DNA from: Sulfolobus islandicus Y.N.15.51
Lineage (GTDB): Archaea; Thermoproteota; Thermoprotei_A; Sulfolobales; Sulfolobaceae
Reading direction: 5' to 3'
DNA: 64,000 nucleotides
Assembly: GCF_000022485.1 (NCBI RefSeq)
Contig: NC_012623.1
Location: 806,001 to 870,000, forward strand
In this document: positions 1-64,000 of the stretch, in pieces
How the letters are laid out: each line of letters begins with the position of its first letter
How positions within the stretch are numbered: the stretch's first letter is position 1
Made by a program: the position numbers and the translations under genes
The notes under the pieces: generated by a model
What the model was told of the DNA's origin: nothing
Seen by the model: only the letters and a program-made list of their open reading frames with translations
Databases searched by the model: none

Positions 1-852
1 GAGTGTCCCAAGCGCAAATAATTGAATAAATATAGTATGATAGAAAAACAATTTTATAATTAATTAAGAATAAAATATAATTATATCTTTCAGTATAACG
101 AGAGATTAAGCTTATATTGTAATGGAAAATAATCACGTATAGAGAAAAACAGAATTTCCAACATAGTCCACACTACCTTGATCAACTCTCGCGGTATAAG
201 TTAGTGGGCGAGTTGACTCTCCGGAACACGCGATAACACAGAAGTGTAGATGTAGGAGTTGTAAATCAACGCGATAACGTAGACAAAGAGCTCGACCATA
301 CCCTTTTCAGTAGCGTAAGGCCTCCAATACCTCCTCAAGAAGATCCCAAAGAACTCCACATACCTCCTGAAACTAGAGAAACCTATCAACCAGGTCGAGG
401 ACTTCCCCACGAAGCCCCTATCCACTACCTTATAACCGCTGCGAGAGAAGCCAACCTTATTGTCCAGAAAATTGGCCAGCTCCACCTGAATCTCGTGAAC
501 TATCATTGTAGGCGACATGAGGTTGAAGACCTTGAAGCCGAAGTAACTCCTGTTCCTCTTCTTTGTAAACTCTCCCTTGAACCTCCTCCTCACTTTGCAC
601 TTAATGTAAAAGAAGAGCGTGTTAGCCGCCTCCCTGTACTTCCTCTGCCTTAGGTCTAGCTCAAACTTCTTCTTCAATGTTTCCTTGTTCCTCTTCCCGA
701 AGGGTACCTCGATTAGGAAGGAATCCACGATCCACAGCTTTCCAACCTTTCCGTATAACGCACTGCTAGGTAAGTAGTCAGCGGGGCTACTCATCTTCTC
801 CTCCAACTCCTTGGCGTACTCCTTGAACAGAGTCTTTACCTCTCCCCTAACT
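1..852 (-). mobile_element. IS5-like element, left part (3' half of transposase plus terminal repeat)
   Basis: One half of an insertion sequence that was split by an IS256 element. Bases 3-34 repeat 2913-2944 with two mismatches. If the 2179-3343 segment is turned back to its presumed original orientation, these two stretches become terminal inverted repeats reading inward around one transposase gene. Summing the halves gives about 1.28 kb, which would suit ISC1290-like IS5-family elements (inference from length only). The window starts at or within the terminal repeat, so the outer end is not seen. Confidence 0.6.
201..852 (-). pseudogene. C-terminal fragment of an IS5-like DDE transposase
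   Basis: About 215 residues of genuine transposase. The open frame runs upstream to 914, but its first 22 codons belong to the end of the adjoining IS256 copy. Visible landmarks are WIVDSF (likely first catalytic Asp), a YFGFKVF strand typical of IS5/IS4-type transposases, VDRGFVG (second Asp), and a C-terminal EKG...E helix. The missing N-terminal part lies on the other strand at 2952-3343: that piece ends ...AKKFRG and this one resumes RGEVKTLF, so joined they give about 345 residues. The gene is inactive as it stands. Assignment to the IS5 group rests on motif recall. Confidence 0.7.
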
Positions 853-2178
853 GGGGCTACTGGGTATAGTTGTGTGAGAAAATATGTAAGCAGAAGGTTA
901 AAAGTCTTCATCAAGACTCACCTGGAACCTTGAAGCGTGGAGTTGTTTGAGATGATATGAGTAATGCCTTATCACCGACATGGGCCTGAACTTCCAACGC
1001 GAATTACTTTCATGGATCGAAACGTAGAGATAGACCTCCAAGGAGCGAAGAGAGGGAAAGTAACCTCCGAGCTCCTCCTCGAACCTAGCCAGGATCGAGT
1101 TGAAACTCTCCGACGTGTTATTAGTGTAGAGGTAGTGTCTAATCTCCCTGGGGAAGTTGAGAAAGGAACAATACTTGTCAGCAGCGTCAAGAAGCCTCTT
1201 GGCTCGGGCTGGAGAAAAGGGTTGGACAAGTTGGCTGAGGGACAATATAGCCTTCCTTCCCTCCTCCACCTTCCTGGAGGACTTTAGATCCCTAACTCTA
1301 ATCATTAGTTCCTCCTTGTCTGGGAGGACCCTCATGAGGTTCCTAACCATGTGTGTTATACAGAGCTGGTGTTGAGAGGAGGGAAAGAGCGTGGACACGA
1401 CGCGATCGAGTCCAGAGAAGTCATCGCTCACGATTACGTCAACCCTGCTGACTCCCCTGCTTACGAGTCCGCTCAAGAAGGACTTCCAACCGTCCAAGTC
1501 CTCCCTATCCCTAACTTCGTAGTCCAAGACGAACTTATTCCCTTCTAAGTCAACTCCTATGGCAATGTAAATGGCTCTCTCCATGATCGACTCGCTGATT
1601 CTGACCTTTACGATCTTCACATCGATGTAAAGGGCTAGGAGATCGTGAGGTAGTTCGCGGCTCTTGTATTCCTTGAGTTTGTTGGATATTCTCTCGGCAA
1701 CCCGATTCATTACGATCTCACTATACGGTATTCCCTTGGCTGCTAACACGGCCTTGACTTGACTTGGAGTCATGCCTGATAGAACGAGCTGCTGGAGGAA
1801 GTCCTCGTAATCTGGGCTGGTCCTCTCGTACTTCTCCGGAAGGATCTTGGGTCTGAAGCCACCCTTTCTGGTTCTCGGTACTCTGAGTCTTAATACTCCG
1901 TCTCCGGTTCCCAGATATCTGAAGTAGGTCCCGTTCTTGTGGTCGTCCTCAACTTGCAAGTAGGCTTCCCTCTCTTCCATCATGGCCTCTTGCAAGATTA
2001 TCTCCTCTATTTCCCTTAGGCTAACTCCTTCTTTGATTGCCTTTCTTATCTTTTCTCTTATTTCTTCCATTACCTTCATGGTATTACTCTCCCTTATGGT
2101 ATTACCCCTTCCGGGGTTATTTTTACTTTTTGTCATTATTTTTCACCTTTTGCTACCACAACTATAACTGGTAGCCCC
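853..2178 (-). mobile_element. IS256-family insertion sequence, copy 1 (1326 bp)
   Basis: The element is bounded by imperfect inverted repeats starting GGGGCTAC and reading on into TATAGTTGTG. It has exactly the same length as copy 2 at 3344-4669, which lies in opposite orientation and encodes an identical transposase. The inner flank (2179-2186) is the reverse complement of GAGTTAGT, found at the outer flank of copy 2, while the outer flank falls inside an IS5-like transposase. The flanks of the two copies have therefore been exchanged. IS256 elements of this size (for example ISC1332) are common in Sulfolobus. Confidence 0.9.
898..2136 (-). CDS. IS256-family (Mutator-type) transposase, copy 1
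   Basis: A 412-residue DDE transposase that mobilises the surrounding element. The IS256 catalytic triad is recognisable: Asp172 in LYIDVK, Asp238/239 in VIVSDDFSG and Glu343 in NTSESFNS, with the family C/H motif (QLCITHMVRN) near 258-267. The first 19 residues are basic and low in complexity, so Met20 (MKVMEEIREK) is an alternative start. The gene is intact and identical in protein sequence to copy 2, implying recent duplication or gene conversion. It is probably still functional. Confidence 0.92.
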   Translation of the reverse strand: MTKSKNNPGRGNTIRESNTMKVMEEIREKIRKAIKEGVSLREIEEIILQEAMMEEREAYLQVEDDHKNGTYFRYLGTGDGVLRLRVPRTRKGGFRPKILPEKYERTSPDYEDFLQQLVLSGMTPSQVKAVLAAKGIPYSEIVMNRVAERISNKLKEYKSRELPHDLLALYIDVKIVKVRISESIMERAIYIAIGVDLEGNKFVLDYEVRDREDLDGWKSFLSGLVSRGVSRVDVIVSDDFSGLDRVVSTLFPSSQHQLCITHMVRNLMRVLPDKEELMIRVRDLKSSRKVEEGRKAILSLSQLVQPFSPARAKRLLDAADKYCSFLNFPREIRHYLYTNNTSESFNSILARFEEELGGYFPSLRSLEVYLYVSIHESNSRWKFRPMSVIRHYSYHLKQLHASRFQVSLDEDF

Positions 2179-2186
2179 ACTAACTC
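2179..2186. repeat. Target-site duplication half (GAGTTAGT, minus strand)
   Basis: This 8-bp flank of IS256 copy 1 matches 4670-4677 beside copy 2, in the orientation expected of one original insertion whose two ends were later separated by inversion. Confidence 0.8.
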
Positions 2187-2222
2187 TTCTAAATTCCTTT
2201 GAGTTTGCAGTACCTCACTCAT
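2179..2222 (-). pseudogene. 5' fragment of a small gene split by IS256 insertion and inversion
   Basis: Reading leftward from ATG at 2222, preceded by an AGGTGA ribosome binding site, gives MSEVLQTQRNLEELV before the sequence runs into IS256 copy 1. The continuation is at 4670-4816 on the plus strand, where the shared 8 bp GAGTTAGT leads on in the same frame. Joined, they encode a 60-residue protein of unknown function. The separation on opposite strands shows that insertion was followed by an inversion. Confidence 0.75.
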
Positions 2223-2305
2223 AGTCCTTCACCTCTAAATAATGCTGGATTAAGTACTGGACTAGAGAATTCCTAGCTTACTCCAGCTTATCTAAAATTT
2301 CCGAA

Positions 2306-2533
2306 TTAGCCCTCCATAATCTTCATAGCCTCGTTGATGTGGTATAAAGCCTCCAAAAGCTCCAATAACTTATCACCCTGGACTTGCGTGGCTCATCCCC
2401 GTGAAGCGATATCTTCTTCTATTTGCATCATTTCCCGCCTTACTTTCTCTATCTCATTCCTTAGTTCAGTACTAGCTAACTGCTTCAGTGTTTCGATATG
2501 ACAGCACTTTCCTCTGAAAGTAAACCCTTTCAC
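2306..2533 (-). pseudogene. Small unknown gene with an in-frame TGA
   Basis: A 76-codon frame starting GTG at 2533 (VKGFTFRGKCCHIETLKQL...) runs to a TGA at 2393-2395 and continues in the same frame for 28 codons (...GDKLLELLEALYHINEAMK) to TAA at 2306. Both parts look like coiled, charged helical protein, suggesting one gene with a nonsense change. It lies upstream of the split 60-residue gene at 2222, on the same strand, perhaps as an operon. No family is recognised. Two separate small proteins cannot be excluded. Confidence 0.45.
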
Positions 2534-2826
2534 AATCGCAGGAAGCCTTAGTGATTTTTAGGCTGACTGGGTCTAGCGCTAGCATTGTATAATGTACTAG
2601 GTTAGCCCTGGACTTTCATCGTATATACGCTGAAACGATTATGCCTTCAGATAATACGTAAAAAACATCTAACCTTTAATCGGATTTTTGGGGATTTGTG
2701 TGGAAATCATGTTTGCTCTATATGATATTTCATATCACAAGACCTATAATATAGCATATGTACGTGGTATATATGGCATAAATATATTATAAGTAGTTCA
2801 ACAGTATAGTTAATAGGGAATTCAAA
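2534..2826. other. Intergenic stretch, no gene recognised
   Basis: AT-rich sequence between divergent small ORFs. It holds short frames (for example a 37-codon frame starting near 2587 on the minus strand) with no convincing coding character. The part near 2750-2810 is rich in TATA-like sequence and may carry the promoter for the small ORF at 2827. Confidence 0.4.
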
Positions 2827-2937
2827 ATGGTGATAACGCATAAATTAACCGATGAGCAGAAAAAGATTTTAGAAAGAATGCATAGCAGAGTAGATTATAT
2901 TTTCGAGAGAATGTCCCAAGCGGAAATAATTGAATAA
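2827..2937 (+). pseudogene. Small ORF probably truncated by the IS5-like element
   Basis: 36 codons from ATG 2827 (MVITHKLTDEQKKILERMHS...). The last 8 or so codons (SQAEIIE and stop) are the terminal inverted repeat of the IS5-like element, because the same bases recur at 3-34 at the other end of that element. The original gene was therefore probably longer and the element supplied a new stop codon. The remaining part is a charged helix of unknown function. Confidence 0.5.
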
Positions 2938-3343
2938 ATCTATGTATAAGTTTGTGGATAATTATTCAAAAGAAAAATGAATTACTGACAAATTTTGAAT
3001 TTTCTCTTCAACTTAAAGGTGGAGTAATACTTAAAGGGAACCGGGACGATGTAGTACCGATTCACATGAAGCCTTGGATAGAATACTACAACGGCCCGGT
3101 CCCCTATGAACATTTATCAGCAAGGCATAAAACACTTGTGAAAATGAACTACATGCTGATCACATCTGAAGTGCTGTCGCGTCTCTCTGACCTCTTCATA
3201 CTGAGAGCGTTAATAGTTATGATTGTGTGGACGTGCTCCTACAGGGACGTGCGGAGCTACTACGAGTCAGACGTGGTGGTAAGGTGGTTCCTAGGCGAGT
3301 ACAAGTCTAAGTCGGAGATCCATAGGAGGGCAAAGAAATTTAG
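2908..3343 (+). mobile_element. IS5-like element, right part (terminal repeat plus 5' half of transposase)
   Basis: Second half of the element begun at 1-852. It starts in the repeat shared with 3-34, contains the transposase N-terminus, and is cut by IS256 copy 2 at 3344. The 6 bp at this junction (ATTTAG) and at the other broken end (AGTTAG on the minus strand) differ by one base, so a clean 8-bp target duplication is not preserved on this side. Confidence 0.6.
2952..3343 (+). pseudogene. N-terminal fragment of an IS5-like transposase
   Basis: About 130 residues from a TTG start (MWIIIQKKNELLTNFEFS...), including a helical region (KTLVKMNYMLITSEVLSRL, then RALIVMIVWTCSYRDVRSYYES) resembling the N-terminal DNA-binding segment of IS5-type transposases. 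It ends ...EIHRRAKKFRG at the IS256 border. The frame continues 13 codons into IS256, and those residues are artefactual. Its partner is at 201-852 on the minus strand. Confidence 0.65.
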
Positions 3344-4669
3344 GGGGCTACCAGTTATAGTTGTGGTAGCAAAAGGTGAAAAATAATGACAAAAAGTAAA
3401 AATAACCCCGGAAGGGGTAATACCATAAGGGAGAGTAATACCATGAAGGTAATGGAAGAAATAAGAGAAAAGATAAGAAAGGCAATCAAAGAAGGAGTTA
3501 GCCTAAGGGAAATAGAGGAGATAATCTTGCAAGAGGCCATGATGGAAGAGAGGGAAGCCTACTTGCAAGTTGAGGACGACCACAAGAACGGGACCTACTT
3601 CAGATATCTGGGAACCGGAGACGGAGTATTAAGACTCAGAGTACCGAGAACCAGAAAGGGTGGCTTCAGACCCAAGATCCTTCCGGAGAAGTACGAGAGG
3701 ACCAGCCCAGATTACGAGGACTTCCTCCAGCAGCTCGTTCTATCAGGCATGACTCCAAGTCAAGTCAAGGCCGTGTTAGCAGCCAAGGGAATACCGTATA
3801 GTGAGATCGTAATGAATCGGGTTGCCGAGAGAATATCCAACAAACTCAAGGAATACAAGAGCCGCGAACTACCTCACGATCTCCTAGCCCTTTACATCGA
3901 TGTGAAGATCGTAAAGGTCAGAATCAGCGAGTCGATCATGGAGAGAGCCATTTACATTGCCATAGGAGTTGACTTAGAAGGGAATAAGTTCGTCTTGGAC
4001 TACGAAGTTAGGGATAGGGAGGACTTGGACGGTTGGAAGTCCTTCTTGAGCGGACTCGTAAGCAGGGGAGTCAGCAGGGTTGACGTAATCGTGAGCGATG
4101 ACTTCTCTGGACTCGATCGCGTCGTGTCCACGCTCTTTCCCTCCTCTCAACACCAGCTCTGTATAACACACATGGTTAGGAACCTCATGAGGGTCCTCCC
4201 AGACAAGGAGGAACTAATGATTAGAGTTAGGGATCTAAAGTCCTCCAGGAAGGTGGAGGAGGGAAGGAAGGCTATATTGTCCCTCAGCCAACTTGTCCAA
4301 CCCTTTTCTCCAGCCCGAGCCAAGAGGCTTCTTGACGCTGCTGACAAGTATTGTTCCTTTCTCAACTTCCCCAGGGAGATTAGACACTACCTCTACACTA
4401 ATAACACGTCGGAGAGTTTCAACTCGATCCTGGCTAGGTTCGAGGAGGAGCTCGGAGGTTACTTTCCCTCTCTTCGCTCCTTGGAGGTCTATCTCTACGT
4501 TTCGATCCATGAAAGTAATTCGCGTTGGAAGTTCAGGCCCATGTCGGTGATAAGGCATTACTCATATCATCTCAAACAACTCCACGCTTCAAGGTTCCAG
4601 GTGAGTCTTGATGAAGACTTTTAACCTTCTGCTTACATATTTTCTCACACAACTATACCCAGTAGCCCC
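3344..4669 (+). mobile_element. IS256-family insertion sequence, copy 2 (1326 bp)
   Basis: Inverted twin of the element at 853-2178, with the same length, terminal repeats and transposase. The left (inner) flank is the N-terminal half of the IS5-like transposase; the right (outer) flank begins with GAGTTAGT and the second half of a small gene whose first half lies beside copy 1. Together the two copies form a perfect substrate for inversion. Confidence 0.9.
3386..4624 (+). CDS. IS256-family (Mutator-type) transposase, copy 2
   Basis: 412 residues, identical to the product at 898-2136, with the DDE residues at 172, 238/239 and 343. The ATG at 3386 overlaps the stop of the reading frame entering from the interrupted IS5-like transposase, so read-through transcription from that gene could feed it. 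Met20 is an alternative start. Intact and probably active. Confidence 0.92.
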   Translation: MTKSKNNPGRGNTIRESNTMKVMEEIREKIRKAIKEGVSLREIEEIILQEAMMEEREAYLQVEDDHKNGTYFRYLGTGDGVLRLRVPRTRKGGFRPKILPEKYERTSPDYEDFLQQLVLSGMTPSQVKAVLAAKGIPYSEIVMNRVAERISNKLKEYKSRELPHDLLALYIDVKIVKVRISESIMERAIYIAIGVDLEGNKFVLDYEVRDREDLDGWKSFLSGLVSRGVSRVDVIVSDDFSGLDRVVSTLFPSSQHQLCITHMVRNLMRVLPDKEELMIRVRDLKSSRKVEEGRKAILSLSQLVQPFSPARAKRLLDAADKYCSFLNFPREIRHYLYTNNTSESFNSILARFEEELGGYFPSLRSLEVYLYVSIHESNSRWKFRPMSVIRHYSYHLKQLHASRFQVSLDEDF

Positions 4670-4677
4670 GAGTTAGT
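4670..4677. repeat. Target-site duplication half (GAGTTAGT)
   Basis: 8-bp flank of IS256 copy 2, the partner of 2179-2186. Confidence 0.8.
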
Positions 4678-4816
4678 AAAACTGCTGAGGGTATACTTCC
4701 AGCTAGATGAAGTGCTTAGCTTCGCTACTTTTGAACTCCAAGATGACGGGATAGTTGCGGAAATTTCTCAATTTAAGGACAGAGTTAGAAAAGTGATTGA
4801 GAAGTTGATAAGCTGA
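4670..4816 (+). pseudogene. 3' fragment of the small gene split by IS256 and inversion
   Basis: Following GAGTTAGT the frame reads KLLRVYFQLDEVLSFATF and on to KVIEKLIS and TGA at 4814-4816. Joined to the 15 codons at 2222-2179 it gives a 60-residue, helical, acidic-to-basic protein with no recognised family. It has no start of its own here. Confidence 0.75.
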
Positions 4817-4827
4817 ATTTTTCTTCA

Positions 4828-4849
4828 GTAAACTGGGGAGTTTATTCTA
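4828..4849. repeat. 22-bp direct repeat, left copy
   Basis: Identical to 13423-13444. It includes the 16-bp palindrome plus the following TTCTA. The two copies enclose the carotenoid genes, permease, toxin and IS1-family element. Confidence 0.7.
4829..4844. repeat. Palindrome TAAACTGGGGAGTTTA, site 1
   Basis: Six-base arms (TAAACT/AGTTTA) around GGGG. Its last three bases are the stop codon of the minus-strand gene at 4842-5024, and the split plus-strand gene ends 12 bp away, so it sits between converging genes. The same 16 bp occurs at 13424-13439, where both converging stops lie inside it, and nearly the same at the IS1-family target near 11953/12775. A role as bidirectional terminator is inferred. 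Confidence 0.6.
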
Positions 4850-5024
4850 TCTCAGCAATCACTAAAACTTTCTTGCCTGCTAACTTTTCTCCAATCTCTT
4901 TAGGGATGACGGCACTATAGTAAGGAACTTTCTCTTCACCCTTCTTATAATACTCCATAGAAAACAGCTTAACATTATTTAACTCCAATTTATCCTCATC
5001 AGTTATTATCATTAAACTCTTCAA
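4842..5024 (-). CDS. Small conserved-looking protein, possibly AbrB-like
   Basis: 60 residues. The C-terminal half (YYSAVIPKEIGEKLAGKKVLVIAEIE in outline) has the alternation of strands and the IPKEI-GEKL pattern seen in AbrB/SpoVT-type swapped-hairpin proteins, often antitoxins, but no toxin partner adjoins it. The stop codon is built into the 16-bp palindrome at 4829-4844. The function is not known and the AbrB suggestion is only a resemblance. Confidence 0.6.
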   Translation of the reverse strand: MKSLMIITDEDKLELNNVKLFSMEYYKKGEEKVPYYSAVIPKEIGEKLAGKKVLVIAEIE

Positions 5025-5102
5025 CTCCTTATTTTCAAAGTCTTTAGAATATTCTATAGGAAAAGTTATAAAATAAAATCCTTAATTCCGTCTATTATAC
5101 CG

Positions 5103-5978
5103 TTATCCCCAAAGGAGATAGTTAAGATATACCTCGTTAACGAATGATCTATAAAATCTTAACTTGCCGAAACCTAGGCTAGCTCCCCTTTCCTCGTTTA
5201 TTCTAAAGTTCACGATTTCCATATCATTTCTCATCTTCATTGAAAGGTAAACGTCTTCATAACCGTTTATGAAAGTCTCGTCGAAAACTTTACCGTTTAT
5301 CGCCCTTCTATTCAAAACCATGAAGCTTCCTCCGTTAACGAATGAGTCTTTCACCTCTCCAGCAAAGTTCCTCATTAATCCTATCATTGAGTCTATTATA
5401 GTAAGAGTTGTAACTCCCAGCTTTGCACCATATTTCATCTGAAGGTAACTGTAAACTTCTGCAGGAGGTATTTTCATAAACTTTCCAATGAAGTTCATTC
5501 CCTTCAGAAAGTAGGGTTTCACCTTAATCAAAGAAACCTTATAGGAGTGGTATCTAGAAGGTTTAGCTAGAACCATTCCCTTGCTTGATGTTGAAAGTTC
5601 GTCTTTCAACTTCTTTAAGTTGTCTATACCATGAACGTCATCGTTAGAGATCACGACCCAACGAGGTGAACTTTCTAACGCAACAGACAACCCCTTGTTA
5701 ACGCTCCTAGCGTAATTAAAGAATCTCCCTTTACTTTCAACCATCACGATCTTAGCTCCTGAGAATATTCTCATCACTTCCTTGGCGCGTGCACTTTCCA
5801 CGTCAGCCGTGGGTATCACCACAGCTATATCATCGTTACCCGTTTGCCACACTTTCATTTGTGCTGTATCTCTTTTTCTCATCCATTCTATTATAGTATT
5901 CCTATCCAGAGAGTATATTTTCTCCACAATTGAAGGGTCTTCACTTGAAAACATGTCCTCAATCATGCGGAATTCCAT
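5103..5978 (-). CDS. GT2-type glycosyltransferase, probable carotenoid (zeaxanthin) glycosyltransferase
   Basis: 291 residues with a GT-A fold of family-2 type: a first strand IAVVIPT (51-57), a DxD-like NDD at 112-114 for sugar-nucleotide and metal binding, and a C-terminal acceptor-site segment NGGSFMVLNRRA...INGYEDVYLSMKM with the catalytic-base-like ED. Its start overlaps the end of the lycopene cyclase gene by 16 bp, third in an operon after crtB and crtY. Sulfolobus makes zeaxanthin mono- and diglucosides, and no crtX homologue of bacterial type is present, so this gene is the natural candidate. The substrate is inferred from context only. Confidence 0.75.
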   Translation of the reverse strand: MEFRMIEDMFSSEDPSIVEKIYSLDRNTIIEWMRKRDTAQMKVWQTGNDDIAVVIPTADVESARAKEVMRIFSGAKIVMVESKGRFFNYARSVNKGLSVALESSPRWVVISNDDVHGIDNLKKLKDELSTSSKGMVLAKPSRYHSYKVSLIKVKPYFLKGMNFIGKFMKIPPAEVYSYLQMKYGAKLGVTTLTIIDSMIGLMRNFAGEVKDSFVNGGSFMVLNRRAINGKVFDETFINGYEDVYLSMKMRNDMEIVNFRINEERGASLGFGKLRFYRSFVNEVYLNYLLWG

Positions 5979-6661
5979 ACCTTTACACCTTTTCTATAAA
6001 ACACAGTATAGAAATTCATCATCGAAAAGGAGTATATTGCGTCCTCAATTGGAATTGTGAATATTCTAACCCCAAGAATTGAATGAGGACCATAAACAAC
6101 CACCGGCAACGACGTCAGGAAATAGTCAAAGACCAAAAAAGGAATATATGTTAATCCAAGGAATATCCAATAGTTCCTGGATCTGAACATTTCAGGATCG
6201 AGGAACTCAACAAGCAGAATTGAGGATGATAAATAAATCAATACTATGAAGGTATATGAGTACTCCGTCAAAAATACATCTATTGCGAGAAGAAACAAAG
6301 CTATTAATATCATCAATTCTCTTGTAATCCAATTCACTTCCCTGTCACTTACCTTAGTTCTTACAAAATCGTATATTAAGAGGGTAGCAAAAGGCGTAAC
6401 AATGAAGAAAAATACCTCCTCTATGGGAAGATCAACAATTCGAATACCTAAGATCCACTTAGGATTGAAACTCCAAGAGTCCTTAAGAGTAGCTAAGAAG
6501 TCCCATATTACGTAAAGAGGGGCAACTATCCCTATAGAGAATGCTAATGACTTATAATATCTTCTGACCTTGAAAAGGATTGATATTAGCAAGGTAGGGA
6601 AAAATATCATTGAATCAATTTCGACATAGGCTAAATGCGGTGGAAAGATATTAAATTCCAA
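5963..6661 (-). CDS. crtY: Lycopene beta-cyclase, fused CrtYc-CrtYd type
   Basis: 232 residues, strongly hydrophobic with about six or seven membrane segments. Two homologous halves each carry the acidic motif of the heterodimeric cyclase family: LPIEEVFFF in the first and [10 protein letters not shown] in the second. Known relatives in Actinobacteria are two separate proteins, and in archaea they are fused as here. It cyclises both ends of lycopene to beta-carotene in the membrane. The gene overlaps crtB by 31 bp and the glycosyltransferase by 16 bp, so the three are translationally coupled. Confidence 0.88.
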
Positions 6662-7470
6662 ATAGGTACACCCAAGAAATTATATAAACCTTGAGCTAGC
6701 ACTCTTCTCCTTTTAGGTTTTACCTTCATTCTATTGACCACACAAGGATCGGCCATTATCCTCCTTGCGGTCCACTTATACATATCGCCAGCAGTTTTTA
6801 CTGCAATCAAATATCTACTAGGTATCATATGATATCCCCTTTCGGCTTCCTTTTGAAAGAAGAAATACCTTTTGAGGTTAAATCTCATGAATTCCTTGAA
6901 AGCTTCGTTGCACTCTAGCAGACTTGAAACCTTGAATTCCTTCATTTCGTTAACAGGCAAATATTGTCTTCCCATTTCCATGTCTTCTCTTACATCTCTA
7001 ATGAAGTTTAGATATTGCATTGCTCTACCTAACATTCTAGCGTAGTATGCAGCTTCATCCCTTAAGTTAAGTATTTTCATCATCATAAGACCCACTACCT
7101 CTGCAGATCCCCACATGTAGCCTAAGGTCTCGTCTATTGTATAGTATACTTTCTTCTTTAAGTCACTCTCCATAGAGTTTAAGAATGCCTCAACCCATTC
7201 CTCTTTAAATCCTCTTCTCCTCATCATCTCAACGAAATTTGATAATACTACGTCTCCGCTAGAACCGTTATCAAGTTCCTTATAATATAATTCTCTGAGT
7301 GAGTAAAATTCTTTAACCTTTTGCGGAACGGAGTCAACTAGATCATCAAAAACTCGAACGAAAGCATAAAGTTTTGTCACATCTCTCCTAATCTCTCGAG
7401 GGAAAAGTAACGTGCTGTTATAGTAAGTTATGCTGCTCTTCTTGAAAATGCTGTTAAGCTGATCCTTCAT
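6631..7470 (-). CDS. crtB: Phytoene synthase
   Basis: Condenses two geranylgeranyl diphosphates to phytoene, the first committed carotenoid step. Both aspartate-rich motifs of the squalene/phytoene synthase family are present: DDLVD, and [18 protein letters not shown]. An open frame extends to 7554, but the extra 28 residues match nothing expected. The ATG at 7470 ([12 protein letters not shown]) gives a normal length of about 279 residues and is preferred; 7491 is also possible. First gene of the crtB-crtY-GT operon, divergent from crtZ-crtI across a short intergenic gap. Confidence 0.9.
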
Positions 7471-7571
7471 AACTAAGAGTTTATTAAACATCCAGCAAAA
7501 ATAATTGTGTAAAAAATTTCTTAACACTTGTTTTAAAGGGAAATTAAAATTCAACTAATAGAAAACCTTTT

Positions 7572-8063
7572 ATGTCGTCTTTCACCTTTTATCCTATGTT
7601 AGAAACGTTAGAGCTCACTGCAATCGGAATCCTCTCCTTCTTCGGAATGGAATTCTTAGCCAGATTTCTTCATAAGTATGTAATGCACGGAGCTCTTTGG
7701 TTCCTACACGAGGATCATCATAGAAAGAAACAAGCTGAACTTGAAAAGAACGATGCATTTGGAATAATTTTCGCGGGCATTGCAATACTCTTGATTGCTG
7801 AGTGGTTAAGAACTGGAAATCCGCTTCCTTTTGCAGTGGCTGTAGGAATGACAGCTTACGGTGCTGCTTACGCTTTTGTGCACGATATGATAATACACGA
7901 CAGGCATTTACATTTACGTTCTTGGGGTTTAAGACACCAACCCTTTAGGGAGTTAATACTTGTTCATGACGTACATCATCGTGATGGGAGAGGAAATTGG
8001 GGTTTCCTTCTGGTAATAAGAGGAATAGATAAGATACCGGAGGAAGCGAGGCAAAAGGCATGA
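7572..8063 (+). CDS. crtZ: Beta-carotene 3-hydroxylase
   Basis: 163 residues of the non-haem di-iron fatty-acid-hydroxylase superfamily. All histidine clusters are visible: [22 protein letters not shown] and HDVHH, arranged between four hydrophobic segments. It hydroxylates both rings of beta-carotene to zeaxanthin. The gene is divergent from crtB and its stop overlaps the crtI start (ATGA). The start at 7572 lies close downstream of an AT-rich promoter region, suggesting a short or absent leader. Confidence 0.92.
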
Positions 8064-9469
8064 AAGTAGTAATAGTAGGAGCTGGAATAGGGGGACTTTC
8101 AACTGCCCTTTATTTAAGAAAGAAGGGAGAGGAAGTAACTGTAATAGAAAAGTTGGATCAGCCAGGTGGAAGGGCTCGAAGCTTCTCACATGAGGAATTC
8201 TCATTTGACATGGGACCATCATGGTACTTGATGCCTGAAGTCTTCGAAAAATTCTTCCATGAGGTAGGAGAGGAACCCCCTCAAATAATGAAAGTTAACC
8301 CTTTATTTTCCTTATATACGGGAAAGTTAAACGTTCTAGAGAGAAGCGAGGAATTTAATCATGACCTTTCTCAGTTTAAGGACTTTGAAAGCTACTTGGA
8401 AGACACTCAATTCATGTATTCTCTGGCTATGGAGAAATTCCTATTTAAAGAGATGAAATTTTCGGATTTCCTCGATCCAGCAATAATAAGGAACTTAAAA
8501 AGGTTTCCAATATTTACCAGCTTGGATTCATTTAACAGGAGATATTTCTCCGACGATTTTCTATTGAAGGCTTTAGGTTTCTCCTCAGTTTTTCTTGGAG
8601 GTTCTCCTTTCAACACCCCAGCAGTTTATGCAATAGTAAATTATGCAATATACGGAAAGGGAGTTTACTACCCCAAAGGAGGATTTGCAGGATACGTAAC
8701 TAAACTATTTGAAGCTTGTAAGAAGTCCGGAGTTCAATTCAAGTTCAATCATGAGGTAGATAAGATAGACGTAGATAACGATAAGGTCATTTCTGTTAGA
8801 TCAGGTGAAGACGTGGAAAGAGGAGACGTGTTCATATTTAACATGGATTATCATTACGCTGATACTCTGCTCCCTATGGAATACACAATGAGGGGAGAAT
8901 CCTACTGGGAGAGAAGAAAACTTTCTCCATCTGCAGTCTTAGCTTATGTTGGAGTTGAAGGAGAAGTTAATGCTCCACATCACGGAATCTTCATCAACGG
9001 AAATTGGAAATTACACTTTGATTCAATTTCTAAGGGAAATGAACCTGACCCTGAAAATATGTCTTACTACGTAAGTTATAGGAAAGCTACTGACAGCTCT
9101 TTGAAGGGAAAGGACTTGGTATTTCTTATACCAGTTTCTCCTGGACTTTTACTTCCAAATTATCAAGATTATGTCAGAAAAGTAATTGATGATTTCAAAG
9201 CAAAAACTAGAAGTAGCTTCCATATAAAATACGAAAAGATATATAGACCCGTGAACTTCGAAGAGGATTATAACGCATATAAGGGGTCTGCCTTCGGATT
9301 ATCTCATGCTTTAGATCAGACAGGTCCATTTAGACTTCCTATGAAAAACAGAAAACTATCTAATTTGTTCTATGTTGGTCAATACACCCAGCCTGGAATA
9401 GGAGTTCCTATGGTAACTATATCTGCCATGATCGTAGGAGATAAAATATTAAACTGGTCTAAAAAATAG
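8060..9469 (+). CDS. crtI: Phytoene desaturase (lycopene-forming)
   Basis: 469 residues. The N-terminal dinucleotide-binding fold starts directly at Met1 ([17 protein letters not shown], then the GGRARSF motif), and the C-terminal FAD motif [16 protein letters not shown] is typical of CrtI. It introduces four double bases of unsaturation into phytoene to give lycopene. It shares ATGA with crtZ, so both are co-transcribed. The length is slightly short of the bacterial 490-500 but both ends are present. The gene converges on the permease at 9551 with an 81-bp T-rich spacer. Confidence 0.92.
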
Positions 9470-9550
9470 AAAATATAATCTTTTAATTTACTATTAATTT
9501 TACATCATTTTCTTTTATGTTTTCCATTAATTATAAAAAATTTTTAGAAG
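9470..9550. terminator. T-rich convergent gene end
   Basis: Spacer between crtI and the permease gene with oligo-T runs on both strands (TCTTTTAATTT, CATTTTCTTTTATG and an A/T-rich run at its right end), of the kind that ends archaeal transcripts. No hairpin is needed or seen. Confidence 0.4.
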
Positions 9551-11062
9551 TCACTCTGGAGGTATTTCCTTATATGCTAAGTCTATATCGACTCCTCTTT
9601 TCTTATTATAGAACTTAGATGCAAGAAATATCAATGCTCCTATTACGAAGGAAAGGATTACGAAAGCTAAGGTAATGGGATTTGGAGTTCCATTGGAATT
9701 TACGAAGCCAAATGTTGGATTCGTTACTGCTTCATATGTTAAGAACAGGAAGTAAGCAATTTCAATAACGGAAGCAACCATCAGAGCTGGGGCTTTATTC
9801 TTAGAACCGTATAGGAGTGCAGCTATACTTACCACCATAAAATATACCATTCCAATTACTATTGCACCGTAAAGTGAAGTGGCGCCTGATATTGAAACTA
9901 CGGGGAACACTAATAATCCCAGGGTGAGAGCAAGATCAAAAGCATGAGTATAAACCGGAGATCCTCCTTTGTTTAACCTTGTAAATATCTCTGGGAACAC
10001 TCTATCGAAGGCCATTGCAAATATGTATCTGGCGAAGACAACTACACCGTAAGCTAGAATTGAGAACTCCCACATTAACAAGCCTATTCCCATGAAAAGC
10101 TGAAGCGGTAAACTGTTTGTGAGCCCCATAGCTACGGTCCAGAAGGTATAGGTGAATCTGTTATTTATGAACTTATAATTTGTGAATGCGTATCCTCCAG
10201 CTTGATACATCAAGAAGAAGCCTAGAGTCACTAGAGCACCAGTTATTAAGAGAGGAACGAAGACTCCGTACTTTACAAACTTCACCTTTTTCACTTCGGC
10301 GGCGACAGCAGGAGTTGCCTGCATCCATGGATATGTGAATATTGCAATGATGGGAAGAATTCCAATTGTAGCAACTAAGCTAAACGGAGCCACAGAGGAT
10401 GCATAGTTTGAAGGAGGAGTAATTCCCTCAACTGAGATGAACTTAGATATTGCAGTATGAAAGTCTCCTAAATTCATAGCTAAAACTACCATTGCTACTA
10501 TTGTAGCTGCCATTGCTATCAAACCACTTACTGTCACTAAAGCATAACCCCACTTTGCCTTCAGTATGTTGAAGCCTATCGCTATTCCAAATATCATTGC
10601 ACCTAACAAGTAAGAATACACAGGCGCGCTAAGTGTATTTGATATCGATACCAGAGAAGTTATTCCATCCATCATTCCTATAGTGCTTAGAACTGAACCT
10701 ATTGCCTGAGAGAAAAAGAAGGCTATAAGAGCGAAGTATGCCGTAGATTCAATCATAAGAGCAAATGCCATTGTAGTTCCCAAAAAACCGTTAAAGGTTC
10801 TGGAAAACCAAACGTAGTCTCCACCCGTTCTAGCGATCTTACCACTAAGATAGCTGTAAATGTAAGCTTGAGGTAGAGTTAGGATCAAACCTATAATTGC
10901 TGCAATCCAAATGATTCCTCCTTGAGGAATATAAGGGCTTATGCTAGTGTATAGTGCAACCCCAGCTGATATATTTCCAAGATTTAGTATAACTGTATCT
11001 ATACCGTTTACGTCCTTTATGAGACCGGAAGATTCACGCGTGAAAACTGAATTTTCTCCCAT
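9551..11062 (-). CDS. APC-superfamily amino acid permease
   Basis: 503 residues with about twelve hydrophobic segments. The N-terminal region (NLGNISAGVALYTSISPYIPQGG) is the unwound first helix of APC transporters, and AKIARTGGDYVWFSRTF matches the conserved second/third-helix motif GGxYxW. It probably imports amino acids or amines by proton coupling; the substrate cannot be read. The gene stands alone, with a possible TATA-like ACTTAAAA about 28 bp upstream of its ATG. Confidence 0.88.
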   Translation of the reverse strand: MGENSVFTRESSGLIKDVNGIDTVILNLGNISAGVALYTSISPYIPQGGIIWIAAIIGLILTLPQAYIYSYLSGKIARTGGDYVWFSRTFNGFLGTTMAFALMIESTAYFALIAFFFSQAIGSVLSTIGMMDGITSLVSISNTLSAPVYSYLLGAMIFGIAIGFNILKAKWGYALVTVSGLIAMAATIVAMVVLAMNLGDFHTAISKFISVEGITPPSNYASSVAPFSLVATIGILPIIAIFTYPWMQATPAVAAEVKKVKFVKYGVFVPLLITGALVTLGFFLMYQAGGYAFTNYKFINNRFTYTFWTVAMGLTNSLPLQLFMGIGLLMWEFSILAYGVVVFARYIFAMAFDRVFPEIFTRLNKGGSPVYTHAFDLALTLGLLVFPVVSISGATSLYGAIVIGMVYFMVVSIAALLYGSKNKAPALMVASVIEIAYFLFLTYEAVTNPTFGFVNSNGTPNPITLAFVILSFVIGALIFLASKFYNKKRGVDIDLAYKEIPPE

Positions 11063-11401
11063 GAATTTTCGTGGGTATATATGTTATGTGGTTTTAAGTC
11101 TTCTCTTTGATAAGCTGAAAGTCTTTTAGCGAAAAGGGATATCAGATCCCGTGATTAATTTATATTACTTAAAATATTGCCATGATTTTTAAAGAGAAAA
11201 ATGTTGATACGCCCATTTTTCTTATAATAATACCTTTGTCAACGGTTTAGCGATATTATTAGGAGTTATAATGCTGTTTGCCGCAATGCATTTCATTCAC
11301 TACTATGATTATCACTATTATCATTATTACAATTATTATTCCTAATGAAATAATATACGAAAAGAGAAAAATTTTTAAATAAGTTTTCTATATCTTTTAA
11401 T
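11063..11401. other. Intergenic region with promoters and a short Tyr/His-rich frame
   Basis: Holds the permease promoter at the left, a 24-codon frame at 11271-11345 described separately, and a TATA-like TTTTTAAAT near 11369-11377 about 25-30 bp before the start of the RelE-like gene. Nothing else is recognised. Confidence 0.45.
11271..11345 (+). CDS. Very short Tyr/His-rich peptide frame, uncertain
   Basis: 24 codons from ATG 11271: a hydrophobic start MLFAAMHFIH followed by a low-complexity tail in which almost every residue is Tyr or His (YYDYHYYHYYNYYS). The DNA is a TAT/CAT-type triplet repeat, so this may be a simple-sequence run rather than a gene. An in-frame hydrophobic extension (GLAILLGVI) upstream lacks an obvious start. 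Confidence 0.2.
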   Translation: MLFAAMHFIHYYDYHYYHYYNYYS

Positions 11402-11719
11402 GTGGTTTGCGAGAAGTGGGAATTGAAATTCTTGTTTAGGAAGAGGATAACTAATCTTGAAGAATTATCGGAATTTTTAGCTAAGGAATTTCCTCATGAA
11501 GAAGTTATAATGTTAATCTTTGATAAATTGTATTTGCTCAGAGAAGACCCCAAAAAGTATGCCAGGGAGAAATTAAAGAACCAAACTGATAAGGACGGAA
11601 GGCCTTTATTCTCTATAGAAGTTACTGGAGATATAAGGATAGTCTATAGTTTTGAGCCAAAAAATTGTACTGTATTCATTTGGAGGATTGGGAACCATAA
11701 GAAAGCTTACCGTTTCTAG
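11402..11719 (+). CDS. RelE/ParE-superfamily toxin-like protein
   Basis: 105 residues from a GTG start. The arrangement of N-terminal helices followed by strands (PLFSIEVTGDIRIVYSF, CTVFIWRIGNHKKAYRF) is the RelE ribosome-dependent mRNase fold, and the DIRIVYS and IGNHKKAY motifs are typical of archaeal members. An ATG two bases upstream (11400) is in another frame and reaches a stop after eight codons. No antitoxin gene of usual size adjoins it, so it may be an orphan or partnered elsewhere. Confidence 0.72.
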   Translation: MVCEKWELKFLFRKRITNLEELSEFLAKEFPHEEVIMLIFDKLYLLREDPKKYAREKLKNQTDKDGRPLFSIEVTGDIRIVYSFEPKNCTVFIWRIGNHKKAYRF

Positions 11720-11930
11720 CCCTAACTTTCTTAAGCGTTAATTCCTTTAACTTCTCTAATTCTTCATCACTTTCAATTGTGACGAAGTAATATTCTCCGT
11801 CTTTTCCGCTCCTCATATGTATAAACTCTGCAAAGAGGTTATTAAAATAATGTGCTAATCGAATTCTCTTATTGAATTTTGAAAAATTGTTAAGTAAGTA
11901 GTATAAGCGCTTATCTTTGGATCCGGCTTT
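11676..11930 (-). pseudogene. Protein-like minus-strand frame without a start
   Basis: An 84-codon open frame (KDKRLYYLLNNFSKF..., AHYFNNLFAEFIHMRSG, ...YYFVTIESDEELEKLKEL) overlapping the last 44 bp of the RelE-like gene. The composition is that of real protein, but no ATG, GTG or TTG lies near the left-out N-terminus and a stop (TAG) precedes it, so it is probably the tail of a decayed gene. The family is not recognised. Confidence 0.35.
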
Positions 11931-11963
11931 CTATTCTCGTTAGAAAAATTGTAAAAACTCCCC

Positions 11964-12759
11964 GATAGTGTCGTCGTTAAGCTACAAATTCTGGGATTAA
12001 CCTTCTCTCCCATAAGACTAGGGCTATGGAGTACATCATGGTGCGAATGCTCCTATTTACTGCCTTCGTTGTTCTCTTGAATCTAATTAGCCTATCCCTT
12101 AATGAGGAATGAAAGGACTCGTTCGGGTTAACTGGCGAGACAACCGTGTGGTCTTTCAACCAGAAGTACAAGTTATAATCATCGCTCACCCATCTACCCT
12201 CGTCAGGCAAATACTTTTTGACCTCAAGGAAAGTACTCTCATCCCTATCCCCCACAGAGTAAATGAGGTAAACTCCCAGCTTCGTGTACACGTAACAAGT
12301 GAAAACCCACTTGTAAAAAGCCCTAGCATTCTTGTACAAGTAAGTCCACATCTCATCAACAACCTTAGCAACAACCTTACCCTTGACCAGCTCCTTAGCC
12401 CTACCCCACAACTCAACCAACTTCTCATGCTTTTTCCTACCATAACGCTTAATCCAAGTGAAAACAGTACCAAGAGGTACGTTAAGCACCCTAGAAATAG
12501 CCCTCATACTCATACCATTAGCATACATTCTCAAAGCCTCCTCCCTCAACTTCCTAGAATGATGATGATAACTAGCATCACCCAAGAAGTACTTACCACA
12601 ATCCCTACACAAAAACTTCTGCCTACCCAAAGGCCTACCACACTTAACAACATGATGACTACCACAAGAGGGACAAGAAACGTCTTGCCTAAATACAGGC
12701 TTCCTACCCATAAGTAATACTCGTTATACAAATATAAATAACTTAACGACGACACTACC
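11964..12759 (-). mobile_element. IS1-family insertion sequence of 796 bp (ISC796-like)
   Basis: Terminal inverted repeats of 18 bp (GATAGTGTCGTCGTTAAG at the left; GGTAGTGTCGTCGTTAAG at the right, one mismatch). Perfect 9-bp target duplications AAACTCCCC flank it at 11955-11963 and 12760-12768. The length equals that of the known Sulfolobus element ISC796. The target is a copy of the palindromic GGGG-centred motif found at 4829 and 13424. Confidence 0.92.
11977..12711 (-). CDS. IS1-family transposase
   Basis: 244 residues in a single frame (bacterial IS1 needs a frameshift between InsA and InsB; archaeal members are fused). N-terminal zinc ribbon with CPSCGS...CRDCGKYF, then a helix-turn-helix (MYANGMSMRAISRVLNVPLGTVFTWIKRY), then the catalytic domain with Asp in VVDEMWTYL, Asp in WVSDDYNLY and Glu in NPNESFHSSLRDR. 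It appears intact and, with clean target repeats, recently inserted. Confidence 0.92.
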   Translation of the reverse strand: MGRKPVFRQDVSCPSCGSHHVVKCGRPLGRQKFLCRDCGKYFLGDASYHHHSRKLREEALRMYANGMSMRAISRVLNVPLGTVFTWIKRYGRKKHEKLVELWGRAKELVKGKVVAKVVDEMWTYLYKNARAFYKWVFTCYVYTKLGVYLIYSVGDRDESTFLEVKKYLPDEGRWVSDDYNLYFWLKDHTVVSPVNPNESFHSSLRDRLIRFKRTTKAVNRSIRTMMYSIALVLWERRLIPEFVA

Positions 12760-12775
12760 AAACTCCCCAGTTTAC
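12760..12775. repeat. Palindromic motif, site 2, split by the IS1-family element
   Basis: Right part of a copy of the GGGG-centred palindrome. Removing the IS and one target repeat (left part 11952-11963) restores TAAAAACTCCCCAGTTTAC. The adjoining CTTCAG also matches site 1 at 4823-4828 on the opposite strand. Confidence 0.6.
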
Positions 12776-12806
12776 TGAAGGAAAATCTTAAACTACAATG
12801 TCATTA

Positions 12807-12920
12807 TTACTTCTTATTCTTAGCCTTGAAATATTGCTTGTAAACTAATTCTTTAATCAAGGCAATCTTTTGTTTTTCCATTCTTTGATGGGCATTTTTT
12901 GGTGTATGACCTCTTGCCAT
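12807..12920 (-). CDS. Small basic protein (37 residues), unknown
   Basis: ATG at 12920, reading MARGHTPKNAHQRMEKQKIA and ending YFKAKNKK. Strongly basic and helical, as in small DNA- or RNA-binding proteins of Sulfolobus plasmids and viruses. It lies with the wHTH gene and the recombinase, so it may be part of the same element remnant. No family is recognised. Confidence 0.5.
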   Translation of the reverse strand: MARGHTPKNAHQRMEKQKIALIKELVYKQYFKAKNKK

Positions 12921-13207
12921 TTTGTTTCATTATATGGTATAGATAAAGTAGAATAAAAATTCTCAATATCCCTCAATAGATATAAGTTATACAACTATAT
13001 ACTATTACTCTACCATTAATCCTGCTAGGATCTCTGATTTTTTTGTTGAATTACCTAGCTCTTACGTTAACGGGAACAGTATTAACAAATCTGTTAATCC
13101 TGATGGGTAAGAATTAGAAAGATGCTTTTTGCAGCGCTGTAAGGCTATTTACATACTTCTTAATCCTACTTAAGGTTTATTAAGGAGATTTTACACGTTA
13201 AAATATT

Positions 13208-13426
13208 GTGCAAAAACTCCAGAATACTGAGAAAATACTGATAATTTTATCTCACGGCTGTGCAACTTTAGAGAGCCTTGAAGAGAAAACTAGAATACCG
13301 CGTGATGAGTTACTAGTATACTTAACGAGACTGTACAAGAGGGGGTTAATTTATCGTAAGTGGCAGAAATATGGAGGTAAAAAGTTCAGGGAATACTGTT
13401 TAAAATATCGTGATGAGTTAGGGTAA
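13208..13426 (+). CDS. Winged-helix DNA-binding protein
   Basis: 72 residues from GTG 13208. A compact winged helix: helices KILIILSHGCATLESLEEKT, recognition helix PRDELLVYLTRLYKRGLI, then the wing YRKWQKYGGKKF. This matches regulators common in Sulfolobus plasmids and viruses. Its TAA stop forms the first three bases of the palindrome at 13424-13439 and converges on the recombinase gene. It probably regulates genes of the integrated element. Confidence 0.65.
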   Translation: MQKLQNTEKILIILSHGCATLESLEEKTRIPRDELLVYLTRLYKRGLIYRKWQKYGGKKFREYCLKYRDELG

Positions 13427-13444
13427 ACTGGGGAGTTTATTCTA
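13423..13444. repeat. 22-bp direct repeat, right copy
   Basis: Partner of 4828-4849, 8.6 kb away in the same orientation. Confidence 0.7.
13424..13439. repeat. Palindrome TAAACTGGGGAGTTTA, site 3
   Basis: Both ends are stop codons: TAA for the wHTH gene (plus) and TTA, read as TAA on the minus strand, for the recombinase. With one base before and five after, it forms a 22-bp perfect direct repeat with 4828-4849. Confidence 0.65.
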
Positions 13445-14715
13445 AAATTTTAGGTGCATATTTTTCATAATACTGTTGAAGCTCTATGTCGCTTATAACA
13501 AAATAATGATCCTGTAAAATTCGGAACTGTTGTGGTGGAACTCTACCTTGTAATAGGTTCACAATCATAGGACTTGCTCCCTGCTTAATCATGTAAGACG
13601 CGAAGAAGCTACGTAAATCGTAAAGACGGAACTCTTTTCCCAGAACTTTTTTCATTGCCTCTTTAATTTCGGCTCTTAAGATGTCTTCCCTAAATGGGAA
13701 TAGTTTGAGTTTCCATTCCTCTATATTAATTCCTTGCTCGGGGTTTGCCGCTGCTAATTTCCTTATAGAATCTTCATATTTCCTTACGAATTCCTCACGG
13801 TATGGTAGATATTGTTCCTTAACCCATCTAGCCGTACTTTGGTGTAAGAACGATATATACGCCCTCTTAGTCTCGGACTCCTTCATAATTTTGATAATTC
13901 TGTGTTCCAGGTCTATCTGGTCTACCTTAAGGCCTAGAACTTCCCCTACTCTCAAGCCAGTTTCTATCAGTAATAGAAATAAAGCTCTAGCCCCCAAATC
14001 ATTAATATTATTGAAAATTTTCTTCAGAGTATCTAATGATAAAGGAGGAGGCTTGTAAATAAACTTCCTTTTAGGTAGTTTAAATGAATCGTAAAGTTCC
14101 TTAGCCACCCTGGAGTTCTTTGGCTTTATTATTTCCTTAATAAATAGTTTGAGAGTCGTTGCGTAATGCCTGGCCCTATTTAAGTTCTCACTCTGTAGAT
14201 CCAGCATATATTCCTTAATCCTTTCAGGAATAAGCTCATAGTTTAGGTCAGCTAATATTCTCCTTATATTTTGAATATGCTCATCTGCAGTCTTCTTAGC
14301 CCTATTTTCTCTAACAAATTTTTCAAATAATTCTATATCGTCTTTCGTAACGATATAAGTATTTGACGCAGACTTCAGATAATCGCCTAAATACTGCCAT
14401 ATTAAACTTATGAAAAAGTTACGGAATCCTTCATCTCTTACTGCTTTAATGATAACACTTAAAGCAGTAGTAGGATCTATTTCCACTATCCTAAATCCGT
14501 AAATTATGTCTGAGAGCTCCTCAATTGTAAGTAGTTCTGCAGCTTTCTCAATAATATCGTTAGGAATCCTCTGAATCTTTCCATTAATGTACCTATTTAA
14601 AGTACTCCATTCCTAATTTCTTCGCAGTATAAGATAGACCCTCTTTTTCTACAGCTTTCTTTAAAATTTGGATTTTTTTACTATCATCTATGTTTTCTAC
14701 GTTAATTTTTGGCAT
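13437..14715 (-). pseudogene. Tyrosine recombinase (integrase) with a frameshift
   Basis: About 425 codons. The N-terminal part from Met at 14715 (MPKINVENIDDSKKIQILKK, an HTH region) breaks at 14610: an extra A in GGA-A-TGG shifts the frame, which resumes WSTLNRYINGKIQRIP and continues through the 349-residue main body to 13437. The catalytic region has GLRVGEVLGL (Arg I), KESETKRAYI, YDLRSFFASYM (Arg II) and the Tyr in LQQYYEKYAP. The large size with N-terminal HTH suits the pNOB8 type rather than the SSV type. It faces the 3' end of tRNA-His 98 bp away, the usual integration site arrangement. Confidence 0.8.
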
Positions 14716-14813
14716 AAAATGTATATCCCCTCTGTGTATTCTACGTAGTTGCAAATTTAACGCAGACTGTTGCATGAAGGTAAAATTTCTCTAAAAGAAG
14801 AACGTAAAATAAG

Positions 14814-14888
14814 GGCTCGGGCCGGGATTTGAACCCGGGACTTCCGGGTCCACAGCCCGGCGCTCTTCCAGGCTGAGCTACCCGAGCC
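14814..14888 (-). tRNA. tRNA-His (GTG)
   Basis: Cloverleaf with anticodon GTG in GGGCTGTGGACCC. The acceptor stem has eight pairs, GGCTCGGG with CCCGAGCC, meaning the histidine-specific G-1:C73 pair is encoded. T-loop TTCAAAT. No intron. The integrase remnant lies immediately beyond its 3' end, so the tRNA 3' part is the probable attachment site. Confidence 0.95.
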
Positions 14889-14936
14889 AGCCGCTATTCT
14901 ATATCATTATCTAATTCATTTTAAACTCTTCTTTTA

Positions 14937-16178
14937 TCATCTCTTTAACTGCTCCTTTACTATATCCAATATCTTTCTCGCTACCACCGTCTTAAAATTC
15001 TTTTCTATCTTCCTTACATTACCAGCCTTATCTATAACTATAACTTCATTATATTCAGATGAAAATCCTATATCCTTCCTCCTAACATTATTCGCCACAA
15101 TTAAATCAAATCCGCGTCTTCTCATCTTAATTTTGGCTTTCTCAATCAACTCCTCATCAGAATTTACAGTCTCTGCGGAAAAACCTACTAATAATATATT
15201 GTACTTCCTTATATATTCAGAAATTTTTGGTGTTCTTTCTAATTCAACTTTTGGTATTTCTGTATGGCTGTCTATCTTAGTATCAGATCTATTTTTAAAC
15301 TTATAATCAGCAGGAGCTCCCGCTAAAATTACAACACTAAACTTGTCATTTTCTATACTTTTTACAACTTCATTAAGCATCTCCTCAGTTGTCTCTATAC
15401 GCACTATATCCCTAACGTAAGGTTCTAGCTTAGAACTTATAGGACCAGAAATAACTCTAACATTAGCTCCTCTAAAATAAGCTTCATTCGCAATAGATAT
15501 CCCCATGGTTCCGCTACTGGGATTTGATATAAATCTGACAGAGTCTAAATACTCACGTGTAGGTCCAGCAGTAACTAGTATATTAAGTCCAGATAAGTCT
15601 TTTCCCCTCAAAATAAATGAGGTTATTCTGCCGGTTAAGTATTCTAATTCCGGATAGTGCGCTAAATCTCCTATTATATTTGGTTCTATTATCTCTACTC
15701 CTATCCCCTTTAACCTATTTACAGCATCTGCGACTTGAGGCGAAATATACATTTGTAAATGCATTGAAGGAACTATAATTAAGGGCTTTTTCATCCCAAC
15801 GAAATTCAACGCAGTAGCAGTTATTGGTGTATCAGCTATTCCATAAGCTATCTTTACTATAGTATTTGAAGTTGAGGGAGCTACAATCATTGCATCATTA
15901 TCTTCTGCCAACGAAACGTGTTCTAGGTCACCAGTAAGTTTAGTAAATACCTCATTCCCAGTAGCCCACTTAAACATCTCTGGAGAAATTAGTTTCGCTG
16001 CATCTTTACTCATGATAACGCTCACTTCTGCACCATTCCTCATTAAGCTTCTGGCCAAATCCAATGATTTATATATCGCTACACTTCCAGTTACTGCTAA
16101 TAATACCTTTCTATCAACTAGATCCTTACTTACACTCCCGATTATCTTCTTTGAAGGATGCGTCATGTATGTGTGCAT
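14937..16178 (-). CDS. coaBC: Bifunctional phosphopantothenoylcysteine synthetase/decarboxylase
   Basis: 413 residues, two fused enzymes of CoA synthesis. The N-terminal flavoprotein (CoaC) has KVLLAVTGSVAIYKS and the active-site His in LEHVSLAED, then VAPSTSNTI. The C-terminal CoaB starts near 195 with NILVTAGPTREYLDSVRFISNPSSGTMG in outline, and has the KFKNRSDTKI...PKVELERTPKI region for CTP/ATP-dependent ligation. The first 15 or so residues look dispensable; a downstream start is possible. Divergent from the Ard1-like gene. Confidence 0.9.
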   Translation of the reverse strand: MHTYMTHPSKKIIGSVSKDLVDRKVLLAVTGSVAIYKSLDLARSLMRNGAEVSVIMSKDAAKLISPEMFKWATGNEVFTKLTGDLEHVSLAEDNDAMIVAPSTSNTIVKIAYGIADTPITATALNFVGMKKPLIIVPSMHLQMYISPQVADAVNRLKGIGVEIIEPNIIGDLAHYPELEYLTGRITSFILRGKDLSGLNILVTAGPTREYLDSVRFISNPSSGTMGISIANEAYFRGANVRVISGPISSKLEPYVRDIVRIETTEEMLNEVVKSIENDKFSVVILAGAPADYKFKNRSDTKIDSHTEIPKVELERTPKISEYIRKYNILLVGFSAETVNSDEELIEKAKIKMRRRGFDLIVANNVRRKDIGFSSEYNEVIVIDKAGNVRKIEKNFKTVVARKILDIVKEQLKR

Positions 16179-16210
16179 ATATATTAACTACATTATATAA
16201 AGATATTGAT

Positions 16211-16714
16211 ATGGAGCTCGCTGAAAAAGATAAAGGAAGAGATTTCACACTAAGAAATGCAAGAATGGATGATATAGACCAAATAATAAAAATAAATAGA
16301 CTAACACTACCAGAAAATTACCCATATTATTTTTTCATTGAACATTTAAAGGAATACGGCCTAGCATTTTTCGTAGCCGCAGTTGATGATAAAGTAGTAG
16401 GATATATAATGCCTAGAATAGAATGGGGATTTAGCAACATTAAGCAGCTACCCTCATTAGTTAGAAAAGGACATGTGGTTTCAATAGCGGTATTAGAAGA
16501 GTATAGAAGAAAAGGAATAGCTACTGCGTTATTAGAAGCCTCAATGAAAAGCATGAAAAATGACTATAATGCTGAGGAAATATATTTAGAAGTAAGAGTT
16601 ACCAACTATCCTGCAATTGCTCTATATGAGAAACTGAACTTCAAGAAAGTTAAGGTGCTAAAAGGTTACTATGCTGATGGAGAAGATGCCTATCTTATGG
16701 CAAGACAACTCTAG
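16211..16714 (+). CDS. N-terminal acetyltransferase, Ard1/RimI-like (GNAT)
   Basis: 167 residues beginning MELAEKDKGRDFTLRNAR. The GNAT acetyl-CoA loop is VLEEYRRKGIATALL and the C-terminal motif YPAIALYEKLNFKKVKVLKGYY. The sequence closely resembles the characterised S. solfataricus Ard1, which acetylates protein N-termini (including Alba) with relaxed specificity. An open frame extends to 16064, but ATG 16211, after a short AT-rich leader, gives the family length. It converges with the metallophosphoesterase gene. Confidence 0.92.
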   Translation: MELAEKDKGRDFTLRNARMDDIDQIIKINRLTLPENYPYYFFIEHLKEYGLAFFVAAVDDKVVGYIMPRIEWGFSNIKQLPSLVRKGHVVSIAVLEEYRRKGIATALLEASMKSMKNDYNAEEIYLEVRVTNYPAIALYEKLNFKKVKVLKGYYADGEDAYLMARQL

Positions 16715-17201
16715 CCAGTTTTACCTCACCTTTTTCAGAATCATATTTAGCATAATATCCCTTACTGAAATTACCGATAGATATAACCTTTGTGTTATTT
16801 ATATAATACTCCTCTTGAACCTCAGAATGAGCATGAAAAAGAATCTTAGGTTGATTAGACAATACCTTAGCCATAACCTCTTGAGAACCAACTTTAACAC
16901 CACTTATAATCCCAGTGATTGAGCCTTTAGGGGGATAATGTGAAATCACAATATTTGTTGAGAAATCTGAGGAGATATTGAAATACTTTTCGAGATATTT
17001 ATCAGTATTTCTTAAATATTTTAACACTGAAACATCCTCCATATCCCCAATTATGCCTATAAAATTTCTTATAAACTGAGGGCACTCAATATCCCCTAAT
17101 CCAATAAAAAGATCAGCATCGAACTCATTTACCAAATTTATAAGATCTAAATTACACGGAAATCCCGCTATGAGGATTATCTTTCTTGCTATACCATTCA
17201 T
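16695..17201 (-). CDS. Metallophosphoesterase-like protein lacking the first metal motif
   Basis: 168 residues with the calcineurin-like order of motifs: GLGDIE (35-40), GIIGDMED (about 49-56), SHYPPKG, and FHAHSEV followed by a terminal strand VISIGN. The first motif, normally D-x-H after strand 1, reads GFPCNLD (13-19), so one metal ligand set is missing. Last gene of a four-gene overlapping operon: its start lies 50 bp inside the CitG-like gene. Activity is uncertain; it could be a binding or regulatory version. Confidence 0.7.
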   Translation of the reverse strand: MNGIARKIILIAGFPCNLDLINLVNEFDADLFIGLGDIECPQFIRNFIGIIGDMEDVSVLKYLRNTDKYLEKYFNISSDFSTNIVISHYPPKGSITGIISGVKVGSQEVMAKVLSNQPKILFHAHSEVQEEYYINNTKVISIGNFSKGYYAKYDSEKGEVKLARVVLP

Positions 17202-18039
17202 CTAGATAATATATAGCTAATGAGGATGCTATAAGATCAGCTGTTGACCCTGGATTAAAATTGTTTCCAATCAAATACCCATTAAGCCACTCTAACTCAT
17301 TAGAAGATGGACAATCGTTAGAGGAAACAACTCTGGCAACCTTAGACACTTCTAATGCAGCATAAGCTCCATATTTTTTATAAATTAAAGTATCTGGATA
17401 ATTTGAGAGTATATACAAAAACGCTCTTTGCACATCTCTTTCAAATCCACACAGTCCTTCCTTTATAACGTTATATGCATCAAAGGTTATGGAATAATCA
17501 TTGACCATATTTAATGCTACTATATCATATTTAGATGAAAACTCCATAAGCGTAAAAAAGTCCACATTTTCTATCTCCCTATAATCCATTGAACTTAATC
17601 TACCTAAATATTTCAAATTTACCTCTTTTAATGCATCGAGAAACCATTTAGCCTCTAGAACTCCAAAACTCCTTATAAGTTTAGCAACTTTTTTCCTCAA
17701 TTCAAAAACGTTATCACTCTTAGCAGCCTCGTATGCAAAGGGCGCAATTAAAAGATAGGTACCAAATAACTGATATTCAAATCCAAATTTCCTAGAATGA
17801 TTTATCAATTCAACTAACGTATCATAAAGCCTCCTAATCCCCTTAAATCCCCTTACGCACAACTCTTTATAATACGTAGAAGAAATTAACGCACTTTTCA
17901 CTATATCAATATATTTCACATTAGCAAGATCTTGAAATCTACTTGCATTACCTGGTTTAAAAATATAGGATTCTACAAGCGAAGCTTGAGATAAAATATA
18001 AGAGACATCATTACAGTGGTCTAATAAACCCTCTGACAT
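17152..18039 (-). CDS. CitG/MdcB-like triphosphoribosyl-dephospho-CoA synthase family protein
   Basis: About 295 residues. Family signatures are KPGNASRFQDL near the N-terminus and NFNPGSTADLIASSLA near the C-terminus, both around the nucleotide pocket of the CitG fold. In bacteria CitG makes the prosthetic-group precursor of citrate lyase and malonate decarboxylase; neither enzyme is seen here. The start at ATG 18039 (MSEGLLDHCNDV) is chosen over 18054. It overlaps the preceding nucleotidyltransferase gene by 29 bp and the next gene by 50 bp. The substrate is unknown. Confidence 0.75.
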   Translation of the reverse strand: MSEGLLDHCNDVSYILSQASLVESYIFKPGNASRFQDLANVKYIDIVKSALISSTYYKELCVRGFKGIRRLYDTLVELINHSRKFGFEYQLFGTYLLIAPFAYEAAKSDNVFELRKKVAKLIRSFGVLEAKWFLDALKEVNLKYLGRLSSMDYREIENVDFFTLMEFSSKYDIVALNMVNDYSITFDAYNVIKEGLCGFERDVQRAFLYILSNYPDTLIYKKYGAYAALEVSKVARVVSSNDCPSSNELEWLNGYLIGNNFNPGSTADLIASSLAIYYLDEWYSKKDNPHSGISV

Positions 18040-18910
18040 CCCTATCACCAACAATCACAACGTTCTCCTTCTCACACCTCATTAATAAACCCTCAATCTC
18101 AGCTTGTCTCTCTCCAAATAAAACTGATGAAAAAATACCCTCATAACTTATTATTTTAGAAACGTTATATTCGTTATTACCTAAAACATACGCAATAGAA
18201 GGGTAAATTAAAGCTTCATAATCACCTGAAATATGAGCTCTAAATCTCACCTTACCTACTTTTTTACAAACATCATTACAGTATCTCCAAGGTTTATCAT
18301 CAGCGAAGAGTACAGAAATCTTCATACCCTTGTATATCCCTCGTCTCCTATTATCATATAATAAATTTGCGAAATCTATACCATAATTCTCATTAGCCTC
18401 AATAATCCACTCATAATCTTTTTCAAATCCGTCAAAAGATTCAATGAAATCTAAGGCGCCCTTGCGCCCATATATTATTATATCGATATCAGAATTGTTG
18501 TGATAATTATCTAGTAAAATAGATCCAGTAACACCTACATTATTTACTCTTACGTATTCTTCTATAAAATTAATAAGAGTATAGATTATATTATCCCTAG
18601 CACTTTTCTTTAGTATCTCTTGTAATCTTTCTTCAGGTTTTAAATGTCTAGAAATATTAGATAGAAGAACTATAGGAAAGGATGCATCATAACAACTCTC
18701 AAAACTAAACATTTGATTAATCTTAATAAGATTATGGACACCATATTTCTTAAATATCCTCTCATATCCTTTCCAAAGACCTTTACCGGTATAAACATAT
18801 TTCAAATAAGCAAAAACATAACCGGGGGGATTATAGTTAGTTAAAATGGTATATACATTGCCCTCTTTATCGATTATAATGTCTCTATCAAAGAAATAAT
18901 CTCTTCCCAT
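18011..18910 (-). CDS. Predicted nucleotidyltransferase (COG1665-like)
   Basis: 299 residues. The pol-beta-type nucleotidyltransferase signature is GVTGSILLDNYHNNSDIDIIIYG (GS...DxD in outline) at about 147-170, with a third acidic residue probably in ISVLFADD. An N-terminal domain of about 140 residues precedes it. Overlaps the DUF1464 gene by 37 bp and the CitG-like gene by 29 bp. Bacterial CitG products are attached to protein by CitX, also a nucleotidyl-type transferase, so this protein could play that part (inference). Confidence 0.7.
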   Translation of the reverse strand: MGRDYFFDRDIIIDKEGNVYTILTNYNPPGYVFAYLKYVYTGKGLWKGYERIFKKYGVHNLIKINQMFSFESCYDASFPIVLLSNISRHLKPEERLQEILKKSARDNIIYTLINFIEEYVRVNNVGVTGSILLDNYHNNSDIDIIIYGRKGALDFIESFDGFEKDYEWIIEANENYGIDFANLLYDNRRRGIYKGMKISVLFADDKPWRYCNDVCKKVGKVRFRAHISGDYEALIYPSIAYVLGNNEYNVSKIISYEGIFSSVLFGERQAEIEGLLMRCEKENVVIVGDRDVRGFIRPL

Positions 18911-19782
18911 TCTTTCAACCTCACAAACGAGATTGGAGTCCCACTGCTATCCAACATGTTAATATAATGACGTAAAATTCCACCAAAGTATGCATTAGCA
19001 ATAAACGCTGCACCGACTGCAGCCTCTTTAAACTTAAATTCATATTTCTCACCAATCTCTAAAGAATTCTTATTATATCCAGATACTATAATTGGTAACT
19101 TATACTTCTTACTATGCCATTCCACTACAATCCTAACAAGCTCTAAATTCCTACCAACACTATAAACAGTTGACTTATCAATCCTAGAATATTTATGAAG
19201 AAGATAAGCTATCTCTCCATCTAAGCCAGATAAATATGTCCCACCATAGCCATCAACAATTTTACCGTTAATAACGATAACAATTGCTGCAAATCTTCTT
19301 CCCATTTCAACTAGAATAAAATCATCTAGTTTAAGATAAACCCTATAGAAAAACGCAGAAGCAACTTTGTCTGCAGTACCCTTATCTATGACGTTTATCT
19401 TCCTTTCATGAGGTACACTGTCTAGCTCAATTACTGAGGGAATCGTAAAAGAATTGTATAAAGGCAAATATTGCTTTGAAGCTAATAGAAAATCCCTTAA
19501 AGGACCGTGAGATAATGGATCTTTTAGCGTAAGAAGAAATATTTCTCTATTGTCAATTTTTCTAATGTTATAAAAAGGTAAACCATGACCAGAAGGTAAA
19601 GCCACTGCTTTAGGTCTATAATCCGCTATCAATTTAGCTAAAATTATAGCGTTTTTCTCTACAAGATCTGTAGGTATCTCAAAATATTTAACCAAATTCC
19701 CCATCTCATCAACAAAGGCAAAAGCGTAACTTTCACTACCTGGATCAATACCGATATAAATCATCAGTGGCTGCCTCGCCAT
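18874..19782 (-). CDS. ASKHA-fold kinase-like protein, DUF1464 family
   Basis: 302 residues with an actin/Hsp70/sugar-kinase nucleotide fold: first phosphate loop IYIGIDPGSESYAFAFVD (8-25), a second strand-loop FILVEMGRRFAAIVIVINGKIVDG near 157-180, and an adenosine motif AAVGAAFIANA near the end. The family is annotated as butyrate-kinase-like or unknown. First gene of the operon with the nucleotidyltransferase, CitG-like and phosphoesterase-like genes. The reaction is not known. Confidence 0.7.
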   Translation of the reverse strand: MARQPLMIYIGIDPGSESYAFAFVDEMGNLVKYFEIPTDLVEKNAIILAKLIADYRPKAVALPSGHGLPFYNIRKIDNREIFLLTLKDPLSHGPLRDFLLASKQYLPLYNSFTIPSVIELDSVPHERKINVIDKGTADKVASAFFYRVYLKLDDFILVEMGRRFAAIVIVINGKIVDGYGGTYLSGLDGEIAYLLHKYSRIDKSTVYSVGRNLELVRIVVEWHSKKYKLPIIVSGYNKNSLEIGEKYEFKFKEAAVGAAFIANAYFGGILRHYINMLDSSGTPISFVRLKEWEEIISLIETL

Positions 19783-19915
19783 ATCATTATTTCAAAACGG
19801 CTTTTCATCATCATCAAAATCAAGATAGTGCAACACAAATATATAAAGCATAGTATTCTGACACCTTACCTAAGGCTTTATATCACCTTGATATATAAAC
19901 TAAGAATCTTCAACG

Positions 19916-19988
19916 CGCCGCGGCCGGGATTTGAACCCGGGTCAGGGGCTCGACAGGCCCCCATCCTAGACCACTAGACTACCGCGGC
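19916..19988 (-). tRNA. tRNA-Asp (GTC)
   Basis: Acceptor GCCGCGG/CCGCGGC, D-arm TAGTCTAGTGG, anticodon GTC within CCTGTCGAG, T-loop TTCAAAT, discriminator G. No intron. Confidence 0.94.
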
Positions 19989-20084
19989 AATTTCACGTAT
20001 GCATGAGTATCTACTAATAACTTACTTAAAAAGCCTTCGCTCGTTGAAATCCTCAGATAATATATAATAAATTAAATGAAATGG

Positions 20085-20184
20085 TAGCGGGGCCTGGATT
20101 TGAACCAGGGACCTCGGGGTTTCCCAACGCGTGCTTTAAAGAGTATATGAGCCCCGCGGCCTTACCAGGCTAGCCCACCCCGCT
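20085..20184 (-). tRNA. Initiator tRNA-Met (CAT) with intron
   Basis: Acceptor AGCGGGG/CCCCGCT gives the A1:U72 pair, and the anticodon stem CGGGG/CCCCG contains the three G:C pairs that mark initiator tRNA. An intron of about 25 bases, beginning after CTCATA and ending before ACCCCG, interrupts position 37/38 as in most archaeal tRNA introns. The 5' end and flank are duplicated in tandem (20178-20202). Confidence 0.92.
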
Positions 20185-20427
20185 ATTCTACCCCGCTATT
20201 TTAAGATATAATTTGTAGTACCTTTAAAGTTATTGTTATCCTTTCCGCTAGAATAACTTACTCAAACTTAATTCTTGAGCTATTCGTGTCTTCATTATAA
20301 ATTCATAGCTATCTAAATAATAAGATAGAGTTACTTATGCACCAAATAAAAATATGCTACAACTATCAAGAAGATAGCGAAAAGAGGGCCACGTTTAATC
20401 CTCACGAAAATATTTATTAAATAAAAA

Positions 20428-20893
20428 TGTCATTACATTTTTAGCTCATGAGTTATTAAGCAGTTATGAAGGAGTAATTGTTAGTTTATCGCCAGAAAGA
20501 GTGCCAACAGTCTTAAGAGGAATGATACCAGCTATAATGATAGGAAGGGCTAAAGCGTTATCTATTTAATAAACAGGGACCAAATACGATGCGTACAAAA
20601 CACTTTCAAAAATTGGTAAAAAGAAGGCCTTATTAGAAAAAGTTCAACTTAATGTCACTCCAGAAAATGAGACTATAAGACTAGCAGTATCTGTTGGGAA
20701 ATTAGTTATTAATAATCAGACTAAAGCCAAGATTTGTTAGGACATGATTTACTAGTAACAACTAAAGATGATTACGTCATTTACGCTGGTAGAGTCAATC
20801 CTAATTAGACTAGAGTAGTTGTAGGGCAAGGAGGCTATGCTGCTACTAAAATACATAGGCAAAAAGTTCTACACAAGAATTCAGGGAATACTT
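20428..20893 (+). pseudogene. Decayed protein gene with several in-frame stops
   Basis: A protein-like reading can be followed: FLAHELLSSYEGVIVSLSPE...RGMIPAIMIGRAKALSI, stop, TGTKYDAYKTLSKIGKKKAL...NVTPENETIRLAVSVGKLVI, a stop and frameshift at about 20737, GHDLLVTTKDDYVIYAGRVN, stop, TRVVVGQGGYAATKIHRQ, stop. At least four disablements. The family is not recognised. No mobile element is seen beside it, so this looks like slow decay of a chromosomal gene between two tRNA genes. Confidence 0.6.
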
Positions 20894-21440
20894 AGAAACA
20901 CATTAAATACTATAGCTCCGTTCCTTCTTTTTTATTACTTAGAAATTTATTTAGAAATTTATCACTATATTATCTATTAAATTTCTCTTTGCAATTTTAT
21001 TCTATCGAGTCCAGTTTTCTCACTATATAAGTAGATAATTAAGAATGCTCTTTTTCCAGTTACAAGGTAAATATTGACATACAAGAAAAGCACCATAAGT
21101 TGTACTTAAACTAGATCGTAGGATGATCTAGGGATTCTCTACATCGAGTCTATTTAACTGAGGAGTTTAAGGGCTTAAGGAATCACTTTAACTTTTTCGT
21201 CGAGGTTCATGAAATAACTCATAATATTAAGGATCTTTTTACGTCTAATCATATGCCTCTTCGGATGAACTAAATCATGCTCTAAAATCAAGAATAACAT
21301 ATAAAGAAATCTTTCTACGATGAGATTTAAATAGTGGAAAATACAATAGGGATTTTGGCCTTAGACTGAATAGAAGCAATTAACACTTTGTTACAGTTAT
21401 ACTAATTGGAAATATAATCAAAATAATAGAAATTTATAAG
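20894..21440. other. Intergenic stretch with possible further gene debris
   Basis: AT-rich. A 38-codon plus-strand frame near 21130-21270 (SLHRVYLTEEFKGLRNHFNF...) looks protein-like but has no start; it may be the remains of another gene. A sequence near 21163 (AACTGAGGAGTTTA) resembles the 16-bp palindrome with changes. The tRNA-Ser terminator region is presumably at the right end. Confidence 0.4.
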
Positions 21441-21524
21441 CGCCGGGGACGGGATTTGAACCCGTGCGGGGAAACCCCCACTGGCTCTCCAGGCCAGCCC
21501 CTTAGTCCGCTCGGGCACCCCGGC
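21441..21524 (-). tRNA. tRNA-Ser (GGA)
   Basis: Class II tRNA of 84 nt. Acceptor GCCGGGG/CCCCGGC with G discriminator, anticodon GGA in GCCTGGAGAGC, long variable arm (GTGGGGGTTTCCCCGC), T-loop TTCAAAT. It lies just downstream of rps10 on the same strand, so it may share the transcript. Confidence 0.94.
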
Positions 21525-21556
21525 ACTCTATATATTATATAGAAGGGTAAAAAGGT

Positions 21557-21865
21557 TTATATTAATTGTATCTCGATGTAAACATCTTCTGGTACTCTGA
21601 CTCTCATTAATTGTCTCATTACACGTTCGTCTGCTGCAATATCTATTAATCTTTTATGTACTCTCATCTCCCATTTTTCCCACTTTTTCCTTCCTTCTCC
21701 ATGAGGAAGTCTCATTATTGGAACTTCCAGTTTGCTAGTTGGTAATGGTATCGGACCCCTCATTTCTATTCCTGTTTTCTCAACGATACCCCTTATTTGT
21801 GTTATAACATAGTTTAAATTCTCCACGTTAGTACTCCATAAGCGAATTCTAGCTTTTGTAGGCAT
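21557..21865 (-). CDS. rps10: Ribosomal protein S10 (uS10)
   Basis: 102 residues, full length. Carries the conserved [21 protein letters not shown] start and [22 protein letters not shown] loop, which reaches into the 30S head. Last protein gene of the RNA polymerase/str operon, 26 bp after EF1A, in the order usual for crenarchaea. Confidence 0.97.
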
Positions 21866-21891
21866 AAAACCACCAATAAAAAATTAAATTA

Positions 21892-23199
21892 TTATTTGAT
21901 TTCTACTTTGGCTGGTTTTACATCAACAATTATACCGACTCCAACAGTCTTACCCATATCTCTCATTGCGAATCTGCCTAGTGGTGGAAACTCATTATAC
22001 TTCTCTACACATAATGGTTTGATTGGTTTAAATTTGACTATTGCTACATCTCCTTGTTTTAGGAACTGTGGGTTCTTTTCTGCCTCTTGACCAGTTCTCG
22101 GATCTAATTTAGACACTAATTCTGAAACCCTACATGCTACACTTGCAGTATGAACGTGAAGTACTGGTGTATAACCATTTGCCAATGCCGTAGGATGCCA
22201 TACTACTATTATTCTTGCAGTGAATTCATCAGCAACAGTAGGTGGATTATTTGGATGACCTACAACATCTCCTCTCTTTATATCTTTCTTTTCAACACCT
22301 CTAACGTTAAATCCAATATTGTCACCTGGTTCCGCTTTATCCATCTTAGTATGATGAGTCTCTATGGATCTAACTTCACCTACTTTGCCCGCTGGCATAA
22401 ATACGATCTTATCACCGACCTTTAACACTCCACTTTCTACTCTACCTACTGGTACAGTACCTACTCCGGATATAGAGTAGACGTCTTGAATTGGAATTCT
22501 TAATGGTTTGTCTACTGGTTTTGGTGGTAACTCTAGCTGATCTAAATACTCTTCCAAGGTAGGACCGTTATACCACTTCATATTTTCTGATTTATGAGTT
22601 ATATTATCGCCACTGGGTGCAACTACTGGTACAAATCTAACCTTATTTGTATTAAAACCATAACTTCTCATAAATTTGCTGACTTGATCAACAATCTCCT
22701 TATAACGTTTTTCATCATACGGTGGTTCTGTTAAGTCCATTTTGTTTACTGCCACAATTAATTGATCTAGACCCATGGTCTTGGCTAGAATTATATGCTC
22801 TCTTGTTTGCCCTTCTACGCTCATTCCAGCTTCATATTCACCTTTCTTAGCAGAAACTACTAGAATTGCAGCATCTGCTTGGCTTGCACCAGTTATCATG
22901 TTCTTTACGAAGTCTCTATGGCCAGGAGCATCAATTATTGTAAAGAAGTATTTCTTAGTTTCAAATCTCATGAACGTTAGATTTATTGTTACACCTCTTT
23001 CTCTTTCCTCTTTTAATCTATCTAGTAGGAATGCAAACTTCTCAGATTCTTTACCTAACTTTTTGGCAGCCTCTTCTGCTTCCTTTACTGTTTTTTCGTC
23101 TATGAAACCTCTATCCATTAGTAGCCTTCCCACTAATGTACTTTTACCGTGATCGATGTGACCTATTACTATTAAATTAAGGTGAGGCTTTTGAGACAT
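21892..23199 (-). CDS. tuf: Elongation factor 1-alpha
   Basis: 435 residues. Delivers aminoacyl-tRNA to the ribosome with GTP. G1 GHIDHGKST (about 12-20), G3 DAPGHRDF, G4 NKMD and G5 in the SGDN region, followed by two beta-barrel domains. The N-terminal insertion between G1 and G2 typical of EF1A (not EF-Tu) is present. No introns or inteins. Lies between rps7 and rps10. Confidence 0.98.
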   Translation of the reverse strand: MSQKPHLNLIVIGHIDHGKSTLVGRLLMDRGFIDEKTVKEAEEAAKKLGKESEKFAFLLDRLKEERERGVTINLTFMRFETKKYFFTIIDAPGHRDFVKNMITGASQADAAILVVSAKKGEYEAGMSVEGQTREHIILAKTMGLDQLIVAVNKMDLTEPPYDEKRYKEIVDQVSKFMRSYGFNTNKVRFVPVVAPSGDNITHKSENMKWYNGPTLEEYLDQLELPPKPVDKPLRIPIQDVYSISGVGTVPVGRVESGVLKVGDKIVFMPAGKVGEVRSIETHHTKMDKAEPGDNIGFNVRGVEKKDIKRGDVVGHPNNPPTVADEFTARIIVVWHPTALANGYTPVLHVHTASVACRVSELVSKLDPRTGQEAEKNPQFLKQGDVAIVKFKPIKPLCVEKYNEFPPLGRFAMRDMGKTVGVGIIVDVKPAKVEIK

Positions 23200-23244
23200 T
23201 TATAACACTCTCTTAACCGATATAGTGATAGAGTTAATAAAAGT

Positions 23245-23826
23245 TTACCTTGAGCTTAAGGCTATTCTTTCTATCTCTTCTTTTCTTTTAATTGCAAAAC
23301 TCTTGGGGTCATTATTTGCTGCAGCGATTATTTCTTCCGCTAATACTTCTTCAATAGGTTTTGGATTATTGAATGATGAATCCTTGGCACCAGTAGCAAT
23401 ATGCCTTAAGGCTAAGTCTATTCTTCTTTGTGGAGCTACGTCTACTGCAACATAATACACTATACCACCATACATTATTCTCGTAACTTCTTCTCTAGGT
23501 GCACTATTTTCTATGGCTCTAACTAATACTTGTATTGGATTTTGACCAGTTTTTAAATAAATTATGTCAAATGCCAATTTTACAATATTATACGCTAAAT
23601 GTTTCTTTCCTTTATTTCTACCGGGTCTCATTATTTGATTTATTAACCTCTCAACTATTGGAACCTTAGCCTTACCAAATCTTCTATGTTCATGCCTACC
23701 TCCGGTATGAGGTAAATAAACTGGCATTAGAGAAATGTACTTCTTTAGGCTAGGGTCTCTGATTTCAACTTTAGTATCCCACTTACTAAATACTTTGATA
23801 TCTAATTGTAAGTTCTCTAAGGACAT
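23245..23826 (-). CDS. rps7: Ribosomal protein S7 (uS7)
   Basis: 193 residues. Conserved core [24 protein letters not shown] in outline and the [19 protein letters not shown] helix that contacts the 16S rRNA 3' major domain. Separated from rps12 by the oppositely oriented DUF151 gene, so it probably has its own promoter to the right of 23826. Confidence 0.97.
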
Positions 23827-23904
23827 CTATTTGTTACCTCTTAATGGTATCTATGATTTGGATATTTAAATTTATGATACATAAGTATATGCAGTGTATA
23901 CGTG

Positions 23905-24381
23905 ATGAGTCTTCAGCCAATTAAGGACGAGGATTATATAAAAGTTAATTCCGTTGATGCGTTCTTTATGCCTCTTCATGGTATACCAACTATAGTATGC
24001 TATTTAGAAGATGGAAGACAATTTTATCTATTTAGTGTACCCGCAGAAATCGTTATAGCAATAAATAAAACAAAAGGAAATAAAGAGGAGGAGTTTGGCG
24101 ATAAAAGAGAAAATATATATGATATTATCTCATTTATCCCTGAAATTATGGAAGAGTTTTCTAAGCATATAGAAAAAGTTGTAATAGATGATATGATAAG
24201 AGATACGGGAGTTTATGTTGCTACAGTTGAGTTTAAATTTGATGGTGTGATAATTCAGAAAAGAATGATACCAAGTCATGCAATATTTCTTGCTATAATT
24301 TCGAATAAACCAATTTTTGTCAAGAAAGGGTTAGTTGATGAACAAGAAAAAGAAAGTAGAGAAGGTCAACAAAAATTTTAA
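23905..24381 (+). CDS. DUF151 / bifunctional nuclease-like protein
   Basis: 158 residues. The C-terminal half has the family pattern: a strand VATVEFKFDG, then PSHAIFLAIISNKPIFVKKGLVDE, equivalent to the DAIALA...PIYV core of the bifunctional-nuclease (BFN) fold. The N-terminal strand MPLHGIPTIVCYLEDGRQFYLF also fits. ATG 23905 is preferred; GTG 23902 is adjacent. It stands alone on the plus strand inside the minus-strand ribosomal operon, between rps7 and rps12. Its biochemical role in archaea is not established. Confidence 0.72.
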   Translation: MSLQPIKDEDYIKVNSVDAFFMPLHGIPTIVCYLEDGRQFYLFSVPAEIVIAINKTKGNKEEEFGDKRENIYDIISFIPEIMEEFSKHIEKVVIDDMIRDTGVYVATVEFKFDGVIIQKRMIPSHAIFLAIISNKPIFVKKGLVDEQEKESREGQQKF

Positions 24382-24404
24382 AATTACCCATCTTACTTTT
24401 TATA

Positions 24405-24450
24405 TTTATAAATAGATAGTAGCCTATTATCTATAAAATCTATTTATAAA
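24405..24450. terminator. 13-bp inverted repeat between converging genes
   Basis: TTTATAAATAGAT at 24405-24417 and its exact complement ATCTATTTATAAA at 24438-24450, spaced by 20 bp, lie between the ends of the DUF151 gene and rps12. This could form an AT-only hairpin or work as a two-way transcription end. Confidence 0.4.
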
Positions 24451-24454
24451 ATAT

Positions 24455-24898
24455 TTATCTAACTGGCTTTTGCTTCTTGCCTTTATATAACGCGTCTAAA
24501 GATACACCATTTACCATTATAACTTTGTATCTCACTCCAGGCAAGTCACCCATCGATCTACCTAATGTACCTCCAATTCCGGTAATTACGACTTCATCAT
24601 GTTCATCAATGAAATTAACACCACCGTCCCCGGGTACGAATGCAGTAACAACTCTACCATTTCTCACTAACTGAACTCTTACACACTTTCTAACCGCTGA
24701 ATTTGGCTGCCTTGATTCTATTCCTACTTTTTCTAAAACTATTCCTCTCGCCATTGGCGCTCCTCCTAAAGGATCGTATTTTTCCTTTAACTTTAGTATC
24801 TTGGTCTTATACTTTCTTTGACTCCTTCTGAATTTTAACCTTTTTAGCCTTAATTTCCTAGCCGCGTATATTCCCTTAGGTGATTTACTCTTACTCAC
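24455..24898 (-). CDS. rps12: Ribosomal protein S12 (uS12)
   Basis: 147 residues from GTG 24898 ([17 protein letters not shown]), preceded by a GGAG; the TTG at 24907 would add three residues. Decoding-centre loop [14 protein letters not shown] and [10 protein letters not shown] are conserved, including the Lys/Arg residues where streptomycin-resistance changes occur in bacteria. Four bases separate the nusA stop from the TTG, so it is in one transcription unit with nusA. Confidence 0.95.
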
Positions 24899-24911
24899 TT
24901 TCTCCAACCCC

Positions 24912-25343
24912 TTAAACTATTACTACATTATCAATATCCATATACCTCTTTAAAATTAGCTTTGCTCTTGCAACATTCCTTCCATTCTTACCTATTGCCA
25001 ATCCTTTATCTTGAGGATCTATACTAATATATACTGACTTTTTAGAACTAGTATTTACTACTTTTACGCTTCTAACTCTAGCTGGACTCATCAAATTTTT
25101 TACTAGTTCTTCTAAATTATCACTATAGGCCACTAATTCTATATCTTTACCTATGATTTTCCTTAACTTCTTAACATTAATACCGCTTTTACCTATTGCA
25201 ACTCCCATATCTTTTGAATCGACTAGAAATATTATCCTATTATTTTCATTATCGATTATACAATCCCTTACGTTGGCTCTCGTTACTTCTTGAAACAGAG
25301 AAATATAACGTATTTCCTCTGGAGTTAATTTAATTTCTGGCAG
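24912..25343 (-). CDS. nusA: Archaeal NusA (two KH domains), CTG start
   Basis: 143 residues if begun at CTG 25343 ([17 protein letters not shown]). Two KH domains carry [10 protein letters not shown] and [10 protein letters not shown]. The ATG at 25208 would remove the first 45 residues, including a conserved helix and strands ([19 protein letters not shown]), while the frame upstream of CTG is closed by TGA two codons earlier. A ribosome binding site GGAGAGGTGA, which includes the rpl30e stop, ends 6 nt before the CTG. Probable termination/antitermination factor in the polymerase operon. Confidence 0.85.
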
Positions 25344-25349
25344 AAAAAA

Positions 25350-25667
25350 TCACCTCTCCTTTATAATATCCAAAATTTTGGAATTTCCCTCATCAATAAT
25401 GCTTATTGTGGAAATCATAAATGGTTTGCCACATAGTGTTCCAAGATCCCAACCACTACCTTTATACTCATATACGGGTACGTTAGATAGCTTTGCATAA
25501 TGCAATATATCTTGCTTAAGATCTCCTCTTAATGTTGATGCGACAATTACCATCTTCACTTTACTTAATTTTATGTATTTTATAGCTCTCTTGGCACCAA
25601 AAATAACTTTACCCGTCTTTAAAAGAGATTTCAACTCTCCTTCAAATGAAACTTGTTGTTCTGACAC
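25350..25667 (-). CDS. rpl30e: Ribosomal protein L30e (eL30)
   Basis: 105 residues. L7Ae/L30e RNA-binding fold with TGKVIFGAKRAIKYIKLSKVK in outline and the loop VASTLRGDLKQDILHYA; kink-turn binder. Placed between rpoA2 and nusA as in other archaea. Its TGA stop is part of the nusA ribosome binding site. Confidence 0.96.
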   Translation of the reverse strand: MSEQQVSFEGELKSLLKTGKVIFGAKRAIKYIKLSKVKMVIVASTLRGDLKQDILHYAKLSNVPVYEYKGSGWDLGTLCGKPFMISTISIIDEGNSKILDIIKER

Positions 25668-25673
25668 TTTTTA

Positions 25674-32875
<7,202 letters not shown>

Positions 32876-32879
<4 letters not shown>

Positions 32880-33130
32880 CCACTAATTACATACCTATAC
32901 GAGACAACTTCTCCATATAATTGACTCTTCCTTATAATTCTAATTATATCCCCTGGTTTCGCATTTATACTTCTAGCAACGGGATCTGAGGCCCTTATCC
33001 AAGGCAATTGTTCTGGCCTAATTCCTAATTCTTTTAGAATTTTATACGCTTCATCGATACTAAGTACCTCATGCTTAGGTACAAGATAATGAATTCTTGG
33101 ATCAATTTTCCTATTAGATGATCCTCTCAT
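32876..33130 (-). CDS. rpoH: DNA-directed RNA polymerase subunit H (Rpo5)
   Basis: 84 residues, homologous to the C-terminal domain of eukaryotic Rpb5. Motifs [31 protein letters not shown] and [12 protein letters not shown] are conserved. First gene of the polymerase operon; ATG 33130 follows an AT-rich region with TATA-like ATTATATAG near 33190. Confidence 0.97.
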
Positions 33131-33513
33131 TATTAACCATTATTCACATACTACATTTGGTTAATAAGAGTTTTACTCTGACTTACTTAATAGGCTATAT
33201 AATATTCAATGCGCTAGCTTTTAAGTACTTTGTAATTTTATTCATAAATACATATATAAAACTTAAATCCAGTTTTAGAATCATTTATTCCTAATCTACA
33301 AGAAATTACTTAAATCTTAATAGTATTGAAGCGACCTATTGGTTAAAATATTCATCCACAATATATTAATTATTTTTAAATATATAGAAGTAAGTTTTAC
33401 ATTAATATCTAAACTATAGGCATAAACAATACTATTAAAAGAAAATTCTGTCTTCCACGCAATTTCATGGCAAACTAATTTATTCTAATAATGCATTAAG
33501 GTCATATAGGTGA
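33131..33513. promoter_or_regulatory. Divergent promoter region of rpoH operon and infB
   Basis: 383 bp with no credible gene, very AT-rich. Candidate TATA boxes are near 33189-33200 for the minus-strand polymerase operon, and several TTTAAATA/TATATA stretches near 33240-33400 for infB. An AGGTGA precedes the infB ATG. No specific operator can be named. Confidence 0.5.
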
Positions 33514-35316
33514 ATGAAAATTAGTAACTCTGAGAAAAAGCTTAGGCAACCAATAGTAGTAGTATTAGGCCATGTAGATCACGGAAAAACTACATTACTT
33601 GATAAAATAAGGGGCACAACAGTGGTTAAAAAGGAACCTGGAGAAATGACACAAGAGGTAGGAGCTAGTTTTGTTCCGAGTTATATAATTGAAAAATTAG
33701 CAGAACCTCTTAAAAAGGTAATACCTATAAAACTCCAGATACCAGGATTATTATTTATTGATACACCCGGTCATGAGTATTTTTCGAACTTGAGAAGAAG
33801 AGGTGGAAGCGTAGCGGATATTGCAATCCTAGTTGTTGATATAACTGAAGGTCTACAGAAGCAATCAATAGAGTCAATACAAATACTAAGAGAAAGAAAA
33901 GTTCCATTTCTCATAGCTGCTAATAAAATAGATAAAATACCAGGGTGGAAATCAACTAATGACATACCGTTTTTAGCGTCAATCGAGAAACAACGAAACG
34001 ATGTTAAAGTTTATTTAGACAACTTAGTCTATAATTTAGTTTCTCAACTGGCAAACTTAGGCTTTAGCGCTGAACGTTATGATAGAATAAAGGATTTCAC
34101 TAAAACAGTAGCAATAGTTCCCGTTTCTGCGAAGACTGGTGAAGGCATTGCAGACCTTTTAGCATTACTTGCTGGACTAACCCAAAGGTACTTAGAGACT
34201 AGATTAAAGTTTGCAGAGGGCCCGGCAAAGGGAGTTATATTAGAAGTAAAAGAAGATCCTGGGTTAGGACATACCATAGATGTTATAATTTACGATGGAG
34301 TTCTTAAGAAAAATGATACTATAATATTAGGAGGTATTAACGGCATTATTATAACTAAAGTTAGGGGAATATTTGTACCTAGACCATTACAAGATATGAA
34401 ATTAAGCAAATATGATTTAACGCCGATAGATGAAGTATATGCGGCAGCTGGAGTGAAGATATCTGCACCTAATTTAGAGGAAGCCTTAGCTGGATCGCCA
34501 CTTTATGTGATAGAAGACGAGTCTAAAGTTGAGCAATATAAACAGCAGATAGAAGAGGAAATTAAGGAAGTTAGACTCTACAGTGATATTAATGGAATAG
34601 TACTCAAGGCGGATAGTTTAGGAACATTAGAGGCCTTAATTAGCGCTTTACAGCGTGAAGGGATACCAATAAGGCTAGCAGATATAGGACCAATTTCGAA
34701 AAGAGACGTTATAGAAGCGAGTATAGTAGCTCAAAGATCAAAGGAATATGGAATTATCGCTGCTTTTAGAGTAAAATTGTTACAAGGAATTGATACTAGT
34801 GGAGTAAAAATATTATATAACGAAATAATTTATCAATTAATTGAAGATATCAAGAAGCATATAAATGAAATAAGAGAAGCAGAGAAAAGGCGTACATTTG
34901 ACACTTTGATATTACCAGGTAAAATAAAGATCTTACCGGGTTATGTATTTAGACGTAGTGATCCAGTAGTAGTAGGTATTGAAGTGATAGGAGGTGTCAT
35001 AAGACCCAAGTATCCTTTAATTAAGGAAGATGGAAGGAGAGTTGGTGAGGTACTACAAATCCAAGATAATAAGAAGAGTCTCGAAAGGGCTACTAAAGGA
35101 ATGGAAGTTGCAATATCAATTAAAGGCAATGTAATGATAGGAAGACATATAAATGAGGGAGACATTTTATACACAGACGTGCCTAAAGAAGACCTTGAGA
35201 TATTGACCAATAAGTATCCAAGTTCTATTACAGATGATATGAGGGAAGTAATAAAAGAAATAATAAGAATAAAGAGAAAAGAAGATCCTTTATATGGATT
35301 AGGATTACAGATCTGA
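33514..35316 (+). CDS. infB: Translation initiation factor aIF5B (IF-2 type)
   Basis: 600 residues. GTPase promoting subunit joining and initiator tRNA placement. G1 [15 protein letters not shown] (about 17-31), G2 region MTQEVGAS, G3 [10 protein letters not shown]4 AANKIDK. Four further beta-barrel and alpha/beta domains follow, as in other archaeal aIF5B. No intein, unlike some archaeal homologues. Its end overlaps the converging ndk gene by 12 bp. Confidence 0.97.
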
Positions 35317-35721
35317 TTTATCGAAAAATAACGACATCTCCCGCTGAGCTTTTTCGATAGAATCAGACGCATGAATGACGTTTTCTGACTTAGATAACGC
35401 GTAATCCCCTCTTATAGTGCCAGGAGGAGCTTCTTTAGGATCCGTATTACCAATCATTCGCCTTATCACTTGTACTACATCATCACCTTCTATCACCATA
35501 CATACTACTGGACCGGAGGTCACATAATTTACAAGTTCTTCAAAGAAACTTTTTCCTTTGTGCTCATCATATAATTTTTCAGCTATGTCCCTTGACATTT
35601 TCACCATTTTAAGAGATACAATTTTTAATCCTCTTTTCTCAAATCTACTAATTATTTCCCCTATTAATCCTCTCTTAACTCCATCCGGCTTTATCATTAC
35701 AAATGTCCTTTGCATAACCAT
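35305..35721 (-). CDS. ndk: Nucleoside diphosphate kinase
   Basis: 138 residues. Balances NTP pools by phosphoryl transfer through the active-site His in [10 protein letters not shown]; other family motifs are [15 protein letters not shown] and [22 protein letters not shown] in outline. In an operon behind rpl24e (3-bp gap), as in many archaea. Confidence 0.97.
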
Positions 35722-35724
35722 TTT

Positions 35725-35910
35725 TCATCGAACCTTCATGTATCTAGTAGTCCATTTATACTTCTTTGGATCTCTATGATACTTTAACATTGATTTCCTA
35801 CACTTACTTGAACAAAACCATAAGATTGTACCATCATTCCTTACATACATTAATCCAGTTCCTGGAGGTATTTCGTGACCACAGAAACTACATTGCCTAG
35901 TAGTAGGCAT
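35725..35910 (-). CDS. rpl24e: Ribosomal protein L24e (eL24)
   Basis: 61 residues with a zinc finger CSFCG...CSSKC (C8, C11, C33, C37 by position) and the motif [19 protein letters not shown]. Divergent from rps28e, with which it is usually co-oriented in other archaea, and upstream of ndk. Confidence 0.95.
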
Positions 35911-35925
35911 TTAAACCACAAATAA

Positions 35926-36891
<966 letters not shown>

Positions 36892-36897
36892 TGAGAT

Positions 36898-38325
36898 GTG
36901 GATGATGATGTAAAAATAGGATTGGAAGTTCATGTTCACATAACCGCGTTGAAAACTAAACTGTTCTGTTCATGTCCATCGGATTATACTGGAAAAGATC
37001 CAAACACAGTAACTTGTCCCGTATGTTTAGGATTACCTGGGGCTATTCCAGTATTGAATGAAAATGCAGTAAAATATGGCATCTTAACTGCATTAGCCCT
37101 TAACTGCCAAATTGCTGAGAAATTAATTTTTGATAGGAAACATTATTTTTATCCAGATATGTCTAAAAATTATCAAATATCTCAATATGATGGACCAGGT
37201 AGTATGGCCATAGCAAAAGACGGTTATATCAAATTAAACGATAAAATCATAAGAATTAGAAGAATAAATATAGAAGAAGATCCAGCAAAGATAGTCTACC
37301 CTACTGGTTCTATACTAACTAGCAAATATACGTTACTAGATTATAATAGATCAGGCACACCATTGTTAGAAATTGTGACAGAACCAGATCTAAGATCTGC
37401 TAAGGAAGCCAGATTCTTCTTAGAAAAATTAAGATCAATTCTAGAACATTTAGGTATATGTGATTGTAGTATTGAAGCTGCAATGAAAGCTGATGTAAAT
37501 ATATCAGTAAAAGGAGGAGAGAGAGTTGAGGTTAAGAATGTAGGTTCTCCTAAAGACGTGGAGGATGCTATAAATTATGAAATCGCAAGACAGAGAGCCA
37601 GTGTACTACAAGGTATCAACATAAAAAGAGAGACCAGACATTGGGATAACGAAAGAAGAGTTACAGTACCTTTACGAACTAAAGAAACAGAGGAGGATTA
37701 TAGATACTTTCCAGATCCAGATTTACCACCATATTCAATAACACCAGAGCTTATCGAGAAATTTAAACGTGAAATGCCAGAGTTACCAGACCAGAGAGCA
37801 GAGAGATTTGTAAAACAATACAATATTACCCCGTATCAAGCTCAAGTTTTGGTTAATGAAAAAGCGTTAGCGGATTTATTTGAAGAAATTACAAACAAGT
37901 ATAAAAACTATACTAAAGTTGCAAATCTACTAATTAACGATTACATGAGATGGCTTAATGAGAATAATATCACGGTAACCCAAAGTAAAGCTAAAGCTAA
38001 TCATATTATCGAACTATTTGAATACTTAGATTCTGGCTTAATATCAATAAAAATAATAAAAGAGCTATTACCTGAAATGATCTTAACTGGAAAAACTCCG
38101 GGGCAACTGATTAAGGAAAAGGGCATGACAAACATTAAAGATGAAAATTACTTAGAAAAGATCATAGATGAAGTATTAAACGAAGAGAAAGAGGCTGTAG
38201 AGAAGGCTAAGAGAGATCCGAAAGTTGTGAATTATTTAGTAGGAATGGTAATGAAGAAAACGGGAAAAAGAGCAGATCCTCAAATGACAGTTGAAATGAT
38301 AAAACAGAAGCTAGGTTTAGCTTAG
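36898..38325 (+). CDS. gatB: Aspartyl/glutamyl-tRNA amidotransferase subunit B
   Basis: 475 residues from GTG 36898. Amidates Glu-tRNA(Gln) or Asp-tRNA(Asn). Zinc cysteines CSCPSDYTGKDPNTVTCPVCLG in outline near 21-42, kinase-like core with DYNRSGTPLLEIVTEPDLRS, and the C-terminal YqeY tail (KKTGKRADPQMTVEMIKQKL). GatA and GatC are not in the window. Sits between upp and the PRTase regulator. Confidence 0.96.
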   Translation: MDDDVKIGLEVHVHITALKTKLFCSCPSDYTGKDPNTVTCPVCLGLPGAIPVLNENAVKYGILTALALNCQIAEKLIFDRKHYFYPDMSKNYQISQYDGPGSMAIAKDGYIKLNDKIIRIRRINIEEDPAKIVYPTGSILTSKYTLLDYNRSGTPLLEIVTEPDLRSAKEARFFLEKLRSILEHLGICDCSIEAAMKADVNISVKGGERVEVKNVGSPKDVEDAINYEIARQRASVLQGINIKRETRHWDNERRVTVPLRTKETEEDYRYFPDPDLPPYSITPELIEKFKREMPELPDQRAERFVKQYNITPYQAQVLVNEKALADLFEEITNKYKNYTKVANLLINDYMRWLNENNITVTQSKAKANHIIELFEYLDSGLISIKIIKELLPEMILTGKTPGQLIKEKGMTNIKDENYLEKIIDEVLNEEKEAVEKAKRDPKVVNYLVGMVMKKTGKRADPQMTVEMIKQKLGLA

Positions 38326-38338
38326 CATGGAGATTTTT

Positions 38339-39067
38339 ATGATGCAGGATAGTCAAATAAAGGAAAAAGAATTACGGCTTAGGCTATTTAGTGTTGATAT
38401 CTTAAAAGAATTGAAAAATATTTATACTTATAAAGAATTATCTAATTTCTTCAATATTCAAGAAAGTTTGATATGTAGATACGTTAATGGGAGAACAATA
38501 CCTAGCGAGAGACAAGCTTTAGAAATCGTTACAAGGATAAAGAATAAGGAGTTTCTATATAATTTCTTTATAAGAAAAATAAGAGTTTATGAAGATGATT
38601 TCATAGATGTATCTAACCTACTATTTTATCCTAACTTGCTAAGAACATTTCTGGAATTATATTTAATTAAGTTAAATAAAGTTAATGATATAACAAAAGT
38701 AGTAGGTATTGCATCAAACGGAATCCCATTTGCTACAATAGTAGCTTCAATATTAGAAAAACCTCTCATAATATCGAAAAAACATAAGGACTCTACTCAG
38801 ATACAATATATTGAGGAAAATATCAGAGAAAGCAATGGCGTAATTTCAACAATTTACTTAAGAGGAGATTACATTTCAAAAAAAGATAAAATACTTATAG
38901 TCGATGATGTAATTAGAAGTGGAAAAACACTGCTTTCACTTTATAATTTAATAGGTAAAGCAAATGCAAATGTAGTAGGTGCTCTTATAATAGCAACTAA
39001 TACTGATATTTGGAAGTATAAATTCGCAAACAAAGATATAAATCTTATGGTGCTTTTTAAAGTATGA
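38339..39067 (+). CDS. HTH-PRTase regulator (GfcR/PyrE-like)
   Basis: About 242 residues; start at ATG 38339 or 38342, with 38327 also open. The N-terminal helix-turn-helix (YTYKELSNFFNIQESLICRYVNGRTIPSERQA in outline) is fused to a phosphoribosyltransferase domain whose PRPP loop is KILIVDDVIRSGKTLLS. The same architecture occurs in GfcR, which senses nucleotides and controls purine or sugar genes in archaea. Its target here is unknown; the neighbours upp and gatB are candidates. ATGA overlap with the next gene. Confidence 0.82.
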   Translation: MMQDSQIKEKELRLRLFSVDILKELKNIYTYKELSNFFNIQESLICRYVNGRTIPSERQALEIVTRIKNKEFLYNFFIRKIRVYEDDFIDVSNLLFYPNLLRTFLELYLIKLNKVNDITKVVGIASNGIPFATIVASILEKPLIISKKHKDSTQIQYIEENIRESNGVISTIYLRGDYISKKDKILIVDDVIRSGKTLLSLYNLIGKANANVVGALIIATNTDIWKYKFANKDINLMVLFKV

Positions 39068-39606
39068 GTATAGCTAAAATTCAAAGAAACGTTTACGCCA
39101 TAGGTGGTAGATTAATAGATGATAATGATGCCAATGCGTATCTAGTTTATGACGACGAAAAAAAATATTATACGCTTATTGACACTACAACTGGTGTTAA
39201 CATTCGATATGTAATAGAGAGTCTTTTAGAAATCTTAAAAGGAAAGGACAAACTAAAATACGTCATATTAACAAGCTGTAAATTCGAAAATAGTGGTGGA
39301 TTATACTATATTTATAATTTATTTAAACCAATTACAATAGCCCATTTTCCAGACTCTATAATGATCAGAAAAGGTGAGTGTGGAAATAGAACATACACTC
39401 CATCCCCAATATCGTTAGAAATTAAGCAAAAACAGTATATTTTGGATAATTTTTTAATACTTCTAAGTAAAAGTATCACTAATGGAAATATAATAGTAAA
39501 ATATAATGATGTTTTGTTTTCTGGAAGTAATACAAAGATCACTCAATATACTAAACACATAAAATATATTTGCGATGTAAACAAATGTAGATCAGTGAGT
39601 GATTAG
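39064..39606 (+). CDS. Degenerate metallo-beta-lactamase-fold protein
   Basis: 180 residues. The start YAIGGRLIDDNDANAYLVYD...YTLIDTTTG follows the MBL-fold opening, and KYVILTSCKFENSGGLYYIY is the position of the H-x-H-x-D-H-x-G-G metal motif, here S-C-K-F-E-N-S-G-G with all the metal ligands lost. A role as binding protein or scaffold is therefore likelier than hydrolysis. Coupled (ATGA) to the PRTase regulator and overlapping the Cys-rich gene by 8 bp. Confidence 0.65.
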   Translation: MSIAKIQRNVYAIGGRLIDDNDANAYLVYDDEKKYYTLIDTTTGVNIRYVIESLLEILKGKDKLKYVILTSCKFENSGGLYYIYNLFKPITIAHFPDSIMIRKGECGNRTYTPSPISLEIKQKQYILDNFLILLSKSITNGNIIVKYNDVLFSGSNTKITQYTKHIKYICDVNKCRSVSD

Positions 39607-39607
39607 A

Positions 39608-39817
39608 ATGGTCTTCGAGGAAAATTGTCAATCTTGTGGAAAAATAAAGGAAACAAAGTATTGTTCAATACTCAAAATTAATGTTTGTTATGAGTGCTGC
39701 ACATTGTGTAAAAGACGAAGTGATTGCAATCTAAGAGTTTGGTTCAAAGATTTAATTCCAAATAAAAAACAGCTGTTTAGAAAACAAGAAAAAACTTCAT
39801 TAGAAAAATATTTTTAA
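39608..39817 (+). CDS. Small cysteine-rich (zinc-binding) protein
   Basis: About 69 residues from ATG 39608 (MVFEENCQSCGKIKETKYC). Eight cysteines in the first 45 residues, as C-x2-C, C, C-x2-C-C-x2-C, C, suggest two zinc ribbons or knuckles. The tail is basic. Follows the degenerate MBL gene in the same operon, so the two may work together. The family is not recognised. Confidence 0.65.
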   Translation: MVFEENCQSCGKIKETKYCSILKINVCYECCTLCKRRSDCNLRVWFKDLIPNKKQLFRKQEKTSLEKYF

Positions 39818-39827
39818 TTAAATTAAG

Positions 39828-41576
39828 TTACATTTGTTGGAAGGATTTATAAGTATTCTTATAGATCTCGGAATTCTCTAAGGTTGAGGCCATACGTTTA
39901 TACTTTATAGCATCACCTAATGAGTTCTCCCCATGCTCCTTAGTCCATTTATCAAGAGGTATTTGATATTCTCTCAGTACTTTATCTCTATACAAATCAT
40001 TTAATACATTATAGGTACAGAATGGGATTACTCTACCATCTGGAACAACATAGTGAATATCACATCTCATCACTCTTTGTACATCGTAGTTATATAAGTC
40101 CATGAAGTGCATAGTTCCTAAGAATAATGTTCTGTAGTGCCACTCTCCAAGTGCTTCGTAGTTATGATGAATTATTATGTTATAGAGCATCTTATATACA
40201 TCAAAGTCCTTAGGTCCTTGTTCTTTATCTATGAACTTCCTTATACTATACAATACTTTACTTGCAACCCATACTTTGTTAGCACCTTCCCTTAACTCTT
40301 CTTCTTTCTCTTTAAGATATTCTAGCAAACCTTCTAAGTCAATAAACTTCGAAATTGGTATGAAGTGAGGTTCATGATTTCTCCATTCTACATACACATA
40401 CGTTCCAGCTCCACAAGAAGGATGATTAGCCATTTCGAATTGCTCCTTACCAGTTAATGCTTCAACTAGCCTTGAGAAGACAACAGAAGTACCTATCGGA
40501 TACCAACTATCCTTAGTTATCTCACCATCAGTTTGTTGTTCTATATTCTTTATAACTTCGGGTATCGTGATTCTGAATTTAGCTCTCATATTCCTTTTCA
40601 TCATTCCTGTTAAACTCACTGGCTGGAAGTTTACTGACCTAACAACATCCATATTGTATGCTGCGAACTTAACTATATTACCTAGATCATTATCATTAAC
40701 TGTCTTAATTACAGTAGGAACTAATACAACACTTGTCATTCCCGCTCTTCTAAATACTTCTAACGTGTATGGAATTTCCCAATGATTCTTGGGATTAGTT
40801 TTTCTAGTAGTACCGTCAAAACTCATATAAACAGTATTCACTCCAGCTTCTCTAAGAGCTCTAGCGTATTTAATCGCCTTATCGGGATCTTCTAAATACA
40901 GCTTGGCAAAAGTACCTCCCCAACTATTTAATTGAATATGTTTTACACCGTTCTCTCTAAGCATCTTTACTATTTCTATTATATCCTCCCTTAATGTAGG
41001 CTCTCCTCCAGTAACTTGGATAACCAGCGTAATATCTTGTTTCTTTAATTGATCTACCATAAACTTGATTTGCTCTAACGTAGGTTCATAAACATATCCT
41101 GCCTTTTCAGCATAGAAGAAACAATACCAACAAGATAAGTCACATCTATTTGTTATTACTAAATTAACCAATGCTGAATGTTGATGATGCATCGGACATA
41201 ATCCACAGTTATAAGGACAAGGAGATTTCAAGTCGACATAGGGGACTTTAGGTCCTTTTCCTTCATACTCCCAGTAGTCGAACTTATAGTATAAACTAGA
41301 ATCTCCGTAATATAAGTCCTCAAATTCTCCATGTTCTGGGCATATTTTTCTTATGAATAATTTTCCTTCCTTTTCAAATATAGTAGCTGGCAAAAGCCTA
41401 TAGCACGCTGGACACAGTGAATGAGTTACCCTAACTAACTTCTCATATTTAGCTAATGTTGGTAAGGGTCCTCCTATCTTAATTTCTTTATCTCCAAATT
41501 TGACTACTCCTTCCTCGAAACTTGACGGTGCAGGCAAAAGTCTCGAATGCCTTTCAGTGTTTACTGTCTGAGCCAT
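39828..41576 (-). CDS. tes: Tetraether synthase (radical SAM, Tes/GDGT-MAS)
   Basis: 582 residues. Joins two archaeol-type lipids tail to tail to give membrane-spanning tetraethers. Radical SAM cysteines C145, C149, C152 (CDLSCWYC) plus the GGEPTLR motif for SAM. Upstream auxiliary cysteines include C55/C58 (CPACYR), C79 and C120/C124/C127 (CPYNCGLC), matching the extra clusters of characterised Tes from Methanocaldococcus and S. acidocaldarius. The C-terminal part has [16 protein letters not shown]. Full length. A single gene with its own promoter. Confidence 0.9.
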
Positions 41577-41594
41577 TGAAAGTATGATTGCCGA

Positions 41595-41610
41595 TCTTTA
41601 TATATAAAGA
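41595..41610 (-). promoter_or_regulatory. TATA box of tes
   Basis: The self-complementary CTTTATATATAAAG lies about 20-33 bp before the ATG at 41576, the distance expected for an archaeal promoter with a very short leader. Confidence 0.55.
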
Positions 41611-41637
41611 TATTCTCTTTGACTTACGTACATTCAG

Positions 41638-42588
41638 TTAATACCAACCTATAAAATTATCCCATCCAGTATTTTTAATGAATGTATTTTTATATATGAC
41701 TACTTTCTTTTCATGGATAACTTGCCCGATAATTAACGGATTAAATGCTAGATATTGAAGTTCATTTAACATTTCTTTTACCGGCGAATTTTTGTCTATA
41801 ATTAGCAAGGGCAAAAACTCCTCTCCGGCATGCTTTAAAATATCGAGTTCAGTTAAATTTAAACGAAGCTTTAGCGTATTGAACACGTTTTTATCAATTG
41901 GAATTTCGGTAATATTTATCCCTAAATCGAAATTATCGATTATTTTGTATAAAGATACCATAAGACCATCACTAATGTCCGTAGAATACTTAATGAACTT
42001 ACAATATTTTTTCATAAAAAATAGTAATGACTTTCTAACAATAGGATGTTTTACTTTAAGTAATGATTCTGGCAAGATCTGTATATTAAAATTGTTTATA
42101 TAGGAAATAAAAACATTCGTGGTATAACCAATATAATCGCCAACTACTAAAAGATCGCCATCATCAATATCTTTATTGCTAATATCACATAAAACTTCTC
42201 CTTCTACAAAAACATCAACCCAACCACTAGAATCAGAATCATTTAAATCACCTCCTATATACCTTCCTCCATAATAATGGATAGCATCAGATATACCTTT
42301 AATAAGTTCTTCTGCTTTATTCACATCAAAATCTGGTGGTAAACCCAATGAAATTAAATAAAATTCCGGTTTGACTCCCTTCGCTATAATGTCACTGGTA
42401 GAGGCTGAAATCGCTTTCCATCCAATATCGTAGAGTGACATAAACGGAAAAGTATAGGATAGCTTGAATCCATCCACCTTATATCCTCTTTTTTCATGAA
42501 TGAATACATCGTCTAATAGTTTAATATCCACGTAATTCTTAATATATCTCTTGATGAACTCGTGCTCGCCTATATCTTTAAGTTTCAC
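41638..42588 (-). CDS. thiL: Thiamine-monophosphate kinase
   Basis: 316 residues of the AIR-synthase/PurM-like superfamily. Motifs KLLDDVFIH, the Mg-ATP helix FPFMSLYDIGWKAISASTSDIIAKG in outline and YIGGDLNDSDSSGW fit ThiL; STDISDGLMVSLYKI is the C-terminal substrate loop. Phosphorylates TMP to thiamine diphosphate. Somewhat divergent from bacterial ThiL, and a SelD/HypE-type role is excluded by the D-x-N-D-S pattern only tentatively. Confidence 0.82.
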   Translation of the reverse strand: MKLKDIGEHEFIKRYIKNYVDIKLLDDVFIHEKRGYKVDGFKLSYTFPFMSLYDIGWKAISASTSDIIAKGVKPEFYLISLGLPPDFDVNKAEELIKGISDAIHYYGGRYIGGDLNDSDSSGWVDVFVEGEVLCDISNKDIDDGDLLVVGDYIGYTTNVFISYINNFNIQILPESLLKVKHPIVRKSLLFFMKKYCKFIKYSTDISDGLMVSLYKIIDNFDLGINITEIPIDKNVFNTLKLRLNLTELDILKHAGEEFLPLLIIDKNSPVKEMLNELQYLAFNPLIIGQVIHEKKVVIYKNTFIKNTGWDNFIGWY

Positions 42589-42643
42589 AAAGTATTAGTT
42601 ACTTATCAAAGTCTTATTTAATTTCTCAAAAATAATGCTTTAA

Positions 42644-42732
<89 letters not shown>

Positions 42733-42804
42733 TCATTTTACTATATATTTAGTGGATTATTTAAAGCTTAAAATATGAACTTTGCTTCATCTATTCTGAG
42801 CTTC

Positions 42805-44160
42805 TCATATTTCTGAACCTTTAATTATTGCTTTTGCATAGCCTATAGCTCTCTCTATTAACTTATCATAAGATCCTAGGTAGTTTTTAGGGTTAAATAC
42901 GTTCTCAAGTTCTTGCTTAGAGAAATAACTTAGAATCAAATTATCCTCTAGACAAACCTCTAATAACGTTTTTCCAGTTTGCCTTACTTTTGACGTTAGT
43001 TTGCTAACGTACTGATGAGCCTCGTGCCTTTTCATGCCTTTTAAGGTTAAGTTTATCATCAGACTTTCTGCCATTATTTGTCCTTTAGTCAAGTTCAAAT
43101 TCTTTTCAATATTCTCGAAGTTAACTCTTAGATTCCTTAAAAGATTTGTCATACTATCCAATATTTCGTCGATAATTAGAAATTCGTGTGATATTACTAT
43201 TCTCTCTGACGAACTGTTAGTCAGATCTCTTTCGTGCCATAATGGAATATTTTCTAATGACGCTACAACAAGAGAGCGTAAAACCTTAGCTAAACCCCCA
43301 ATCTTTTCTGACGTAACTGGATTTTCCTTCTGAGGCATAGTACTACTTCCTACACGACCTTCTACGCCTTCACTTATTTCATTTATTTCCGGTCTCATCA
43401 ATTCTCTAACTTCTAATGCGAATCTATCACATTGAGATGCTAAAATTGCAAGATCAGAAGTTAATTCTGCAAACGCGTCTCGTGGAGCAACTTGAGTTGA
43501 AATCTCATGAGGTCTTAATTCTAAAAGTTTCATAATATTTTCTTCGATTTCTAACCCTATATTGCCCCAAGCAGCCATCGTGCCAACTGCACCTGCTATT
43601 TTACCTTTTACTATTCTTTTCTCAACCTCATTTAATCTCTCTAACGACCTAGAAAATTCATAGATGTAATTAGCAATTTTAAAGCCTAAGGTTATAGGTA
43701 ATGCGTGCTGTCCATGAGTTCTCCCTACCATTACTAAATCTTTGTACTTAATTGCTAAACTAATCATTATTTCCAATATTTCCATTATTTTTCTCTTTAC
43801 CAATCTTATTGCGTCTCTAAATATTAACGCGTAAGCTGTGTCTACAATATCATAACTTGTTGCTCCAAAATGGACATATCTCCCTGAGTCTCCACTCCTT
43901 TCTGCCATTAGCACTACCATAGCCATTACGTCATGACCGATTTTTGATTCAAGTTCATCAACTTCTTCTGGTCTTATTGTTAATGAAGCTTTCTCAACTT
44001 TTTGGATATCTTCCTCTTTTACTAAACCATATTTGCTTAATGCTTTTAGTAACGCTATTTCTACTTGAATTCTCCTCTTCAAGATTTCTCCTCTACTGAA
44101 AAGCTTTCTCATCTCATTACTACCGTATCTCCATTCTAAAGGACATATACCATCTTCCAT
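42805..44160 (-). CDS. purB: Adenylosuccinate lyase
   Basis: 451 residues from ATG 44160 ([14 protein letters not shown]), preferred to 44211, which would overlap the promoter of the divergent purP. Fumarase/aspartase superfamily signature [11 protein letters not shown] near 275; catalytic His region [17 protein letters not shown]. Acts twice in purine synthesis, on SAICAR and adenylosuccinate. Divergent from purP with 55 bp between starts, so shared regulation is likely. Confidence 0.94.
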
Positions 44161-44215
44161 GGCTAATTGTAAAGTATGTTCAACATTTATTAACTTATAC
44201 TGTAATCTCACAACA

Positions 44216-45229
44216 ATGATAATTGCTACAATCGGTAGTCATTCTGCATTACAAATCTTGCATGGGGCTAAAAAGGAAGGTTTTCAAACTATGATAATAA
44301 CAGATAATAAAAGAGAAGGATTCTATAAAAATTTTAGTTTCATTAATAGTGTTTCTGCGTATACTAGTCTAGATGAAGCAGTATCTATGATTAATGAGAT
44401 TAAGGATAATGGAATATTGATCCCACATGGAAGTTTAGTAGAATATTTAGGCAAGGAAAGAGTGGATAGAATTGAGACAAAAATTTTCGGGAATAGGAAA
44501 ATATTCGAATGGGAGGCTAATCAGAAAAAGAAAATGAAACTACTTAAAAAGTCAAACATAAAGATTCCAGAGATCTTTGAAAGACCAGAGGATGTGGATA
44601 GATTAGTAATTGTAAAGCTTAACGGAGCTAAAGGGGGTAAGGGATACTTCTTAGCCAAGAACAAAAGTGAAGTGAAAGAGGGAATTCAAAAGCTCATTGA
44701 GAGTAAAATGATAAGAGATGAAGCTGAAGTAATTATCCAAGAATATGTTATAGGAGTTCCAATGTATTTTCAGTTTTTCTATAGTAATATTATAAATAGA
44801 ACAGAAATCTTCGGAATAGATATAAGATATGAGACTAACATAGATGGGCTTAGAAGACTTACTTATGAGTATATGAAAGAACTTGAAATAGACCCTACGT
44901 TTGTAGTTGTTGGTAATATTCCAGCTGTGGCCAGAGAAAGCCTACTACCAGTTGCTTTAGAATACGCCAATAACTTCGTTAGAACTACTAAGGAATTAGT
45001 ATCTCCAGGAATGATAGGACCATTTTGTTTAGAGTCAATAGTGACTGATAATTCAGATATAGTGGTTTTCGAGTTCTCTGGAAGAATAGTTGCCGGAACT
45101 AACTTATACATAAATGGAAGCCCATATAGTTGGCTTTACTGGGATGAGCCCATGAGTATGGGAAGAAGGATCGCAAGAGAAATCAGAGTTGCAAACGAAA
45201 AAGATAAGTTAAGTCTTGTGGTGAGTTAA
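44216..45229 (+). CDS. purP: Formate-dependent AICAR formyltransferase (FAICAR synthetase), PurP type, copy 1
   Basis: 337 residues from ATG 44216 ([17 protein letters not shown]). ATP-grasp fold: the PurP start pattern SHSALQI-GAKKEGF, an ATP-binding strand [15 protein letters not shown] near 137-151, and the metal site in [14 protein letters not shown]. Makes FAICAR from AICAR, formate and ATP in archaea. An extended frame to 44159 is ignored. Followed without a gap by a paralogue. Confidence 0.9.
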
Positions 45230-46279
45230 ATGAATGTCAAGATAGCTGCACTAGCTAGCCATTCTGCACTTGACGTTTTCGATGGAGCTAAAGATGAAGG
45301 TTTTCAAACAATAGGGCTGTGTAAAAAAGGAAGAGAAAGGCCTTATTTGGAATTTAAAGCAATCATGGATAAATGTATGATCTTGGATGATTTTAAAGAA
45401 ATAATCTCGGATAAGGTGCAAGATAGTTTACTCAGCGAAAATGCAATAATTGTTCCTAATAGGAGCTTAGCGGTTTATGTAGGTTATGATGGAATAGAAA
45501 ACATGAAAACAAAAGTCTTTGGCAACAGATATATGTTACGATGGGAAGAAAGAGTAGGCGAAAAGAATTATTATAAAATACTAAATGAGGCGAAAATCTC
45601 TATACCCAAATTATTCAAACCAGAAGAGATCGATAGACCAGTAATAGTTAAACTACCTGAGGCTAAAAGGAAAGTTGAAAGAGGATTCTTTTTTGCTGTA
45701 AACAAGGAAGATTTTGAAGTTAAACTTAACGAATTATTAAGAAATAACGTAATAGATAATAAAGGTTTAAAAAATATGGTAATAGAGGAATTCGTGTTCG
45801 GAGCTCACTTTAATCTTAACTACTTCTACAGCCCAATATTTAATAGACTAGAACTAATAAGCGTGGATAGAAGAATTCAAAGTGATTGGGATAGCTTATA
45901 TAGATTGCCTGCTGACATACAAATAAAATTAGGTAGGATACCAAGACTGATAGAGGTTGGCCATGAGCCAGTAACAATAAGAGAAAGTCTATTAGAAAAA
46001 GTCTTTGAGATAGGATATAGATTTGTAGAGGCCACACAAAAACTTGAACCTCCCGGAATAATAGGACCCTTTACTCTACAAGTTATGGTGACTCCAGATT
46101 TAGATCTTGTCGTATACGATGTCGCTCCAAGAATTGGGGGTGGTACAAATGCATATATGGGAATTGGGAGTCAATACTCTAAATTTTACTTCGGAAAGCC
46201 AATAAGTTTAGGAAGAAGAATAGCATTAGAGATAAAGCACGCTATAATAAATAATCTTACTGAAAAAATACTAACTTAA
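45230..46279 (+). CDS. PurP paralogue, copy 2
   Basis: 349 residues, begins [18 protein letters not shown] like copy 1, with ATP-grasp strand [19 protein letters not shown] and metal site [16 protein letters not shown]. The glycine-rich ATP loop of copy 1 (GAKGGKG) is replaced by EAKRKVERG, so catalytic properties may differ. Starts on the base after the copy 1 stop. Two PurP paralogues occur in several archaea and the role of the second is not settled. Confidence 0.82.
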
Positions 46280-46363
46280 TATGTCATTATGATTTTTACG
46301 TTAATTAAAGAGATACTACGAAAGTGTCTAGATTTCTATAATGATAAATAACGCATAGATATG

Positions 46364-46371
46364 TTTAAATA
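46364..46371 (+). promoter_or_regulatory. TATA box of purA
   Basis: TTTAAATA lies about 33-40 bp before ATG 46404, in the spacer after the purP genes; transcription would start within about ten bases of the start codon. Confidence 0.5.
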
Positions 46372-46403
46372 AGATAAAGTAGAGGTATACAAAACGGTGT
46401 TTG

Positions 46404-47411
46404 ATGCTAGAATTAATTGTTGGAGGATTTTTTGGTGATGAAGGAAAGGGAAAAGTAGCAGCTTATTTAGGTATTAAAGATAAACCAAAATTAAGTGTGA
46501 GAACAGGGTCTATTAATGCTGGCCATACAGTTACGTATTCAGGAAAGATATGGAAGCTAAGGATTATCCCATCTGCATTTGTAAATAAATCCACTGAATT
46601 AGCTCTAGCTCCCGGGGCACTTACGTCATTAGACGTCCTATTTAAAGAGATGAGGGAAACTGAAACTTATGATAGATTATATATTGATTCACATGTTGGA
46701 ATTATAACTGAAGATGAGGTAAGAGAGGAGAAAAACGATCCGTATCTTATGAATGTAATTGGGAGCACTGGCCAAGGCGTCGGATATGCGGAGAGTAAAA
46801 GAATATTAAGAAAGTTAAAGTTAGCAAAGGATTATAAAGAACTTGAAAAGTTCGTCATAGATGTTCCTAGTAAAATATTGGATTATTTAGAGAATGGTTA
46901 CAATATCCTTATAGAAGGAACTCAAGGACATTATCTAAGTCTATACCACGGCGAATATCCATATGTAACTAGTAGAAATACTACTGCATCAGGAATATTA
47001 AGCGAGGCCGGAATAGGACCAAAATATGTGGATCACATAATAATTACCTTCAAGAGCTACGTTACCAGAGTAGGAAAAGGCCCACTAGAGGGTGAGTTAA
47101 CAGAAGAAGAGGCAAAAAAACTTGGTTTGGCAGAATATGGTACAGTAACTGGGAGATTGAGGAGAGTTGCACCATTTAATACTAAACTTGCAAGAGAAGC
47201 CATTAGAATAAATTCAGCTACAATAGTCGCCATAACCAAATTAGACGCCCTATTTAAGGATGCGTATAGAGTCAGAGAATATGAAAAACTACCCACTGAA
47301 GCCAAGAAATGGTTAGATGAACTAGAAGAAGAACTAAAAACACCTATTGGACTTATTGGCACTGGAGAAGATGCATACGACATGATAGATCTTAGAGAGG
47401 AGGTGAAGTAA
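46404..47411 (+). CDS. purA: Adenylosuccinate synthetase
   Basis: 335 residues, the short archaeal form (bacterial enzymes have about 430). First GMP-synthesis-like P-loop [19 protein letters not shown]-binding INAGHTV, and [23 protein letters not shown] in outline. Makes adenylosuccinate from IMP, aspartate and GTP. ATG 46404 is preferred to TTG 46401. Abuts the FAD dehydrogenase gene with no gap, so the two are co-transcribed. Confidence 0.94.
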
Positions 47412-48821
47412 ATGAGCTCTTATGATGTTGTAATAATTGGAGGAGGTCCAGCTGGACTATTCGCTGCATATGAACTAGCGAATTTGGCTAAAGACAATGT
47501 TTCCAACTACAAGATACTATTAGTCGATAGGGGAGCCAGAGCAAGTAAAAGAACTTGCCCACTTTTGTCCCCGAAGGAGAAATGTACATTTTGTGATCCA
47601 TGCCATATTATGTATGGTTTTGGAGGAGCGGGAACGTTCAGTAGTGGAATAATAAACCTTAGGCCAGATATTGGAGGAGAATTGCATGAAATAACGAGAA
47701 GTTGGGATAAGGCACAAGAATTAATAAACTATGTTGATGATATTTTCGTAAAATTTGGAGCTCCAAAGGACAGGGTATTTGAACCAAATATGGAAAAAGT
47801 CAAAGAAATACAAAGAAGAGCTGCAAAGGTAGGTGCTGAGTTTGTTCCAATTAGACAAAGACATATGGGGACCGATAAAACACCATTAATAATAGAGAAT
47901 ATTGTAAACTACGTTGAGAAGAAGGGAATTAAAATCGGTGAACTAACGGAGGTCATAGATATAGAGAAGAAGGGTAATAAATTCTTACTTAAAACTTCAA
48001 GAGGTGAAATAGAGTCTAGAATAGTCATTGCAGCTCCTGGTAGAGCTGGTGCTAAATGGTTCTATGAGCAAGCTAAAAAATTAGGAGTTGATACCATACC
48101 AGGGCCATTGGATATAGGAGTAAGAGTAGAAACTGAGTCTTTTGTATTTGATGAACTTACAGAAGCTGTATGGGATCCCAAGGTAATATTATACTCTAAG
48201 AGGTACGATGATAAAGTAAGGACGTTCTGTGTTAATCCAAGAGGATATATTATGAAAGAGGTTTACGATGACGGAACTATTGGAGTTAATGGAGAAACTT
48301 ATGTCGATAAAAAGAGCAATAATACTAATTTTGCGTTCTTAACTACGATTAAACTTTCAGATCCACTTGAGGATACTATAGAATATGGCAAGAGCATAGC
48401 TAGATTAATGACTAGACTAGGTGGTGGGAAACCAATATTACAAAGGCTAATAGATTTTCAAAAAGGAAGAAGGAGCACGTGGGAGAGAATAAATAGGTCT
48501 ACCGTAAAACCAACCTTAAGAGATGTGACACCAGGAGACATAAGTATGGGACTTCCTTACAGAGTAGTAGATAATTTAATAGATGGTTTAGAAAGGCTAG
48601 ATAGTATAGCACCAGGTATATTCTCTTCAAATACGCTGCTATATGCACCAGAAATAAAATACTATAGCGTAAGAGCTGTAGTGGATAATAATATGGAAAC
48701 TGTAGTTGATAATTTATTCGCAGCTGGTGATGGAACTGGACTTTCTAGAGGAATAAACGTAGCTGCCGCAACTGGTATATTAGCTGCAAGAGGAATTGCT
48801 ATTAAGTTAGGGTTAGATTAA
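47412..48821 (+). CDS. FAD-dependent dehydrogenase (COG2509-like)
   Basis: 469 residues. N-terminal FAD fold [17 protein letters not shown]; a four-cysteine stretch [16 protein letters not shown] at about 50-65 that may bind an Fe-S cluster or metal; [14 protein letters not shown]; and the C-terminal FAD motif [22 protein letters not shown]. The family is widespread but has no proven reaction. Starts on the base after purA and precedes the AhbAB gene by 26 bp. Confidence 0.82.
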
Positions 48822-48847
48822 TATATCACGTTAACGCCTTTTTAATT

Positions 48848-49831
48848 ATGGATTTATCCGAAATTTCAGATATTGATAAGGAAATATTAATGAAACTAGA
48901 ATACAACTTTCCCTTTGACCCTCAACCTTTTAAAATTATTAGTGAAGAATTAAAAATTTCTGAGGAAGAATTATTAAATAGAATTAAAAAATTGCTAGAA
49001 GATGGTATAGTTAAAAGAATAGGAATGTATGTTAGTTTTAGAGCAAAAGGAATGGATGGAGCTTTAATTGCAGCACGTATACCTCAAGATAAGATAGAAA
49101 AGTTTAGAAAGATTGCGCTAGGAATTAAAGAACTAACCCACAATTATGTTAGAGATCATCCAAAGTATAACATATGGTTTGTTTTAAAGGCAAGCGATAG
49201 AGATACGCTTAACAAGAATGTTAAAGAATTACTAAGCCAGGTGGATTGTAATGATTATGTCATATTATATTCTAAAAGAACATTGAAATTAAGTGTAAAA
49301 TATGATGTCATAAGAGGTGTATCATGGAGTCCTAACAATACCATAAAAAGTCTTAATAAAGTTCCTACTGCGGAAGAACTAGGGATAGACAAACAGCTAT
49401 TAACAGAGTTATCTTATCCATTAAAAATCTCACAAAGACCATTTAAAGAAATAGCGGAAAAACATAAAATGAAAGAAGATGAGCTAATCGAATTAGTTAG
49501 AGAATTATATGATAAAAATGTAATTAAAGATTATGGGGCAACCCTTAATGGAGAGAAAATAGGAATAGTTGAAAACGGGATGGTTCTGCTAGATACTAGT
49601 AATATAGAAAAAACTTGTGAAAAACTAGCTTTAAACATTCCAGAGGCTACACATGTAGTACTTAGAGAATCTAACGATGAAGGCTGGAAATATTTGTGTT
49701 ATAGTATGATACATGCAAGTAGGAAAGAAACTATAAGAAATGTAGCAAATGAGATCTCGAAAGAAACAGATTCAAGAAGTTACATGATATTGTTCAGCCT
49801 AGAGAACCTAAAACCTGGGATCGTTATTTAG
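48848..49831 (+). CDS. ahbAB: Siroheme decarboxylase, AhbA-AhbB fusion
   Basis: 327 residues made of two Lrp/AsnC-like halves, each a winged helix followed by a ligand domain: DKEILMKLEYNFPFDPQPFK...VKRIGMYVSF in the first and DKQLLTELSYPLKISQRPFK...VIKDYGATL in the second. The FP-x-PF/RPF pattern is typical of AhbA/AhbB, which decarboxylate siroheme to didecarboxysiroheme in the archaeal haem pathway. The two subunits are usually separate genes and are fused here. No other haem genes adjoin it. Confidence 0.82.
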   Translation: MDLSEISDIDKEILMKLEYNFPFDPQPFKIISEELKISEEELLNRIKKLLEDGIVKRIGMYVSFRAKGMDGALIAARIPQDKIEKFRKIALGIKELTHNYVRDHPKYNIWFVLKASDRDTLNKNVKELLSQVDCNDYVILYSKRTLKLSVKYDVIRGVSWSPNNTIKSLNKVPTAEELGIDKQLLTELSYPLKISQRPFKEIAEKHKMKEDELIELVRELYDKNVIKDYGATLNGEKIGIVENGMVLLDTSNIEKTCEKLALNIPEATHVVLRESNDEGWKYLCYSMIHASRKETIRNVANEISKETDSRSYMILFSLENLKPGIVI

Positions 49832-50617
49832 TTTAGAGAAAGCTCCTTTTATTTTTAACACAGATGTAGATTTAACAAGTTTTTCAATAAACTCATGATT
49901 TGAGATGTTACCTTCGTACTCTAAATAAAAGTAGTATTGCCAAGGTATCGATTTCAGTGGCCTAGAATAGATCATCAAAATATTTATGTTGTAGTCATAA
50001 AATACTTGAAGAACTTTATAAAGAGCACCAGGTTTATGAGGAACAGTAAATAATATCATGGACTTATTTCCATTGGAGCTCATTTCTTTAGATAGAACTA
50101 TGAATCTAGTATAGTTATTATGTGAATTAATCGTAAGGAGAACTTTTAAATTGTAAAGCTTGGCCGCAAAAGTAGAGCAAATAGCTGCAGCCTCTGAATC
50201 TTGAGATACGATTTGTGCTGCTTTTGAAGTGCTTTCTACTGGTATGTATTCATTAAAGCCTAACTCCTTTAACTTTTCTCTAGCCTCATTAAAAGCATGG
50301 GGATGTGAGTATATTCTCTTGATCTGACTTAAATCATTACTTCTGGTTGCCAGAGCTAATTCTATCTTTCTCTCAATTTCACCTATGACATATATATTAT
50401 CATAGTTGTAGAGATTATCAAGGGTTTCATTTACTGGTCCTTCTAGGCTATTTTCTATGGGAACTACACCTATGGAACCTTCTCTTTCATCGACTTTCTT
50501 AAATACTAAAGATATTATTGATTCACTCTTCAAATTTCCTTTATTAAGCAGAGTAGCTGCTTCATGTGTAAAACTTCCCTCTGGACCTAAATAATAAATT
50601 CCATCCGCATCTACCAC
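49808..50617 (-). CDS. pheA: Prephenate dehydratase
   Basis: 269 residues. Forms phenylpyruvate. Catalytic domain with YYLGPEGSFTHEAA, GVVPIENSLEGPVNETLD and the Thr-Arg-Phe motif in NNYTRFIVLS, followed by an ACT domain (VPHKPGALYKVLQVFYDYNINI, YSRPLKSIPWQYYFYLEYEG in outline) for phenylalanine feedback. The end overlaps the converging AhbAB gene by 24 bp. Confidence 0.93.
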   Translation of the reverse strand: MVDADGIYYLGPEGSFTHEAATLLNKGNLKSESIISLVFKKVDEREGSIGVVPIENSLEGPVNETLDNLYNYDNIYVIGEIERKIELALATRSNDLSQIKRIYSHPHAFNEAREKLKELGFNEYIPVESTSKAAQIVSQDSEAAAICSTFAAKLYNLKVLLTINSHNNYTRFIVLSKEMSSNGNKSMILFTVPHKPGALYKVLQVFYDYNINILMIYSRPLKSIPWQYYFYLEYEGNISNHEFIEKLVKSTSVLKIKGAFSKLNNDPRF

Positions 50618-50646
50618 CTAAAATCTCTACATAAGAGACTTATAAA

Positions 50647-51864
50647 CTATTCTACAATTTTAACATCTATACCTTCATTTGCCAGATTCGTCAAAAGTAA
50701 GCTAAGAGCTTCTGAAGATTGAAGCTCGAAAGTTATATATATTTTAGTATATCCCGGTAGTACATCGCTACTATGCCTATCATGAACTATATCAATTATA
50801 TTACCTCGGATCTTAACCACATAACTTAATACTTTATTTAGTTGCCCTGGCTTATCTGGAACTATTACTCTTACTTTGACAACTCTTTTTTGTCTATATA
50901 AAAACTTCTCAGTGAGAGTAGACAATAAAGATAGGTCAATATTCCCTCCACTTACTAGTGAAATTACTTTTTTGTCTATTCCATTCACTTTGACCTTTCC
51001 TGAAATTAGTGACGCAAGTGCAGCAGCCCCTGCTCCTTCTGCTAATGTTTTACTTCTTTCCAGTAGTAAAACTATTGCTTCAGCTATTTCTTCATCATCT
51101 ACTAATACTATATCATCTACTAACTCATTAATGATACCAAAGGTTAATTCAGAAGGATACTTAACCAGTATGCCGTCAGCTATAGAATAGCCGGGCTCTA
51201 TTTCTACAAGCCTTCCTAGATCTTTAGAAACCTTCATAGAAGGAGAAGAGGAAGACTGAACGCCTATTATCTTGACATTTGGGAATCTATACTTTAAAGC
51301 TATACTTATACCAGAAATTAGTCCTCCACCTCCTATTGGAATAATCACGTAATCTGGTTCAACATCGTATAATTCTAATCCTATAGTACCCTGCCCTACT
51401 ATCACGTCTAAATCGCCATAAGGATGAACAAATATTAAACCAGTGTTTTGAATCAATTCTTCAGCTTTCTTCATACTCTCATGCAAGTACTTACCATATA
51501 GTACCACATCTGCCCCATAGGATCTTGTAGCTAAATACTTAGAAGCTGGAGCTGTTTCTGGCATCACTATAGTTGATCTAATATTCAACGTTGAAGCAGC
51601 ATATGCAACTCCTTGAGCGTGATTACCTGCTGAGACAGCAATAACGCCTTTCTTTTTTTCTTCCTCCTTCAGAGATAACAGTTTATTGAAGGCACCTCTA
51701 ACTTTAAATGATCCCGTTTTCTGTAAGTTTTCTAATTTAAGATAAACTTTTGCGTTTGTAATCCTAGAAAATGTTGTGGAATAGTCTATTGGAGTAGTAT
51801 GTACATATTTTTCTATTTTCTCTTTTGCTAGTCTAATTCTATCAAAATATTCTAAATAATTCAT
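50647..51864 (-). CDS. ilvA: Threonine ammonia-lyase with ACT domain
   Basis: 405 residues. PLP lysine in [13 protein letters not shown], glycine-rich phosphate loop [11 protein letters not shown], and [10 protein letters not shown]. The C-terminal 75 residues form one ACT-like regulatory domain ([21 protein letters not shown]). Deaminates threonine to 2-oxobutyrate for isoleucine synthesis or breakdown. The short single-ACT form resembles the catabolic type by length. Confidence 0.92.
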
Positions 51865-51887
51865 CCGTAAAACCCTGCCTTCATCAA

Positions 51888-52403
51888 TTACTCAGATTTC
51901 GAGGGCTTCTTCATAATCTCATTAATTTTTGCATTTAATTTTTTAAACGTATCTCCAAGCGTCTCTGGCATAACCTTAGTGTTAAAAATAACTGGCATAA
52001 AATTGGAATCACCATTCCATCTTGGCACGATGTGAACGTGAACGTGAGCTTCTATACCTGCTCCAGCTACTCTACCTATATTTACACCTATATTAAAACC
52101 GTCTGGGGTATAAATTTCTCTTATAGCCTTTATTGCAACACTAATTAAATTAAATATATCTAATGCCTCATCATTACTTAAAAGCTCAATTGAAGGGACA
52201 TGCTTGTAAGGGACAACCATTACATGAGCAGTATTATAAGGGAATGCATTAAGTATTATGAAAGCATATTTTCCCCTATATACTACGTAATTTTGCTCAT
52301 CATTTTCTTCTTTTATTACTCTACAAAATAGGCATTCATCTTGTTTTAGCTTGCTAGTTTCAGAAATATACTTAGCTCTCCATGGTGCCCATAAAATATC
52401 CAT
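51888..52403 (-). CDS. HIT-family hydrolase
   Basis: 171 residues from ATG 52403 ([15 protein letters not shown]). The histidine triad is [10 protein letters not shown] at about 105-114, and a zinc pair is likely in CLFCRV with H in [12 protein letters not shown]. The W-APWRAKYI start is typical of the Ap4A-hydrolase/phosphorylase-like branch. Cleaves dinucleoside polyphosphates or nucleotide-phosphoramidates; substrate unknown. The longer frame from 52427 is not needed. Confidence 0.9.
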
Positions 52404-52442
52404 AAGTAAGATATACTTCAATGACACATAAAATATTAACTT

Positions 52443-53417
52443 TTACTCTTCCGCGTCCCTTATTCCTTCTTCAGTTAACGCAAACACTACTTCTCCTTCT
52501 GGTAAATGTGGTGCATCAACAACTCTAGCTATTCTTCTATTTCCTCTACTCTTTTTAAGCTGAATTCTTATCCCTGGTACGTGATAAAGAGTATGACCAC
52601 CTACTGCTACGGTAGGATCTCCATAAAACATATCTGGCCTAGCCATTACTTGATTAGTTATAATCACTGCAATATCATAAACCTCTGCAAGTCTGGTTAA
52701 TTGATGCAAGTGTTTGTTTAACTTCTGTTGCCTTACGGCTAAATTTTCTCTTCCAGGATATTCTGCCCTGAAATGTGAAGTTACAGAATCTACAACAATT
52801 AATTTAATTGAAGGATCTTTGCTAACTAACTCTTGTAAATCATCAACAATAGCTATTTGGTGATCTGTATTTATCGCTCTTATATAATATATATTGTTCA
52901 TGACATTATCGATATCTAATCCTAGAGCTTTAGCCATATTTTCAATTCTTTCCCACCTAAAAGTACCTTCTGTATCTATATAAACTGCTTTACCAGATAA
53001 GCCACCCTTCTCGGGTGGTAATTGTACATTAACACTTAGCTGGTGACATAGCTGAGTCTTACCAGACCCAAACTCACCGAAGAATTCCGTCATAGTCCTA
53101 GTTTCTATACCACCAGCTAAAAGACCGTCTAATGCTTGACTACCAGTAGATATTTTCTTAACATTCATTCGCTCCTTTTTGACCTCTAAAGCTGTCTTAA
53201 ACCTTATATCTAATGCGTCTCTCGCTTCTTTAATTATCTTTTGCGCAGTAGATAACGGAATACCAGCTGCTACACTCAGATCTTGTGGAGATGCAACTGC
53301 TAAGGTTTCAAGAGAAGAGTAACCAGCTTCTATTAGCTTATTAATTACAGTCTGGCTAATTCCAGGCAAATCATTAATCGTTTTTATACTCTTTTTCTGC
53401 TCAACTTCATTTGACAT
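52443..53417 (-). CDS. radA: DNA recombinase RadA (RecA/Rad51 family)
   Basis: 324 residues. N-terminal helix-hairpin-helix ([21 protein letters not shown]), linker, then the ATPase core with Walker [15 protein letters not shown] (about 115-128), Walker [16 protein letters not shown] and loops L1/L2 ([33 protein letters not shown]). Forms filaments on ssDNA for strand exchange. Complete, no intein. Stand-alone gene. Confidence 0.97.
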
Positions 53418-53473
53418 CTATTATCACCAGACACTTATACTAGACAAATACCTCTACTTTCTAATTTTTATAT

Positions 53474-53998
53474 TTATCCACCGCGCCTTAAATACCATCC
53501 TATATCTTTAACTGGTATTACCTCGTATACTCCTCTCTTCCTATTTTCGACCTTTGCATACGCTATAAAATTGTTCATTTTATCCACAATTATCACATCA
53601 TTATAATTATACGCAGAACTAATATATATAGGCTTTTTATATATAATCTTATATATCAAATTGTAATCTGATATTACTAACTTATTCTCGCACATTTCAG
53701 CTAAATACCTTCCGAAAGCCAAAGTAGGCAAGATCTCAGATCTATCATAAATAATTATTGGTGTACCAACGGAGTATGGATGAAAACCTTTACTCAATAG
53801 TCCACTTAGGAACTCCAGTAAACGGTCATTATTTACACTATTATTAGCTAACATAAACAACTGATTATATTTGCCTTTAAGCTCATAGAATGACTTGTTA
53901 GTTATAAATGTACTTAACTTATTTACACAACCATATCTTGAGAAAATAACCTCAAGTTTGGGTTTAACTTCATCTATTCCAACCTTACTAAAACTCAT
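53474..53998 (-). CDS. PUA-domain (Nip7-like) RNA-binding protein
   Basis: About 174 residues from ATG 53998 (MSFSKVGIDEVKPK). An N-terminal alpha/beta region is followed by a PUA-like C-terminal domain (KKPIYISSAYNYNDVIIVDKMNNFIAYAKVEN in outline). Overlaps the start of its neighbour's end region by a few bases, being directly downstream of the NSUN methyltransferase, as if supplying a targeting domain in trans. The resemblance to Nip7 (rRNA maturation) is moderate. Confidence 0.65.
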   Translation of the reverse strand: MSFSKVGIDEVKPKLEVIFSRYGCVNKLSTFITNKSFYELKGKYNQLFMLANNSVNNDRLLEFLSGLLSKGFHPYSVGTPIIIYDRSEILPTLAFGRYLAEMCENKLVISDYNLIYKIIYKKPIYISSAYNYNDVIIVDKMNNFIAYAKVENRKRGVYEVIPVKDIGWYLRRGG

Positions 53999-54000
53999 CT

Positions 54001-55020
54001 TTATTCCTTCTTTAAAAGGCATAGGAAAAACCCCTCAGTACCTTGTGTATGAGGGAAAAATCTTAAACAATTCTTCACATCGATATTAAATTTAGTATTA
54101 TAATATTCTACGTATCCGTTAGAAGCAGGATATCCTTCTACACTCATGGTTTTCATACCTAATTCTTCGATAGCGAAATTAACAATTAATTCATTCTCTT
54201 CTGGTGCAACGCTACATGTTGAATAAACGATATAACCGCCCTCTTTCAATAGCTCATATGCTATCTCGATTAGAGATAGCTGTGAATATGCAAAATCCCT
54301 TAAGTCATCAATTGTGGTTTTATATCGCCTAGTAGGATCCTTTTGTATTAATCCTTCACCGCTACAAGGTGCGTCTAATAAGATTCTATCGAATTGAAAT
54401 TTATTTATTCTTCTTAAATTTAATACATCGGTTTTGACTAATACAACATTCTCTGCCCCTAACCTATTAACATTACTGAGAAGAGCTCTAATCCTACTAC
54501 GCTTTTTCTCAACTGCTACTACCAAACCTTTATTCTGCATTATTTGAGATACTTGTGTAGTTTTTCCACCAGGTGCCGCAGCCATATCCAAAACAAAATC
54601 ATCTTGTGAAGGATTTAGGACATACGCGGGTACCATAGAAGCTAGCCCTTGAATATGATAATATCCCATGAGATACTCAAGTGTAGAACCTAGAGACGGC
54701 ATAGGTGGAGTTCTTTTAATTATATAACCATGCTGAAGCCATTTGACCTTTTCCAAAATGAATCCTTTCTCTGACATCATTTCTTCCAATTTTTTGCAGT
54801 CAGTTCTCAACGTATTACATCTAATACTCTTTTTTAATGGAAAACTACAAGAATTTAGATATTCTTCTAATTCTTCTTTACTACTAAACATATTCAAATA
54901 TCGTTCTATCATATAATCTAAAAATCCATACTTAGAGGCTAATCTTTTAGCCTTATAACTAGGAGAAATATGAAACAAATTGGCATTTTCACTTAAATAC
55001 CTCGCTATGCGATTTTCCAT
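54001..55020 (-). CDS. RNA (cytosine-5) methyltransferase, NOL1/NOP2/Sun family
   Basis: 339 residues. SAM fold with [15 protein letters not shown], and the two family cysteines in [16 protein letters not shown] (motif IV) and [12 protein letters not shown] (motif VI). The N-terminal 100 residues resemble the RRM-like domain of Sun proteins; no PUA domain is attached, but a PUA gene follows immediately. Target tRNA or rRNA. Divergent from the CYTH gene with 9 bp between starts. Confidence 0.92.
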
Positions 55021-55029
55021 CAGAGAATA

Positions 55030-55590
55030 ATGATCGAAAAAGAGGTTAAAATAGTAGTTGAGTACCCATCATTAGACGAGTTAAGAGAATCGTTGGAGAA
55101 AGAACTAAAATTATTGGATATAGAAAAACAAGAAGATATTTACTTTAATTATGTTTATCGAAATTTCAAAATAACTGATGAAGCAGTTAGAATAAGGGTT
55201 AACAATAAGAGAATAGAGCTTACGTATAAAGGGCCTAAATTACATTCCTCATTAAAGGCTCGAGAAGAAATATCTATAGTTGTAAATGACCTTAATAAAA
55301 CAATCGAACTTTTGAGGAAAATAGGGTTTTATCCCGTTATAACTATCAAAAAGACTAGAATAAATTACTTAGATAAATCATTTATTATATCATTAGATTT
55401 AGTCGAGAACTTAGGTCAATTTATAGAAATAGAGGCCATTAGTGAAATTAGTGATCAAGAGATCCATAACTATACTTCCAGCTTCATTAGAAAATATAAG
55501 ATAAAAGGAAAGTTAACGACAAAATCTTATCTAGAGTTATTAATTGATAAATATGAAGCGAATCCCAAGTCAAATAGCAATACTTACTGA
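55030..55590 (+). CDS. CYTH-domain (CyaB-like) triphosphate-binding protein
   Basis: 186 residues. The CYTH signature [11 protein letters not shown] (E-x-E-x-K variant EKEVK) begins at residue 3, with alternating basic strands [23 protein letters not shown] and further charged strands lining a triphosphate tunnel. Family activities include class IV adenylate cyclase, thiamine triphosphatase and inorganic triphosphatase; which applies is not clear. The 3' end overlaps the SAM hydrolase gene by 38 bp. Confidence 0.85.
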
Positions 55591-56389
55591 CTTTGGGGTT
55601 AACGATAACTATAACGGGGTAATGGAGGCAGTAATAAGGAAAATAAACCCAGAGGCCAAAATCACCTATATAACTGGAAATAGCAAACCTTTTAACTTGA
55701 TTGCTGGTGCATATCTATTATATACCTCTTATAAATATTTTCCTAGAAATACGATATTTCTTGTAGTTATAGATCCAGGAGTGGGTACTAGTAGAAGGCC
55801 CTTAATAGTAAAAACAAAAAATTATGTATTTATAGGTCCAAATAATGGCGTACTATACCCAGCTATAACTTCTGAGGAAATAATAAAAATTGTAGAAATA
55901 AAAAACGAGAAGGTATATTTAGCTAAAACAATTTCGAATACTTTCCACGGTAGAGATATCTTCTCCGTAGCTGCTGCTCTTATCTCAATTGGAGTAGAGC
56001 TTGATACATTCGGAAACCAAGTAAGATACGAAGATCTTACAAAATTAGATTTTACCTATAAATCGTCAAGGAATGAAATTTGCGGAAAGGTTCTTTACGT
56101 AGACCATTTTGGAAATGTAGCAACTAGTATACCTAAAGAAGCTTTGTTAAACAACTTCAAATATGGTGAAAACGTAGAGATAAAAGTAAATAATTCCAAA
56201 CATAAGTGTAGATTCGTGAAAACATTCGGTTACGGAATGGAAAACGAGTTGTTGATTTACTTCAACGGTTATTTTCTGGTCGAGATAGGAATTAATAAAG
56301 GGAGTGCAAAAGATAAATTAAACGTTAGAGAAGGTGATGAGATCTGTCTAGAGGGTTATATCCAGGAAGATTTCAGCCATTCCATCTAG
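55553..56389 (+). CDS. SAM hydrolase (DUF62, S-adenosyl-L-methionine hydroxide adenosyltransferase)
   Basis: 278 residues from ATG 55553 ([15 protein letters not shown]). Family motifs: [17 protein letters not shown] with the acidic residue, [29 protein letters not shown] and [14 protein letters not shown]. The fold is that of fluorinase; archaeal members split SAM to adenosine and methionine using hydroxide. Overlaps CYTH upstream and nadM downstream by 46 bp, giving a compact three-gene unit. Confidence 0.92.
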
Positions 56390-56862
56390 GTCATCTAAAT
56401 GTAATTAAGTGGAGCTTAGAGAGAGTTGATGAGTTGATAATTTTAGTAGGTAGTTCACAAGAAAGCCACACTGTAACCAACCCCTTTACCGCAGGAGAGA
56501 GAGTAGAAATGATAAGAAATTCTCTTAAGTATAGCGGGATAGATTTGTCTAGAATATTTATAATACCGATGCCAGATATTTTAATGAACAACATTTGGGC
56601 ACATTATGTGAGCACTTATACCCCTAAATTTGAAGTTGTATTCGCCAGAAATCCATTAGTAGTTAGAATATTCAAGGAAGCCGGATATAAAGTAGAGATT
56701 CCTCCAGCTTTTAATAGAGAAAAATATAACTCAACTTATATTAGACGTCTTATAATCCTAAACGATAATTGGAGTGAACTAGTTCCAGAACCTGTATATA
56801 AGTACATCCTACATATCCATGGAGATCAAAGATTAAGAGAGATAGTAGGTACAGATAAGTAA
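56344..56862 (+). CDS. nadM: Nicotinamide-nucleotide adenylyltransferase, CTG start
   Basis: 172 residues if started at CTG 56344 ([20 protein letters not shown]). The nucleotidyltransferase motif [10 protein letters not shown] is required for activity and lies upstream of the first ATG in frame (56434), so that ATG cannot be the start; two TGA codons close the frame just before CTG. A GGTGA ends 6 nt before the CTG, exactly as in nusA. The C-terminal motif YNSTYIRRL (ISxTxIR) is present. Forms NAD from NMN and ATP. Confidence 0.88.
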
Positions 56863-56869
56863 AAATTTT

Positions 56870-58583
<1,714 letters not shown>

Positions 58584-58646
58584 CTTTTCTATTGTTTGTG
58601 CTAACCCAGCTTTTAAAATATAAGCTATTTAACTGGGGAGTAAAAA

Positions 58647-58668
58647 ACCCCTTTATTTCCACTGGAAA
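58647..58668 (-). promoter_or_regulatory. ORB-like element 1
   Basis: Minus strand: TTCCAGTGGAAA then GGGGT. G-string plus dyad as in Cdc6-1 binding sites; 64 bp upstream of the cdc6-1 start. Confidence 0.8.
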
Positions 58669-58695
58669 AATGTAAGTTGTGTCATATACAAGTCC

Positions 58696-58717
58696 TACCC
58701 CAGTATTTCATTTGGAG
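58696..58717 (-). promoter_or_regulatory. ORB-like element 2
   Basis: Minus strand: CTCCAAATGAAA then ACTGGGGT, close to the published ORB consensus as I recall it. Confidence 0.82.
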
Positions 58718-58811
58718 ATTCTAGTGACATAAAATAAGCTTTGATTTCATTCTTATACAATTCTTTTGTATAATGGTTATCTAATTATAACAAAATGTTG
58801 CTCAAAATAAT

Positions 58812-58832
58812 CTCCAATGGAACCGAAGGGGT
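58812..58832 (+). promoter_or_regulatory. ORB-like element 3
   Basis: Plus strand: CTCCAATGGAAC then GAAGGGGT, opposed to elements 1 and 2 across the AT-rich segment. Confidence 0.82.
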
Positions 58833-58892
58833 GTCGCTGAAGATATGAACAGGTAAAATTTTTAATCTATCCTTGTCTTTATTTTTACTCAA

Positions 58893-58966
<74 letters not shown>

Positions 58967-58970
58967 CCTT

Positions 58971-60302
58971 TTATAGATGATAATCAAGCTTGTATAATTC
59001 GGATCTATACATATCTAGGAACTTTCTCTCTTCATGAAAACTTTGATTATTGTTTTCTAGTGTTAAGAATATAGGTCTGGTAAGATGCCTGTAAGCTCTA
59101 GTTTGGTAAATTCCTAATGATAAGTTTCTTATTATATTTTTCATACTCTTATTAGCTGTATTTATAATATATTTACATTTTTTACATTTATATCCCTTAT
59201 TTTTTCCTAGAGATTTTGTAGGTCCACCACATATGGGACATTTAGGATTGACCAGTTGTAGATCATTTAATTTTAATATTTCAAACCTCTCTAGCTCTAT
59301 GATCTTTCCATAAGTTATGGATGGCTTTATAGCCCCATAAGCTACTATTTCGTCACCTTCTTTTAATAATTTAGCTGCACTATTTAACTCCCCAGTTTCT
59401 TTATACACGAGTAAAATATCATCGTCTGTAGTCCTAATCATTACATCTCCGCCTTCAAGTATCTTTATATTTTTTATTTGTATAACTTTCTTAATTTCTT
59501 GGTAGAAACGATTACCAACTTTTTGAAAATGAATATCGGTATTTTGGTTAGTCTTAAAAACAGCGAAGAAATTGATATCTTCATTTGATTCTATTAGTTC
59601 CATAGCCTTAATTAGGTGTTCTATGGAGGTTCCTCTAATACCATATAGGATTGGATCATTTCCGTGTGGAGTTATAAGGGGAGAGTCATTTATGTAATCA
59701 TAATTTGCAAACGTTAGCGGGAACGTCTCCTCATCAACTCTCTTTACCGAATCTTCATTTATCATTCTCTTTTTGAGCCAATTTTCTTTTTTCCTATAAG
59801 TAATTAATTCATAGGTGTAATCCCCACTCATTCCTAGCGCTGCAATACTTCCGATAATACCTCTATCTCCTCTAATTTCTATATCGTTTTTCTCTGCGAA
59901 TTTTTTCGCATAATCTATAGGAATGATATCTAAGATTCCTTTAATATAGAAATCGTATAGTTTTTCGAATAAAGATTTATATTTATCATATTCAATTATT
60001 GCTATTCCAGGTCTTCTTCCGTGCTCTAGTGCTAGTGAAACATTTTTAACATATTTAACTGAATATGAAAAAATTATATCTGCTAACTCTTTCTTTGTTC
60101 CGTTAAAGTCAACAATAAGTTTTATACTCGCATTACCTCTTGTCTTCCAAGGTATATTGGGGTTTAGTCTGACTAAATAAGGTAAGTCTAATAAAATAGT
60201 ATTATGGTTTTTATACAAATAGGAGGTCAGAATAACAGAAAAATGTGTAGTGCAACCAAACTTGTAGGAATCGTGGTCGTCAATCCCTATTAGATATTTC
60301 AT
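58971..60302 (-). CDS. tiaS: tRNA(Ile2) 2-agmatinylcytidine synthetase
   Basis: 443 residues. Modifies C34 of tRNA-Ile(CAT) with agmatine so that AUA is read as Ile. N-terminal kinase-like part IGIDDHDSYKFGCTTHFSV (the IDDTDS motif), GNASIKLIV, and GRRPGIAI; an OB-fold region around GEIVAYGAIKPS; and C-terminal zinc ribbons CPICGG...CKKCK. Complete length. It faces tRNA-Ala tail to tail with 4 bp between, and overlaps the preceding small gene by 4 bp. Confidence 0.93.
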   Translation of the reverse strand: MKYLIGIDDHDSYKFGCTTHFSVILTSYLYKNHNTILLDLPYLVRLNPNIPWKTRGNASIKLIVDFNGTKKELADIIFSYSVKYVKNVSLALEHGRRPGIAIIEYDKYKSLFEKLYDFYIKGILDIIPIDYAKKFAEKNDIEIRGDRGIIGSIAALGMSGDYTYELITYRKKENWLKKRMINEDSVKRVDEETFPLTFANYDYINDSPLITPHGNDPILYGIRGTSIEHLIKAMELIESNEDINFFAVFKTNQNTDIHFQKVGNRFYQEIKKVIQIKNIKILEGGDVMIRTTDDDILLVYKETGELNSAAKLLKEGDEIVAYGAIKPSITYGKIIELERFEILKLNDLQLVNPKCPICGGPTKSLGKNKGYKCKKCKYIINTANKSMKNIIRNLSLGIYQTRAYRHLTRPIFLTLENNNQSFHEERKFLDMYRSELYKLDYHL

Positions 60303-60550
60303 TTCTTTATTACACTTCTTCCCTCCATTATTATCATTGTTAATGTCGATCTTACTTTAGGTATCTTTCGTATCGAATTACTGATGAAATTCTTTAGCTT
60401 ATCCATATTTTCAGTTTCAACTTTTATTACGATATCATATACCCCATAAACTACATATGCTTCCACGACTTCATTCATGTTTTTTAGCTTTTCGAATACC
60501 TCTTCTTCTCCTCCAGCATCTGTATTTATAAGGACTATCGCACTAGCCAC
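60299..60550 (-). CDS. Stand-alone Lrp/AsnC ligand-binding (RAM) domain protein
   Basis: 83 residues: VLINTDAGGEEEVFEKLKNM, VEAYVVYGVYDIVIKVET, and VRSTLTMIIME form the alpha-beta RAM fold without a DNA-binding domain. Such proteins bind amino acids and can modulate Lrp-type regulators by mixed assembly. Coupled to tiaS (4-bp overlap). Confidence 0.87.
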   Translation of the reverse strand: MASAIVLINTDAGGEEEVFEKLKNMNEVVEAYVVYGVYDIVIKVETENMDKLKNFISNSIRKIPKVRSTLTMIIMEGRSVIKK

Positions 60551-60861
60551 TTTTATCCACAGAGTTTTAATTTTATATAGCTATAAGAACTTTGCGACAA
60601 TTAATGTACTTTTTTTGATTGATTTTGGAAAAGACAAAAGTATATATAAAGATAACCAACAATTCAAATAATTTTAAAAAATAACCCTAAATATTTAATA
60701 TATAATGATATAGGTGATAAAGGTAAGCTTAGTCTTTTAGAGAAGGACAATAACGATATATTTTAACTAGAGACGAAATTTATAACGTCTAAAGATCTCG
60801 ATAATAAACTATCACTTTAACACTGTAGAAAGTTTGTATTGTTTTCACTAATATACTAGTA
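60551..60861. other. Intergenic stretch, no gene recognised
   Basis: AT-rich region between the RAM-domain gene and the RNase P RNA 3' end. It contains TATA-like runs (near 60640-60660 and 60690-60710) but no convincing reading frame or RNA gene. The RNase P terminator presumably lies at its right end. Confidence 0.45.
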
Positions 60862-61166
60862 GGGACCCCTAGCATAACCCGGCTTCTGTACTGGGGGATT
60901 CGACTAAGCGTACTGCAAGGAGTCAACCCTTTATTCATTCCCCTTTAACTTGCTCCCAAGAGGTCTACCGTTTCAAGTCCCGATACTTTCATCTATCACG
61001 TACTACTAGCAATTACTTGCTAGTAGTTCCGTTCATCTATCTAGTATTAAGACTTCGTTTCTGTGTAGTTGCCAGGGATTCTATCCCTACCCCTTTCGGG
61101 GTTCTTGCAAGGGTTGGAGGCCGGAGTTTCCTCAGGTTTTATCCCGTTACCCCCGCTAGGGGTCCC
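60862..61166 (-). ncRNA. rnpB: RNase P RNA
   Basis: About 305 nt. The 5' end GGGACCCCTAGC pairs perfectly with the 3' end GCTAGGGGTCCC (helix P1). The universally conserved blocks are present: GAGGAAACTCC near the 5' end (CR I) and ACAGAAGCCGGGTTATG near the 3' end (CR V). A strong internal hairpin CTACTAGCAAG/CTTGCTAGTAG-like and CCCCGAAAGGGG (a GAAA tetraloop) support the fold. Processes tRNA 5' ends. The TATA box overlaps the secG stop codon. Confidence 0.94.
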
Positions 61167-61189
61167 ATAATTAACTTTCTCGTTATAGC

Positions 61190-61198
61190 TTTAAAATA
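61190..61198 (-). promoter_or_regulatory. TATA box of rnpB inside the secG stop
   Basis: Minus-strand CTATTTTAAAG: TTTTAAAG is centred about 27 bp before the RNA 5' end at 61166, and its TAA is the secG stop codon. Confidence 0.55.
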
Positions 61199-61358
61199 GT
61201 TTTGTGATCACTATAACGATAATTGTTAATGCTAGACTAGCTCCTATTACAATTTTAGGATTTATCTTGATTTTCTCGTTTTCCTCCTCATAATATCTAA
61301 TTAATCCTGCCATTGACATTACTGGGACAGTCTCTTTTTTCTTCTTTGATGAAGGCAT
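61191..61358 (-). CDS. secG: Preprotein translocase Sec61-beta (SecG)
   Basis: 55 residues from ATG 61358: basic cytosolic start MPSSKKKKETVPVMSMAGL, the conserved GLIRYYEEENEKIKINPKIVI stretch in outline, and one membrane anchor IGASLALTIIVIVITKLF. Third subunit of the SecYE translocon. Preceded by GGGGT leader sequence, 20 bp after the GGGP synthase stop, so probably in the same transcript. Confidence 0.93.
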   Translation of the reverse strand: MPSSKKKKETVPVMSMAGLIRYYEEENEKIKINPKIVIGASLALTIIVIVITKLF

Positions 61359-61378
61359 TATAAACCCCTCTTCCTTGG

Positions 61379-62125
61379 TTATTTATTCTTTATTCCCCTT
61401 ATTATTTTTATTGCCTTATCGACGTCTCTTTCAATTATATTTCCAGTAACAATTATATTTGCTCCAGCTTCAACTAATTTTAAAGCGACTTCCACGCTTC
61501 TTATTCCACCTCCTATAATTAACGGGATACTGGAAGCCTTTTTGATAAAAGATATCATTTCTGGCCTTATTGGTTCTGGGGCTCCAGATCCGGCCTCGAG
61601 GTAAACAAAATCCATTCCTAAATACTCCGCGGCTAAAGTATAGGCAGTTGCTAACTCAAAATTATCATAGGGTATTACTCTGGCCTTGCCTATGTGTGCT
61701 GCAGTACCTCCATGTCCTACTATTACATAAGCAGTTGGTATTACCTCCATTTGTAACATTTTTATGATTGGAGCAGCTACTATTTGCGCACCTATCACAT
61801 AATATATATCGTCAGAGTTTAATAGGGATAAAAATAATAATGCATCAGCCTTCTCAGATAAAAGGTTTATATTGCTAGGGAATATAATCTTCGGTATTTC
61901 ATAATCGTCAAGTAAGGATATGACAAAATCTAATTTATCTTTAGAAACACCTAATGTGCCTCCAATAAGAAACGCATCGGTTCCAACGTTATATAAGTTC
62001 TTAGCAATATATTTAAGTTCTTCACTAGAATTAATTTTAAATGGGTCTAGGAGAGAAAAATGTAATTTCTCATTATCATTTAACTTGTCCATGAGGTATT
62101 TCTTCACTTTCCCCTTCAATTTCAT
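61379..62125 (-). CDS. Geranylgeranylglyceryl phosphate synthase
   Basis: 248 residues from ATG 62125 ([20 protein letters not shown]). TIM-barrel prenyltransferase forming the first ether bond of archaeal lipids. Family motifs: [39 protein letters not shown] and [12 protein letters not shown] with GANIIVTGN for phosphate binding. ATG 62146 adds seven basic residues and ATG 62092 is possible too. Overlaps the Elf1-like gene by 50 bp. Confidence 0.95.
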
Positions 62126-62399
62126 TTTCTTCTTCCGTATTTTCATTAGTTCTCTCTTTTATTTGTAATCTTCCCTCCAAGTACATGTCTATGAATTTGG
62201 AATAAGCATTTGCCTCATCAAATACAGAGGGTACTTCAATTTCAGTATAAAGACCACAACTTCCACATGTAATTGTTGCAATATTATCTTTTATCTTTAC
62301 ACTAATTGAGACCTTTCCACATCTAGGGCACTCAAATGTTTTCGGTAATTTAGGCTTTACTCTGATAATTTTAGTCCTCTTTCGTCTTTTCCCTCCCAT
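62076..62399 (-). CDS. Transcription elongation factor Elf1-like zinc protein
   Basis: 107 residues. Basic N-terminus [17 protein letters not shown], zinc ribbon C24-x2-C27 and C45-x2-C48 (FECPRCGK...[11 protein letters not shown]), then [10 protein letters not shown], which is the Elf1 pattern, and an acidic tail. In archaea Elf1 is thought to aid elongation with Spt4/5. Upstream of, and overlapping, the GGGP synthase gene. Confidence 0.85.
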
Positions 62400-62408
62400 A
62401 ATCGACCA

Positions 62409-62558
62409 CTATTTATTTTTACCTTTCTTCTTTTTCGTATAAATGTCTTTTGTACTTGAAGACTTTATTGGAAATTCCATTAATATTATATAAATTATTA
62501 TAAATGCCAATATCAAAATCCCAGATATAAATACTAACTGCACATCGTTCAAAGTCAA
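62409..62558 (-). CDS. Small single-span membrane protein
   Basis: About 49 residues from TTG 62558, which shares TTGA with the stop of the SWIM gene; a longer frame begins at 62606. One hydrophobic segment VFISGILILAFIIIYIILM and a lysine-rich cytosolic tail TKKKKGKNK. Between the SWIM and Elf1-like genes. Unknown function; the charge pattern suits an N-out membrane anchor. Confidence 0.6.
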   Translation of the reverse strand: MTLNDVQLVFISGILILAFIIIYIILMEFPIKSSSTKDIYTKKKKGKNK

Positions 62559-62917
62559 CTCTCCACATTGCTCAATATTCTTCTCAGTTTTAAAGATTTT
62601 CCACAAGTGTATATCTCGGTTAAAATTTCTTTAAAATCCTCTGTATATAACTCAATTTTTGTTAATTGATCCTTCTCTAATGCATATTTTAAACCTAAAG
62701 TATGATAGCAAAAGTCATACTTGTTTCTTAAAAGTACATTGAATAAATAAAATGGACAACTACAGTAATTAAGATCAAGGGTGTAATCGTTATTACGTCC
62801 AATATAAATAAAAATCGTGAACAAAGTACCTTTAAGAGATAGACTTACAAATCTTCCTTCTTTAACTACTCTTCTAGCTTTCAATAGAAGATGCCTATTT
62901 GTTTGATTTGAAGACAC
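62555..62917 (-). CDS. SWIM zinc-finger protein
   Basis: 120 residues. The SWIM motif C52-x-C54...C70-x-H72 (YCSCPFYLFNVLLRNKYDFCYH) follows strands SLSLKGTLFTIFIYIG. In Sulfolobus a small SWIM protein works with RadA paralogues in recombination; whether this one does is unknown. First gene of the run SWIM-membrane protein-Elf1-GGGPS-SecG-rnpB. Confidence 0.78.
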   Translation of the reverse strand: MSSNQTNRHLLLKARRVVKEGRFVSLSLKGTLFTIFIYIGRNNDYTLDLNYCSCPFYLFNVLLRNKYDFCYHTLGLKYALEKDQLTKIELYTEDFKEILTEIYTCGKSLKLRRILSNVES

Positions 62918-63170
62918 TTATACTTCTTTATCCCGTCTAAGGATTAATAATTTATCTAATAATCAGTTTCACTATCGCTAGTCGATTGCTAAATTGTTTA
63001 GATCGTGGCAGAATTTCTAGTATCGTTGTTCCATGATTCATTGGAGATAAAAGTTGTCATAACATTATTTCTGACCTCCACTGCCCTAAAGGAGAAGCTT
63101 AAGGTTGTGATCTGTTAAAATATTATATAATATCGACTTTTTCGATTAAAATATGATAAAATTTAAAGTT

Positions 63171-63246
<76 letters not shown>

Positions 63247-63271
63247 TAATACTAGGTTATTGTTTTCTCTT

Positions 63272-63736
63272 TTAAACTTTACCTTCTACTAATTGTAAAT
63301 ACTTACATAAAAAGAAGGATGCCAAACTTACGGCTCCTAAATCTTGAGCATCTTCTACTATTCTTACATACTCCCCTAGAGATTGTTCTATTTTGTTAAA
63401 ACCACTCCCTTCTATTCCAGAAAATATTATCAATATTTTATCATATTTCATAAGAATATTAAAATCAATTTGTTTTTCAGCATTCTGTGATACTAGGAGT
63501 GTAATTTCTGGTTTTAATAGATCTATAGCGTCCTTTAGTTCTGGCAGTACCAAAATAGGCTTATTATATTTAAATGCTAGTTTACTAACTTCTGGAACTC
63601 CAGATTGCGCAGCTGTCCCACCTAACTTAGTGAGAACTAAATACTTTACGTACTTTATATTAAAGGCTAATTTAGAAAAGTCCAAGAGTCTTTGATTACT
63701 AGTTAGGTTATGTAGGCCGAAATATAACTCTTTCAT
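63272..63736 (-). CDS. COG4080-like (SPOUT-type or RecB-like) protein
   Basis: 154 residues. [41 protein letters not shown] and [14 protein letters not shown] follow a small archaeal family variously annotated as RecB-family nuclease or SpoU-like RNA methylase. The knot-like segment [19 protein letters not shown] favours a SPOUT methyltransferase fold, but this is a judgement from pattern only. Its ATG lies 29 bp inside the DNA methyltransferase gene. Confidence 0.6.
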
Positions 63737-64000
63737 TTAGTATACCCAGAATCTCTTTAGCTATAGCGGTAGATAAGGCTACTGGAACAGATTCACCTAC
63801 TTGATTATACTGTTCATCTTTGCTTCCTAAAAATACATGATCATCAGGATAACTCATTAGTCTGGCCTGCTCTCTCACAGTTAAGAATCTATCATGGAAT
63901 GGGTGTATAAATCTAGAATTACCCAAAATTGTAGGTGCTAGATCGAATGGAGAAAGTCTAATATATAGTGGCATACTTTTTCCCTTACTCGCCTTGTACA
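63708..64000 (-). CDS. C5-cytosine DNA methyltransferase, 3' part (cut by window end)
   Basis: 97 codons open to the right edge, so the gene continues upstream outside the window; the ATG at 63974 is internal. Visible are the end of the target-recognition part and motifs IX and [37 protein letters not shown] and [19 protein letters not shown]. These are typical of DNA (cytosine-5) methylases. No restriction gene is seen beside it. Confidence 0.82.

Follow-up and report, generated by a model that had tools for sequence, protein, structure and literature searches.

Methanopterin contains an alpha-ribosyl linkage and hydroxyglutarate, and sulfopterin is an H4MPT-like C1 carrier. S. solfataricus has been reported to use sulfopterin (PMC3697235), and the RFAP synthase of Sulfolobus groups with the methanogen enzymes (PMC6787355). 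The later enzymes of this pathway have been without assignment for a long time. A 2011 inventory of methanopterin synthesis listed about seven unknown proteins and put the steps of the non-pterin part at nine or more (PMC3087415). Some bacteria have a carrier without phosphate and hydroxyglutarate (PMC8141765). The methylotroph gene order mch-orf5-orf7-fae has been described (PMC3615186), and we equate CitG with Orf7 by position only. In the CitG/CitX and MdcB/MdcG systems, a CitG-family enzyme is likewise found with a transferase. A protein of Archaeoglobus fulgidus (PDB 3h9p), a putative triphosphoribosyl-dephospho-CoA synthase, is the sole solved homologue that was found, by sequence and by fold, for the CitG-like protein studied here.

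The operon that we describe shares the PF01874 family with the methylotroph system, whose pathway neighbours recur beside relatives of its CitG-like protein. It lies on the minus strand of the window, that is, the whole stretch of 64,000 nucleotides from Sulfolobus islandicus Y.N.15.51 that was analysed. Its features are as follows.

19839 to 19848, minus strand: TATA-box-like element TTTATATAT, read directly from the sequence upstream of the operon and a candidate promoter element for it.
18874 to 19782, minus strand: DUF1464 protein (PF07318, 347.7 bits against a cut-off of 23.5, E 8.5e-104), ASKHA-like, first gene of the operon.
18011 to 18910, minus strand: pol-beta-type nucleotidyltransferase (NT) with a C-terminal OB-like domain (PF01909, 27.5 bits against a cut-off of 21, E 4e-6) and an intact GS...SDxD signature.
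17152 to 18039 from ATG (18054 from a TTG start), minus strand: CitG-like protein (PF01874, 154.4 bits, E 6.2e-45).
16695 to 17201, minus strand: calcineurin-type phosphoesterase-like protein (PF14582, Metallophos_3, 7.5e-10).

An initial annotation had claimed four overlapping genes at this place, and all four ORFs are indeed present in that order. Successive overlaps measure 37 bp (DUF1464/NT), 29 bp (NT/CitG-like; 44 bp if the CitG-like gene begins at TTG) and 50 bp (CitG-like/phosphoesterase). The window has 47 ORFs with a length of 140 aa or more; same-strand neighbours among them overlap by more than 25 bp in four cases, and three of these belong to the operon. All six Sulfolobaceae genomes that we examined show the identical overlapping order, with overlaps of 34-40, 32-59 and 47-68 bp. 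As the lowest pairwise protein identities across these genomes are only 35-53%, the recurrence of the overlaps indicates that the operon is real and not an accident of annotation. Genes for tRNA were also found near it. The phosphoesterase gene is convergent with an Ard1/RimI gene, whose stop at 16714 produces a 20 bp overlap, and coaBC (14937-16178) lies beyond. The closeness of coaBC, a hint towards CoA, is not constant, since two genes intervene on that side in G036/L032, and we therefore consider coaBC a neighbour outside the operon unit.

We propose, as the best explanation overall, that the operon makes the non-pterin side chain of Sulfolobaceae sulfopterin, and we give this reading a probability of about 0.7. 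It is quite likely that the operon belongs to the H4MPT-like C1-carrier biosynthesis pathway, because the CitG-like, NT and DUF1464 genes travel with RFAP synthase, dihydropteroate-synthase-like and DUF447 genes, and with Mch, Fwd, Mtd and MptN as companions where these are present. RFAP synthase, the dihydropteroate-synthase-like protein, DUF447 and MptN co-cluster with CitG and NT relatives, but act at other steps and are encoded elsewhere in Sulfolobaceae genomes. The genome of the window encodes RFAP synthase, DUF447 and a dihydropteroate-synthase-like protein (726 bits); Mch was not found in it. Since the operon is not adjacent to these known pterin genes, the link of the Sulfolobaceae to the pathway runs via relatives and co-occurrence.

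Scanning the genome contigs with the window protein as query found no relatives, whereas a search with a seven-row alignment did. On four plasmids from four bacterial genera, the H4MPT cluster reads RFAP synthase-mtdB-ATP-grasp-mch-(RimK ligase)-CitG-fae. Bacteria that make a carrier devoid of phosphate and hydroxyglutarate have CitG in these clusters but, unlike the operon, no NT gene. In Asgard archaea the order is Mtd-Fwd-Mch-MptN-CitG. Hadesarchaea also have CitG-like genes within H4MPT clusters, and a haloarchaeal plasmid pairs CitG with DUF447. In two loci of Bathyarchaeia (L161 and L170), dihydropteroate-synthase-like, RFAP synthase, DUF447, NT and CitG genes stand side by side. Over 80 named archaeal CitG loci and five plasmids (four bacterial, one haloarchaeal), the neighbours were NT (56), FwdA (27), Mch (21), an MptN-type ligase (13), a dihydropteroate-synthase-like protein (12), Mtd (7) and DUF447 (7). 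NT lies at most three genes from CitG at 52 loci. The initial interpretation is thus supported in part: that the operon builds a cofactor by a CitG-then-NT logic is a good suggestion. As for conservation of the neighbours across archaea, CitG and NT are kept together; DUF1464 does not stay with them outside the Sulfolobaceae and pairs with RFAP synthase instead. An RFAP-synthase-family gene adjoins DUF1464 in six other genomes (G012, G017, G019, G020, G049 and G060), and in G017 DUF447 comes next.

Co-occurrence was counted over 101 Thermoproteota genomes, which are not phylogenetically independent. CitG and RFAP synthase were both present in 32 and both absent in 57 (CitG only, 9; RFAP synthase only, 3); eight of the nine CitG genomes without a clear RFAP synthase have Mch. 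DUF1464 and RFAP synthase gave 25 genomes with both and 65 with neither (DUF1464 only, 1; RFAP synthase only, 10), and CitG and NT 39 and 54 (CitG only, 2; NT only, 6). Among 14 control genomes, RFAP synthase and DUF447 matched the same four archaea, and CitG matched those four plus E. coli. Among the observations that count against the proposed reading, NT was not found in two small Hadesarchaea assemblies that carry CitG, and several NT paralogues per genome occur in Bathyarchaeia and Asgard archaea, exceeding the need of one step. A search for NT in 72,556 plasmids returned two Streptomyces records and nothing else.

Within sulfopterin side-chain synthesis, the individual reactions can be proposed with differing confidence. 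There is close to an even chance that the CitG-like protein is a ribosyl transferase. ATP, losing its adenine, would donate a 5-phospho(triphospho)ribosyl unit, and the hydroxyl at the end of the aminophenyl-deoxyribitol core would accept it, giving an alpha-ribosyl linkage as in methanopterin. NT is a possible, though less probable, phosphodiester former: it would use the resulting triphosphate as an NTP-like donor and couple it, with release of pyrophosphate, to a hydroxyl group of an acceptor, which in methanopterin is hydroxyglutarate, in the way that MdcG follows MdcB. The other two roles are the weakest that we infer. It is doubtful that the phosphoesterase removes phosphate, either the RFAP-derived 5-phosphate before ribosylation or surplus phosphate afterwards, and equally so that DUF1464 assists in a kinase-like manner at the RFAP/ribitol stage. 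More generally, we tentatively suggest that the operon may encode unassigned late enzymes of the methanopterin type: a CitG-family alpha-ribosyl transferase that consumes ATP and, after it, an NT resembling MdcG that builds a ribosyl-5-phosphodiester. The two-step logic of CitG/CitX would then serve both a CoA group bound to protein and a pterin cofactor that is free. The Sulfolobaceae, having lost NTxxG, would produce a side-chain variant through new chemistry.

This last point concerns the NTxxG motif, which is gone in five of five Sulfolobaceae CitG-like sequences while the operon stays intact. The CitG proteins of E. coli and E. faecium have it, as do two MdcB proteins; it is kept by the methylotroph-type bacterial proteins and retained by most H4MPT-type relatives (two have N without T). 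With its loss, the donor or the reaction, and so the chemistry of the Sulfolobaceae protein, may have changed. A rather unlikely alternative holds that the C1-cofactor pathway is right but that the Sulfolobaceae CitG-like protein performs no ribosyl transfer, being used at another step or as a non-catalytic partner, and that the sulfopterin side chain differs from that of methanopterin. Besides the lost motif, the long Sulfolobaceae stem branch (1.54 changes per column) and a phosphoesterase partner that adjoins CitG in Sulfolobaceae only would agree with it. Against it, the protein retains the other invariant residues (KPGN, PD and NPGxTAD) and the fold, and conservation of the gene among the Sulfolobaceae does not fall below 36% identity. 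Its model (pLDDT 87) matches 3h9p with a TM of 0.85, at 18-20% identity to that protein of putative function.

The initial annotation had further proposed a dephospho-CoA-type group on a protein: CitG would make triphosphoribosyl-dephospho-CoA, NT would attach it to a carrier protein of archaea, and its support or recycling would fall to DUF1464 and the phosphoesterase. The likeness of CitG-like plus NT to the MdcB plus MdcG gene pair and coaBC downstream speak for such a system. However, the CitG-like protein, although a member of the PF01874 superfamily, reaches 14.9 bits with the TIGR03125 model, the equivalog for CitG (cut-off 272.3), and lies outside the CitG plus MdcB group in sequence comparison, as another clade. 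Neither the ACP family of citrate lyase and malonate decarboxylase (PF06857) nor CitX (PF03802), both detected in control E. coli, was found in the genome of the window, CitG-like relatives sit in H4MPT clusters, and coaBC is separated from the operon in G036. We reject CoA-linked protein modification, given the missing ACP and CitX and the pterin context; a CoA-derived or protein-bound cofactor is very unlikely.

NT has the pol-beta superfamily catalytic signature GS-x(8-10)-DxD, and residues G126, G129, S130, D141 and D143 are invariant in 26 relatives. Homology of NT to MdcG was not supported by profile: hhalign with one MdcG sequence gave a probability of 5%, aligning the SDID motif alone, and NT is not alignable to MdcG over its length. 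Both proteins carry a G...SDIDxxx nucleotidyltransferase signature. In its AlphaFold model (pLDDT 81), the C-terminus is OB-like (best Z 7-8) and could instead bind nucleic acid. No close whole-chain match to the model was found in the PDB, which we do not read as a new fold. Action of NT on RNA or tRNA, the operon then serving RNA modification and not a cofactor, would suit this domain, weak Foldseek matches to poly(A) polymerases and the nearby tRNA genes, but is highly improbable, as the genes clustered with those of NT relatives are for RFAP synthase, DUF447, Mch and formylmethanofuran dehydrogenase, and no RNA-processing gene was recognised among the main neighbour clusters.

The open literature searched yielded no earlier claim about this operon, nor any paper on DUF1464, COG1767 or CitG together with methanopterin. 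The sulfopterin reading places three families of unassigned function (DUF1464, the NT-OB family and the archaeal CitG-like proteins) in a specific pathway, with reactions that can be tested in Sulfolobus, in Bathyarchaeia and in Asgard archaea. If true, it corrects the misleading database name triphosphoribosyl-dephospho-CoA synthase for the archaeal CitG-like group.

The phosphoesterase-like protein lacks the full calcineurin-type metal-ligand set (D-x-H, GD, GNH, H and GHxH). The six aligned Sulfolobaceae sequences keep GD, H and HxH, but have xxPC at the place of the first motif, D-x-H, and G[DE]M at that of GNH. A relationship of DUF1464 to the ASKHA-like methanofuran enzyme of H4MPT clusters was unsupported (profile comparison probability 0.3%). 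The GxDPG phosphate-loop motif of DUF1464 is invariant. The longest start of DUF1464, at 19782, is probably not the one used: an internal Met at 19764 is where most orthologues start, and this is the likely true start.

The four overlapping open reading frames reported by the initial annotation were recovered with the same families and strand:

18874-19782, minus strand, DUF1464 gene
18011-18910, minus strand, Pol-beta-type nucleotidyltransferase (NT)
17152-18039, minus strand, CitG-like gene
16695-17201, minus strand, phosphoesterase-like gene

The overlaps, also claimed there, measure 37, 29 and 50 bp. The same operon is present in genus- and family-level relatives, and its order is kept in all six Sulfolobaceae genomes examined, with overlaps of 34-40, 32-59 and 47-68 bp and minimum protein identities of 53, 46, 36 and 35% (DUF1464, NT, CitG-like and phosphoesterase, respectively). 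The window genome (2.85 Mb, two contigs) carries one copy each of the CitG-like, DUF1464 and NT genes. The operon is conserved, and its genes are probably translationally coupled. Ard1 and coaBC, described as its flank, adjoin it in the window, but two genes intervene in another genome (G036).

A CoA-derived cofactor system, as previously proposed for these genes, is very unlikely. The CitG-like protein scores 154 bits against the broad model PF01874 and only 14.9 bits against the CitG equivalog model (cut-off 272.3). Neither the citrate-lyase/malonate-decarboxylase ACP family nor CitX was found in the window genome by searches that detect both in control E. coli. Moreover, in a tree of 26 sequences, which contains long branches and is rooted at the midpoint for display only, the CitG proteins of E. 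coli and E. faecium cluster with two MdcB (100/100), separately from the Sulfolobaceae sequences (100/99).

Gene context points to tetrahydromethanopterin (H4MPT) instead. Four proteobacterial plasmids carry a CitG-like gene within an H4MPT cluster, in the order RFAP synthase (RFAPS), methylene-H4MPT dehydrogenase, ATP-grasp/hypothetical, mch, RimK-type ligase/hypothetical, CitG-like, fae. This matches the published order mch-orf5-orf7-fae (PMC3615186) and thus identifies the bacterial CitG-like gene, by position, as Orf7, whose link to H4MPT is already known as gene context. In the open literature searched, whose coverage is incomplete, we found nothing naming DUF1464 or COG1767, or linking CitG with methanopterin.

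Named genomes were scanned for CitG-like loci, and 80 were found in archaea. Surrounding genes were clustered, with the five plasmid loci included, and cluster representatives identified by NCBIfam or Pfam. NT lies near the CitG-like gene at 56 loci, and other neighbours are FwdA (27), Mch (21), MptN-type ligase (13), the dihydropteroate-synthase-like TIGR00284 (12), Mtd (7) and DUF447 (7). Odin- and Baldrarchaeota show Mtd-Fwd-Mch-MptN-CitG, Hadesarchaea CitG-DUF447-dihydromethanopterin reductase-TIGR00284, and one haloarchaeal plasmid a CitG-DUF447 pair. In two Bathyarchaeia (loci L161 and L170), TIGR00284-RFAPS-DUF447-NT adjoins CitG, which ties NT, too, to an H4MPT-type pathway. Of the conserved neighbourhood expected across archaea, the CitG-NT association stood (52 loci within three genes), but DUF1464 has no link to CitG outside Sulfolobaceae. 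Some genomes hold several NT paralogues, often paired beside CitG or TIGR00284 (L117, L130, L151, L148, L154; genomes G104-G109). At 27 of the 28 loci with an ECF-transporter S-component gene (Bathyarchaeia such as L112, L118, L120 and L123), this gene is no more than three genes away from CitG, mostly between NT and CitG; its product might import a cofactor precursor.

Across 101 Thermoproteota genomes, CitG and RFAPS occur together in 32, CitG alone in 9, RFAPS alone in 3 and neither in 57; for CitG and NT the counts are 39, 2, 6 and 54. The Fisher values (7e-15 and 4e-19, respectively) overstate independence, because entire families lack all these genes. Mch is present in 8/9 genomes with CitG but without RFAPS. 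NT was not found in two Hadesarchaea assemblies. Among 14 named control genomes, RFAPS and DUF447 were detected in the same four and no others (M. jannaschii, H. volcanii, S. acidocaldarius, M. acetivorans), and CitG in these four plus E. coli, where it is a true CitG.

Sulfopterin, the H4MPT-like C1 carrier of Sulfolobus, is reportedly used by S. solfataricus, which has a sulfopterin-selective SHMT (PMC3697235). In Sulfolobus, RFAPS groups with methanogen enzymes (PMC6787355). As the window genome also has RFAPS (236 bits), TIGR00284 (726 bits) and DUF447, the operon most likely acts on sulfopterin. Mch was not found in the Sulfolobales genomes examined, so these archaea probably do not employ their carrier in a Wood-Ljungdahl route of the H4MPT type.

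CitG transfers the 5-triphosphoribosyl of ATP to a hydroxyl, with loss of adenine and formation of an alpha linkage; in the next step, CitX/MdcG links the 5-phosphate with another hydroxyl through a phosphodiester bond, and pyrophosphate is released. Methanopterin contains the same two bonds: alpha-ribosyl-5-phosphate on deoxyribitol, then a phosphodiester to hydroxyglutarate. It is tempting to propose that the CitG-like protein would form the first and NT the second. Bacterial dephospho-H4MPT lacks the phosphate and hydroxyglutarate (PMC8141765), and its clusters contain the CitG-like gene without NT, as expected from these roles. The predicted CitG-like model has a pLDDT of 87 and matches an archaeal structure, 3h9p of Archaeoglobus fulgidus (TM 0.85). 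NT keeps its GS...SDxD signature, and its model (pLDDT 81) has an extra OB-like C-terminal domain. KPGN and NPGxTAD are retained in Sulfolobaceae CitG-like sequences, but NTxxG, kept in CitG, MdcB and most H4MPT-type relatives (two retain N, not T), is lost in all five compared; this loss suggests that their reaction may differ. In the phosphoesterase of the operon, the first metal motif has been lost.

Of the 101 genomes, 26 encode DUF1464, and 25 of these also have an RFAPS match of at least 80 bits. An RFAPS-family gene directly abuts it in six (G012, G017, G019, G020, G049, G060), followed in G017 by DUF447, and is less than 2 kb away in G002 and G044. Several of these RFAPS-like genes have scores around the family cut-off or under it and could be paralogues.

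Other features lie nearby:

20082-20185, minus strand, intron-containing tRNA-Ser(CGA), found by ARAGORN with introns allowed and missed by the default run
20400-20920, decayed coding remnant, one protein-like frame interrupted by several stops
14813-14887, tRNA-His, near the integrase gene
13437-14486, minus strand, archaeal-type tyrosine integrase (PF16795/PF00589)

The integrase and tRNA-His possibly mark the edge of an integrated element.
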